From a virus, in IMG/VR virus record IMGVR_UViG_3300048672_000572, positions 1-42,563 of that record: 42,563 nt of DNA; one strand, given 5' to 3'. Both the position numbers and the translations under genes were made by a program. The notes below the pieces were generated by a model. It was not told the DNA's origin. It did no database searches and saw only the letters and a list, made by a program, of their open reading frames with translations. Numbering within the stretch: position 1 is the first letter of the stretch; each line of letters begins with the position of its first letter. Below, in pieces: positions 1-42,563 of the stretch.

Positions 1-145
1 TCGGTCTGGGATTCGGTCAGGGCTTCGGTCGGGGCTTCGGTCAGGGCTTGGCAGGATTCAGGCTATGCGCAGTTTCTACAGTTCTTCAACGACAACCAGC
101 AGGACAATGATTTCCAGCATGTGTGTAGGTTCGAGGAGATGGTAC
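1..145. repeat. Terminal redundancy, left copy
   Basis: Bases 53-145 are identical to 42471-42563. Upstream of that the two ends still match in pattern but differ by C52 versus T42470 and by the order of 12-base units. Most likely this is the overlap of a circular assembly, or a terminal repeat, with population variation in the repeat tract. Confidence 0.85.
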
Positions 146-657
146 AGGGCTATTTGCTTCTCGCAGATGAGGTACATATCGTTCGTAAGCCTACCCGTAT
201 AGTTCTAAATGCCCAAGGACGACTCCACTACGACCATGACAAAGCGATTGAGTGGGCTGACGGTACAGGGTACTACTACCTGCATGGAGCAAAGTTTGAT
301 AAACAGTTGTTCGAGGAAGTCGTCAATCAAGAAATTACACTTGAAAATCTTGGCAAGATTGAAAACGCCGACCAAAGAGCGGTCGCCGTACAGTTTCTAA
401 GGCCAGATCGTTTACTGGAACAGGTCAAAGCCAAACTAATCCACGCAGGGATAAAAGGTACTCGCCTGTATCAAGTAGACAACTTTATGGACACCGGCGA
501 AACCGAATACTGTATGCGCATGAAGCACCCAAGCCTAGACACTGAGTACATCGAATGGGTCGAACCTAGTGTTGGTGAACAAGGAAACGCTGATCTATGC
601 CAGGCAGTAGCAGGGGGCGTACCGCTAGAGGACTACTTGTTGGCAGTTGAATATTAA
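1..657 (+). CDS. DUF6745-like repeat protein, C-terminal part (continues from 42110 across the circular join)
   Basis: Frame 1 is open from base 1 to the stop at 655-657, so this is the 3' part of a gene that begins at 42110 at the other edge. The first codons encode the end of a four-residue repeat (D/A-S-V-R/W), then a unique region. Around 223-290 there is a motif of the type L-H-x-D-x-x-x-A-I-E-x-x-D-G followed by Y-Y-x-x-G, and then an E-x-L-G-K-I-E-N-A-D-x-R stretch. These resemble DUF6745 repeat proteins of bacteria and phages, whose function is unknown. Here codon 52-54 is CAG; the right-edge copy has TAG. An ORF counted from GTG at 121 would be only the tail of the protein. Joined across the circle it is about 320 residues. 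Family assignment is from memory of the motif. Confidence 0.75.
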   Translation, partial: SVWDSVRASVGASVRAWQDSGYAQFLQFFNDNQQDNDFQHVCRFEEMVQGYLLLADEVHIVRKPTRIVLNAQGRLHYDHDKAIEWADGTGYYYLHGAKFDKQLFEEVVNQEITLENLGKIENADQRAVAVQFLRPDRLLEQVKAKLIHAGIKGTRLYQVDNFMDTGETEYCMRMKHPSLDTEYIEWVEPSVGEQGNADLCQAVAGGVPLEDYLLAVEY

Positions 658-1548
658 ACAAAGTCGGAAACCTCAAAAGCTGTAGCAGGAGGCAGAAAGG
701 GTCGCGCATCATGTAAGCCATGAGACAAAGACACCGCCGACACGCGTCAATCCTACCGCTTGGGCCTCCGTATGGTTGCTTAGTAGTAGGGCGGTAGGTA
801 GCAGCTAGGGGGAAATAACGCATCGGTATGGTGCGCCCCCTAGCACCATTTAACATTTACCCCTGTTACACACCATAAATTATGTAACAAATTGGGTAAA
901 CAGGATTTAACAAGTTGGGCGTAGATTGTTGGTAGTAAGCAGAAGCAGCAGGGTAGCCCGAAGCACACGTGCAATCTGCCAACTTGCTACCAGCAACTAT
1001 GCGCCCAACAGCACATTAAAAGATTCAGTAAGGATTGCTGGAAGTGAATTCACAGAACCGACAAGTGATAACCGATAAGGTTGTTTCCTAACTTTGGGTT
1101 CACGGTATGTTAGGCAAACCGAAAAGTGACGCTTCTAGCACCCCTTACTGAATAGCCACAAGAACGAAATTAGCAAAACCGTTCATATAGGCGAAAAGAT
1201 GTGAACATTAACAAGATTGTAGACATAGTGCGAGGTCTAGCAAACTGGCACGCGAGAATGCAATTGTGTATCAATAGAAGAACCGAGGGCCTACACACTA
1301 ACGAATATCGGTTGAGAGTTAAGCCTTGCAGGCCTAGCTCTCGCGCCTTGTCTACAATCAATCCAAGTCACGAATAATGCGCTAGAGCAAGCAAAGCAGT
1401 AAAAGCACCATTCAGCATACGGACAGGAATCGCAAGTGATGACGTATGCACCGAAAAGGGTTGGTGTGCAATAGGAGAATCGGGCATCAACTGACTGTAA
1501 CCGACTTGCTCTAGCACTTTATTCGGGACAACTAAACGGAGGCAACCA
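658..1548 (+). ncRNA. Putative large, multi-domain structured RNA region
   Basis: No credible gene occupies these ~890 bases, yet the stretch is filled with nested inverted repeats. Pairings: 752-759 with 791-798 (8 bp); 805-812 with 836-843 (8 bp), with CGCA/TGCG inside; 856-862 with 894-900 and 864-870 with 883-889; 914-921 with 1002-1009 plus 926-939 with 983-996 (14 bp, two G-U); 1023-1033 with 1143-1153 (11 bp) plus 1036-1044 with 1132-1140; 1181-1188 with 1199-1206; 1215-1225 with 1349-1359 (11 bp); 1381-1391 with 1505-1515 (11 bp), with 1415-1421/1443-1449 inside. GGAGGC 688-693 can pair with the loop sequence GCCTCC 764-769, a possible pseudoknot. G-U pairs favour RNA on the plus strand. 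Length and ornateness recall the phage-associated GOLLD and ROOL RNA classes, but I cannot assign a family. Exact ends and promoter are not seen. Confidence 0.7.
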
Positions 1549-1803
1549 ATGTTTTATAAACTCAGAAGCAAGCACAGTGAACTATACCGAATCAGAAACG
1601 GGTTCGGACTTCGAGCGATCAGGAATGATCGGGAGCTAAAGGCTCTGATCGACTTCTGTAAAAAGGAGCTTCGAGACACCGAACACATGAAGCTTAATCC
1701 GAATATGGCAGATGTGTACAGTGAAACGGTACGGCTATACGAGTCTGACAACATTGATCTGTTCCAATATATCGAAGATCACGTAGGTTGGTATTGGTCA
1801 TGA
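1549..1803 (+). CDS. Hypothetical protein, 84 aa
   Basis: This is the first gene after the structured RNA region. A strong ribosome site (ACGGAGGC) lies 8 bases before the ATG, within a leader (AACTAAACGGAGG) that recurs before the gene at 2046. The protein is charged, with no membrane segment or cysteine motif, and ends in a W-Y-W-S stretch. Its TGA overlaps the next ATG (ATGA), so the two are probably translationally coupled. I do not recognise the family. Confidence 0.75.
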   Translation: MFYKLRSKHSELYRIRNGFGLRAIRNDRELKALIDFCKKELRDTEHMKLNPNMADVYSETVRLYESDNIDLFQYIEDHVGWYWS

Positions 1804-2033
1804 CACCCGAGGAACGTGAAGAAGCAGAGATCATCTACGGACTCAGCCTCCAGCCACCAGCACCAAAGGCATTTAAGATGGAAAGTCCTCCTTATGGCAT
1901 GTCACGCATGATGGTCAGATGTCCAGAGTGCAACATACGCATTCGGGAGGTCGGCTACGCAGCACATTGGAGCAAGGCTCACCGCCAAAAACATCAGATC
2001 GACTTTTTCAAGAGATGGCGTAAAGGGAACTAA
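1800..2033 (+). CDS. Small zinc-finger protein, 77 aa
   Basis: It starts at the ATG overlapping the previous stop; an in-frame upstream ATG at 1788 lies deeper in the neighbour. Residues ~40-60 contain C-P-E-C-N followed by H and a second H (A-A-H-W-S-K-A-H), a C2H2-like zinc knuckle. The C-terminus is basic (F-F-K-R-W-R-K-G-N). It could bind nucleic acid; no precise role can be given. Confidence 0.75.
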   Translation: MTPEEREEAEIIYGLSLQPPAPKAFKMESPPYGMSRMMVRCPECNIRIREVGYAAHWSKAHRQKHQIDFFKRWRKGN

Positions 2034-2045
2034 ACGGAGGAACAC

Positions 2046-2240
2046 ATGAACTACATACTTATATACCGCCTAGTCGATCCAACCAACAAGCCTACCGCCG
2101 CGAGTGACGGTTGGTACACCATGACGTTTACCACGAGACCAGAAGCACAGCGATTCATCAGAAACCTAAAGCGTCGCAAGCACTGTGAAGTGTCTAACGT
2201 GACCATCACCGCAGTCAGCGGATCGGAGGCAGAGGAATGA
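2046..2240 (+). CDS. Hypothetical protein, 64 aa
   Basis: It has a strong SD (ACGGAGGAACAC) immediately before the ATG, in a leader nearly identical to that of the gene at 1549. The short soluble protein has an N-terminal beta-like segment (Y-I-L-I-Y-R-L-V-D) and a central F-I-R-N-L-K-R-R-K segment, suggesting a compact fold. The stop overlaps the next start (ATGA). No family recognised. Confidence 0.7.
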   Translation: MNYILIYRLVDPTNKPTAASDGWYTMTFTTRPEAQRFIRNLKRRKHCEVSNVTITAVSGSEAEE

Positions 2241-2365
2241 GAATACGTCAATTCAGATTTAGGATTCAAGAATCACTTGGACGATACAAACGTGACAGTC
2301 ATGGAAGATTCGTAAGTAGGGAGGAACGACATGATAAAGCTAAAATGCATACTGTGGTGTCATAA
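2237..2365 (+). CDS. Basic mini-protein, 42 aa
   Basis: The ATG overlaps the preceding TGA. An upstream GGAGGCAGAGGA tract can serve as ribosome site. The protein is arginine-rich (begins M-R-I-R-Q-F-R-F-R) with the segment G-R-Y-K-R-D-S-H-G-R-F-V, a pattern common in tiny phage proteins. It overlaps the next ORF by ~35 bases in another frame, so one of the two may be spurious. Confidence 0.45.
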   Translation: MRIRQFRFRIQESLGRYKRDSHGRFVSREERHDKAKMHTVVS

Positions 2366-2432
2366 CTACGCCACCGACTTTAAGACTAAAAAGACTATAT
2401 GCAGACAATGTGGCAAGGAGATCAAGCTATGA
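2331..2432 (+). CDS. Zinc-ribbon mini-protein, 33 aa
   Basis: A strong SD (GGGAGGAACGAC) precedes the ATG. The sequence has C-I-L-W-C-H near residue 6 and C-R-Q-C-G near residue 24, giving two cysteine pairs of a small zinc ribbon. The stop overlaps the next gene's ATG. Likely a structural zinc micro-protein; function unknown. Confidence 0.6.
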   Translation: MIKLKCILWCHNYATDFKTKKTICRQCGKEIKL

Positions 2433-2572
2433 AACCAAACCCAGGCAGCGACGAGGCACAAGCACAAAAGTGCACGTGTCCTGTGATCGATAATCATTAC
2501 GGCAAAGGCATAAACGGACAGTTCTGGATCAACGGAGCTTGTCCACTGCACGGAACGGAGGCACAGGAATGA
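2429..2572 (+). CDS. Small Cys/His phage protein, 47 aa
   Basis: It is coupled to the upstream gene by an ATGA overlap. The residues include C-T-C-P-V-I-D-N-H-Y-G-K-G and then F-W-I-N-G-A-C-P-L-H. The pattern C-x-C-P-V-x-D-N...G-x-G...C-P-x-H is one I associate with a recurrent small phage protein of unknown function, probably zinc-binding. Its stop overlaps the next ATG. Confidence 0.65.
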   Translation: MKPNPGSDEAQAQKCTCPVIDNHYGKGINGQFWINGACPLHGTEAQE

Positions 2573-2742
2573 CCAAACAGATCGACATCGAATACACCCT
2601 AGTAAAGACCCCAACACATATCCAGATCGACGGTAAAGACTACCCGATACATGCTTGGAATATCAAGATCATACAAAAATACTGGCAGACTGGCGATGAG
2701 TCTGTTCTGGAAGGTCTAAAAGACTTTACACTGGAGTTTTGA
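2569..2742 (+). CDS. Hypothetical protein, 57 aa
   Basis: The chosen start is the ATG at 2569 that overlaps the previous TGA, with GGAGGCACAGGA ahead of it; an in-frame ATG at 2539 would lie within the neighbour. The protein is acidic to neutral, with I-D-I-E-Y-T-L-V-K near the start and an aromatic C-terminal half. No family recognised. Confidence 0.65.
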   Translation: MTKQIDIEYTLVKTPTHIQIDGKDYPIHAWNIKIIQKYWQTGDESVLEGLKDFTLEF

Positions 2743-2744
2743 TT

Positions 2745-3140
2745 ATGACCAAAGACACACCCACAACTAACTGTTTAGTGTTTCACTCAGCAGGGCAGAC
2801 ATGTGACCATAACAAACCCACGGCCAAAGACACTGACGAGCTAGACAAGATACTACTAAAGGCATATATCGAAGTTTGCGACTTACACTATAACGAGGGC
2901 GACTTTAATCAAGATGAAGAAGCACATGATTGGTTGAAAGAATCCACCACAAAGGAATCCATACTACAACTAAACGCAAGACAGCAAAAAGTGTTACTAG
3001 ATAAAGTAATTGAGATTATAGATGGGCTGCTTTGGATTGTCCCCTATAGTCGTGACCCACACCACCGAGCCGATAGTGAATGGAACGAAGCCATACGCAG
3101 TAGCGCAATATACATTAAAGAAATGAGGGACAAGCTATGA
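2745..3140 (+). CDS. Acidic small protein with shared EAHDWLK module, 131 aa
   Basis: ATG 2745 with GGAG upstream is preferred over TTG at 2739. After a short Cys/His N-terminus there is a D-E-L-D motif and the segment A-Y-I-E-V-C-D...H-Y-N-E-G-D-F...D-E-E-A-H-D-W-L-K. That segment recurs almost unchanged in the protein at 3854-4357, showing module duplication. The C-terminal half is helical. The D-E-L-D motif also heads the next two genes. Function unknown. Confidence 0.75.
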   Translation: MTKDTPTTNCLVFHSAGQTCDHNKPTAKDTDELDKILLKAYIEVCDLHYNEGDFNQDEEAHDWLKESTTKESILQLNARQQKVLLDKVIEIIDGLLWIVPYSRDPHHRADSEWNEAIRSSAIYIKEMRDKL

Positions 3141-3397
3141 TCAGTACAAATGAGCTAGATAAGTTTATTGACGATACAAAGTTGCCTAGTATCAGAACCG
3201 AGTGCGGTGATGAAGCAACATTTGCACCTGAGTACCTCAAGCAAGCCATACAATCCCTGATCGCCAAAGAGAAGAACGCCCTGCTAGACAGGCTGTTGGA
3301 GCAAGCAGAGACATTTGATACACACGAACATAGATACGGCGCACCAACAACCAAAGCCGTACCAGTAGAAACTATAAAAGCCGAAAGGACAGTATGA
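3137..3397 (+). CDS. Small helical DELD-motif protein, 86 aa
   Basis: It overlaps the previous stop (ATGA). It begins with N-E-L-D-K-F-I, then acidic residues and a helix with L-K-Q-A-I-Q-S-L-I-A-K-E. The same order (E-L-D near the N-terminus, x-Q-A-I-Q later) is seen in the next protein, so the two are diverged relatives. Function unknown. Confidence 0.75.
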   Translation: MISTNELDKFIDDTKLPSIRTECGDEATFAPEYLKQAIQSLIAKEKNALLDRLLEQAETFDTHEHRYGAPTTKAVPVETIKAERTV

Positions 3398-3654
3398 GTG
3401 AAGACACTGACGAACTGGACAACATAATGAAAATGGTTTTCGATTTTGGGAGTGGATTCGATGTAGGTTGCCCTGAACCGTCAGAAGAAGATATTGAGCA
3501 AGCCATTCAAGCCTACACAGACCGCCAGATCCTCAAAGAACTCAAAACCCTCTGGAACAAAACCCAACCCGAAATCGTACCCGAGGGATGGGAGCCAGAC
3601 GGAACAGGGTTGGCACTACATGAGCGAATAAAGGAATGGGAGGAGCAACTATGA
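3394..3654 (+). CDS. Small helical DELD-motif protein, 86 aa
   Basis: Coupled by an ATGA overlap and preceded by AAGGACAG. It begins M-S-E-D-T-D-E-L-D-N-I and later has I-E-Q-A-I-Q-A-Y-T-D-R-Q, matching the layout of the upstream protein. It ends in a tryptophan-rich acidic helix. Probably a paralogue of the gene at 3137. Function unknown. Confidence 0.75.
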   Translation: MSEDTDELDNIMKMVFDFGSGFDVGCPEPSEEDIEQAIQAYTDRQILKELKTLWNKTQPEIVPEGWEPDGTGLALHERIKEWEEQL

Positions 3655-3857
3655 GTGACCTGAAAGAGATTATCGGGCTTTTGCCGAAAATAAGAAAAGG
3701 CAGAGAATTAACAATAAATTATGATAAGGCTGGATGGTGGTATGTTGGCTATCCAAACCTAGAGTGGGATTTTTCAATAGACCTTAACGCAACTGACAAA
3801 GATGTAGAAGGAGCTTGCCTTAGTTTACTAAGCCAGATAGATAAGGAGCAGCTATGA
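3651..3857 (+). CDS. Hypothetical protein, 68 aa
   Basis: Start taken at ATG 3651, which overlaps the previous TGA and has GGAGGAGC at good distance; a start at 3636 would add five unlikely residues. The middle is aromatic (G-W-W-Y-V-G-Y-P-N-L-E-W-D-F). The stop overlaps the next start. Not recognised. Confidence 0.7.
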   Translation: MSDLKEIIGLLPKIRKGRELTINYDKAGWWYVGYPNLEWDFSIDLNATDKDVEGACLSLLSQIDKEQL

Positions 3858-4357
3858 GTGAACTCTCAGACTGCTGCAAAGCCCCTGTACACGTCAACAC
3901 CGCCGATGAGGGTACAAGCTGCTACGTCTGCAATAAGTGTGGCGTGGTGTGTGGGTTGGGTTCGTGGGTACGAACGAACGAACGCCGCGAACAACTGCTT
4001 ACAGACGAATCAATCCTCAAGGCCGCTGAGGGTATGGCCCAAGACCAAGAGGCAACGACACGAGCTGCTGAGAATATCAGGCACAGCATGAGTAACATAG
4101 ACGACATACTACTCAAAGCATATATTGAGGTATGCGACGAACACTATAACGAGGGCGATTTTGACCAAGATGAAGAAGCGCATGATTGGTTGAAAAAGTC
4201 TGCCACCAAGCAAGCCCTCTACACAGACATGCTGGAACTGATCGGATCAGACGAACCTGAAGACACCGAGTACGAGTACTACAACAAACTGCATGATTAC
4301 AGGAACGGTCTTCGTCAAGAACTTAGAGCAAAGATCAAGGAGTACTACAAGCTATGA
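3854..4357 (+). CDS. Zinc-ribbon protein with duplicated EAHDWLK module, 167 aa
   Basis: AAGGAGCAGCT precedes the ATG. Residues 7-35 hold a zinc-ribbon: C-C-K-A-P-V, then C-Y-V-C-N-K-C-G-V-V-C. Residues ~80-115 repeat the A-Y-I-E-V-C-D...E-G-D-F...E-E-A-H-D-W-L-K module of the gene at 2745. It looks like a fusion of a zinc-ribbon to the shared module plus a helical tail. Role unknown; possibly nucleic-acid or protein binding. Confidence 0.75.
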   Translation: MSELSDCCKAPVHVNTADEGTSCYVCNKCGVVCGLGSWVRTNERREQLLTDESILKAAEGMAQDQEATTRAAENIRHSMSNIDDILLKAYIEVCDEHYNEGDFDQDEEAHDWLKKSATKQALYTDMLELIGSDEPEDTEYEYYNKLHDYRNGLRQELRAKIKEYYKL

Positions 4358-4485
4358 GCAATTTACACGATGAAATATCTATACAACTAGACAAGCGCAA
4401 GCTACAGAAGCTAGTAGATGAGGGTGTTATAACTTGGGACGAGATCACCAGCGCAGAGATAATCGACGAAACGGATGAGCTGTGA
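4354..4485 (+). CDS. Hypothetical mini-protein, 43 aa
   Basis: Its ATG overlaps the preceding TGA, with AAGGAGTACTAC upstream. Highly acidic, with the segment K-L-Q-K-L-V-D-E-G-V-I-T-W-D-E-I, a helical hairpin-like pattern. No family recognised. Confidence 0.6.
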   Translation: MSNLHDEISIQLDKRKLQKLVDEGVITWDEITSAEIIDETDEL

Positions 4486-4571
4486 AAACCCAGATCGAAG
4501 AAATCCTCAAACCCTACACACCTGAGTATCGGTATGTAGCAGAGTTAATTATTGCTATACTAGAACAATAA
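4482..4571 (+). CDS. Possible 29-aa ORF with GTG start
   Basis: GTG overlaps the previous TGA (GTGA). The peptide is helical (I-E-E-I-L-K-P-Y and A-E-L-I-I-A-I-L-E-Q). The tight coupling supports it, but its length and lack of a clear SD leave it uncertain. Confidence 0.35.
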   Translation: MKTQIEEILKPYTPEYRYVAELIIAILEQ

Positions 4572-4599
4572 TTAGACTATATAAATATAGGAGTTGGGT

Positions 4600-4968
4600 G
4601 TGGTAGAAATATCAGGCACTGTGTATGGACAACTGGTTAGCAAGTCAAACTCCAGAAGAATAGTATTCAACTACAACAAGCCTAGGAGCATAAAGTCGGA
4701 AAAGGCATTTTTCTTTGAGGAAACTGCCATAATGCAGATACGAAAAATCTTAGGCAATAAGCAACCACTCATTGGGCCAGTCGGCATGAACTGTACAGTG
4801 TTTTATCCGACAAAGAGGCAAGACCTAGATGTCAGTCTATTCATGGACGTGCTACAAAAAGCCGGTGCATACAAAAACGACAGGCAAGTTTTCGAGATGA
4901 CGCTATCAAAGAATGTAGACAAAACAAATCCTAGAGTAGAGTTCTCTATCTGGCGTATAGACGAATAA
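4600..4968 (+). CDS. rusA: RusA-family Holliday junction resolvase, 122 aa
   Basis: RusA enzymes are dimeric, metal-dependent endonucleases that cut Holliday junctions symmetrically and clear branched phage DNA before packaging. The conserved core is visible: D75-L-D77, D83 and D94 in K-x-D-L-D-V...F-M-D-V-L...Y-K-N-D-R-Q, matching the family's D-x-D...D pattern. Length is typical (E. coli RusA is 120 aa). GTG 4600 is preferred because AGGAG lies six bases ahead; TTG 4594 would lie too close. A 22-bp perfect inverted repeat begins two bases after the stop. Confidence 0.9.
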   Translation: MVEISGTVYGQLVSKSNSRRIVFNYNKPRSIKSEKAFFFEETAIMQIRKILGNKQPLIGPVGMNCTVFYPTKRQDLDVSLFMDVLQKAGAYKNDRQVFEMTLSKNVDKTNPRVEFSIWRIDE

Positions 4969-4970
4969 CA

Positions 4971-5044
4971 CAAGCCCAAATATAGACGACGGTGCTTCTC
5001 TTTTAGAAAGCTAGCTGTTCAGCCGTCGTCTATATTTGGGCTTG
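4971..5044. repeat. 22-bp perfect inverted repeat with 30-base loop
   Basis: 4971-4992 is the exact reverse complement of 5023-5044. It begins two bases after the rusA stop, and its right arm covers the first three bases of the -35 box at 5042-5047. No T-run follows, so it is not a standard terminator. It could be an operator, a processing hairpin or a cruciform. Confidence 0.9.
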
Positions 5045-5071
5045 ACACATATATGGTGCTTGTGCTACAAT
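5042..5071 (+). promoter_or_regulatory. Promoter with extended -10 (TTGTGCTACAAT type)
   Basis: TTGACA (5042-5047), an 18-base spacer, then TACAAT (5066-5071) preceded by TGC, an extended -10. The element GCTTGTGCTACA recurs at 37345-37356 and 40104-40115, with a variant at 33588-33600. It drives the gene at 5106. Confidence 0.8.
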
Positions 5072-5105
5072 GCTCTCACATAACAAAATAAGCAAGGAGA
5101 TAGTT

Positions 5106-5381
5106 ATGAACAAAAGCAAACCAGTAGAGATGCGAAAGCCAGAAAAGAAAACCGTTGTTGCAGTCGAGCGCACACGTTTCAGTACACAAAAGTTCATCAA
5201 AGTCATTGCTAGGTGGGTAGGCAATCACGTAATGCCACTTGTGGGCATCATACTGCTCGCAGGACTGGCAGTACGTGGTCTAGCTGAGTATTTGCCTATG
5301 CTGAGTGAAAACGCTCGTCTGACGGCTTGTATTGTGGCAGTAGCATTTTTGCTCGTAGCTGTTTTTGGAAAGGATGAGTAA
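5106..5381 (+). CDS. Two-TM membrane protein, 91 aa
   Basis: ATG 5106 is chosen for its strong SD (AAGGAGATAGTT); the longer frame from 5070 would lie upstream of the SD and within the transcript leader. A basic N-terminus of ~40 residues precedes two hydrophobic segments (~44-61 and ~72-88). It is the first gene of the 5042 promoter transcript. It could be a holin-like or membrane-anchoring protein; the sequence does not decide. Confidence 0.7.
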   Translation: MNKSKPVEMRKPEKKTVVAVERTRFSTQKFIKVIARWVGNHVMPLVGIILLAGLAVRGLAEYLPMLSENARLTACIVAVAFLLVAVFGKDE

Positions 5382-5467
5382 TGGACGAAGACCAAGTACG
5401 CGAGCAGCAAGAGCAAGCGGGGGAGGACTGGCTAGACCAGTTTCACCCTGAAAACCTAACATCATAA
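5381..5467 (+). CDS. Acidic mini-protein, 28 aa
   Basis: ATG overlaps the last base of the preceding TAA. The peptide is rich in Glu and Gln (E-D-Q-V-R-E-Q-Q-E-Q). Start-stop overlap and coding-like composition support it modestly. Function unknown. Confidence 0.4.
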   Translation: MDEDQVREQQEQAGEDWLDQFHPENLTS

Positions 5468-5476
5468 GGAGGCTAT

Positions 5477-5896
5477 ATGAGAGAAATCAAGTCCAGGGCG
5501 TGGGATAACGCCAATAAGAAGTGGCTCAAAGGGCTAGTTATGGATGTTGACGGCGATAGGGTTTGGTCACAAACTATGGCTGGCAAAGGGATTAAATTTG
5601 GTTGGCCTGATGTCACCCTCGTGCTATACACCGGCCTCAAAGATAAGAACAACGTGGATATCTATGAAGGGGATATAGTCAAAACGTTTAATGCTACATA
5701 TGACGGATCAGGTAATAGAAATGGAACAATTATTTACGATTCAACAGATAAGGTTATATTTGAATATGGTCAGTTTAGATGCGATGGCGCTCCAGTATGC
5801 ATCCATACGATCGAATACCCAAATACACAATTAGATCTAATCGAAGTCATCGGCAACATCTACGAGAATCCAGAACTTTTGTCAAAAAGCGATTAA
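5477..5896 (+). CDS. YopX family protein, 139 aa
   Basis: Preceded by AAGGAGGCTAT. The N-terminus M-R-E-I-K-S-R-A-W-D, the middle L-Y-T-G-L-K-D-K-N...I-Y-E-G-D-I-V, and the C-terminal V-I-G-N-I-Y-E-N-P-E-L-L are the hallmarks of the YopX family. It is common in Firmicute phages and prophages and of unknown biochemical role. Length is normal. Confidence 0.9.
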   Translation: MREIKSRAWDNANKKWLKGLVMDVDGDRVWSQTMAGKGIKFGWPDVTLVLYTGLKDKNNVDIYEGDIVKTFNATYDGSGNRNGTIIYDSTDKVIFEYGQFRCDGAPVCIHTIEYPNTQLDLIEVIGNIYENPELLSKSD

Positions 5897-5919
5897 GGTA
5901 AACTAAGATTGGTGGGCAT

Positions 5920-6468
5920 ATGATAAACAAAGGAACAAAGGGGAATCATCCCCCGAATATGAGAACTATTCTCAAAGCGATCATCATCACCAGCCTTGGC
6001 GCTCTGATAATCGCAATCGCACCTACACAAACTGTAAACCACACAACTGTAGAAAATCCGCCTGTGGCTGCTGCTAAAGCACCAGAGCCGATAATCCCAG
6101 CAGTTGTGCCAGTAGAACCAGTTGTAGAGCCTGTACAAGCGCCACAGGAGCAACCAGCACCAGCTGTTGCAGCGCCAACACCAACTGGAGACTGTAGCCT
6201 TGCGTTTAACTACGACTGGCCGCAACAAGTAGCCTATGCCGTGTGCATGGCAGAAAGTGGCGGCAATCCGAACTCTGCAAACTGGAATGATAACCATATG
6301 TCATGGGCAGGATGCATGGGAAGTTTTGGGTTGATGCAAATAAACTGCTCACATGGACAGTTGTTCGACGGTCAGGCCAACATGGATGTCGCATACAGTA
6401 TGTACAAGAGTTGGGGTAATAGCTTTAGAGCTTGGACTACATGCAGTAGGGTGATAGATTGCAGATAG
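5920..6468 (+). CDS. Membrane-anchored lysozyme/transglycosylase-like protein, 182 aa
   Basis: It carries an N-terminal hydrophobic anchor or signal (~17-36), a Pro/Ala/Val-rich linker (~46-90), then a small lysozyme-like SLT domain. That domain has the family glutamate E112 in C-M-A-E-S-G-G-N-P, the G-S-F-G-L-M-Q-I-N motif (134-142), and several cysteines that could form disulfides outside the membrane. Such domains cleave the glycan strand of peptidoglycan. It sits on the early strand, away from the leftward amidase, so it may act in entry or envelope remodelling rather than final lysis. The start rests on GGTGGG; ATG 5959 is an alternative. Confidence 0.8.
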   Translation: MINKGTKGNHPPNMRTILKAIIITSLGALIIAIAPTQTVNHTTVENPPVAAAKAPEPIIPAVVPVEPVVEPVQAPQEQPAPAVAAPTPTGDCSLAFNYDWPQQVAYAVCMAESGGNPNSANWNDNHMSWAGCMGSFGLMQINCSHGQLFDGQANMDVAYSMYKSWGNSFRAWTTCSRVIDCR

Positions 6469-6489
6469 GTTGTATGGTAGTATTCGTTT

Positions 6490-6891
6490 GTGGAAATATG
6501 GAAAGACATACCAAACAACGAGAATTATCAGTGTAGCAACCTTGGGAACTTTCGCTCTAAAGCTAGGAAAGTACGGTTTTTAACAGTCAATGGTAAAGAG
6601 GCATTTAGGAGTAAGTCTCCGAAAAAATTAACGCCACAGCTAAACATTTATAGAGGGTATACATATATCACTCTTGGCGGTGACAACAAAAAGACATGCC
6701 ATCGCTGGTTAGCTATGACTTTTCTGGAAGACTTCGACTCAAAGTTAGATGTAGACCACATCAATGGCATACGTACCGACAACCGTGTTGAAAATCTAAG
6801 AATGTGTACTAGAAAAGAAAATCTGAACAACCCAATCACTAAAGTTTACTGCCTAACTAGGGAAAGAGATCGGAACGGCAGATATATGTAG
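6490..6891 (+). CDS. HNH homing-type endonuclease with NUMOD4 domain, 133 aa
   Basis: The start is GTG (6490). The N-terminus (W-K-D-I-P-N-N-E-N-Y...S-N-L-G-N-F-R-S) matches NUMOD4, a DNA-binding module of free-standing phage homing endonucleases. The HNH core follows at about 70-110: H-R-W-L-A, V-D-H-I-N-G, then N-R-V-E-N-L-R. No intron or split gene surrounds it, so it looks like a stand-alone mobile endonuclease at the end of the rightward operon, just before a terminator. Confidence 0.88.
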   Translation: MEIWKDIPNNENYQCSNLGNFRSKARKVRFLTVNGKEAFRSKSPKKLTPQLNIYRGYTYITLGGDNKKTCHRWLAMTFLEDFDSKLDVDHINGIRTDNRVENLRMCTRKENLNNPITKVYCLTRERDRNGRYM

Positions 6892-6910
6892 GGTCAGTCA
6901 GGTAGGTGTT

Positions 6911-6943
6911 AAACCGGCAGCTTGTGAGGTTGCCGGTTTTTAT
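6911..6943 (+). terminator. Rho-independent terminator, rightward region
   Basis: AAACCGGCA (6911-6919) pairs with TGCCGGTTT (6931-6939), followed by further T residues. It ends the rightward transcription unit after the HNH gene. Confidence 0.85.
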
Positions 6944-6947
6944 ATAC

Positions 6948-6989
6948 AAAAAAAGAACGTACAGAGGGGGTGGGCACCGCTGTACGTTC
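6948..6989 (-). terminator. Rho-independent terminator, leftward lysis operon
   Basis: A 10-bp perfect stem, 6955-6964 with 6980-6989, is followed on the minus strand by seven T (6948-6954). Together with the plus-strand terminator it forms a two-way barrier. Confidence 0.85.
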
Positions 6990-7060
6990 AATGGAGGCTC
7001 ATAAGCAAGGAGTTCTCCACCACAGGTATATTACTATATTTTGTCGCTGAACTCAACAGA
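6990..7060. other. Non-coding tail of lysis operon
   Basis: Seventy bases between the leftward terminator and the last small leftward ORF. No gene or repeated element is visible. Confidence 0.5.
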
Positions 7061-7180
7061 TCAGAACTTCAACCGCAAATAGAGTTGATCCACAAGAGCC
7101 TGTAAAGCTAATTGATCGACCGTCTGGGGCGGTAAATCATGGGGTATATGTAGTTCAGGGCTGAAGTCGTCGTCTTCCAT
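7061..7180 (-). CDS. Hypothetical mini-protein, 39 aa
   Basis: This minus-strand ORF overlaps the end of the next upstream gene by 26 bases in another frame. It starts M-E-D-D-D-F-S-P-E-L and continues with a leucine-rich helix (T-V-D-Q-L-A-L-Q-A-L-V-D-Q-L). No good SD is seen; it is probably coupled. Last gene of the lysis operon. Confidence 0.45.
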   Translation of the reverse strand: MEDDDFSPELHIPHDLPPQTVDQLALQALVDQLYLRLKF

Positions 7181-7322
7181 GATTGACCATGAATCTTCTG
7201 GTGCGTTCCTCGACTAGTTCGTCATGCTCCAGGATTAAACGCGCCATTTCTCTCTGGACGTTTTGCTGCCATTCGTCTAGCTCGTAATCATCCAGATCTT
7301 CTAAGAATGGTTGGTGTTCCAT
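7155..7322 (-). CDS. Hypothetical small acidic protein, 55 aa
   Basis: Starts two bases after the stop of the upstream holin-like gene; a CCTTTCTAGGC tract precedes it, so coupling is likely. Composition is highly charged (L-E-D-L-D-D-Y-E-L-D-E-W) with an Arg-rich tail. In this position small lysis accessory proteins are common, but nothing proves that role. Confidence 0.55.
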   Translation of the reverse strand: MEHQPFLEDLDDYELDEWQQNVQREMARLILEHDELVEERTRRFMVNHGRRRLQP

Positions 7323-7324
7323 GC

Positions 7325-7516
7325 CTAGAAAGGTAGCAACCCTTTATATTCGTTGGGGAGTTTATGGATATATTTGTCTATAGCGGCAAGAATGGTGCCG
7401 ATCACGATAGCATACTCAGGCTTTGCATCAATTGCTGCCGCTATCATGGCAGGTATACCGAACAGTACAATTAGTCTAACTATAAATTTTATAGTTTCTT
7501 TAATAGCTTTGTTCAT
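7325..7516 (-). CDS. Holin-like protein, 63 aa
   Basis: After a short basic N-terminus the protein has two hydrophobic segments (~11-27 and ~34-46) joined by a short turn with D-A-K-P-E-Y, and a charged C-terminus. This is the size and layout of a small phage holin, which would open the membrane for the endolysin. TGGAGT precedes the ATG. It is directly downstream of the amidase gene. Confidence 0.65.
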   Translation of the reverse strand: MNKAIKETIKFIVRLIVLFGIPAMIAAAIDAKPEYAIVIGTILAAIDKYIHKLPNEYKGLLPF

Positions 7517-7517
7517 A

Positions 7518-8429
7518 CTATTTACTCCAGCCTGTTATCCAGGCGATTATCCTATTTACTAAATCTTTTAAGGCATCCAATTGTTTTTGTATAGCAGATA
7601 TTTGTGCATCCTGTGTCTTGTCATACTCCGTTGGCGGAGATGGAACAGGGGTAGGAACTGGTGGTACAACGATTGGTGGCTCAACTACTGGCGGGGCTGG
7701 TTTCTCTGAACAGTCCACAATGTTGATACCATTCTTGATACCTTTAGAGAATGAATACTCTGTAAGGTAGTACGATCCACCTAGAGGGTGTTTGGCTACT
7801 GCTGACACCTCTACTTCGGTTCCTGCTGGTATGACTTTCACCGCCCGAGCTTCTGCCCAAGTGTTGAAGTTCAGATCCCATAGGTTCGCATTCTTGTTAG
7901 TGACGACGATGCGGTTCTGAATATCGGTGATCTGTATAGGTGTAGCTGGAGCGACAGGTGGTTCATCTGGGGTCTGTAAGATGACTGTTGCTCTGTCCCA
8001 TATCTCCTCGACTGGCAGATCAGCAGGACATGCTGTAGTGGCTACATCACGATGACGGTTAAATGTGATGTCTGGGTATTGGGATCGAATCCATGCTACT
8101 AGCTGAGCAGAGTTTTTAATGACAGCTTCATTTCTATAACCGTTTCGCCAGTCACCCTCATGCTCGATAGTGATCGCCTCGGAGTTTGACAGCCAGTTAG
8201 CATTTGTCCAGGCTGTATCTACGAGCGGCACCATCTGGGTGATTCTATCATCACCGACTACAAAATGTGCCGATGTAGCAGCACTTGGATTTTGGAATTT
8301 AGCTATAGCAGAGTCATCTGAGCCTACGATGTGATGAAATGTTATGACCCTAATTGGCTTTACTCTACCAATAGAATAGTTGTTACTGTTTGCCTGTACC
8401 CACTGTATTGCTGGTTTTACTACTTGCAT
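7518..8429 (-). CDS. Endolysin: N-acetylmuramoyl-L-alanine amidase, 303 aa
   Basis: Amidase_2/PGRP-type domain at ~20-140: H33 (T-F-H-H), A-H-F at 54-56, and H126 with C134 (H-R-D...A-C-P) are the zinc ligands of this family, which cuts the bond between muramic acid and the stem peptide. A middle region (~155-240) may be SH3-like. A Pro-rich linker follows, then a C-terminal coiled coil with an amphipathic W-I-T-G-W end. The start is ATG 8429 with AAAGGAGGAAT ahead; the frame extends upstream to 8483 but lacks an SD there. It overlaps the previous gene by 47 bases. Confidence 0.9.
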   Translation of the reverse strand: MQVVKPAIQWVQANSNNYSIGRVKPIRVITFHHIVGSDDSAIAKFQNPSAATSAHFVVGDDRITQMVPLVDTAWTNANWLSNSEAITIEHEGDWRNGYRNEAVIKNSAQLVAWIRSQYPDITFNRHRDVATTACPADLPVEEIWDRATVILQTPDEPPVAPATPIQITDIQNRIVVTNKNANLWDLNFNTWAEARAVKVIPAGTEVEVSAVAKHPLGGSYYLTEYSFSKGIKNGINIVDCSEKPAPPVVEPPIVVPPVPTPVPSPPTEYDKTQDAQISAIQKQLDALKDLVNRIIAWITGWSK

Positions 8430-8826
8430 TATTCCTCCTTTTACTAGGCGTGTTCTCTCTGTTGACGTATAAATTACGAACATTCATGCTAGTAGCATTG
8501 ATCGTATCATGAATTTGTTCTTGCCGTGTCGTGAGGGCATCGGTTTTGTTGTGCAACTTCTCGAACTGAACCATAACCTGTTTGTGAAACTCTCTATCTT
8601 GCGAATCTCGTTCTATTATAGATGTATTCAATTGTGCGACAGCCTTTGATAGCTCTAATGTAGCTGTAGCTTGTTTGTCGCCAGATCTGGTATTTGCCTG
8701 AATTGTCTTGTCGCTTCTTTTCAACAAATAATTTATGAGAGTAAACATTGATATTATGACGGTGCTAATTATGGCTATGAGTGCCATAATTGTGTTGTCA
8801 CCTTCTTGTATCGCAAAATACTCCAT
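8383..8826 (-). CDS. Single-TM coiled-coil protein, putative lysis accessory, 147 aa
   Basis: First gene of the leftward lysis operon, with AAAGGTGAT before ATG 8826 (TTG 8829 is also possible). A hydrophobic segment at ~13-33 is followed by a long charged coiled coil and a basic Ser/Lys/Asn-rich tail. The layout resembles the single-span membrane proteins found beside phage endolysins (holin or spanin-like). It overlaps the amidase start. Confidence 0.65.
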   Translation of the reverse strand: MEYFAIQEGDNTIMALIAIISTVIISMFTLINYLLKRSDKTIQANTRSGDKQATATLELSKAVAQLNTSIIERDSQDREFHKQVMVQFEKLHNKTDALTTRQEQIHDTINATSMNVRNLYVNRENTPSKRRNNASSKTSNTVGTGKQ

Positions 8827-8841
8827 CAAATCACCTTTACA

Positions 8842-8871
8842 TTGATATTCTCTTTATTCCTATATTATACT
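8842..8871 (+). promoter_or_regulatory. Putative promoter of the chaperonin operon
   Basis: TTGATA (8842-8847), an 18-base spacer and TATACT (8866-8871) point rightward in the divergent gap between the lysis and chaperonin operons. AAGGAGATTGAG follows before the groES ATG at 8901. Confidence 0.65.
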
Positions 8872-8900
8872 ATGCCTATAACCAAGGAGATTGAGTCCTA

Positions 8901-9167
8901 ATGAGACCCCTCGTGAACTATGCTTTGGTGGAGCTTGATGCTTCTCCTTACAACAATATAGATGTAACCGCTAAGAAATATGACAGTACTCAGACTGGCA
9001 TATTAGTAGAGTTCGGCCCTAATATGAAACAGGAAGATAGGGATATCCTAATAGGGAAAAGGGTATACTGGAAGTCCATGAAGGATCTTGACGCTACATT
9101 TGACAATAACGGTAAAAAAGTGGCATTTATACATGTAGATGATCTGGTGGGCTATGATGAATCCTAA
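8901..9167 (+). CDS. groES: GroES-like co-chaperonin (Cpn10), 88 aa
   Basis: The protein starts M-R-P-L-V-N-Y-A-L-V-E-L as GroES does, has a T-G-I-L-V-E-F-G turn and ends with G-K-K-V-A-F-I-H-V-D-D-L-V-G. It would cap the chaperonin ring encoded next. Aligned by eye, the mobile-loop tripeptide I-V-L of E. coli GroES becomes I-D-V, an odd change in the ring-contact site. SD AAGGAGAT is present. It overlaps the groEL start. Confidence 0.88.
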   Translation: MRPLVNYALVELDASPYNNIDVTAKKYDSTQTGILVEFGPNMKQEDRDILIGKRVYWKSMKDLDATFDNNGKKVAFIHVDDLVGYDES

Positions 9168-10683
9168 AACAGTACTATTCGAGGAAGAGTCACAAACAAA
9201 AATCAGGCTTGGGGCAGAAAAGGTGTACCAAGTAGCAAAGGCAGCTTATGGACCAAAAGCTGGGAATGTATTGCTAGAAAAATCATGGGGAGATCCCATA
9301 CTGTCTAGGGATGGGGTGACTAATGTTAGAGAGGTATTTTTAGAAGACCCAGCAGAGAACATGGCAGCTCGTATAATTGTTCAAGCATCACAAAAGAACA
9401 ATCAGACTGTTGGAGATGGAACATCTGCCGTAGTCATCTTGGCATACCATTTATTAAAGGAAGCCCAGAGAAAAATAGGTGCTGGCATCAATCGTATGAC
9501 AGTTTCAAGAGAACTCGAACAAGAGGCCGAAACGATTTGTGCGTATATAGATAGCATCAAGAAGAATGTTACAGAGGATATGGTGCAAAAGGTGGCAGCA
9601 ATTTCAGCTGGTGATGAAGCGCTCGGATCGTTGATAGCCGATACTATAAACGAAGTAGGACTTGATGGCGGTGTCACTGTAGAAGAGTACCAAGGTCTTG
9701 GTGTCCAAAATGAAATCGTTGATGGTTTCTACTTCCAAAAAGGATTCACCGACATAAACCTCATAAACAACTACTCGCTTTTAAAATCTGAGTTTACCGA
9801 AGTACCGATTCTTATTTCTGAAAAACGTCTATCTACAGTGTCGGACATAGCGCCACTACTCGATAAAATCGTTGGTGCAAATATTCGCAATCTCGTCATC
9901 ATAGGCGATGTCGTTGACGATGCTCTTGGTGTGCTGCTGCTCAACAAGATTAAGGGGAATATAACCGCAACCGTCGTAGATGCGCCTGTATATGGCGGTA
10001 ACAGAACTCTGTTCCTAGAAGATGTGGCGGTTATGACCGGCGGTAAAGTGCTTCTGTCAGGAACAGATACCCAGTCGTTTGACAAAGAATACTTAGGATA
10101 CGCCGAAAAGGTTATAATCAACGAGTTTAGCACGACTATCATTGGGGCTGATGGCGAAAAAGACAATGTCGTAAAACGTATAGATGATCTAAAACAACAG
10201 TTAGATGAAGCTGTGCACCCTGTGACTATAGAAGCTATAAAGAATCGTCTGTCTAAACTGACTGGTAAGATCGCTATACTACGTGTTGGTGGCGCTACAG
10301 AAGTAGAGATGAAAGAATCAAAGCTACGCGTGGAAGATGCTGTCTGTGCAGTACAGGCTGCGATACGTGATGGAGTCGTGCCTGGCGGTGGAGTAGCGCT
10401 AGCGAAAGCTCCTACTACATGGAAATCATTCCAACAACCATTTATGGAACTCCTAGAGAATGCCGGTGAAAACCCTCACGAATATCTCGCAAAGGCTATG
10501 GTAGCTAAGCAGTGGCACGGGTATGACATAAAGAATCTCAAGCCCTCTACTACCGACATGCTGGAAGCTGGTATTATAGATCCAGCACAAGTCATAAAAG
10601 AAGTTGTCGTGAACGCTATATCAGTCGTATCAAGACTCATAACGACAACCGCAATGATTACAATAAAGAAGGCAGAGAAATGA
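9154..10683 (+). CDS. groEL: GroEL-like chaperonin (Cpn60), ~509 aa
   Basis: Near full-length 60-kDa chaperonin. The ATPase residues are kept: the aspartates in S-R-D-G-V-T, in V-G-D-G-T-S and in R-V-E-D-A-V, with V-P-G-G-G-V-A-L after. The apical region is present. Compared with E. coli GroEL (548 aa) it lacks the Gly-Gly-Met tail and is shorter in the helical part after G-G-G-V-A-L. ATG 9154 or 9157 after GGTGGGCT is preferred; 9139 would extend further into groES. With the co-chaperonin it probably folds virion proteins; the client is unknown. Confidence 0.93.
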   Translation: MMNPKTVLFEEESQTKIRLGAEKVYQVAKAAYGPKAGNVLLEKSWGDPILSRDGVTNVREVFLEDPAENMAARIIVQASQKNNQTVGDGTSAVVILAYHLLKEAQRKIGAGINRMTVSRELEQEAETICAYIDSIKKNVTEDMVQKVAAISAGDEALGSLIADTINEVGLDGGVTVEEYQGLGVQNEIVDGFYFQKGFTDINLINNYSLLKSEFTEVPILISEKRLSTVSDIAPLLDKIVGANIRNLVIIGDVVDDALGVLLLNKIKGNITATVVDAPVYGGNRTLFLEDVAVMTGGKVLLSGTDTQSFDKEYLGYAEKVIINEFSTTIIGADGEKDNVVKRIDDLKQQLDEAVHPVTIEAIKNRLSKLTGKIAILRVGGATEVEMKESKLRVEDAVCAVQAAIRDGVVPGGGVALAKAPTTWKSFQQPFMELLENAGENPHEYLAKAMVAKQWHGYDIKNLKPSTTDMLEAGIIDPAQVIKEVVVNAISVVSRLITTTAMITIKKAEK

Positions 10684-10916
10684 ATGTGCTTCTATTCTTA
10701 GTCGGTTTATTCATTGGCTGGTACCTCGATAGAATCCTGTGGGAGATTAGCCGCATCAGATCAGCGCTGAGGCCGAAACAAAAGGCAGGGGTAGCCACAC
10801 CAAGAGTTGGCCAGCCAATTAGGTCTAGCACCACTGTTGTAAGCCCAAAGACACCGTCAAGGGTACAGTATGAAATAGATTTAGAGATGAAACGACAGGC
10901 AGGGATCATAGAGTGA
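10680..10916 (+). CDS. Small protein with N-terminal hydrophobic segment, 78 aa
   Basis: Overlaps the groEL stop (ATGA). Residues ~2-17 are hydrophobic (L-L-F-L-V-G-L-F-I-G-W-Y-L), followed by a basic region and a charged helical tail, so it is likely membrane-anchored. It is part of the chaperonin transcript. No family recognised. Confidence 0.65.
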   Translation: MNVLLFLVGLFIGWYLDRILWEISRIRSALRPKQKAGVATPRVGQPIRSSTTVVSPKTPSRVQYEIDLEMKRQAGIIE

Positions 10917-11134
10917 GTTATGTGTTGAATGGTGTGTACTATCCAGACGGGAACGCCCCAAAACGTAAACAACACGATGGCTATCGCGGTTGGCACAGGG
11001 ACCGTCAAAGAGAAGATCATCGTAAAGATATGGTCCAACCATATACTCGCGATGGCAAGCCAAACGAAGAGTTTATGCAAGCATACCCAGATCAATCTAA
11101 AAAGTATGGGTTCATACCCGAGGAGAAGCGCTGA
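10913..11134 (+). CDS. Hypothetical charged protein, 73 aa
   Basis: GTG start overlapping the preceding TGA. Rich in His, Arg, Asp and Tyr (Y-R-G-W-H-R-D-R-Q-R-E-D-H-R) with D-G-K-P-N-E-E-F...A-Y-P-D. It is soluble and likely small and basic. I have seen similar phrases in phage proteins but cannot name a family. Confidence 0.65.
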   Translation: MSYVLNGVYYPDGNAPKRKQHDGYRGWHRDRQREDHRKDMVQPYTRDGKPNEEFMQAYPDQSKKYGFIPEEKR

Positions 11135-11382
11135 TGGGCAACATAAAATCTAAAAAATCCAAAGAAAACAACTGGCAATCGGTAGAGCTGAGCACTGAAG
11201 AAAATGATTTTTTGAAACATTTTGATATATCAATCAAGATGCAAATGCAGATGAATACAGAAATCATGCGTGACTATTTAAATACAATAGCAGCCCGTAA
11301 TGGGTTTAATTCTACTGACCAACTAGAGTTTGATATAGAGCCTGAATCTGCGGTTGTTAAAATACGCAAGATTACTGCATGA
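11134..11382 (+). CDS. Hypothetical protein, 82 aa
   Basis: TGATG overlap with the upstream gene; GAGGAGAAGCGC is the SD. It has a basic start and a Met-rich helix (M-Q-M-Q-M-N-T-E-I-M). Its 3' end overlaps the 3' end of the opposing structural gene by 11 bases, leaving no terminator space. Last gene of the chaperonin operon. Confidence 0.7.
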   Translation: MGNIKSKKSKENNWQSVELSTEENDFLKHFDISIKMQMQMNTEIMRDYLNTIAARNGFNSTDQLEFDIEPESAVVKIRKITA

Positions 11383-13558
11383 TTGACTGTAAATCATACT
11401 GAGAGCTAGAAGCGCCGCCATATGCGGCGTTTGCTCGTTCTACGCCACCAGCAATAATCTGCCTGATCATATTCCATCTAGCAGCTGCCTCTGCCGGATT
11501 ATCAGTAGAACTAGGTATGATAGCGGTGATACGTTTGATGTCAGTATCTGTGAGCACACCCTTCTCACCCAGACTACGGGCAACATTAGACAAGAACCCA
11601 GTTCGGGCATCATTATAAACATTGACCTCATTATTGAGCCCAATCTTTCCAGCACCTTTTGCTATAAGCCCAGGTATACGACCCTGCGCTCCGCCAGATT
11701 GGTCAAATTGCGACTCTAGCGTATCGAGAATGTTCAGCGCTTGCTGGCCAGCATAGTTTGCATCTTGAGCCTTTATGCTCTCTTTGGTCGGCTCTGGGTT
11801 CATGAGTTCGTAAATCATCTTTAAGTTAGCGACATTCTTGCCGCCGGTAGTTTGCATATCACGGGTAACATCTGCCACAAAGTTTTCTTTTGGATATTGT
11901 GATTGTTCTGGCTGCTGATCGCCGTACGTTTCTGGCTGGTATTGTGAGGACATCAGATCCTGTAGATCTGGCGCTTGCTGATCAGTTGGGGCTGTTTGCT
12001 CTGCACTAGTTCCATATGCACCAAGTATTGCCCTTGGAGCTGTCTCGCGTCCGATTATTTTACCTATAGGGGTAGATGCTGCTCTTGATACATTTTCGAC
12101 ACCCCTACCAATTGGCTCGCCCATAACAGATAGCGCTTGCAAACCCTTTGCCCCGAAACCACCAGTATTGTTCCTGAACCTATCAGCCTGACGGCCAACG
12201 GACTCCATAAAGTTCGATGTCAAATGTAGCTCTTTAGCTATCTTTGATGTCTCTGGCATATTATTCAGCCTAACATCTTTCAGCGCCATTCTAAGTGTGT
12301 TATGTAGTTCTTGACGAGCGGCTACAGCATCGCCCCCAAGGGCTTTGTCTGATGTTTTCTTGCCAATGTCTGACAGGATCTGTATGTAATCATTACCAGT
12401 CTTTGCATTAGCCACCTTTGATCGTATCTCATCGAGATATAGCTGATCGCGTTTAGACATACCAACAAGTTCGGCGTTGTCTGCTACTGCTTTGTCTATA
12501 GACTTCAAGGCGCTAGACTTCACATCTGGAGATAGATCAGTGACTGCCTCTTTGCTGCTTCTGTATGCAGAGCCAAGAGCAGCACGGTGCTTGTCGGCAG
12601 TTTCATACATGCTGTTAGCGCTTATTGATTTTGTGCCTTTGAGTATGTTCTTGCTAGCATAGTCGTTGGTTTCTTTAGAAAGCTCACTACCATAGCGACT
12701 AGAACCTAGTTTACTACTGGCGCTAGTATCCCTAGAGCTTGCTCGTAGTTTCTGACCAATTCTGCGCATAATGCCGCCATCTTCTGACGCTGTAGTCAAC
12801 ATTGATTTGTTCGACTTCGCTACAACATCTGATGCTGGCTCCATAATCTGTTCTAGTTTCGGTACTGTTTGCTTGGATACTTTTGTTGCCGTAGAAGTTG
12901 ATACTGGTATTTTAGTACTTGTCTTCTCTGTGGCAATATAGGGAACTTGTGGGTTTCCGGCAGGGCCAGCTGTTCTGAACCTCCCAAGCTTAGCTGTAGT
13001 ACCAGGCTCGCTAGCCTTCGCATAAATATCCTCTACTGTCGATCTTGTTGGATTTATATAGAGACCACGAGATGTTTGCTTCACAGGAGACTTGGTAGCA
13101 CTCATAGTTGCATCTTCTATGAACTTTACGGGTATCTTTTTAGCACCGGACTTAGCAGCCTGTTCGGTTGCCTCTTTAGCAACGACCGTTCCTGCTTTCG
13201 CGATGCCAACGCCTTTTCCTACTCCTAATGGTATGCCACCAAGTGCTGCCTCAGTAGCAAGCTTCTTATATCCAACACCACTCTCACCAGCCAATTTCTG
13301 GCGAATAAACTCACCGATAGCAGATCCACCAGCACCGCCAGCAGCAGCACCTGGTATAGCACCAACGCCGCCAGCAGCAGCACCAGCTATTCCGCCGCCA
13401 ACTCCACCTATAATACCGCCAGCTGTAGGCAGAAGGTTCAGAAGCCAATTAGATTTCTTTTTCTGTTCAACCTGTGGCTGAGGTTGTTGCTGCTTTGGCA
13501 TAAATGCCATAGCAAAATTAGGATCATATTTGTCAGTATCAAACGATAGCCCTGGCAT
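11372..13558 (-). CDS. Putative internal virion / DNA-ejection protein, 728 aa
   Basis: Large late protein with a low-complexity Gly/Ala block at ~42-85, a glycine-zipper (G-G-V-G-G-G-I-A-G-A-A-A-G) that could insert in membranes. It is followed by Lys/Ser/Thr-rich and helical regions. Position at the distal end of the short-tailed structural operon and this architecture fit an ejection or pilot protein that leaves the capsid with the DNA. No peptidase or lysozyme motif is visible. SD GAGAGGTGG precedes the ATG. The function is inferred from layout, not homology. Confidence 0.65.
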   Translation of the reverse strand: MPGLSFDTDKYDPNFAMAFMPKQQQPQPQVEQKKKSNWLLNLLPTAGGIIGGVGGGIAGAAAGGVGAIPGAAAGGAGGSAIGEFIRQKLAGESGVGYKKLATEAALGGIPLGVGKGVGIAKAGTVVAKEATEQAAKSGAKKIPVKFIEDATMSATKSPVKQTSRGLYINPTRSTVEDIYAKASEPGTTAKLGRFRTAGPAGNPQVPYIATEKTSTKIPVSTSTATKVSKQTVPKLEQIMEPASDVVAKSNKSMLTTASEDGGIMRRIGQKLRASSRDTSASSKLGSSRYGSELSKETNDYASKNILKGTKSISANSMYETADKHRAALGSAYRSSKEAVTDLSPDVKSSALKSIDKAVADNAELVGMSKRDQLYLDEIRSKVANAKTGNDYIQILSDIGKKTSDKALGGDAVAARQELHNTLRMALKDVRLNNMPETSKIAKELHLTSNFMESVGRQADRFRNNTGGFGAKGLQALSVMGEPIGRGVENVSRAASTPIGKIIGRETAPRAILGAYGTSAEQTAPTDQQAPDLQDLMSSQYQPETYGDQQPEQSQYPKENFVADVTRDMQTTGGKNVANLKMIYELMNPEPTKESIKAQDANYAGQQALNILDTLESQFDQSGGAQGRIPGLIAKGAGKIGLNNEVNVYNDARTGFLSNVARSLGEKGVLTDTDIKRITAIIPSSTDNPAEAAARWNMIRQIIAGGVERANAAYGGASSSQYDLQSIMQ

Positions 13559-13559
13559 A

Positions 13560-14450
13560 TTATTGCCACCTCTCTAAACCATTACTTGAGCTCATAGACT
13601 GTAATCCTGGATTAGTTATTTTTGGAGCGCTTGAAGCTGCCCCAGTAAATGATTTGCCAGTACCCCATACCAAGGCATTGTATAGACTGCCGTTGCTGCC
13701 TATGCTTCGTGGATCATAGCCATAATCATTACCAACGAATCCAAGAGCTACTTGAGCGCCCTTGTCACCTCTTGACGCCATCTCTTGCAATACGGTTCTA
13801 AATGGTTTACCGGTAGCCTGGGCGTACATAGCAGCGCTAACTGGTTTGCCATTTATAGTGAAATTAAAACCACCGTCTTTGCGCTGCTCGGACATAGCAC
13901 CGCCAGTTGTCTTCGTGCTGTTCTGGTTGAACGACGGGCTAGCGTAGGCTGATGAAAGCGAAGCCTGTCTCTTTGACTCGGCCATTTGAGCCTCCCAACG
14001 GCGCTTGTCTTCATCGGCTTGCTCTTTGGCCGTAAGTGTTCCGTAAATATCTTTTAGTGAGTTGTATTTATCAGAGTCTCCTTGGTATTTAGTCGATGCT
14101 AATGTGTTAGCCTTGTTGTATAGATCGTTATAGTCAGATTGTGCTGTTTCATAAGCACCTGTCTGGGTACGATATAGATCACTCAACGGAGCAGTTTCCA
14201 TAGCCACCAATCGCTGTCGTTGGGCTTCAGTAGCGAGCCCTCCTTGCAACCTACCGGTGACAGACGGGTCTACTCCTCTAATGAGGTTCTCTGTAGAGGT
14301 GGTGAGCTGTTTCAGCTCATTTGCTCGTTTTTGTGCATCGCTAACACCAAGCTCTTGCTGTGCGCCAGAATAAATATCACTCAAGCTCTTTCGATTAGAG
14401 CTAAATTCTTGCATTTGTTTTAGAGCATCTGCCGATGTGGTTGGGTTCAT
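13560..14450 (-). CDS. Structural protein with coiled coil, 296 aa
   Basis: Helical and Gln/Ser-rich in the N-terminal 150 residues (A-L-K-Q-M-Q-E-F, E-L-K-Q-L), then Gly/Asn-rich; it has a F-T-I-N-G-K-P-V-S motif near 200. It lies between small tail proteins and the putative ejection protein, so it may be a second internal or ejection component. It has no SD, but TATAAT sits exactly six bases before the ATG, suggesting a leaderless mRNA. Confidence 0.6.
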   Translation of the reverse strand: MNPTTSADALKQMQEFSSNRKSLSDIYSGAQQELGVSDAQKRANELKQLTTSTENLIRGVDPSVTGRLQGGLATEAQRQRLVAMETAPLSDLYRTQTGAYETAQSDYNDLYNKANTLASTKYQGDSDKYNSLKDIYGTLTAKEQADEDKRRWEAQMAESKRQASLSSAYASPSFNQNSTKTTGGAMSEQRKDGGFNFTINGKPVSAAMYAQATGKPFRTVLQEMASRGDKGAQVALGFVGNDYGYDPRSIGSNGSLYNALVWGTGKSFTGAASSAPKITNPGLQSMSSSNGLERWQ

Positions 14451-14456
14451 ACTTCT

Positions 14457-14462
14457 ATTATA
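14457..14462 (-). promoter_or_regulatory. TATAAT -10 box six bases before ATG (leaderless start)
   Basis: Minus-strand TATAAT, then six bases, then the ATG at 14450. Transcription would begin at the start codon itself. No clear -35. Confidence 0.6.
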
Positions 14463-14477
14463 CCTGAGTGATACTGC

Positions 14478-14885
14478 CTAGCTTACTAGCGTATATGGGA
14501 CATATTTGAACTCTATTGGAGTGGCTGTCATAGTGATGGTTGAGCCATATGGGTTTAGTGTCCATACTTTTAAAGTAACAGTGGTACCGTTCACTATAAC
14601 CGCCAACAGGCACTGCAAGCTCGCTGCTGGTCCAGAAGCTGGAACGTCATAATATAGTGCCGATGGCATAGCTTGCCATCTAACTGTACCGCCGGTAAAA
14701 CTAGTAGTCTTTACTAAAATAGTGAAGTATTTTGCTGCCTCGCTGAGCGATATATCGGTTGTCCAATCCTGGATAGCTCCTGCTGCTATATTGCCAGATA
14801 CAGTCACTGTTCCTGACCTAACGCCAGTATTTTTATAAGCATTTAGAGTGCTGGCATATATAACTTTCGTTGCGTCTATATTCAT
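14478..14885 (-). CDS. Small beta-rich structural protein, 135 aa
   Basis: ATG 14885 overlaps the upstream stop (ATGA) and is preferred to the in-frame start at 14954, which adds 23 unlikely residues inside the neighbour. The protein is Thr/Val/Ser-rich with alternating hydrophobic residues (V-T-V-S-G-N-I-A-A-G), typical of virion beta-sandwich parts. Probably a tail or fibre accessory protein. Confidence 0.65.
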   Translation of the reverse strand: MNIDATKVIYASTLNAYKNTGVRSGTVTVSGNIAAGAIQDWTTDISLSEAAKYFTILVKTTSFTGGTVRWQAMPSALYYDVPASGPAASLQCLLAVIVNGTTVTLKVWTLNPYGSTITMTATPIEFKYVPYTLVS

Positions 14886-15235
14886 TGTTCGAAGTCCAAA
14901 TATATTCGATAGTATATAGGAAATGTGCCTGACAAAAGAGAAAAACCTTCGCATTTGAATATTACCTGTGTAGATGTTATGTCATCAATATAGAACCAGA
15001 ATGGGAGGCTTGTTGGCCCTGCTGTTTGGGTACCACTTTGCCCATTTACTGGATAAATTGTTCCAATAGAGTCTGGATCATAGAATGCCCTAACGAGTGG
15101 TACATAGCCAAGATTATGAGTTATTGTCAATGAAGACACATAGTTAAATCCAGATGGAGTAGCTGGCTTATCCATCGTCGTAGACGTTGCTGCATGGTGC
15201 TTCATATAATTTTTTTGTGATGTAAACAATATCAT
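14882..15235 (-). CDS. Small tail/fibre-associated protein, 117 aa
   Basis: Coupled to its neighbour by an ATGA overlap. It contains L-T-I-T-H-N-L-G-Y-V-P-L-V-R-A-F-Y-D-P, a phrase that recurs in phage tail and receptor-binding accessory proteins, and is otherwise beta-rich. Likely virion component. Confidence 0.65.
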   Translation of the reverse strand: MILFTSQKNYMKHHAATSTTMDKPATPSGFNYVSSLTITHNLGYVPLVRAFYDPDSIGTIYPVNGQSGTQTAGPTSLPFWFYIDDITSTQVIFKCEGFSLLSGTFPIYYRIYLDFEQ

Positions 15236-15603
15236 GTTAAAGACTCCAGCGAGTAACGAATATAAAATGTCTTAGAAGTAGTGAACCCATTTTCCAAGTA
15301 GAAGTATACCGTACTGCCACTAGCATAGCCGTAGCATCTGGAATATTGTCTGAGTGCGGTGCCGCCATCTAGCGCACCCTCTATAGATACTCCTGCTGGG
15401 TAAAAATCAGCATTATTTATAGAAAACATGGCATTTACAATAACCGGCCTTCCGATTGTGTGAGCCTCTGAAATTGTTGAGGCAGTCGGAATTACTGGGT
15501 TCCCACCAGATACATCAGAGGACATGCTGCCATCATCATCAACTACCTTGTCTATTGTGGTGCCACTATAGAACTCTACGTTGTTTGGACTAGCTAAAGA
15601 CAT
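15232..15603 (-). CDS. Small structural protein, 123 aa
   Basis: Overlaps both neighbours, so it is translationally coupled. Beta-rich with R-Q-Y-S-R-C-Y-G-Y-A-S-G-S-T-V-Y-F-Y near the C-terminus. Likely part of the same tail accessory cluster as 14478-15946. No named family. Confidence 0.6.
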   Translation of the reverse strand: MSLASPNNVEFYSGTTIDKVVDDDGSMSSDVSGGNPVIPTASTISEAHTIGRPVIVNAMFSINNADFYPAGVSIEGALDGGTALRQYSRCYGYASGSTVYFYLENGFTTSKTFYIRYSLESLT

Positions 15604-15946
15604 CTTCTACACTATAACCCTCTTTTGTTATAACAATGCCATAATTTCCATCAGGAAATTTACCGATCAGTATTCTATTGTTTAGCCCGTCATTCAGCAT
15701 GATGCCAGTCTGGTCGTCATCTATATAGCCTATCTTTATAAGATCAATGGCACCGTCATTTATAACTATTTTTTTATTCTTACCCTCAAGCATGGTGTTC
15801 TGGGTGTAGCTCTGGCGGCTTAATAGTCTACCCCACTCCGGTTCTGGCAGTGGAGTATTAGATGTGTAAGCGAGACCCTTTAGCTCTTCTGTTGGCTCCA
15901 TAGCCTTGAGTGGGTAAGCCTGGGCAACGTCGTTTGTTGGCTGCAT
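15590..15946 (-). CDS. Tail-associated protein, 118 aa
   Basis: The C-terminal half has D-G-A-I-D-L-I-K-I-G, then T-G-I-M-L-N-D-G, R-I-L-I-G-K-F-P-D-G and G-I-V-I-T-K-E-G-Y. This beta-strand repeat pattern is seen at the ends of phage tail-tip and fibre proteins. Its ATG abuts the stop of the large hub gene. Likely a tail component acting with it. Confidence 0.6.
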   Translation of the reverse strand: MQPTNDVAQAYPLKAMEPTEELKGLAYTSNTPLPEPEWGRLLSRQSYTQNTMLEGKNKKIVINDGAIDLIKIGYIDDDQTGIMLNDGLNNRILIGKFPDGNYGIVITKEGYSVEDVFS

Positions 15947-17844
15947 TATACATCCTTCTCAGTGTCTAAACTGTCAAACTCAAATGCTACAGATATAATT
16001 TTTGGAGGTGTTTGGGCTGTGCCTGAATATGTTCCGTCAAACCCAAATTGTGCCTCATAGAACCGCATAGAACCATTCGGCACATTGTATACAATGCTAG
16101 TATCGCCAACTGCCATCGGTTGGGTAGAAACCAACCACGCACCTCTGTTCACTTTTATTTTTGGATAGATTAGAGTATCTGCCGGTAATGCTTCGGTTGT
16201 GATTCTTATACGGTTGGCAAGCTTTTGTTTATAGGATACGCCACCATCGACTACTAGTGACTCCCATGTGAATACAGTGGCTGGAGTTGAGCTATTGTCG
16301 ACAACATCAACACCATAAGTGCTAGCATCGTCCTGCCATGATAGATACATAGTGTCGCCAAAATTCTTCACCATGCCAAGCTTTAGATTGCCTGATGTAT
16401 TGTATCTTGTACTTGTAGAGATTGAATAATTGTTGCCAAAAGCATCTGGATAGTTCTTGTCTAGTGCTCCCCATGAGTACACAGCATGTTCTGTGTTTGT
16501 GTTTGTAGTGTACGATGGGAAGCCAAGCAGCATTATGCCCCTGCGAACAGTGGCCATATTGGGGTAGTTATAGGTCTGGTCAGCAACCCCTGTATAGGTA
16601 CTATCGGTATCAGATAGAGTCCTGATCTTATATATACGCTTGCCACCAGGCCATACATATAGTGACCCAGAAGCGACAAAGTAAACTAGGTTATTGAACG
16701 TGAATAGTGATTGTGGAGCTCCCATCGGTACATCAACGAAAAAGTTATAGGTAGTAGACGCACCGTCCCATGCAAATATTTTGCCTTCCTGGAAATCCCT
16801 AGTACCAGTTGTTGACCGTTTGCCACATCCGACAGCCACAAACTCATCAGTCGTAGCCATAGTAGTCGCCTCATACCCTGGGGGGAATGTAAGCCTATGG
16901 CGTTGCCATTCTAAATTAGATGGGGTATCAGACAATGGCTCGTGTGTACTCAAATATCGCTCGTTTCCGATACAAGTAAGATGAGTAAACTGGACTACAG
17001 GATGCAAGCCGCTTTGGGTCGATACAAGCCTATCTGCCCATATCTCATAATCTGCTGTCGATAAATCTCCAGCCGATGAACACTGGGCAGTCCCGTCTGC
17101 CACTGTAGACGTAAGATGAAAGTGATACGTGCGAGCATTTGGTTTGACGAGAATCCTTACCTGTGACGAAAATACAAATTCATTCAATGAATTATTGGTA
17201 AGGTTAGCACTCGTAATAGTTGAAGTCGCCAATGAGTTATTGGCATCATCATGAAGAGTCAGCGTCCAGTCTCCAGTACCCTTGTCGACCACTTTTACTT
17301 TTATAGAATACAATGGCTCAATATCTGATTGAAATGATTTGTAGTTTTGAGAAGACTCGCTCACAGTCAACGGGGTGGTATACGTAAGAGTACCACCAGT
17401 TGTGTATGCGGTAGTCGCTGTAGACCGTGATTGGGCAAATTTATTCACCTTGATGCTTGGAGAGCTAGCGATGCGATCATAGTATGAAACAGTCTTGTTA
17501 TTTGTTATATAGATACCATCGCTATCTGCTCTATACAGCAAGCCACTGGAAGCCGATCCAAGGTCTGCAACAGTTGACACGACATTTGATGTGTCAACAC
17601 TATAGAACTTGCCAGTGTTACCAATCATATATCGAGTACCACTAGGCACCTGACACATGTCCAGGACTAAATCTATAACATTACCTCCAGATAACTTTCT
17701 TGTTTGTGGCAACACGCTCAATTGGCTTGGTTGTTTGCGGAAGTCAAGACCCTTCATATATGCAGCAGAATTAGCTATTCCGCGCTTTGGGTCTGTAGAT
17801 ATACCGCCTTCGTGAAATTGGACATTGATAATTTTCTTGGCCAT
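15946..17844 (-). CDS. Large tail hub-like protein, 632 aa
   Basis: Beta-rich throughout, with repeated Y/W-containing strands spaced like propeller blades (for example Y-M-I-G-N-T-G-K-F-Y-S-V, G-I-Y-I-T-N-N-K-T-V-S-Y-Y). It directly follows the connector gene. In P22-type podoviruses the tail hub gp10 is a propeller-like protein after the gp4 adaptor, so I infer a hub or nozzle role. No SD: it starts three bases after the upstream stop. Confidence 0.6.
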   Translation of the reverse strand: MAKKIINVQFHEGGISTDPKRGIANSAAYMKGLDFRKQPSQLSVLPQTRKLSGGNVIDLVLDMCQVPSGTRYMIGNTGKFYSVDTSNVVSTVADLGSASSGLLYRADSDGIYITNNKTVSYYDRIASSPSIKVNKFAQSRSTATTAYTTGGTLTYTTPLTVSESSQNYKSFQSDIEPLYSIKVKVVDKGTGDWTLTLHDDANNSLATSTITSANLTNNSLNEFVFSSQVRILVKPNARTYHFHLTSTVADGTAQCSSAGDLSTADYEIWADRLVSTQSGLHPVVQFTHLTCIGNERYLSTHEPLSDTPSNLEWQRHRLTFPPGYEATTMATTDEFVAVGCGKRSTTGTRDFQEGKIFAWDGASTTYNFFVDVPMGAPQSLFTFNNLVYFVASGSLYVWPGGKRIYKIRTLSDTDSTYTGVADQTYNYPNMATVRRGIMLLGFPSYTTNTNTEHAVYSWGALDKNYPDAFGNNYSISTSTRYNTSGNLKLGMVKNFGDTMYLSWQDDASTYGVDVVDNSSTPATVFTWESLVVDGGVSYKQKLANRIRITTEALPADTLIYPKIKVNRGAWLVSTQPMAVGDTSIVYNVPNGSMRFYEAQFGFDGTYSGTAQTPPKIISVAFEFDSLDTEKDV

Positions 17845-17846
17845 AG

Positions 17847-18737
17847 CTACGACATCGTGTTAGGTGGAATATTGAATATATTGATCATGCGTTTGTCTAC
17901 CGCATTGTAGACGACACCACTAGTTTTGCTAGCATAATTTTGTTTTGCATCTTTTATTTGAGAGTCGAACAGGCCTTTAAATTCACCGGCTATGGCCTTG
18001 TCTTTGCGGCGTAAATAGTAACGATAACTAGCATAGTCTACTAAGCTCAGGTGGTATTCTTCGGGTATGTCCGCAACTTGACCAATCCTAAATGTTTTGC
18101 CGCTACCACTCAAGCCCTGGTAATAGTTCTCAAGAATCAGGGTAGATGTCGTATCATAAGACGCTATTCTATACCAAAGCCCATCTGTACCATCAGTAGT
18201 CTGGAAGTACCGGCCGACCATATTCGGAGTAAATCCAGTCCCAGAATGAGTTATTGTAGTCGAGCCATTTGTAACAGTTATTGTTCCTGTTTCGTAGTCA
18301 TCAGCCAAAAATTCTGGCTTACGTGGTTCATAGCTGATCTCAAGACCATTTGTAATAGTCTGACCAGGTATCGGCCAAAGACCAATCTCATCGTTGCCCC
18401 TTACAAAGAAATATGTTGGAACGGCTATAGTATTAGCGTTCACAACATTCATACTATTCCACATATATTCAGAACGGATCTCTTTCAACGGGAACATCAT
18501 ATTGCCATTAGTGGCTCTAACCTCTCGTATGCGAACGGCATCTTCCGGCAATTGATAGTACTGCTGGCTAGCCGTCAAATCTGCCGATTTGCTGAGCCGT
18601 GTGTATGGACGCTTCAGAGTATTGCGAAATATCTTGAGCCCCTGATTTATATCAGATTTAATCAGCGACAAACTATCCGTACTCGTGTCGCCAACGTTAG
18701 CCTGAGCCTGTTCGTATAGATCTTGAAAGGTAATCAT
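17847..18737 (-). CDS. Head-to-tail connector / adaptor protein, 296 aa
   Basis: It starts F-Q-D-L-Y-E-Q-A-Q-A-N-V-G, has Y-Y-Q-L-P-E-D-A-V-R-I-R-E-V, then I-S-Y-E-P-R-K-P-E-F, and a helical end A-D-I-P-E-E-Y-H-L-S-L-V-D-Y-A-S-Y-R-Y-Y-L-R-R-K-D. These are typical of short-tailed phage adaptors that sit under the portal. Inserted beta segment ~150-210. SD AGAGGTAAG follows a TATAAT nine bases before ATG. Confidence 0.75.
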   Translation of the reverse strand: MITFQDLYEQAQANVGDTSTDSLSLIKSDINQGLKIFRNTLKRPYTRLSKSADLTASQQYYQLPEDAVRIREVRATNGNMMFPLKEIRSEYMWNSMNVVNANTIAVPTYFFVRGNDEIGLWPIPGQTITNGLEISYEPRKPEFLADDYETGTITVTNGSTTITHSGTGFTPNMVGRYFQTTDGTDGLWYRIASYDTTSTLILENYYQGLSGSGKTFRIGQVADIPEEYHLSLVDYASYRYYLRRKDKAIAGEFKGLFDSQIKDAKQNYASKTSGVVYNAVDKRMINIFNIPPNTMS

Positions 18738-18841
18738 CTTACCTCTATTATAGCAAGTAGCCTAAACCTCTTCGTACGTGCCGCTAACAGTATAAATATC
18801 ACTAGTTGTCCATACCGCCAATATGGCGCTGATAATACTCG
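18738..18841 (-). other. 104-base gap with TATAAT box
   Basis: Holds TATAAT at 18747-18752, a likely promoter for the connector gene. An open frame through the gap has no usable start codon, so I do not call a gene. Confidence 0.5.
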
Positions 18842-19777
18842 CTATGATCCTAGCCTTGCTATTGTAAAACTTGTTGCGTACGTGTCTGAAACGTAAATAT
18901 TCAAAGCACCGCCGCTATTCTGGAACGCATACGCTTCAACATATGAACCAGCTGTGACATATATCACATCAACTGCAATCATAACTGTTGAACCACCTGC
19001 ACTATTACTTGGTTGAATCATCTCGCCAAAACGCTCGGCTGTCGTTCCGCCGCGCGAAATCCAAAGATAGCGCTGACCAGTAGCATTTGGCGCAAATTCA
19101 GCAGCTGCTTTACACAAATAATAGCCAGCCGATGGTACTGTAAACCTGGTGTTATTAGTGGCATTACTATGATATGTATCCGTATCATAGTTCTCGTTAT
19201 TAAATTGAATAGCAGTGATGGTGCTGTTTGAGAGTGATTGAGCACTATTTCTATAGGCTTGAGCGCCGCTGAATGTCACTTTAGGGCTTGTTACCGCACC
19301 GTTCGTTATATTCGCTGTCACTACTGAGTTGTTAGTATTCAACGCTGAATCTTTAATATTCAAACCATCTATAGTTACCCCGTTTGCGGCGGTATATTCA
19401 CTGACTGTGTCTACGGTTAGTGTCGGGTTTGCAATAGTTGCCGTGTTGATGGTAGGACTAGTGAGTATCTTATTAGTAAGCGTTTGAGCACCAGTAAGGG
19501 TGACTACTGACGACGGGAATGTTGGCGTTCCGCCTATGGTATATGTACCAACTAGGGTTCCAGATAATGTTGGGCTTGATATTGTTGGCGATGTAATCGT
19601 TTTGTTGGTGAGCGTCTGTGAATCGCTATGCCCAACAGGATTACCGGTTATGCCTAATATTTGATTCGGAGTAGCCTTAGTGCTTGCTCCAGCGCTAGAA
19701 TCGACAACTTCTAAATAGTCAGTAGTTCTATCTATTGTACCGAGTGTAGTTAATTCAGATATTTTCTTGTTTGCCAT
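18842..19777 (-). CDS. Tail fibre with C1q/TNF-like head, 311 aa
   Basis: N-terminus M-A-N-K-K-I-S-E-L-T-T-L is the recurring fibre attachment motif. The middle is a repetitive T-N-K-T-I-T-S-P-T-I stalk. The last ~130 residues look like a trimeric C1q-type jelly roll (F-T-V-P-S-A-G-Y-Y-L). Its stalk and a ~50-residue collar ([15 protein letters not shown]) are near-identical to the next gene. Likely host-receptor binding. Confidence 0.8.
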   Translation of the reverse strand: MANKKISELTTLGTIDRTTDYLEVVDSSAGASTKATPNQILGITGNPVGHSDSQTLTNKTITSPTISSPTLSGTLVGTYTIGGTPTFPSSVVTLTGAQTLTNKILTSPTINTATIANPTLTVDTVSEYTAANGVTIDGLNIKDSALNTNNSVVTANITNGAVTSPKVTFSGAQAYRNSAQSLSNSTITAIQFNNENYDTDTYHSNATNNTRFTVPSAGYYLCKAAAEFAPNATGQRYLWISRGGTTAERFGEMIQPSNSAGGSTVMIAVDVIYVTAGSYVEAYAFQNSGGALNIYVSDTYATSFTIARLGS

Positions 19778-19779
19778 AG

Positions 19780-20739
19780 TTATTTACCTATAAAGTGACC
19801 AGTGAAATAACACCCAGTCTGTGTTACGTCCATAGCAAGAGCAGCGTTCCCATATACTCTCACGTCTACCGTATCACCAGCCGTAAGTTTCATATCAGCA
19901 CTAACAACTACACCTTCAGGCGTTGCCCCGCTGACACCGCGAACATCCTGCCCTCTTTTAGCCTCTGCTCCATTTTTATATAAAGATATGATTAGGATAG
20001 CAGCATTAGCAGTAGTCCCGACCCTAGAATTGAAATGATAATACCCTGTAACTGGTGCCGTAAATGTTGATGATGCAAAATTACTGCCAACATCATATTC
20101 CTCTATCTGAAAGTTAACCATACTAAATGCCGCATTACCGGTGTTTTGAGCAGTAGTACTATATGCTGAGAATCCATATGTCATAGTTAGTTTAGGTGAT
20201 GTAACTGCACCATCGGTGATATTCGCCGTCACTACTGAGTTGTTAGTGTTCAGCGCACCATCCTTGATATTCAACCCATCAATGGTAACTCCATTGGCAG
20301 CAGTGTACTCAGAAATACTATTGGTTGTAATCGTTGGGTTGACGATTGTCGCTGTATTTATTGTAGGACTAGTGAGTGTCTTGTTTGTCAATGTCTGCGT
20401 GGCAGTTAGAGCAACCAAAGTATCAGTTACGTCTGGGATCGTTATAGTTCGAGTAGTACCAGTAGTTATACTACCAGCATTGAATTTGAATTTCTTGGTG
20501 CTATCAGCGTTACCTTGTACTACAAAAACATTGTCTGTCTGAGTGATACTGTTAGTCTGATTAATAGTTTTATTGGTCACAGATTGGCTATCGGTTGTGC
20601 CAACTGGATCGCCAGTGATCCCCAACAACGTGTTACGAGTGATCTTCTTGGTGACTGATGACTGAACTATTGGCAACACATCAGTGGCAGAATCTATAGT
20701 AGATGCTGCCGTGAGTTCAGTTATCTTCTTTGTTGCCAT
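19780..20739 (-). CDS. Tail fibre with C1q/TNF-like head, paralogue, 319 aa
   Basis: Same plan as 18842: [12 protein letters not shown] start, T-N-K-T stalk repeats, the shared collar, and a C-terminal jelly roll with [11 protein letters not shown]. The heads differ while collars are conserved, so the pair arose by duplication and then diverged in the tip. The ATG overlaps the upstream TAA (TAATG). Confidence 0.8.
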
Positions 20740-21089
20740 TAGCTCTCAGTCCATTCGGTTAGAGGTTTTAATAACTCATATGCGTCTTCTACTATTCTAA
20801 CATTTCCATCCTCGGTGATTCTTGAATCAGAGTCTTCTGTACAGCGCTCTTGAGCAGACCCATAATTAACAGCCCTAGAGTACCCATCTGTACGCCAAGC
20901 TTGTGCAGATTTACTAGCAGCATCCCATACAGTAGTTTGCTTAATGCTACTAGTGGCAGAATCTACAATCAGCGAATAACCATCCTCGGTCGTAATATCA
21001 AAAGAATCTTCTGTGTCTATGTACTCACCACTAGAAGTACCGGCACTACCAGTGCCGCTTTGGTTCATCCATGAAGTAGGGGATCTCAT
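20739..21089 (-). CDS. Structural protein with TEDG repeats, 116 aa
   Basis: Contains [12 protein letters not shown] and [13 protein letters not shown], an internal repeat. Such E-D-G strands occur in phage fibre-linked proteins. No SD; TATAAT lies exactly six bases before ATG. Coupled to the fibre gene downstream. Confidence 0.6.
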
Positions 21090-21095
21090 ACCCCT

Positions 21096-21101
21096 ATTAT
21101 A
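21096..21101 (-). promoter_or_regulatory. TATAAT -10 box six bases before ATG
   Basis: Minus strand TATAAT, AGGGGT, ATG (21089). It lies in the gap between two genes. AGGGG is too close to the ATG to act as an SD. Confidence 0.65.
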
Positions 21102-21566
21102 CTAGGCTGCAACAATGCTTGCGCTAGCACTGAGAGGCCGCCAGAAGCAATAATATGTCAATGCACCACCAGTGACATTAGCAGTTGCGATTGTTTCTAT
21201 TATATCAGCACCGTTGCCTATAACATTGACTGTACCTAGCGCTAACGCCTTGGCAGTCGCTGGTGTAGCATCAAGCCATACCTCGTCCTGATCTATAGCG
21301 GTTGCTGTTGTTTGGGCTATCAAGGAAGCAGTATTGCCTGAGATACCTACCTCAACAGTACCTGCAGTGCTAGCTAGATCAGTAGCGCAGATAGCGAATA
21401 TTTTAACCTCAACATCACCAGTAACAGTAAAAATGGTAGTAGCGCCCTGCGCACCAAGCCCAGAAGCACCTGTGTATGTCCTGGATTTTGTAGATAGGAA
21501 TGGCAAACCAGATCCAAATACTTGTCGATTAGCATCTCTATCCATAGCTGAAGAAAACTTTGTCAT
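21102..21566 (-). CDS. Beta-rich virion protein, 154 aa
   Basis: N-terminus has M-D-R-D-A-N-R-Q-V-F; a related N-R-D-A-N-R-V-T phrase begins the protein at 24577. The body is Thr/Ala/Val-rich with alternating strands (V-E-V-K-I-F-A-I-C). No SD; TATAAT is six bases before ATG. Likely minor virion or fibre-linked protein. Confidence 0.6.
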   Translation of the reverse strand: MTKFSSAMDRDANRQVFGSGLPFLSTKSRTYTGASGLGAQGATTIFTVTGDVEVKIFAICATDLASTAGTVEVGISGNTASLIAQTTATAIDQDEVWLDATPATAKALALGTVNVIGNGADIIETIATANVTGGALTYYCFWRPLSASASIVAA

Positions 21567-21572
21567 ACCAAT

Positions 21573-21578
21573 ATTATA
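21573..21578 (-). promoter_or_regulatory. TATAAT -10 box six bases before ATG, with TGn extension
   Basis: Minus-strand TGA-TATAAT then ATTGGT and ATG (21566), giving an extended -10 leaderless promoter. Confidence 0.65.
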
Positions 21579-21581
21579 TCA

Positions 21582-22493
21582 CTAGCGCAGACTGAGATCT
21601 GACTGTATACGTCGCTCTTTATACCCAAGCTCCTTTGCCCACTCCTCAAGCTTTTCTTCCCTGATTTTTAGTTCCTTCTCCTTGGAAATATTTATAGCCA
21701 TACGATGAGTCTGCTCGTCCATTATTGACTGTAGTTTAGACTCCTGAAAAGCAATATCCTCTGATAGCTTTCTTCTGTTTGCCAAAAGCTTATTCGTGTC
21801 GAGCTCGATACTAGTGCTAGCCACCTTTGCCTTAGTCTCGGCAAGCTCTATGCGTTTATTTATCCTATGAAGCGTTTCTTTGCCATTGGCCACCAACCTA
21901 TCAAGCTCACTGCGCTGTTCCATAAGATCAGATATTGTAACAGACAGTTCCTCTATAGCTGTTTTATTTGCTTCTTGTTCCGCATGAGACTGAGTCTTTA
22001 AAGATATAATCCTATCTTCTAATGAGAGAACATTGGCAGTCGCGTCTTCTATTTGACTTCTCAGCTGACCAAGCGCATCTTCACTACTCTGCAACTCTTG
22101 ATTCACAGACTCCAAATGGATGATAGACTGATCTCTATCAGACTCATATTTAACTACTTCCTCATCTAGTTTAGCTATTTTTGTGTTTGCCTCTTGCTGA
22201 GCTGCTTCGAGCGCTTCTCTAGCACTGAGCGCCTGATTTTTAAGACTCTCTATTAATGCTTTTTTATGAGCTATCTGCGCGTCTAGCGCAGCAACCTTTT
22301 GATCAGCCAAGTCTACACTAGACCTAATTTCGGCAGCTCTTTTATGAAGTTCAGCTTCCTTGGCCTCTAGTATATCAGCAGCATAAAGGATATCAGCCCT
22401 GATAACCTGATCTTTCAAGCTACTTTTTGGCTGGCTGCTTGGCTGCTTCAACTGTTTTCTCCACTGCATCTTCAAACTCGGATTCGATGTCAT
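21582..22493 (-). CDS. Long coiled-coil protein, ~275-303 aa
   Basis: Almost entirely heptad-like helix rich in Glu, Lys, Leu, Ala and Gln (for example E-L-S-V-T-I-S-D-L-M-E-Q-R-S-E-L). It overlaps the upstream gene by 74 bases in another frame. The real start could be TTG 22418, directly after that gene's stop, because the first ~25 residues read as a basic shadow. A fibre-rod, chaperone or scaffold role is possible; none is shown. Confidence 0.7.
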   Translation of the reverse strand: MTSNPSLKMQWRKQLKQPSSQPKSSLKDQVIRADILYAADILEAKEAELHKRAAEIRSSVDLADQKVAALDAQIAHKKALIESLKNQALSAREALEAAQQEANTKIAKLDEEVVKYESDRDQSIIHLESVNQELQSSEDALGQLRSQIEDATANVLSLEDRIISLKTQSHAEQEANKTAIEELSVTISDLMEQRSELDRLVANGKETLHRINKRIELAETKAKVASTSIELDTNKLLANRRKLSEDIAFQESKLQSIMDEQTHRMAINISKEKELKIREEKLEEWAKELGYKERRIQSDLSLR

Positions 22494-22905
22494 TCTTTGC
22501 AGGAGTTGTCTGGCTAGGCGTGTCTGATACTCTTGTATCGCTCACTGGCTTTGCGAATGGATTCTCTGTCCCAACAATAATTTCGTCAAGATATTGACGC
22601 TGAATTGCATTTATGCCTAATGCCTTATGACCAAGTTTTTCTTTCTTTGGAGCAACCTTTTTGAACAACGCTGCGACCATAATGGTCGCACAAGCTCCCT
22701 CTAGTACTTGGCTCTCGCCTGGTTCTAGGCGATAGGTATCTATCTTGCGCTTTATAACACGACGATATATCTGATCTTGGAATATCTCTTCATCAGCACA
22801 ATAGTTCCATTCAAATGGCTCTGTATCAATGTTTATAACACGAACAAAATCGTTCGGTTTGAAATATCCAGCAATAACCTCTTGTAAAGTTTTGTCTGTC
22901 TCCAT
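22420..22905 (-). CDS. Structural-region hypothetical protein, 161 aa
   Basis: N-terminal segment F-V-R-V-I-N-I-D-T-E-P-F-E-W-N-Y plus Y-R-L-E-P-G-E-S-Q-V-L is a pattern I link to small virion-region proteins of uncertain role. The C-terminus is a Lys/Ala/Glu-rich tail. GGAG lies 13 bases upstream; TATAAT (22927-22932) is 21 bases before ATG. Confidence 0.65.
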   Translation of the reverse strand: METDKTLQEVIAGYFKPNDFVRVINIDTEPFEWNYCADEEIFQDQIYRRVIKRKIDTYRLEPGESQVLEGACATIMVAALFKKVAPKKEKLGHKALGINAIQRQYLDEIIVGTENPFAKPVSDTRVSDTPSQTTPAKNDIESEFEDAVEKTVEAAKQPAKK

Positions 22906-22946
22906 AGGACTTGTAGACTCCGTTAAATTATAGCTTCAGTATATCA

Positions 22947-23201
22947 CTAAGATATAACTATTTGGCTAGACGAGGCTGACGCTATAGCTGCTATAGCAGA
23001 CTGTGCAGCTTCTTGAGCAGCCGCTACCTTAGCGTCTTCAGCTAATCTAGCTTGACGATACTCGTAGGCGATTGTTATGTTTTTTATAATTTCAATGATC
23101 TTCGCTTTTGAATTAGCAACGCTAACTGTAGTACCATCACATAAAGCTGCCTGTACTCTTGGTACTACTGCGTCATCTATTGTTAGTGTTATCTGTGCCA
23201 T
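22947..23201 (-). CDS. Small helical protein, 84 aa
   Basis: SD AAGGAGT. The first 40 residues look mixed (I-T-L-T-I-D-D-A-V-V-P-R-V) and the rest is an Ala-rich helix. It lies between a fibre-like gene and 22420. No family recognised; likely virion-associated by position. Confidence 0.65.
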   Translation of the reverse strand: MAQITLTIDDAVVPRVQAALCDGTTVSVANSKAKIIEIIKNITIAYEYRQARLAEDAKVAAAQEAAQSAIAAIASASSSQIVIS

Positions 23202-23213
23202 ATTACTCCTTAA

Positions 23214-24419
23214 TTAAACCAATACGAAGTCTGCATATGCCTGCTTTATATAAGCAGTGTTCGATACTGTGCCAGCAGAATTATTATAGTTGAAAACACC
23301 GGGGCCATAAGAGACGCTAGTCAGGGCCCCACTTGGCAAGTTGGTCGTGTGTGTAGCAACTAGTGTGAAATTGTGGTAGAACTTTATGCTTGTTCCGCTC
23401 GTCATATCAATCCAAAAGAGTGTTGGCTTATTGTTGTCGGCTGCCGAGAAACCATCAAGACTGCTCGTGACATCTGTCGCAGTTTCGCTTGAGGCGTTGC
23501 CATTCACTGCGTATACAACTGTGGTCGATGAGCTTCTCAGTATACGAAAACCAATCAACTTCCTCGATGCGCCACTGTCGGATGGCGTTGACCAGTCAGC
23601 CCCGATACCAAGAAATGTCTTATGGTCGCTGTTGTCTCCAAGTTCTGAATAGTGAGCGAAAAAGCGCGGATTCTTGTCCCAGATATTGTTTGTAATTCCA
23701 TTAGCAGTAGATCCCATATGGTAGTAGATATACGCTATGCCCGTATTCGTTGTGCCAGTGGAAAGGCTTACGCCTTTAGGGTTATTGACACCTACCAACG
23801 CGCTTGTACCGCTGGCGGCATACACCACCTGGCTCGCACCAGGAGTACCGTCTGACCTAGTGAACCCAGCGTTTAGATCTACCCTCATACGTACCGAAGA
23901 GCTGCCGCCGCCACCGCCTGATGCAGCTGCCCACTCTGGAGCTGTCGCTCCAGCATTCATCGTTAATACTTGCGAAGCTGTCCCTTTTGGAAGACGAACA
24001 TTATTTGTGCCGTTATGGTAGATCATGTCCCCTTGAGTCGTTGTAGGCGCAAGAGCGTTGAATCCAGCCGTTGCAGTGCTAGCGCCAGTACCGCCATCGG
24101 TAACAGCGACATCTGTACCGCCTGGGTTGTAATAATCAGTGCCTGCCGATGCGGCAGAAAACCCTCCCGAACCGTTGCCCTTTAGTATTGATGACCCTGA
24201 AGTTGCAGGGGCGTAATCAGTCCCAGATGTTGCCACTGCCATTGTGCCTGTTGCTACTTTGACTATGCCATCAGAAAGTCCGTGTGCCTTAGTAATGAGA
24301 TTTGTGGCTGTAACTTTGCGGTTAGCTGGAGTGCCAGCCGGATCGGTAACAGTTGGTACTAGATCATCACTAGTTGGTGATGTGTCTGCTGTTAGTGCCG
24401 TTATTTTAGTGTCCGCCAT
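23214..24419 (-). CDS. Tail fibre/receptor-binding protein, 401 aa
   Basis: It starts M-A-D-T-K-I-T-A-L-T-A-D, the same attachment phrase as the fibres at 18842 and 19780. Stalk segments follow (S-D-G-I-V-K-V-A-T-G-T-M; Y-N-P-G-G-T-D-V-A-V-T-D-G-G-T-G-A-S), then a Gly/Ser-rich hinge near 170 and a C-terminal beta domain of ~220 residues with a lectin-like look. Strong SD AAGGAGAGATAC. Likely a receptor-binding fibre. Confidence 0.75.
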   Translation of the reverse strand: MADTKITALTADTSPTSDDLVPTVTDPAGTPANRKVTATNLITKAHGLSDGIVKVATGTMAVATSGTDYAPATSGSSILKGNGSGGFSAASAGTDYYNPGGTDVAVTDGGTGASTATAGFNALAPTTTQGDMIYHNGTNNVRLPKGTASQVLTMNAGATAPEWAAASGGGGGSSSVRMRVDLNAGFTRSDGTPGASQVVYAASGTSALVGVNNPKGVSLSTGTTNTGIAYIYYHMGSTANGITNNIWDKNPRFFAHYSELGDNSDHKTFLGIGADWSTPSDSGASRKLIGFRILRSSSTTVVYAVNGNASSETATDVTSSLDGFSAADNNKPTLFWIDMTSGTSIKFYHNFTLVATHTTNLPSGALTSVSYGPGVFNYNNSAGTVSNTAYIKQAYADFVLV

Positions 24420-24429
24420 GTATCTCTCC

Positions 24430-24576
24430 TTATGCCTCTAGTTGTATTGCTGAGTTATCTTCAAATAAAAGTTGATCGCCGGTCTCCATGAGTAGGTTAT
24501 CGACAGCCGGTGCTGGCGCCGAACCAACGACATAGTAATCAAAGTTACCTGTGAATGGGTTAAAATACCACGCCAT
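24430..24576 (-). CDS. Small fibre-linked protein, 48 aa
   Basis: Its ATG directly abuts the upstream TAG, so it is coupled. It starts M-A-W-Y-F-N-P-F-T-G-N-F-D-Y and ends M-E-T-G-D-Q-L-L-F-E-D-N-S-A-I-Q-L-E-A. Phrases of the form E-x-G-D-x-L-L-x-E-D are frequent in phage structural proteins. Tiny, likely virion-associated. Confidence 0.6.
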   Translation of the reverse strand: MAWYFNPFTGNFDYYVVGSAPAPAVDNLLMETGDQLLFEDNSAIQLEA

Positions 24577-24879
24577 CTAAGTCCTCACTACGCTCGTTAT
24601 GCGATTGCTCCCATCATAAGTTATTGTGAGAGTAGCAACTAATGTACCTGATGTACCGCCCTGTTTATAAAGAACTATTTGCGGATCATCATTCGCACTA
24701 TACGATGTAATCTGTATAGTATCGAAGCTAACATTTATCAAAGAACCAGCAATCGTTGACTGAGTAAGCATCCTCCCTGTCGCAGGATCGGCAGTTACGT
24801 TGACCTCATTTGTTGGGTCACTGTAATCAACTGCCAAAATTGTTGTTACCCTATTGGCATCACGGTTTGCATTACTCAT
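24577..24879 (-). CDS. Small beta-rich virion protein, 100 aa
   Basis: Begins M-S-N-A-N-R-D-A-N-R-V-T-T-I, then beta-rich with I-T-Y-D-G-S-N-R-I-T-S-V. The D-A-N-R phrase is shared with 21102. A terminator lies 18 bases upstream and TATAAT six bases before the ATG, leaving no room for an SD. This is the cleanest leaderless case in the window. Confidence 0.65.
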   Translation of the reverse strand: MSNANRDANRVTTILAVDYSDPTNEVNVTADPATGRMLTQSTIAGSLINVSFDTIQITSYSANDDPQIVLYKQGGTSGTLVATLTITYDGSNRITSVVRT

Positions 24880-24885
24880 AGTTTC

Positions 24886-24891
24886 ATTATA
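24886..24891 (-). promoter_or_regulatory. TATAAT (TGn-extended) leaderless promoter behind a terminator
   Basis: Minus strand: terminator hairpin, TTTTTT, ATTGA, TATAAT, six bases, ATG 24879. The -35 position falls inside the hairpin loop. Confidence 0.75.
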
Positions 24892-24896
24892 TCAAT

Positions 24897-24920
24897 AAAA
24901 AAGACCGCTATTATGCGGTC
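24897..24920 (-). terminator. Rho-independent terminator
   Basis: On the minus strand GACCGC, a six-base loop, GCGGTC, then six T. It ends the coat/decoration/25608 transcript. Confidence 0.85.
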
Positions 24921-24942
24921 AATTTTATACAATCTACCTATT

Positions 24943-25608
24943 CTAGTCTAAGAAGACTACTGGTGCCTTGTCTGCGGTAAACGTGGTAGGAGCTGTGATA
25001 GCTGCTACTGTTCCGTGAGTCTGAGAGACTGATCCGGCCCACAGCCCAGATTGGGTGTGTGCGGGTACAGTTCGTAGACGAGCAGTGTTGCCGTTCATGC
25101 TGATACCGACATAGAACAAGCCTGGACCCTTAGCGGCATACGTTGAGGTAAGCGCTAGGGTTTGGATGTTTGCAGCCGTACCAACAGTTGCACCACCACC
25201 AGATACGCTAGTGTTTGCGAGTAGAGCACCGGTGCTGCTATAAAGAGCGCCATATACTTTATCCGTGCCACCAACAGAACCGATGAGGTAGTTGATGTTT
25301 GTAATTGTTTTGTTTGCTGGAATCCAAATAGCAGTCACAAACTGCGTACCATTGGCTGGGGTTGTATCTGTACCGCTAGTAGCGGCAACAGGTTGCCAGT
25401 TAGAGATGCCAGAAGGTGCGCTAATTGGTGTTTGTCCACCAGTACCAGTCGTAATTGTTGTTGGGGCCACCGCTCCGGTGATGTTTGCTCCACCAGATAG
25501 TGTTGTTACGCCAGTTACAGATAGAGTGCTACCAAAAGCAGCAGCCTTATCTGTGTTTAGCCCAGCAAGTTTTACTACTGGAACATATTGTTCAATCTTT
25601 CGTGCCAT
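24943..25608 (-). CDS. Virion surface/fibre-like protein, 221 aa
   Basis: SD AAGGAGAG. N-terminus with K-L-A-G-L-N-T-D-K-A-A-A-F-G-S-T-L-S-V-T-G-V-T-T-L-S-G is a stalk-like beta pattern; the C-terminal domain is beta-rich (V-Y-G-A-L-Y-S-S-T-G-A-L-L-A). It follows the decoration gene and may be a head fibre or capsid-surface adhesin. The function is inferred. Confidence 0.6.
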   Translation of the reverse strand: MARKIEQYVPVVKLAGLNTDKAAAFGSTLSVTGVTTLSGGANITGAVAPTTITTGTGGQTPISAPSGISNWQPVAATSGTDTTPANGTQFVTAIWIPANKTITNINYLIGSVGGTDKVYGALYSSTGALLANTSVSGGGATVGTAANIQTLALTSTYAAKGPGLFYVGISMNGNTARLRTVPAHTQSGLWAGSVSQTHGTVAAITAPTTFTADKAPVVFLD

Positions 25609-25661
25609 GGTTGGCTCTCCTTTTTATGCCCGTAGGCTACAGAGTTTGTGAATGGTGAGAA

Positions 25662-25677
25662 GGGCGGTTGCCCGCCC
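25662..25677 (-). terminator. Possible weak terminator/attenuator hairpin
   Basis: GGGCGG pairs with CCGCCC around a GCAA tetraloop on the minus strand, followed by only TTCTC. It may tune expression between the decoration gene and 25608. Confidence 0.35.
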
Positions 25678-25693
25678 CTCAATGCAGCTAGGC

Positions 25694-26404
25694 CTAGCCT
25701 ATCTTTAGGAACGCAGCTGGGTACTTCGTGTCAACGAAGGTTTCCTGAGCGACACCAACAACCTGGTTGGTAGCCGCAGCAGCGACTTCGACAGCACCAG
25801 CAACGGCATCGGACTGGATAAGCCCGTAACCCTTGGTCGGGGTACCGTCAGCCAATACTGAGCAGGTTCCGTAAGTTTGCAACCATGCGTAGCTACCGCT
25901 TGCAACTGCTACGTTTGCGACACCGACAGCCGTACCGATAGTAGTGCTGTGGGTAACATCCTTGGCAGTGTGCTTGACGAGCGATACCTTGCTAGCGGCA
26001 GATGTAAGAGCAACAATCAGAGGCTCCTCTAGTTTGATGGTCAAACTAGTGCTACCGGTAGCAGCAGGGTGCCCACTGATCTTGTAGTTAATACCTGCGC
26101 CAGTAGAATCGTAAGCTACGAGGTAGCCTTCTGCATACTGGTTCTCTGTGGCATCAGTTGCCCCTAATGTCACGGTAACACTTGTAGCACCGATAGCAGC
26201 GTTAGACGCTACGGCGATATTCGTGTGGTTAGCGGCGATAGCTTCAGCAACAGCTAATTTTCCTGGTGCCAATACGCCACCGGCCTTAGCATAGACAAAG
26301 CGACGGTTATCACTCGTGCGGCCAATAGCACCGAGCTCAACGAGTTGAGTTGTGCTAGTCTCGCGCAGATCCTGGGGGACTAAAGTTCTAATTCCTTCGT
26401 TCAT
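25694..26404 (-). CDS. Probable head decoration protein, 236 aa
   Basis: Directly after the coat gene, with strong SD AAGGAGA. Beta-rich, Ala/Val/Thr-rich, with F-V-Y-A-K-A-G-G-V-L-A-P-G-K-L near residue 40 and V-V-G-V-A-Q-E-T at the end. This matches the look of DUF2190-type and other capsid cement proteins. Identity is by position and composition. Confidence 0.6.
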   Translation of the reverse strand: MNEGIRTLVPQDLRETSTTQLVELGAIGRTSDNRRFVYAKAGGVLAPGKLAVAEAIAANHTNIAVASNAAIGATSVTVTLGATDATENQYAEGYLVAYDSTGAGINYKISGHPAATGSTSLTIKLEEPLIVALTSAASKVSLVKHTAKDVTHSTTIGTAVGVANVAVASGSYAWLQTYGTCSVLADGTPTKGYGLIQSDAVAGAVEVAAAATNQVVGVAQETFVDTKYPAAFLKIG

Positions 26405-26415
26405 ATCATTCTCCT

Positions 26416-27495
26416 TTAGGCCGTTGTGATGCCGGTTAGTTTACCGTTACGACGAGGAGCAGTGTGAATCAGGTTGCCCATCAACAGCAAGAAGCCAATT
26501 TGGCCGTACTGGTTTACTGGATCCATCATCTCGCGGAACTGGAAAGCGCTAGGCATAGGAACGTCTTTGTAGAAACCTTCCGTAACCTTGTTGGTGCTTT
26601 CGATGCTTTTGACGTTAGACTCAAGGCTCTTGAGAGCGTAGAAGCTAAGGTAAGTCTCATTGATCCAGAAGAATGCCTGAGAAGTAGCTTTGTCGTCAGC
26701 AACAACTGGGCGACCACGGTAGCTGATAGCATTAAATCCAGCAGCACCCTTTAGCTCAGCAGCGGGTACGGAAGTACCGCTTGGAGTTCCGCCACTAACC
26801 TTGTTGTAACCGTTAATTTGTGTTGTTGTGTAGAAACCATTTAGTGTTGGAGCAAGAAGACTCTCGAACAATGTCCATACAGCTTTTGTAGTGATAGCAA
26901 TGTCTGGTGACTCACTATCGCTAGATGCTGCTGATACGTTGTCAAACTCTTGGCTTACCAAATCAAGTGTCAATGTACCGCCAGAGGCAGTAACATCACC
27001 GTTGATGAAGGTATTGCTAGATCGAGTCAAGCCAGCGTACGAGCTGGTGCTTGTACCATTGTCGACGATCAAGCCAAGACCATCAAAGTCTTTGTTTAGA
27101 CCAACGCCGTAGAACAAATCTCCAATTGCGTTAGCTGCACTGTTTCGCGCTTCGTCAAGCTTTGCGGCCAATAGGCTCAAAACTTGCTTTTCGCTGTTAC
27201 CGTTTACATCACGTTCGATGCCAGGGACAACTACGCTTTGCTCGAATCCTTTTACATACCATGAACCGGTACGAGTGTTGTTTGTTGTGGCAGTGGAGAA
27301 TGTATCCATGCCGTCGAACGAGCCGCCAGTCGAACTGTTAGCGATCTGCATCGGCTTGTCGATGCGTACGCCGCTCCACTGTTTTGGCGCGTTGAGGACT
27401 CTAGCAGTAAAGACGTTCGAGTTGTTGACTTGGTCAACAAGGCTCGGCAGAATTTGCTGGTAGGTAATGTCCGTAACACGATTTGAAAAAATCAT
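26416..27495 (-). CDS. Major capsid protein, 359 aa
   Basis: Located after portal and scaffold in canonical order, with the decoration gene next. Size fits an HK97-fold coat protein. Visible parts include I-T-Y-Q-Q-I-L-P-S-L-V-D-Q near the N-terminus, an E-loop-like G-S-W-Y-V-K-G-F-E, a helical spine with L-D-E-A-R-N-S-A, and the C-terminal D-P-V-N-Q-Y-G-Q-I-G-F-L-L-L. SD AAGGAAGG; a terminator lies just upstream. Confidence 0.85.
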   Translation of the reverse strand: MIFSNRVTDITYQQILPSLVDQVNNSNVFTARVLNAPKQWSGVRIDKPMQIANSSTGGSFDGMDTFSTATTNNTRTGSWYVKGFEQSVVVPGIERDVNGNSEKQVLSLLAAKLDEARNSAANAIGDLFYGVGLNKDFDGLGLIVDNGTSTSSYAGLTRSSNTFINGDVTASGGTLTLDLVSQEFDNVSAASSDSESPDIAITTKAVWTLFESLLAPTLNGFYTTTQINGYNKVSGGTPSGTSVPAAELKGAAGFNAISYRGRPVVADDKATSQAFFWINETYLSFYALKSLESNVKSIESTNKVTEGFYKDVPMPSAFQFREMMDPVNQYGQIGFLLLMGNLIHTAPRRNGKLTGITTA

Positions 27496-27521
27496 GTGGC
27501 TACCTTCCTTTTTATAGTTAC

Positions 27522-27576
27522 TAAAAAAAGACCACCGAGTTTTGCCGCTTTTTTGGCGACGGACTCTAGTGGTCTC
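27522..27576 (-). terminator. Strong terminator between scaffold and capsid genes
   Basis: Minus strand: long stem with AGACCAC/GTGGTCT at its base, GAGT/ACTC above, and a seven-T run after. Placed upstream of the coat gene it implies that the coat has its own promoter; TATAAA follows it. Confidence 0.8.
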
Positions 27577-27619
27577 TTATATGTAATGTAACAAACTTCT
27601 GCTTATTGTCAACTATCTG

Positions 27620-28546
27620 CTATATTTCGCCCTGAGAATCAAGCATACTGACAAAATCGGTAGCCGACATGTTCCGTGGCATAGTTTTCGGCTTTGGTTG
27701 CTCACCAGCACCATCCTGACCAGAACTTGGCGACATGCTAGCGACAGATTTCTTGCCTTCATTTATTTGTTTTTGGTACTCAGCGAGCTTTTCCTTCGCC
27801 TCGTTCGCTTCAAGCAACGTTAAAGCATGTTCAAAACTCTGGACTCTGTACGTTTTGCCAGCTTTGGCAAGATCGTTGTTGAGCTCATTCATATAATCGA
27901 GAACAGCCTGGGCTCGTTGTTCACCCTTACCATTTGGATTAATAGCTTTCCCATCAAATTTCGGTATTCTACCTGATTCTATAGCGGCATCAATCTCAGA
28001 TCTAAGAGTGTTGTTGTATGACTGTTGCGTAGCGACCTGTTGCTGCTCATTGTAGCTACCGACAAGCTTTTCAGCATTAGCAGACTGCCTGATCATTGCC
28101 TGATCAAACAGTTTCTCCTCTTTTACGGTACGAAACTCAAAGTCGTCCGGCAGTTCCTCTGGCACTTTAACGTCATACTCTTTACCGTCCTTGCCAATCA
28201 CCGTTATAGACTCAAGACCTTCATAAACAAATGTCTCAAGACTGTCTTCTGGATTGAATGCTGGCCTATTGTCAGCTACTTCCGTGTCAGAGTCGTCTTT
28301 TGTATCATCTACTGGCTCATCTTTTGACTTTTCTTCAACTTTCTGGTCATCAGTATTGTCGTCGTCAGCTTTATCATCGGTATTTTGTTCTTTTTGCTCA
28401 TCGGTGGTATCATCAGACACTTTTTGACCATCTTGAACTGGTGCATCAGCAACTGCGTCGTCCTGAGTTGCATCATCAGCAGTCGCATCACTATTTTTTG
28501 CTTCTGTGGCATCAAAAGCTTGCATTGCCTGGGCCTCTAAATCCAT
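27620..28546 (-). CDS. Scaffold protein, 308 aa
   Basis: Very acidic N-terminal half (repeated D-D, E-Q-K, D-D-K-A-D-D-D) with helical C-terminal half and a basic/polar tail ending in M-S-A-T-D-F-V-S-M-L. Position between portal and coat is canonical. SD AGAGGAGAG. Scaffolds direct procapsid assembly and leave before packaging. No protease domain is visible. Confidence 0.8.
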   Translation of the reverse strand: MDLEAQAMQAFDATEAKNSDATADDATQDDAVADAPVQDGQKVSDDTTDEQKEQNTDDKADDDNTDDQKVEEKSKDEPVDDTKDDSDTEVADNRPAFNPEDSLETFVYEGLESITVIGKDGKEYDVKVPEELPDDFEFRTVKEEKLFDQAMIRQSANAEKLVGSYNEQQQVATQQSYNNTLRSEIDAAIESGRIPKFDGKAINPNGKGEQRAQAVLDYMNELNNDLAKAGKTYRVQSFEHALTLLEANEAKEKLAEYQKQINEGKKSVASMSPSSGQDGAGEQPKPKTMPRNMSATDFVSMLDSQGEI

Positions 28547-28559
28547 CGGGCTCTCCTCT

Positions 28560-28579
28560 TTTAGGCTATTATGCCTAAA
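28560..28579. repeat. 7-bp palindromic hairpin upstream of scaffold gene
   Basis: TTTAGGC pairs with GCCTAAA around TATTAT on the plus strand (ATAATA on the minus). It overlaps the portal stop. It may be a small attenuator or part of a promoter. Confidence 0.4.
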
Positions 28580-30620
28580 TTGTAGGTACTTCGCTGGGGT
28601 TTTGCAAGTTTGGACTTTGCGTGAAGTTAGAATTCATGCCTTCTAATCTGGTTGGATTTGGCTGAGGCGGTATTTGCTGCGAATCCTGTTGCCTAGGTTT
28701 ACCGTTCATAGTTACAGGAGGGGCCGGAGGAGCTGGAGGCGGTGGAGCAGCCATCTGTTCTAACTCAGCCCTGCGAGCAAGCGCGTCATTTTCAGCCTGT
28801 ATATGAGCTAACAGCGCCTGTTGCCTATCTGGGCTCGCTTCCATAAACTCATCACCCATCAACTGTTGCTGGTGAGTCTTAATATGCTCTGGCGTGACAT
28901 CACTGCGCGGATCTGTCTCTTGGCCACCCATTATAATCTTGTAATCTATCCAAGCATCACGATCGGAATCATCATTTTTGACATCTTGAGCGAGTAGAGT
29001 TGGGTCAACCTTGTATTTAACAAGTCTTTCATACATCTGACGTGGGTTCGGAAGCCGCAACGCTTCATAGAGGCTTATTGGATCAATCAGGCCAAGTTTT
29101 GCAAGATTCAGGGCAACGGCCTCCATGCGCTCTTTATTCATTGGTAATGTTGAGCCAGCGGTAACACGGACATCTATGCCATCTTCAATATCATCCGCGC
29201 TCATAGAGACAACCATAAAGGTTCCATCTTCATCAACAGCGGTGTACTGTTTGGCATCGGTATAGTACACCTTCATCATCTGGACTAGGTATCTATAATA
29301 CTTGTGCATGAACGAATCTATAGCCCGAACAATAGCATCCTGTCGTCCCATAGCCTGATCCCTGGCCATAATATCTTGACCAAGGGTATTGTTATCGTTC
29401 TGTGATGAGCCCTGTAGCTGCGGTGGTGTGCCTAGAATAGTGTGAACAAGCTGTCTTGAGTCCATCTTGTCTTGCACGACAAATGACGGTAATTGCTGAG
29501 CTGGTATAACACCGTAGGCATTTGCCACGCTATCGCCCTTCACTATAATCGACTGGTTTGGATCTCCCGTAAGATTTTCGGCATCTTCTGGGGTCATGGC
29601 CTCAGACGCAAACACCTTTGTAGGATTAGCCTTATCGGCATTCTCCATGATCTGCCTACCCCTACGATTGAGCATAATCTGAGATTCTAGTGCTTGCTCG
29701 AATGGGGTCGTATAGTCAATCCAGTGTTCGCCATTGTTTATAAAGTTCAATGGTATATACGGCTTGAGCGGATAGTCGAAGAAATTAGAGCGAGCTTCTG
29801 GCTCCTCTTGGTAGTTCCAGTGAGGAGTCTTAGATTTTTCAAGCATCACCTTATTGAAATATGATGCCTTACCCTCCCACGGCTTGTCGTTCTCGTAGTA
29901 GGTGAACCATACCTCATAGTACGTAACCTCTGACTGCAAGCGTTGCTGAGACATGTTAGTGAAGCCAAGATCATCCATGATGGCCTTTTTCTTGCTAGGA
30001 AACTTTGCCAACAAATCTTGTAATGTTTCGGTTATCTGCTCAGCTATAAATCGAGGGTTCTTCCCCATGCCAGCATATTTGTCTACTACAAGCCTCTCCG
30101 GCTTTATGACTCTAGGCACAATATCGCCAGTCAATTTATCAAATTCGAGCTTGACAACACCAATGCGCTTAAGCAATAAATTACGAACCGTTGGATCAAG
30201 CAACCTATTCAGCTCATGTTTCTCAGAATGAGCAAAAAGTGTTTTCTCGAGATCAATAGCAAACTGGCGACTTGCAGTATTGTCATTGCCTGGATATACC
30301 TCAGCCTTTGAAATCCTGTTAGTAACGGTGGCAATAATTGTTTCAGTGCCAACAAAAAGTTGATTCTCCTGGTATGGAATATTGTGATCGTACAACTTTC
30401 GTGGATCGTAATGCTTGCCGAGATACATTTTGTCATTATTCTCTCGGACTGATCGCAGATTGTGAGATTTCGGATCATTCCAATAGTCCTCGGCAGACTT
30501 TATAGATTTAGACAGATTGCCGATGAGCTCTTGATCAGGTATAGATAAATCCAACAGGGGAACAACGTCAGTTTGCCCAGTGTCTTTTGGGGAATCTACC
30601 TCGTTATCAAATATATTCAT
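28575..30620 (-). CDS. Portal protein, 681 aa
   Basis: N-terminal region has Y-W-N-D-P-K-S-H-N-L-R, then Y-Q-E-N-Q-L-F-V-G-T-E-T-I-I-A-T-V-T-N-R-I, a core I-K-P-E-R-L-V-V-D-K-Y, and the conserved long C-terminal helical part (T-L-P-M-N-K-E-R-M-E-A). Size fits P22/T7-like portals. The portal forms the dodecameric DNA gate at one capsid vertex. No SD; TATAAT is exactly six bases before ATG. Confidence 0.88.
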   Translation of the reverse strand: MNIFDNEVDSPKDTGQTDVVPLLDLSIPDQELIGNLSKSIKSAEDYWNDPKSHNLRSVRENNDKMYLGKHYDPRKLYDHNIPYQENQLFVGTETIIATVTNRISKAEVYPGNDNTASRQFAIDLEKTLFAHSEKHELNRLLDPTVRNLLLKRIGVVKLEFDKLTGDIVPRVIKPERLVVDKYAGMGKNPRFIAEQITETLQDLLAKFPSKKKAIMDDLGFTNMSQQRLQSEVTYYEVWFTYYENDKPWEGKASYFNKVMLEKSKTPHWNYQEEPEARSNFFDYPLKPYIPLNFINNGEHWIDYTTPFEQALESQIMLNRRGRQIMENADKANPTKVFASEAMTPEDAENLTGDPNQSIIVKGDSVANAYGVIPAQQLPSFVVQDKMDSRQLVHTILGTPPQLQGSSQNDNNTLGQDIMARDQAMGRQDAIVRAIDSFMHKYYRYLVQMMKVYYTDAKQYTAVDEDGTFMVVSMSADDIEDGIDVRVTAGSTLPMNKERMEAVALNLAKLGLIDPISLYEALRLPNPRQMYERLVKYKVDPTLLAQDVKNDDSDRDAWIDYKIIMGGQETDPRSDVTPEHIKTHQQQLMGDEFMEASPDRQQALLAHIQAENDALARRAELEQMAAPPPPAPPAPPVTMNGKPRQQDSQQIPPQPNPTRLEGMNSNFTQSPNLQNPSEVPTI

Positions 30621-30626
30621 ACTCTA

Positions 30627-30632
30627 ATTATA
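30627..30632 (-). promoter_or_regulatory. TATAAT leaderless promoter of portal gene
   Basis: Minus strand TATAAT, TAGAGT, ATG (30620), in the gap between the zinc protein and the portal. Confidence 0.6.
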
Positions 30633-30643
30633 CGGCACAGAGA

Positions 30644-30865
30644 TTAGCTAAAAAATGCACGATAGAATGTATTGCAACGAGAACATTTATGTTCAACCAT
30701 AGTTGTACCATTGTCAAGTTGCGTCAGGGGTGAACCGGTAGAATTGAAAATCATAACAACGAGTTTGTTGACTTTAAACATCAACCCACCACAGCGAACA
30801 CAGCGGTGCTCAACCGTGCGAGGTATATTGTCCTTGTTGAAATAGATAGATATATACTCTTCCAC
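30644..30865 (-). CDS. Com-like zinc-finger protein, 73 aa
   Basis: GTG start overlapping the terL TAG by one base. C22/C25 (R-C-V-R-C-G-G-L-M-F-K-V) and C61/C64 (H-K-C-S-R-C-N-T-F) form a two-CxxC zinc site like phage Mu Com, a translational activator. It sits between terL and portal. The Com link is by pattern; no mom-type gene is seen here. Confidence 0.7.
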   Translation of the reverse strand: MEEYISIYFNKDNIPRTVEHRCVRCGGLMFKVNKLVVMIFNSTGSPLTQLDNGTTMVEHKCSRCNTFYRAFFS

Positions 30866-32529
30866 TATTTATAAAACCAGTCCTTGCTCTTCTTGGTACT
30901 CTCTTTAACTATTTTACCAAGATCTATATGAAATCCCTCCATCTTATTAGTGTAAGGGTTGGTTATGAAACCGCTCTTGGTTTTGCCTGGCGCATTTGGA
31001 GTTATGATCATACCAGATCCTTGCATCACCTTAGTCAAAGCAATACGCCAATATATAAGAGCATGTAGCAAATGATCTGGCTTGCCCTCCTTCACTGCCC
31101 ACTTGGACTTGCTCATGCCAAAGCCATCATCCTCGGTGACACGATAGGTATTGGTGGCATGATAAATAAACTCATCCATATCATGCGGATTTATACGGAA
31201 TTTAATATCCTTGTTCTGGATCTCCATCACTACATGATCAATAATCTTGGTACGATCAGCATGAACCACCCCTTTATGATCACCATCAAGCCAACGTATG
31301 ATACCCATATTCTTCTTGTCTTGGATATAGAAATTTATAAACACCCGCCCAGGGTACTTCTTAGCTAGTTTCCTTGGGATCGTCTGATCAGGGTTGGCAT
31401 CTATAACCCACGCGCGACAGTTATTGGCTAAGAATATAGCTTCCAGACTCTCCCAATCCATTGAGTCACCATACCGCACAACGCCATTCGCATTACCAAG
31501 CACATAGTGCTTCTTTAGCCCAACATCGGTGCCCATAACCATATCATCGTACTCAATGAGAATAGGCGCACAAGCATTTAATATAACCTGCCTGTCCAAC
31601 ATCATGTCACTTGCTTGATAGGGCAAACCTAGCACAAAGTTATAAAAGAAAGCTGGGTTGTTCTCATACCTCTTCTCAATAATGTAGCTCGCAGGAACCC
31701 ACGGAGCCATCATCTGGTTGATCCAATACCCTTTACGAGCCCTCGCCCTGTACTTCGCAATCCACTCACCATTGATACGGTCGTCAATAGACAATTCCTT
31801 GTGACACTTGCCGCAAGCATATATAGACAACTCCTCATTCACATAATGCGAGTGGTAATACTGATCCTCCTCATAATGCATAAATGACCGGTGCCTACAA
31901 TGATGACACCGCACAAACCAATGATGCTGCGTAGACTTCTCATACAACTCATGCACACCAAACCCAGGAATAGAAGGATTACTAAATCGCCAACGCCAAC
32001 CCCAATCACTCGCCTGTAAGCGACTATCATATGTCTGGAGCACCTTTAAATCAGTGCAACGATCAAGCTCATCAATAATCAGAGCATCGGCAGATAAAGA
32101 AATAGCCTCACGCTCACTAAAAGCCCCACGATAATAGATAAACCTATCGCCAACCTGTTTCAAACTAACAGAGTCTTTGCTAACAATATCAGATATAGCA
32201 GGATTAGAACTTATAAGCGAATCCACCTTTGGAATCACAAAGTCCTTCACGACATTGTTAGTGGGCAACACATAAATAACATTCATCTTCATATACTTCG
32301 CCAACCAAATAACCTTGATTATAGAAGCAACAGACAAGCCCACTTGAGCAGACTTCATCCATACAATATCTGGATGCATATCAGCCATGATGTCTATAAG
32401 AAAACGATGCCGCTCAAACTCCAAAGGCTTCTGGTTCTCAGTCACAAAGCCATTCAGCAGAGCCCACGCAATAGGCGTTGCTGCCTTTAACTGTGCAACC
32501 ATTTCTTCACTGAGCATACTGTCATCCAT
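30865..32529 (-). CDS. terL: Terminase large subunit (GpA-like), 554 aa
   Basis: Packaging motor ATPase plus headful nuclease. Walker A variant K59-S-A-Q-V-G-L-S, Walker B L-I-I-D-E-L-D (150-156). A zinc site at C208/C211 and C239/C242 is characteristic of lambda GpA-type terminases. The nuclease aspartates are G-T-D335-V-G, V-I-D377-A-N and a later D485-H-L-L-H. ATG 32529 is preferred; the frame can be extended to GTG 32574, but the extra 15 residues look non-native. Neither start has an SD. Confidence 0.9.
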   Translation of the reverse strand: MDDSMLSEEMVAQLKAATPIAWALLNGFVTENQKPLEFERHRFLIDIMADMHPDIVWMKSAQVGLSVASIIKVIWLAKYMKMNVIYVLPTNNVVKDFVIPKVDSLISSNPAISDIVSKDSVSLKQVGDRFIYYRGAFSEREAISLSADALIIDELDRCTDLKVLQTYDSRLQASDWGWRWRFSNPSIPGFGVHELYEKSTQHHWFVRCHHCRHRSFMHYEEDQYYHSHYVNEELSIYACGKCHKELSIDDRINGEWIAKYRARARKGYWINQMMAPWVPASYIIEKRYENNPAFFYNFVLGLPYQASDMMLDRQVILNACAPILIEYDDMVMGTDVGLKKHYVLGNANGVVRYGDSMDWESLEAIFLANNCRAWVIDANPDQTIPRKLAKKYPGRVFINFYIQDKKNMGIIRWLDGDHKGVVHADRTKIIDHVVMEIQNKDIKFRINPHDMDEFIYHATNTYRVTEDDGFGMSKSKWAVKEGKPDHLLHALIYWRIALTKVMQGSGMIITPNAPGKTKSGFITNPYTNKMEGFHIDLGKIVKESTKKSKDWFYK

Positions 32530-32619
32530 AGATGAGCCTATAGTAACAGTAATGTAGAATATGCAACAGTCCACCAGTTATAATGACTGCAAAACACGTA
32601 AAACCACTGCTTGACAAAC

Positions 32620-32648
32620 TTGACATGGTTGGGTCATACTCCTATTTA
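32620..32648 (+). promoter_or_regulatory. Possible plus-strand promoter between terL and terS
   Basis: TTGACA (32620-32625), a 17-base spacer, TATTTA (32643-32648); a second TTGACA at 32611. It faces the terminator at 32691, so it would give a short RNA. Confidence 0.45.
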
Positions 32649-32690
32649 GAATGATACGGGTGGTAGTGTAACGAGGAGGGTGGAGTTTAC

Positions 32691-32720
32691 AAAAGGGCTA
32701 TAGCAGCTCTTTTATTTTTA
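32691..32720 (+). terminator. Rho-independent terminator
   Basis: AAAAGGGCT (32691-32699) pairs with AGCTCTTTT (32705-32713) around a five-base loop, then ATTTTTAT. Partly two-way: it could also end leftward terS transcripts. Confidence 0.65.
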
Positions 32721-32996
32721 TACACTAAGCACAAGCAGGTCTTTTTAATTTTAGAAAAAATTTTGAGTTTGGAGTCCTATAGTATCTAACACTACGCAAT
32801 TACAGAAGGTTCGTTTTTCCCTGCGTTGTACACGATACATCATTGCTATTGCATAACATATACATACATCTGTCAACGCTATAGGTAGCGTATACCTCTT
32901 TGTGTGCTATGCATGTATGGATCTACCCCTGTTGCGTATGTCTGAAAATGTATATTGTGCGACATAGCAATTATGCATCATGCATATATATATGTA

Positions 32997-33515
32997 TCAT
33001 CGCTTTACATCGTCAATTGTAGGCGGTTCTACACTTTGCGGTTGCATACCTGCTTTAAGAAACATAACGAATTGTGCTGCAAGACTAGCAGCGTTGCTAA
33101 TCTGATCGTTACTGACCTCTGTTACAGTGGTGTTTTGTTCGATACGTTGCGTTGCTTTTCCTAACTGTCGATCAAGTATCGAATCGCTTGCTTTTAAAGC
33201 AACACTTTCATTTTCAGAATCAACCAACTCAACAATCCTAGCCTTCGCCTTATCAACATGTTCCTCTCTATATATAATAACTTGCGGTTTCTTCAAGTTC
33301 TCGCTTGCTATACTTGCGGCTACCGAATAATCACTAGTGTTATACACTTTCATTGCTGCCTGTGTTCTACTCATACCCTGCAAAGCAAGATCCTCAAGCT
33401 TCTTTTGCTTATATGTCAACCTTGCCTTGTTACCCTGGCTAGTAGTAAAATTCTTCTTCTTCTTTACACCGCCTTTTGGCTTATACACCTTATTGTATGC
33501 CTTTGTATCAGTCAT
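32997..33515 (-). CDS. terS: Terminase small subunit, 172 aa
   Basis: Basic start, then a helix-turn-helix-like segment T-Y-K-Q-K-K-L-E-D-L-A-L-Q-G-M-S-R-T-Q-A with A-A-S-I-A-S-E-N-L-K-K-P-Q-V, the classic small-terminase DNA-recognition fold. A C-terminal segment has S-E-N-E-S-V-A-L-K-A-S-D-S-I-L-D-R-Q-L-G-K-A-T. It recognises the packaging site and feeds TerL. TAATAT lies six bases before ATG and there is no SD. It is the first gene of the leftward late region. Confidence 0.85.
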   Translation of the reverse strand: MTDTKAYNKVYKPKGGVKKKKNFTTSQGNKARLTYKQKKLEDLALQGMSRTQAAMKVYNTSDYSVAASIASENLKKPQVIIYREEHVDKAKARIVELVDSENESVALKASDSILDRQLGKATQRIEQNTTVTEVSNDQISNAASLAAQFVMFLKAGMQPQSVEPPTIDDVKR

Positions 33516-33521
33516 AGCCCT

Positions 33522-33527
33522 ATATTA
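33522..33527 (-). promoter_or_regulatory. TAATAT box six bases before terS ATG
   Basis: Minus strand TAATAT, AGGGCT, ATG (33515): same spacing as the TATAAT sites. Likely the head promoter of the late region. Confidence 0.55.
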
Positions 33528-33572
33528 CCAATCTTATAACTGGGGTACAACTCCACTTTCTCAACATTCCCC

Positions 33573-33601
33573 TTGCATATAATAGTTGCTTATGCTACAC
33601 T
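33573..33601 (+). promoter_or_regulatory. Early promoter (extended -10 family)
   Basis: TTGCAT (33573-33578), a 17-base spacer, TACACT (33596-33601), with GCTTATGCTACA before it: a variant of the GCTTGTGCTACA element at 5042, 37329 and 40089. It starts the rightward early operon. Confidence 0.65.
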
Positions 33602-33634
33602 ACTAACAGTTAGCAATGAACAGCTAGCAACAAC

Positions 33635-33698
33635 GATGTACTAGACATCATGACAGTATGGCGTACATACAACGCGTACGATGCGTGTCTAGTACATC
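33635..33698. repeat. 13-bp perfect inverted repeat in the early leader
   Basis: 33635-33647 is the exact reverse complement of 33686-33698, with a 38-base arm-to-arm gap that can itself pair (CGTAC/GTACG). It lies just downstream of the promoter at 33573, in the 5' UTR. Confidence 0.85.
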
Positions 33699-33727
33699 TC
33701 AACCAAAACATAAACAAAGGGGCTTAT

Positions 33728-33802
33728 ATGCCACAAACAAAAAAGTTGTTTGTTGTCCGTCATTACGACGAACCGAACAAATACATCTTTATAAACCTAT
33801 AA
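33728..33802 (+). CDS. Mini-protein, 24 aa
   Basis: AAAGGGGCTTAT precedes the ATG. The peptide M-P-Q-T-K-K-L-F-V-V-R-H-Y-D-E-P-N has a strand-like start. A near-identical SD (AAAAGGGGCTATAG) starts the next mini-ORF. Function unknown. Confidence 0.45.
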   Translation: MPQTKKLFVVRHYDEPNKYIFINL

Positions 33803-33822
33803 GCACAAAAGGGGCTATAGCT

Positions 33823-33888
33823 ATGGATACAACACAAGCAACCAACTATATTGCCGTCGTATTGACGGTACGCGGTGTAACACTATGA
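33823..33888 (+). CDS. Mini-protein, 21 aa
   Basis: AAAAGGGGCTATAGCT before ATG; the stop overlaps the next gene's ATG (ATGA). It may act mainly as a leader for translation of the downstream membrane protein. No family. Confidence 0.4.
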   Translation: MDTTQATNYIAVVLTVRGVTL

Positions 33889-34040
33889 GTAAGACAACGA
33901 TCCTAGCTATTGGCGTGGTGTTGGGCCTACTGATACCCCTAGCGATTGATTTGGCGCTGTTCGGCTCAATCACACCCTGCCATACACTAACTAAGTTTGA
34001 AGACGGTTCAAGCATTCAAGCCTGTACCGTTCGGAGGTAA
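33885..34040 (+). CDS. Single-TM small protein, 51 aa
   Basis: ATGA overlap with the previous ORF. Hydrophobic segment ~7-30 (I-L-A-I-G-V-V-L-G-L-L-I-P-L-A), then a short exposed tail with two cysteines. Possibly membrane-anchored or exported. Function unknown. Confidence 0.6.
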   Translation: MSKTTILAIGVVLGLLIPLAIDLALFGSITPCHTLTKFEDGSSIQACTVRR

Positions 34041-34044
34041 CACA

Positions 34045-34314
34045 ATGGGTAGCAGTAAATGGATTATACGTGACTGGATGGGCAACAATTGCAACCTACG
34101 AGGCAGAACAGAGTTTGACAGTTATGGCGATGCAAGGGCAGAGATCGACCTGTTCGCTGATGAAGCAACAGGCGATACGCCACTCGAAACATTAGGCGGT
34201 GTGACAAACGAATCAAAAGAAGTTCGTATGCAAGGTATCTGTGAAGACCTTTACGCAGTCAATATAGACGACAACGGCAATGAATTGCCAGATACTGGAC
34301 AATACTCATTTTAA
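34045..34314 (+). CDS. Hypothetical protein, 89 aa
   Basis: ATG 34045 with CGGAGGTAACACA; an in-frame ATG at 33997 lies in the neighbour. Acidic protein with W-I-I-R-D-W-M-G-N-N-C near the N-terminus and E-D-L-Y-A-V-N-I-D-D-N-G-N-E-L-P-D-T-G at the end. No family recognised. Confidence 0.7.
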   Translation: MGSSKWIIRDWMGNNCNLRGRTEFDSYGDARAEIDLFADEATGDTPLETLGGVTNESKEVRMQGICEDLYAVNIDDNGNELPDTGQYSF

Positions 34315-34361
34315 CCAATCGCCCCGCCTGTGGCATTGTAACAGGCAGCAAGGGCACTACA

Positions 34362-34661
34362 ATGAACGACTATGAAAAGCAGCAAAAGCTGTACAACGCG
34401 TCAACAATAATTTTTAGCAAGCCGTTATATTATGGCGGTTGTAATTTCATCAAGTACAACAGCATTACAAAAAAGTATGTTACTGGCAACACCGCAAGTA
34501 CGGCCGTCAGCAGTTCAGCAGGTGTATCAATTGACGGTGTGCTTACTCGTGATATAAAACAACTCGCAAAACGACTGGAGTACATGGGCTACACAGAGCA
34601 TAAGATCAAATGGACAAAGGGTATTGACACATACGAATCAATACATAAGGCCGGTCTATAG
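34362..34661 (+). CDS. Hypothetical protein, 99 aa
   Basis: AAGGGCACTACA SD. Mixed composition with Tyr/Lys-rich strands at the N-terminus and a helix (T-R-D-I-K-Q-L-A-K-R-L-E-Y-M-G-Y) in the C-terminal half. Upstream is a small GCCTGT/ACAGGC hairpin. Function unknown. Confidence 0.65.
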   Translation: MNDYEKQQKLYNASTIIFSKPLYYGGCNFIKYNSITKKYVTGNTASTAVSSSAGVSIDGVLTRDIKQLAKRLEYMGYTEHKIKWTKGIDTYESIHKAGL

Positions 34662-34663
34662 CC

Positions 34664-34957
34664 ATGAAAAAAACACAGCTTAAAACGGTATACAAGTACT
34701 TTGAATTGGCAATACAAAAAGATTTGCTACGGTTCAACTATGACGATGCTAGCCAATGGCTAACAGTGGAATATATGAACACTCTCAGCTACGAGGGCGA
34801 CAAATTTGTGTACCATATGCTATGTGCACAAGACATCAAGGACTATACAAAAAGCATTGATTTGGTCAACAGAATCACTTTAATGCTAGCAGAGGGCAAC
34901 CGAAGCAAGCAGCAGGACATCAACATACTAATGGATGAGAGGGGGCGTATATCATGA
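34664..34957 (+). CDS. Hypothetical helical protein, 97 aa
   Basis: Starts three bases after the previous stop with GGCCGG upstream. Lys/Leu/Asp-rich, helical, with V-Y-K-Y-F-E-L-A-I-Q-K-D-L. The stop overlaps the next ATG. No family recognised. Confidence 0.65.
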   Translation: MKKTQLKTVYKYFELAIQKDLLRFNYDDASQWLTVEYMNTLSYEGDKFVYHMLCAQDIKDYTKSIDLVNRITLMLAEGNRSKQQDINILMDERGRIS

Positions 34958-35163
34958 GTCTACAGCTGAACTTCGCCCCGCATAGTTGGTACAAAGGCTT
35001 TGCAATTCAACACAGGCAAAACTGGCGAGCCTATACACTAAACGGTATGACGGGTTATATAGTAACGCTGGAGGCCGACACACTGAAGCAACTTAGGCAA
35101 CAGATCAACGAATATACAACTAACGAACAGCAGCGCATCGCGCGACTGTATAGGGGGGTTTGA
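34954..35163 (+). CDS. Hypothetical protein, 69 aa
   Basis: ATGA overlap and GAGGGGGCGTAT upstream. Aromatic beta-like start (H-S-W-Y-K-G-F-A-I-Q-H), then a Gln-rich helix (L-K-Q-L-R-Q-Q-I-N-E-Y). Function unknown. Confidence 0.65.
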   Translation: MSLQLNFAPHSWYKGFAIQHRQNWRAYTLNGMTGYIVTLEADTLKQLRQQINEYTTNEQQRIARLYRGV

Positions 35164-35164
35164 C

Positions 35165-35293
35165 ATGCGTACTTTCACTACTAAGCACACTGTGTATACT
35201 TTCGACGAACTAAGCAAGGAAGCACAGAAAAAAGCAATAGAAACATGGAAGCAGTCAGAGTACGAATTTTACCAAGACGGAAGAATGGCATAA
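35165..35293 (+). CDS. Short YTFDELS-motif protein, 42 aa
   Basis: Starts just after the previous stop with GGGGGG tract upstream. Contains V-Y-T-F-D-E-L-S-K-E-A-Q-K-K-A-I-E-T-W, a motif found in a phage family of larger proteins, so this copy seems truncated. Role unknown. Confidence 0.55.
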   Translation: MRTFTTKHTVYTFDELSKEAQKKAIETWKQSEYEFYQDGRMA

Positions 35294-35295
35294 AC

Positions 35296-35394
35296 ATGTA
35301 TAAATGCAATGTATGCGGAGATATAAACAAGGGCCATAAGATAAAGTACTGTTGGAGGTGTCAACCCGAACAGTACAAGAAAGACAAGGGGTAA
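35296..35394 (+). CDS. Zinc-ribbon mini-protein, 32 aa
   Basis: Two CxxC pairs: C-N-V-C-G at residue ~4 and C-W-R-C at ~19. A classic tiny zinc ribbon in phage early operons. No SD, so translation is likely coupled to the upstream ORF. Confidence 0.6.
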   Translation: MYKCNVCGDINKGHKIKYCWRCQPEQYKKDKG

Positions 35395-35397
35395 ACC

Positions 35398-35565
35398 ATG
35401 ACAAACGAACAGACCACTCAAAGGCTAGAATACTTGCGCAGTAAGATTGAAGCCGAAAGCATCAGCTATGGAGAAATTGCCGAATTGCAATCACTAGCCG
35501 ATCACATCGACCAGAGCGACACTGTTCTACTTGAATGGGCAGGGGTGCCAGAGAGTGAGGCATGA
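35398..35565 (+). CDS. Small helical phage protein, 55 aa
   Basis: AAGGGGTAAACC SD. Helical, with I-S-Y-G-E-I-A-E-L-Q-S-L-A-D-H-I and ending L-L-E-W-A-G-V-P-E. I associate this ending with a recurrent small phage protein of unknown role. Confidence 0.65.
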   Translation: MTNEQTTQRLEYLRSKIEAESISYGEIAELQSLADHIDQSDTVLLEWAGVPESEA

Positions 35566-35566
35566 C

Positions 35567-35986
35567 ATGTATAAAGCATCATATACAGACGGCCAGAAAT
35601 GGTTTGAATGGTTAAAAATGCGACCTAGTGAGTATTTAACATACCGCGTAAACGGCGACGGTTCAACAACTGGCTTCGAACTATGCAAGACGGCAGCAAA
35701 GGCCAGAAAATGGGTGCAGTTTATGAACGACAACTATGCAACAGACGGCGGTAAGTTAAAAGTGTTCAAGAGTACAGACGGCGTACAGTTTTTGAGCAAA
35801 GCGACCTTTGACAAGCTGAACAAAGACGACGAGGGCTACCCTCTTTGTCCAATCTATAAAGAAAAAGTGCTACCCGATGAGCAAGATCTATGCAGCATGT
35901 GCCACCAACATAGCGCATCTGTAACATGGGGCAACTCTTGGGCCACGCTTGAGCAATTAAAAATAACGGCAACCCTACCATTTTAG
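35567..35986 (+). CDS. Hypothetical protein with Cys cluster, 139 aa
   Basis: ATG 35567 is used (a start at 35531 would read inside the neighbour). An N-terminal W-F-E-W-L-K-M-R-P segment and a C-terminal zinc-like cluster (C-P-I-Y...C-S-M-C-H-Q-H). It may bind metal. Not recognised. Confidence 0.65.
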   Translation: MYKASYTDGQKWFEWLKMRPSEYLTYRVNGDGSTTGFELCKTAAKARKWVQFMNDNYATDGGKLKVFKSTDGVQFLSKATFDKLNKDDEGYPLCPIYKEKVLPDEQDLCSMCHQHSASVTWGNSWATLEQLKITATLPF

Positions 35987-35999
35987 CGGAGTTATCACG

Positions 36000-36290
36000 A
36001 TGACACGTAAAGATTATGAACTACTGACGGATGCGCTAGCCAAGGCGTATAACATGAGTCAATCAGTGATCGGTACAAAGACATCCGGCGTGGCGCTTGC
36101 CATTGTTTGCATATCTGATGCGTTGCAAGCAAACAACAAAGCATTTGACCCTGGCATGTTCACAGCAAACATTGCAGCCGACACTGTGATTGAACAGGAC
36201 ACCGAAGAACAGAAAAAACTAGCAGCTGTAGCGTACCTTGAATCACAGGGCTACAGTGTGCAGGTAATGCAACCAGATATGGAGTGGTAG
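36000..36290 (+). CDS. Hypothetical protein, 96 aa
   Basis: GCGGAGTTATCACG SD. Helical first half (Y-E-L-L-T-D-A-L-A-K-A-Y-N) with A-L-A-I-V-C-I-S-D-A-L-Q, then an Asp/Glu/Lys-rich end. Function unknown; no domain seen. Confidence 0.65.
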   Translation: MTRKDYELLTDALAKAYNMSQSVIGTKTSGVALAIVCISDALQANNKAFDPGMFTANIAADTVIEQDTEEQKKLAAVAYLESQGYSVQVMQPDMEW

Positions 36291-36292
36291 AC

Positions 36293-36397
36293 ATGCAAAA
36301 ATATGACGACGATACAGAACGCTATTTTATGGCCGGTGTGCTGGTTGCTACGGTTCTAGCAATGATCATAGTCTTATGGCAAACAGGGGCTATATAA
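36293..36397 (+). CDS. Single-TM mini-protein, 34 aa
   Basis: GGAGTGGTAGAC SD. After an acidic start (K-Y-D-D-D-T-E-R-Y) one hydrophobic span (~13-29). Coupled to the next micro-ORF by TAATG. Possibly a membrane micro-protein. Confidence 0.55.
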   Translation: MQKYDDDTERYFMAGVLVATVLAMIIVLWQTGAI

Positions 36398-36450
36398 TGC
36401 TACTGATGTTTGGTATTATTGGCTTATTATGCCTACTACTGGACGACTAA
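36397..36450 (+). CDS. Hydrophobic micro-ORF, 17 aa
   Basis: AGGGGCTATATA precedes the ATG, which overlaps the last base of the previous stop. The peptide is almost wholly hydrophobic with D-D at the end. Real expression is uncertain; its second half overlaps the start of the next, larger frame. Confidence 0.3.
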   Translation: MLLMFGIIGLLCLLLDD

Positions 36451-36740
36451 AACGAGCACAATGCATCTTGCATGGCAGGTGTCAGCGATATTGTGGCACT
36501 TGCCACCTAAAACCAGGACAACACCGCGTTGTAATACGCGGTGTTTCGCTATTCGGTGCATGCATAGACTGGGGCTACTGTATATGCAATTTATGTGCAG
36601 TGTGCAACTATAGCAAGCGACCAAAGCGAATAGATATGGACCTGTTCACTGGCCTACAGGAATCAATACAAGCCCCTCTGACGGTCATCGAGATCGAAGG
36701 CGAACAAGTATCAATTGCAAATGTAAACGGCATGTCGTAA
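36429..36740 (+). CDS. Cysteine-rich zinc-binding protein, 103 aa
   Basis: Overlaps the 17-aa ORF. Cys clusters: C-I-L-H-G-R-C...C-G-T-C-H and C-I-C-N-L-C-A-V-C-N-Y. The first half looks like a HNH-less zinc knuckle, the second half is acidic. No SD; coupling to the micro-ORF is likely. Role unknown. Confidence 0.5.
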   Translation: MPTTGRLKRAQCILHGRCQRYCGTCHLKPGQHRVVIRGVSLFGACIDWGYCICNLCAVCNYSKRPKRIDMDLFTGLQESIQAPLTVIEIEGEQVSIANVNGMS

Positions 36741-36791
36741 AATATTTTTGAATTGACACACCAGCCGAAACTGGCAGATATTTGTTGTATT

Positions 36792-36923
36792 ATGAACAGC
36801 ATACAGAAAAATCTACATAAGGTAGTAAAACTTTCTCGCGCGGGCATGAATAGACAAACCACCTCTGTAAAAATTTTACCGCCAGTTATACGCCAGACTA
36901 AGAATCGGGGATTTATGGGTTGA
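36792..36923 (+). CDS. Possible mini-protein, 43 aa
   Basis: Basic peptide with K-V-V-K-L-S-R-A-G-M-N-R-Q. Its ATG would lie only a few bases after a TSS set by the weak 36753 promoter, so near-leaderless. The support is weak. Confidence 0.3.
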   Translation: MNSIQKNLHKVVKLSRAGMNRQTTSVKILPPVIRQTKNRGFMG

Positions 36924-37035
36924 ATTTTCCATGAAAAAAGGTAGTCTATGATCATGAGTGATCAAAAGACATTGAAATCAGCAGATCTAAATGGCACAAT
37001 AGAAATGCAATATCTTATTGTCACACATCCAAAAA

Positions 37036-37066
37036 CGCCCGTAGCACATCGTGTTGCGGGTTTTTT
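37036..37066 (+). terminator. Rho-independent terminator
   Basis: CCCGTAGCA (37038-37046) pairs with TGTTGCGGG (37052-37060, two G-U) followed by six T (37061-37066). It ends the 33573 transcription unit. Confidence 0.8.
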
Positions 37067-37328
37067 GGTTAACAAATAGGCTCTAGTGGGTTAGTTGTAC
37101 GACCTAACCAGAAAAATAAAGACGTAGATCATAGGCTGACAAAATCCAGGCAATGTGCGCCCCGCCTCACAACCTGGTCTCTTGCTAGCCTATGAGACAG
37201 AACGTATGACCAATAGGGGTTGAGAGTCCTATCTGGTGCTGTTACTAGGGACTCACTCGGCCAAATATACGACAAGAGTATAAAGGCGGAGTATGCCCAA
37301 AAATATTTGAACCAGTCATAAAATCTTC
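37067..37328 (+). ncRNA. Second structured-RNA candidate
   Basis: No ORF of note between a terminator and a promoter. Perfect 9-bp stem 37129-37137 with 37187-37195; inside it CCAGG 37146-37150 with CCTGG 37173-37177; before it a GGTTAG/CTAACC hairpin near 37090-37110; after it GAGTCC/GGACTC. Layout suggests an independent small RNA; its own promoter is not clear. Confidence 0.5.
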
Positions 37329-37357
37329 TTGCAATCTATAGCAGCTTGTGCTACATT
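37329..37357 (+). promoter_or_regulatory. Promoter, GCTTGTGCTACA family
   Basis: TTGCAA (37329-37334), 17-base spacer, TACATT (37352-37357) with TGC before it. Followed by AAGCAAGGAGATA, as at the 5042 promoter. Confidence 0.8.
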
Positions 37358-37390
37358 AGATACATCACTTAAGCAAGGAGATACAAAACA

Positions 37391-37615
37391 ATGGTAGTGA
37401 ACGAAGCAATGTTATATCAGATCATTCTTGAGCTTATGGAGTCAAGAGCGTATGAAGCTGAGTATATAAACAAGGGTGGTATTGCTTTTAAAAGCTATGC
37501 AATGGCTCTGGAAGATGTCTGGTTGAGGGTTATTGGCAGTCCACTTGATTTCAGCACATCATCCACATCATCCACATCATCCACACCATCTACGCCAGTA
37601 GGAAAGCCATTCTAA
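37391..37615 (+). CDS. Small protein with Ser/Thr repeat tail, 74 aa
   Basis: SD AAGGAGATACAAAACA. Helical first half, C-terminal S-T-S-S-T-S-S-T-S-S-T-P-S-T-P encoded by nine-base tandem repeats (TCATCCACA-like), a likely slippage site. First gene of the promoter at 37329. Function unknown. Confidence 0.65.
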   Translation: MVVNEAMLYQIILELMESRAYEAEYINKGGIAFKSYAMALEDVWLRVIGSPLDFSTSSTSSTSSTPSTPVGKPF

Positions 37616-37627
37616 TGTATATACACC

Positions 37628-37873
37628 ATGAACCAATTACCACTTTTTCAAACAGCTAGTCGCTCGGCTGGCAGGAGTTTCAAAGATATGCAAAAACGTA
37701 GCGCAGACCAAGAAAAGGCCATTGCATGGTATGTAACATCGAACAGCTTACGAATGAAATTGTCGGCTCATCCTATATATAACTTTGTGGATCAGTCTGG
37801 CAAGGACGTTTCAATGAGCATTCATAGAATCGTAGCGTTACATAAGGCTAGCCAAGAGAAAGGCGACAGATGA
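37628..37873 (+). CDS. Hypothetical protein, 81 aa
   Basis: Helical and Lys/Ser-rich (S-F-K-D-M-Q-K-R-S-A-D-Q-E-K-A-I). Only a weak SD. The stop overlaps the next ATG (ATGA). Function unknown. Confidence 0.6.
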   Translation: MNQLPLFQTASRSAGRSFKDMQKRSADQEKAIAWYVTSNSLRMKLSAHPIYNFVDQSGKDVSMSIHRIVALHKASQEKGDR

Positions 37874-38031
37874 TCAATCTTTTAGTTTTAGCAGTTCAGC
37901 TATTTATAGCTTTTTGGGCGATGATAGCTATTCTGCACGTGCTCATGATAGTGTTTGAGTCTTTTGACAAAGACACTTCTAAACCAACAATTGACGGTGA
38001 GCCGCAGGGCTACAACGATAGGGAGTACTAG
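37870..38031 (+). CDS. Single-TM small protein, 53 aa
   Basis: ATGA overlap. A hydrophobic N-terminal span (~3-29, L-L-V-L-A-V-Q-L-F-I-A-F-W) then a soluble acidic tail. Likely membrane-anchored. A longer ORF in another frame (37955) is rejected. Confidence 0.6.
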   Translation: MINLLVLAVQLFIAFWAMIAILHVLMIVFESFDKDTSKPTIDGEPQGYNDREY

Positions 38032-38032
38032 T

Positions 38033-38872
38033 ATGGAGAAGTTTGAACTTGTAGCTACTATAAACACTGGCAACTACCAGAACATATCACCATCAATTAT
38101 TGGGTATGGTGATACTGTTGCTGATGCAAAGCGTGATGCGTTTCGTCAGCTGAAGGTTATTAGTGATGCATACTCTGCATTTCCTGATGATTTTGCGCCA
38201 CGCCGACCGAAGGAAGAGTTGCAAGGTGATCTATTGAAGTGTTTTGTAGGCGGCACGATATATTACAACGATGATACTCACACCTATTTCAATGAGAATG
38301 GTGAGGTATATCTCAGTGGGAGCAAGTATGCGGAGCAGTTTGACAAAGGTTTTGACACCACTGCTACAGCGACCAAGATGGCACTCAAGCACAATGTTAG
38401 CGTAGATAAGATACTAGCTGCCTGGAACAAAAAAGGCGAGGCATCGCGCAACTTTGGTACAGCATTGCATGATGCGTTGGAGCTGTATGGCTCATACAGG
38501 GACATTTCTGAAGCTTTAGGCAAGGAATACCACATCGAATATCACCCGACATTACGTAAGGCCGTAGACAGCTTCTATGAATCTCACCAGGAACCGAATT
38601 TTATCTGTGAAGCTGTTGTCGTTGATCACAACAAGAAACGGGCCGGAAAGATTGATCGTCTAGTTATAACCGGAGAATCAAGTTGTCGTATTGGCGACTA
38701 CAAGACAAACGCTAAGCTGAATAAAGCAAAGCTCACTGTTTATTGGAACCAACTATCCTTCTATGCAGCTATTATGTCTGCTGGAGGCTGGAAGGTTGAG
38801 GGATTGGATATTCATCACTGGGATGGCGATAACTGGGTTGAGTATCAGTCAGAAGTTTTAGAAGTTAAATAA
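38033..38872 (+). CDS. PD-(D/E)XK (RecB/Cas4-like) nuclease, 279 aa
   Basis: Start ATG 38033 (two bases after the previous stop) is preferred to 37955. The nuclease core has F-G-T-A-L-H146-D-A-L-E-L, E193 in I-C-E-A-V-V-V, A-G-K-I-D208-R-L, I-G-D222-Y-K224-T-N and Q240-L-S-F-Y-A-A. This is the H-E-D-K-Q/Y layout of the PDDEXK_1 exonuclease family. With the SSB-like gene next it suggests DNA end processing or recombination. Confidence 0.85.
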   Translation: MEKFELVATINTGNYQNISPSIIGYGDTVADAKRDAFRQLKVISDAYSAFPDDFAPRRPKEELQGDLLKCFVGGTIYYNDDTHTYFNENGEVYLSGSKYAEQFDKGFDTTATATKMALKHNVSVDKILAAWNKKGEASRNFGTALHDALELYGSYRDISEALGKEYHIEYHPTLRKAVDSFYESHQEPNFICEAVVVDHNKKRAGKIDRLVITGESSCRIGDYKTNAKLNKAKLTVYWNQLSFYAAIMSAGGWKVEGLDIHHWDGDNWVEYQSEVLEVK

Positions 38873-38886
38873 TAAAGGAGTTAGAT

Positions 38887-39435
38887 ATGAGTATTTACCA
38901 AACATATACCCCACCATCAAGTGATGGAGGCGGGTTTCTAAAGATCAAGGATGGCGAGACAGTCATTATGCGTATTGCTGGTGAACCAGTTATCTTTGAC
39001 AGTGACTACCAGGGTAAGGTTTCAACCAGGTACGGATGGGTTATCTACAACCTCAGCGCTGATATGGCACAGATCTTCACGCAGTCAGCTACATTCTTTA
39101 AACAGATTGCAGCCTATGATTCTGATGAGGATTATGGCGACATCAAAGGCTACAACATCAAGGTTACTCGTCAAGGTGAGGGGACTGATACAAAATACAA
39201 TATTGTACCAAGCCCTAAGAAATCTGAGCTCACAAAGGAACAGCTTGATGAAGTTGCAAAGATAGACATTGTTAAGGCTATTAGTGCCGCACCTAGTGTG
39301 CATAATGTTTATTGGTTGGCTGAGTTTGCCGCTGGTACCTTCAAACCGACACCATTGGAAGTCAAGAAAGCTTTTCCAAATGTTGATGAAAGCAGCGACG
39401 AGCCAATAGACGTATCAGAAATTCCTTTTAACTAG
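38887..39435 (+). CDS. Probable ssDNA-binding protein (SSB-like), 182 aa
   Basis: SD AAGGAGTTAGAT. Mixed beta-rich body with G-E-T-V-I-M-R-I-A-G-E-P-V and a strongly acidic tail ending D-E-P-I-D-V-S-E-I-P-F-N, the type of tail SSBs use to recruit partners. Follows a recombination nuclease. It might be a T7 gp2.5-like or other phage SSB; the assignment is by tail and context. Confidence 0.65.
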   Translation: MSIYQTYTPPSSDGGGFLKIKDGETVIMRIAGEPVIFDSDYQGKVSTRYGWVIYNLSADMAQIFTQSATFFKQIAAYDSDEDYGDIKGYNIKVTRQGEGTDTKYNIVPSPKKSELTKEQLDEVAKIDIVKAISAAPSVHNVYWLAEFAAGTFKPTPLEVKKAFPNVDESSDEPIDVSEIPFN

Positions 39436-39461
39436 CACCTAGGACAAGTGCTTAAACTGTC

Positions 39462-39707
39462 ATGTTTGTACAAAAGACTGGCGATACGCATCGGCACTCG
39501 TTTCGCAATGTAGCGGTGAGACAGTCGGTTGACCATAGAGTCAACAGGCCAACGATGGACGATGGTGTTTTGCATAACAAGGGCGGTTCATACTCTGGGC
39601 CGTCCAGCCCGCCATATATACATATGCATGCCTGTGAGTGTGGGTATAGAGTAGCGGTTGATTTTATAGATAAAGGAGTAGTAGATGAAGCCAGGAAAAA
39701 GCTTTGA
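39462..39707 (+). CDS. Hypothetical protein, 81 aa
   Basis: Contains T-G-D-T-H-R-H-S-F-R-N and H-A-C-E-C-G-Y-R-V. Weak SD, so ATG 39462 is uncertain. Its stop overlaps the next gene's start. May be metal-binding (H-M-H-A-C-E-C). Function unknown. Confidence 0.5.
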   Translation: MFVQKTGDTHRHSFRNVAVRQSVDHRVNRPTMDDGVLHNKGGSYSGPSSPPYIHMHACECGYRVAVDFIDKGVVDEARKKL

Positions 39708-40092
39708 CGATATATTGATAGCACTCAGAGCGATGCAGGAGAAAGCCTATCTGGCGAAAGATTCGATGAGTGTTGATGACATCGAGAGGGTAGCGCTTGA
39801 ATTGTCAGCTATAAACTTCTCTATAAGCTACTATGCAGTGTTTTACGAGGATCTGAGCAATAAGCTCGAGGCCATGTATAAAAACGAGGTAGCAAAGACT
39901 TTCATGGAAGAAAAGGCCAATAAGAGCACTGACGGAAAAGCAGAGAATACCGCACGTATTACCCACTACGATACAAAGGTTCAATATACAGATGCCTATA
40001 GAGACTTCAAGTCAGCACAATCTTATCATGGCGATGTCAACACTCTGATTGGTGTACTGCGTAGCCGAGCATCAACATTAAAAAAGTCTTGA
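39685..40092 (+). CDS. Helical hypothetical protein, 135 aa
   Basis: SD AAGGAGTAGTAG. All-helical, with I-L-I-A-L-R-A-M-Q-E-K-A-Y-L-A-K and a C-terminal segment D-V-N-T-L-I-G-V-L-R-S-R-A-S-T-L-K-K. Its place after SSB-like and nuclease genes suggests a recombination partner, but no family is certain. Its stop overlaps the -35 of the 40089 promoter. Confidence 0.65.
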   Translation: MKPGKSFDDILIALRAMQEKAYLAKDSMSVDDIERVALELSAINFSISYYAVFYEDLSNKLEAMYKNEVAKTFMEEKANKSTDGKAENTARITHYDTKVQYTDAYRDFKSAQSYHGDVNTLIGVLRSRASTLKKS

Positions 40093-40117
40093 CATTAAAT
40101 CTTGCTTGTGCTACAGT
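40089..40117 (+). promoter_or_regulatory. Promoter, GCTTGTGCTACA family
   Basis: TTGACA (40089-40094) overlaps the previous gene's TGA; 17-base spacer; TACAGT (40112-40117), with TGC before it. Confidence 0.8.
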
Positions 40118-40167
40118 TGATCACATAGCAATTGAACAGCTAGCTGATTAAAAATTAAGGGGTGACT

Positions 40168-40377
40168 ATGGCATGGAGCTTGAGTAAGAAGGGGAGAGCT
40201 AGGGAAGCCCTTGTCCGTAAATATGGTGGCGAAGAAGGATACCTAGAAGAAATGCGTCGTCGTGGCAGGAATGGCGGCAAACTTGGTGGCGGTAAGGGCG
40301 GTTTCACTACAATGAATAAATTGGATCATTTACACGCTTCGTCTAAAGGCGGTAGCTCTAAGAGATCTAAAAAATAG
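40168..40377 (+). CDS. KGG-type basic small protein, 69 aa
   Basis: ATG 40168 with AAGGGGTGACT; the in-frame GTG 40162 lies too close. Gly/Lys/Arg-rich with R-N-G-G-K-L-G-G-G-K-G-G, the general-stress KGG style motif. Next gene is of the same kind. Function unknown. Confidence 0.7.
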   Translation: MAWSLSKKGRAREALVRKYGGEEGYLEEMRRRGRNGGKLGGGKGGFTTMNKLDHLHASSKGGSSKRSKK

Positions 40378-40390
40378 CAAGGAGATTTGT

Positions 40391-40615
40391 ATGGCAGGTA
40401 CTAGGAGCGGTGGTCTAAAGACAGCTGCTAAAAATCGAGAGAAGTACGGTACTAATTTTTATTCAATTATTGGTGCAAGGGGGGGTAGTAATAGTGTCGG
40501 TGGTGGATTTGCTAGCAAAACTAAAGGCAGCGACGGGCTCACTGGCAGCCAAAGAGCCCGTATCGCCGGTGAAAAAGGCGGCAGGGCTTCAAAGAGGCGC
40601 AAAGTTCAAGGGTAA
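40391..40615 (+). CDS. KGG-type basic small protein, 74 aa
   Basis: SD AAGGAGATTTGT. Pattern G-G-L-K-T-A-A-K-N-R-E-K-Y-G...I-G-A-R-G-G-S...R-A-R-I-A-G-E-K-G-G, a small protein seen in many phages and in plant- and soil-type bacteria (KGG motif). Related in style to the previous gene. Role unknown. Confidence 0.75.
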   Translation: MAGTRSGGLKTAAKNREKYGTNFYSIIGARGGSNSVGGGFASKTKGSDGLTGSQRARIAGEKGGRASKRRKVQG

Positions 40616-40672
40616 AGACTTGGATTCTTTCGTACTTCGCTTTGAGGCTCATAAGAATGAAAAGAGGATATC

Positions 40673-40792
40673 ATGGTGGAAAAGAAAATATTCAAAAAAA
40701 TAGCTATATATACAGTTCTTTCAATAGGAGTGATAGCACTTGGATATTATGTAGCTGGACCAATTATTTATAACTATATTATAGGATTGTGA
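40673..40792 (+). CDS. Single-TM mini-protein, 39 aa
   Basis: AGAGGATATC before the ATG. Basic start (V-E-K-K-I-F-K-K) and a hydrophobic span (~11-28). Ends at the SD of the next gene. Membrane micro-protein of unknown role. Confidence 0.55.
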   Translation: MVEKKIFKKIAIYTVLSIGVIALGYYVAGPIIYNYIIGL

Positions 40793-40806
40793 GCAAGGAG
40801 ATTTTC

Positions 40807-41238
40807 ATGAAGGTGACTAAAAAGATAGATGCGTCAGAGCTTTCTCGAGCGAGATTCAATAGCACCCACGCGATGCGTACTGCTGGCGCTAGCAACGACG
40901 ACATAGCTGTATTGTTAGGCATATCTGTTGCGAGCGTCAAGGCGTACATGAAGCATGATAGCTTTGAAAAGTTTAGAGATTACAATACTCAACAGTCTAT
41001 TAAAAGAAGTTCTAAAAATGATAGTAAGCCACAGAAGGTGAGCCCAGTCAATGCGAGTATGGAGCCATTTGCGGAAGCTATTTCGGCTACTCAAGTTGAG
41101 GCGATTAGTATGGATGTTGTAGCAAGGACACAAATTGAAGCGTTGACGAATGATATACATGGGCTAGAAGAGCGTTTAAAGTGGCTAGAGGCTAACGCTG
41201 TCATAAGCAACACAAGACGTAATTTATGGCGTAAATAG
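40807..41238 (+). CDS. Helix-turn-helix protein with coiled-coil tail, 143 aa
   Basis: ATG 40807 has SD AAGGAGATTTTC (the in-frame GTG 40789 lies before it). Residues ~22-48 form an HTH: A-G-A-S-N-D-D-I-A-V-L-L-G-I-S-V-A-S-V-K-A-Y-M-K. The C-terminal ~50 residues form a coiled coil, probably for dimerisation. Possible early regulator of the extended -10 promoters. Confidence 0.75.
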   Translation: MKVTKKIDASELSRARFNSTHAMRTAGASNDDIAVLLGISVASVKAYMKHDSFEKFRDYNTQQSIKRSSKNDSKPQKVSPVNASMEPFAEAISATQVEAISMDVVARTQIEALTNDIHGLEERLKWLEANAVISNTRRNLWRK

Positions 41239-41271
41239 GCATAAGGTCACTATTTAAACAAGGGGAACATT

Positions 41272-41730
41272 ATGATAACGAAACAAGCAATCCAGACATC
41301 GGCAAACGTCATACGTATTACCAGTGTGACAGCAGGTGATGTTTACAAAAGGTTTGATGATTCCTATGATGACCGCACCTACTTTGGAGTGGTCAAGGCA
41401 GTACATAACGATGGCGAGAACGCGATAATCGAAGCCACTGAGTACTGCTACAGGTACTCAAGCCTAGATGTTGACCACAAGGTTATTCGAGGCACAAAAG
41501 ATTACATAATCTTTCCATCTAGTCCTGAAGAGTTGAATCTGGAACTAGAAAAAGCCAGATCTAAAAAGGTTCGTGAGATAGAAAATAGTCAAGACACGAT
41601 AGAGAAGAACACGAAGCTAATCGCAGAGATTGACGGTTTAATATCTGGCGAAACGCTCAAAGAGCTTAAAGCTATGGGGTACAAAGAGATGACCCAAGAC
41701 GTTTACGCTAAGAAAATGCTTGAAGTTTAA
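41272..41730 (+). CDS. Hypothetical protein with coiled-coil tail, 152 aa
   Basis: AAGGGGAACATT SD. Beta-like first half (Y-F-G-V-V-K-A-V-H-N-D-G-E-N-A-I-I-E) then a coiled coil (E-L-N-L-E-L-E-K-A-R-S-K-K). Function unknown. Confidence 0.65.
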   Translation: MITKQAIQTSANVIRITSVTAGDVYKRFDDSYDDRTYFGVVKAVHNDGENAIIEATEYCYRYSSLDVDHKVIRGTKDYIIFPSSPEELNLELEKARSKKVREIENSQDTIEKNTKLIAEIDGLISGETLKELKAMGYKEMTQDVYAKKMLEV

Positions 41731-41765
41731 CAAACGTCGGTGCTTCGTACCGAAAAGGAGAATAT

Positions 41766-42110
41766 ATGAACCCTACGAACCTAAAAGACGGCAAACGAGT
41801 CGTCGTCATGCACGGCGAAAACTGGCTTATACCAGTAGACGCGATGCCTGAGGGTGCGACTACTAAGTGCAAGGTGTTTATCGCTGGGCATTCGGAGTCA
41901 GGCCACAACCATGTCATCGAATCTTCCACAGAAATGGAAGTAATAGAGGGGGACACCAGGGCAGTCCTATTACACGAAGTCGGTAAACTGTTTCACAAGA
42001 AGTCATTTGACATACACGAAACGGCCTACCTAGCTCCAGGCGCGTACATCATAAACCATAAAACAGAGTACAACCCATTCATAAAGATTGTGCAGAAAGT
42101 CTGGGACTGA
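41766..42110 (+). CDS. GHSxSGHxH-motif protein, 114 aa
   Basis: SD AAGGAGAATAT, after a small TCGGT/ACCGA hairpin. The motif I-A-G-H-S-E-S-G-H-N-H-V-I-E (~38-52) is a probable metal-binding cluster. The stop overlaps the next start (TGATG), coupling it to the DUF6745-like gene. Similar Gly-His proteins appear next to DUF6745-like genes in my recollection; function unknown. Confidence 0.7.
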   Translation: MNPTNLKDGKRVVVMHGENWLIPVDAMPEGATTKCKVFIAGHSESGHNHVIESSTEMEVIEGDTRAVLLHEVGKLFHKKSFDIHETAYLAPGAYIINHKTEYNPFIKIVQKVWD

Positions 42111-42472
42111 TGAACGAGATATTTCAAGGGTTTGATTGGAAGAATGGCAAGTTTGACGATATTCAAAAAGCGTACTTGAAGCAATACGCTCAAGAGAAAA
42201 TTAACGTGTATCTTCAACCCGGCCCAGTCGATGAGAGATTGGCCGAATCTAATATCTCTCAGGCTTATGTGGTAGCAGAACTAAAAGCTCCAACAAAATT
42301 CACGTGGTATGACTCACCAGTACAGTTTATTGATTCGGTCAGGGATTCGGTCAGGGATTCGGTCAGGGATTCGGTCAGGGCTTCGGTCAGGGCTTCGGTC
42401 TGGGATTCGGTCAGGGCTTCGGTCTGGGATTCGGTCTGGGATTCGGTCTGGGATTCGGTCAGGGCTTGGTAG
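42110..42472 (+). CDS. DUF6745-like repeat protein, N-terminal part
   Basis: TGATG overlap with 41766. N-terminal ~75 residues are unique, then 11 tandem four-residue units (D/A-S-V-R/W) from 42332, each 12 bases. Here it ends at TAG 42470-42472. In the left copy this codon is CAG and the frame continues to 657, so the full protein is ~320 aa. The TAG may be a genuine variant truncating the protein, or an assembly/consensus error. Confidence 0.75.
   Translation: MNEIFQGFDWKNGKFDDIQKAYLKQYAQEKINVYLQPGPVDERLAESNISQAYVVAELKAPTKFTWYDSPVQFIDSVRDSVRDSVRDSVRASVRASVWDSVRASVWDSVWDSVWDSVRAW
42332..42465 (+). repeat. 12-base tandem repeat array
   Basis: Eleven units of G(A/C)T-TCG-GTC-(A/T)GG encoding D/A-S-V-R/W, followed by a partial unit. 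The left edge has a differently ordered copy of the same array, so unit order or number varies. Confidence 0.9.
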
Positions 42473-42563
42473 GATTCAGGCTATGCGCAGTTTCTACAGT
42501 TCTTCAACGACAACCAGCAGGACAATGATTTCCAGCATGTGTGTAGGTTCGAGGAGATGGTAC
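42419..42563. repeat. Terminal redundancy, right copy
   Basis: Matches bases 1-145: exact from 42471, with variation upstream (T42470 for C52 and repeat-unit differences). Confidence 0.85.

Follow-up and report, generated by a model that had tools for sequence, protein, structure and literature searches.

A phage genomic region of about 870 bases with a row of helical domains, which appears to be a large viral RNA of a new kind

Positions 658-1530 of the window, or at least ~900-1530, are best explained as a large non-coding RNA built as a row of domains, which would be transcribed within an operon and would probably act in trans, as a scaffold or a self-assembling particle; this explanation is held with about even confidence. 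The window is the whole stretch of viral DNA that was analysed (42,563 nucleotides; IMG/VR record IMGVR_UViG_3300048672_000572). Judged from its sequence, the element (~600-870 bases) looks like a new class of large viral RNA. Three grounds are established: the region is extremely foldable, it is non-coding, and one of its domains (D1) recurs in two other phages, with compensatory changes, inside non-coding regions that are ornate as well. The D1-bearing regions always lie upstream of unrelated genes. Against this explanation, no more than three independent sequences have D1 in common, and D1 is all that they share.

Phage genome and probable host

The window represents a nearly complete genome of a phage, of ~42.4 kb. 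Positions 1-145 are duplicated at 42419-42563 (97% identity), the genome being therefore circular or circularly permuted; the contig is broken inside the repeats of a DUF6745 gene. The window looks circular although it is classed with linear records, and several relatives are broken at the same DUF6745 gene. The genes aboard include those for terminase, portal, capsid, exonuclease, endolysin and GroEL. The capsid protein is 62% identical to that of TM7 phage DolZOral124_53_65, which is also, by identity, the closest named phage relative for GroEL (36%). The host is probably a Saccharibacterium (TM7), because capsid and GroEL are both nearest to those of a TM7 phage. Relatives picked via DUF6745 and terminase were mostly phages whose other genes are unrelated. 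No tRNA gene was found by ARAGORN in the whole window, and there is no tRNA island.

Features of the element and of its surroundings

The features are given in order of position. Promoter-like sites and the inverted repeat are motifs only.

1-657, + strand: upstream gene, DUF6745 protein with SVRDSV repeats, cut by the contig start.
658-912, + strand: 5' part, predicted fold with hairpins 744-806 (CCUACCGC/GCGGUAGG), 808-846 and 856-898.
914-1009, + strand: domain D1, 10-bp closing helix and 13-bp inner helix (UGGUAGUAAGCAG/CUUGCUACCA).
1023-1153, + strand: domain D2, 11-bp closing helix, multi-branch inside, motifs ACCGACAAGUGAUAACC and ACCGAAAAG.
1154-1212, + strand: linker, weak hairpin and one CGAAAAG.
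1215-1359, + strand: domain D3, perfect 11-bp closing helix GAUUGUAGACA/UGUCUACAAUC.
1381-1515, + strand: domain D4, 11-12-bp closing helix GCUAGAGCAAG/CUUGCUCUAGC.
1528-1548, + strand: leader and ribosome-binding site (RBS) of the next gene, ACUAAACGGAGG, read from the sequence.
1549-1803, + strand: gene that follows the element, encoding 84 aa; it fits no known family, and no relative was found.
4973-5043, + strand: near-perfect inverted repeat of 20 bp, abutting a promoter-like site.
5042-5071: promoter-like site, TTGACA-18-TACAAT with a TGTGC extension.
40089-40117, + strand: nearest upstream promoter-like site, TTGACA-17-TACAGT with a TGTGC extension.

The 5' part (658-~850) is possibly a portion of the same RNA as D1-D4. 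It holds a candidate pseudoknot, GGAGGC at 689-694 being complementary to GCCUCC at 765-770 (~688-694/764-770); this pairing is absent from the MFE structure. UUUAACAA stands before D1 and likewise in G026 (L099), one of the phages that share D1. The inside of D3 offers alternative pairings (CGCGAGA/UCUCGCG and AACCGA/UCGGUU). Comparison of D1-D4 among themselves revealed no robust internal repeat.

Four promoter-like sites of one type (TTGACA or TTGCAN, a spacer of 17-18, TGTGCTACANT or a close variant) were found at ~33.6, 37.3, 40.1 and 5.06 kb. Neither a promoter just before the element nor a terminator just after it was recognised. The inverted repeat at 4973-5043, just ahead of the promoter-like site 5042-5071, is a candidate operator or terminator, and the operon likely ends there.

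Coding potential and folding

The initial annotation had described the region as devoid of a credible gene and rich in long stems, and both descriptions hold. The + strand of 658-1548 has no ORF of at least 60 aa; the ORFs of that size are antisense only (566-856 and 1170-1361) and both cross the stems. The MFE of the + strand (891 nt) is -317.2 kcal/mol, z -6.8 relative to dinucleotide shuffles, and the - strand folds more weakly (z -5.2). In a scan of the whole window (300 bases, + strand), 901-1200 has the lowest z (-9.3) and 751-1050 the second-lowest (-5.5). The local fold of D2 reaches z -7.9.

Contiguous stems of Watson-Crick and G-U pairs exceed those of the shuffled-sequence controls 4-14-fold: 15 of at least 9 bp (shuffled mean 3.1, maximum 6), 7 of at least 10 bp (mean 1.05, maximum 4) and 5 of at least 11 bp (mean 0.35, maximum 2). 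The four closing helices listed at 914-1009, 1023-1153, 1215-1359 and 1381-1515 are present, as are the 14-bp helix 926-939/983-996 with its two G-U pairs, the three copies of CGAAAAG (1120, 1192, 1452) and the six of ACCGA.

The G-U pairs had also been taken to indicate an RNA rather than a DNA function. Within the window this argument fails, since the long stems do not favour G-U over C-A (9 and 12, respectively); what stands of the claim rests on the homologues.

Search for relatives of the element

Comparison of the region with phages and plasmids (blastn) gave nothing real, and DNA searches of whole records among 42 related ones gave matches of chance size only. No detectable copy is present in the close relatives DolZOral, G012 and G013. 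For G013, a loose Smith-Waterman alignment of the whole RNA scored high relative to shuffles, but not relative to window controls, and was rejected. A divergent intergenic region of DolZOral (L053 13920-14254) has a strong fold on either strand (z about -8); it probably holds operators, not an RNA.

The ORF-free regions of 24 capsid relatives were scanned for strand-biased structure, and several of these phages have ornate non-coding regions. The copies in G026 (L099) and G027 (L107) are identical (region L099 minus ~4620-4105, z -7.0). A covariance model built from the window's D1 only (914-1009; structure, the window's own MFE) matches their domain with 29.4 bits (E 0.003 in 0.95 Mb, both strands; E-values of this search are rough). 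Its other matches in these 0.95 Mb are only the window's D1 and its antisense. The model is blind to the strand, because a long hairpin approximates its own reverse complement: it gives its own antisense 29.7 bits, equal to the homologues, whose best match lies on the opposite strand. In whole-RNA Smith-Waterman alignments, G026 stood above all 268 controls in one scoring scheme and not in stricter ones, and its likeness was accepted only after the match of the D1 model.

A wider genome scan with a covariance model missed the known positive G027, so its empty results were discounted. A pattern for the 3' arm of D1, CTTGYTAYCAGCAN{2,3}ATRCRC, was run over all viral contigs. It picked up G026/G027, four distinct coding sequences, one of which occurs in two contigs, and a single further non-coding site, in G043 (L137, minus strand), a phage of 44.8 kb. 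The 5' arm, which is absent from the search pattern, is nevertheless found there: TGGTAGTAAG is identical to that of the window, and the arm TGGTAGTAAGTAG lies at the right distance from the 3' arm. The chance of 10 identical arm bases within ~120 bases is about 1/10,000. The G043 region folds with z -4.9, and the D1 model of the window also matches it (E 6e-4, smaller search). For the window's capsid, G043 has no detected relative.

Covariance models of D2 and D4 found no significant match elsewhere. In G043, no other domain stands between D1 and the gene; in the window and in G026, D1 comes early. Because D2 and D4 lack matches and the order of domains differs, D1 is best seen, on these sequences, as a module shared by RNAs in which the other parts diverge rapidly or are exchanged.

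Covariation and strand of D1

The D1 alignment includes three independent sequences (window, G026, G043). MAFFT mis-registered the 5' arm, so pairs were not counted on automatic alignments but after the arms had been put in register by hand, a procedure that leans towards structure. In this register, all 19 helix pairs are intact (57 of 57 cells across the three phages). Five pairs show two-sided compensatory changes and three show one-sided changes. Five two-sided pairs were reached in 3 of 500 shuffles, and slid registers pair at 26-43%. The check on homologues called for in the initial annotation has thus yielded compensatory changes, within three sequences.

Six cells are not Watson-Crick pairs; in the gene-sense direction each of them reads G-U and none C-A, and on the other strand they would be A-C. 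Because all six wobble in one direction, the homologues support a D1 that acts as RNA from the + strand of the window. D1 lies inside larger ornate non-coding regions in all three phages (z -6.8 in the window, -7.0 in G026, -4.9 in G043), and sequence is conserved within its helix (UGGUARYAAG/CUUGYUAYCA).

Other RNA-like elements in phages

Several further elements were met during the searches. Family A, a separate phage RNA-like element of ~270 nt, is found in L042 (minus 600-950), L098 (minus 13470-13800) and L130 (plus 4130-4430), i.e. in three phages, one of which is an IMG genome-derived viral contig; mean column identity is 71%. It carries the motif CCUAAGUAGUAGGGAGA and the invariant strings GAGCAUUG and GAACUAYU. 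Comparison with Rfam gave no notable match for L121 and L130, L042 having been searched at the gathering score only. By its sequence, family A looks like an undescribed RNA family. Its motif occurs in the window only as GCUUAGUAGUAGGGCGG at 779-795, and loose alignments to the window gave nothing robust; AGUAGUAGGG is suggestive of a link between family A and the window element.

A second element (AGCGCU..CAGGCA..CCUGG..GCGGUG) is found in L104 (9200-9660), L102 (minus 12453-12698) and L048 (minus 13388-13458). A leader, UAUGCAAAUACUUUUAYA, is common to this element in L104 and L102 and to family A in L098. In L104, CAGCCUACCAA/UUGGUAGGCUG form the closing helix of the element, and after it comes a hairpin with a U run that resembles an intrinsic terminator; this copy therefore has the look of an RNA gene of its own.

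In the G026 RNA, the big domain (L099 minus ~4385-4110) is closed by UGAGUAUGUGAG/CUCACAUACUCA and starts with GUGGCGGAAUAGAUAGACGC. The latter is the D-arm string of a class II (Leu-like) tRNA; G026 has only such a string. Positions 1065-1176 of L144 (Lactiplantibacillus phage Gut-P1, ON117106, ~78753-78864) hold a tRNA-like element that lies in a tRNA island and is not annotated; Leu-type acceptor, D-arm and T-arm strings flank its odd middle, and it was passed over by ARAGORN and by the Rfam tRNA model.

Interpretation

In the explanation put forward here, the transcript would start at ~40.1 kb, cross the contig joint and end at the inverted repeat 4973-5043, the element being transcribed rightwards within a polycistronic phage operon. 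A free RNA would need processing, because no promoter or terminator adjoins the element; it would be cut out of the operon transcript. The folded RNA would then probably act in trans, in a structural role: as a scaffold or, by analogy with GOLLD and ROOL, as a self-assembling RNA particle.

The element could instead be a long cis-acting 5' leader of the gene at 1549 and its operon, which would hide or expose the RBS or arrest transcription. A good RBS and a start codon follow ~20 nt beyond its end, and in G026 and G043 the element also directly precedes a gene. The three phages however have unrelated genes behind it (84-aa orphan, HNH-type protein, 55-aa orphan), and this is why a trans-acting RNA is favoured over a gene-specific leader. 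Furthermore, the leader ACUAAACGGAGG that carries the RBS lies outside the folded domains and occurs again ahead of another gene (at 2046), and 650-870 nt of domains far exceed the needs of known leaders. A leader function is thus considered unlikely. Another reading is that the inverted repeats function at the DNA level, as a replication origin, a cruciform or protein-binding sites: the equal frequency of G-U and C-A in the long stems of the window and the good fold of the minus strand would fit this, but the one-directional wobble of the six D1 cells would not, and the arms are 30-110 nt apart with structured insides, no iteron-like array having been noticed. A role as DNA is rather improbable.

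RNA sponges and anti-defence decoys do occur in phages, and the long imperfect duplexes of an early-type operon might serve as such; the helix sequence of D1 is however conserved beyond what a generic decoy needs, and this function appears very improbable. A divergent GOLLD, ROOL or other known large RNA, missed by current models, would account for the similar phage context, length and domain-by-domain layout, and GOLLD, which often runs to >800 nt, is poorly conserved in its 5' region (PMC12286853). Such membership is nonetheless distinctly doubtful: besides a chance miRNA, no model matches at E 10 (window) or E 3 (two homologues), and the window has no tRNA island.

The large trans-acting RNA proposed above may belong to a wider set. 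Speculatively, and with little confidence, D1 would mark a modular, fast-diverging class of RNAs in phages of Saccharibacteria and of unplaced hosts, which would form RNA-only particles of a third architecture. The D1 module (CUUGYUAYCAGCA with UGGUARYAAGYAG) provides a handle for finding members and for covariation tests.

Comparison with known large RNAs

The initial annotation had proposed a member of GOLLD or ROOL or a new class; membership is not borne out by Rfam, and a new class is preferred. At the gathering score, cmscan of the window region against Rfam gave no match, GOLLD, ROOL and intron models included. At E<=10 with lax filters, it gave only one chance miRNA match (E 5), GOLLD and ROOL being absent; the two D1-bearing homologues at E 3 gave nothing beyond one chance miRNA match. 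The literature searched (which included few subscription papers and preprints) gave no description of such RNAs in phages of Saccharibacteria.

Group I and II introns are also large folded RNAs and occur in phages too, but no Rfam intron model matches and the 3' end of the upstream gene is intact: the C-terminus of the DUF6745 protein is like those of its relatives (YLLMVEA / YLLAVEY), and therefore no exon is interrupted. OLE and raiA are, similarly, bacterial RNAs that are large and structured and whose function is poorly known; unlike the window element, to which their Rfam models have no match, they are not phage operon RNAs.

GOLLD is frequently, although not universally, near phage tRNAs or holds them. 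To our knowledge, the purpose of GOLLD and ROOL, large phage RNAs that assemble without protein, is known to nobody. GOLLD is phage-encoded and ornate, often >800 nt, with a variable or poorly conserved 5' region and an unknown function (PMC12286853). The window element resembles it in size, in its ornate fold, in its location in a phage and in its variable 5' part. It differs by the absence of an Rfam match (E<=10), by a phage without a tRNA island and by its conserved piece, which is a single hairpin domain (D1) and not a 3' half. ROOL is a large ornate RNA of phages and prophages with several helical domains, forming an RNA-only octameric cage; both GOLLD and ROOL assemble into RNA-only cages (PMC12286853). 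The window element, judged from its sequence, is likewise a large ornate phage RNA-like element with several helical domains, but it has no Rfam match and differs from ROOL in length and in domain order.

The best reading, by analogy, is that the element works like GOLLD and ROOL yet belongs to neither. A separate class, which has no sequence kinship with them and is carried by small genomes (~42 kb) of phages whose hosts are probably very reduced, would broaden the phenomenon and provide an independent test case for it.
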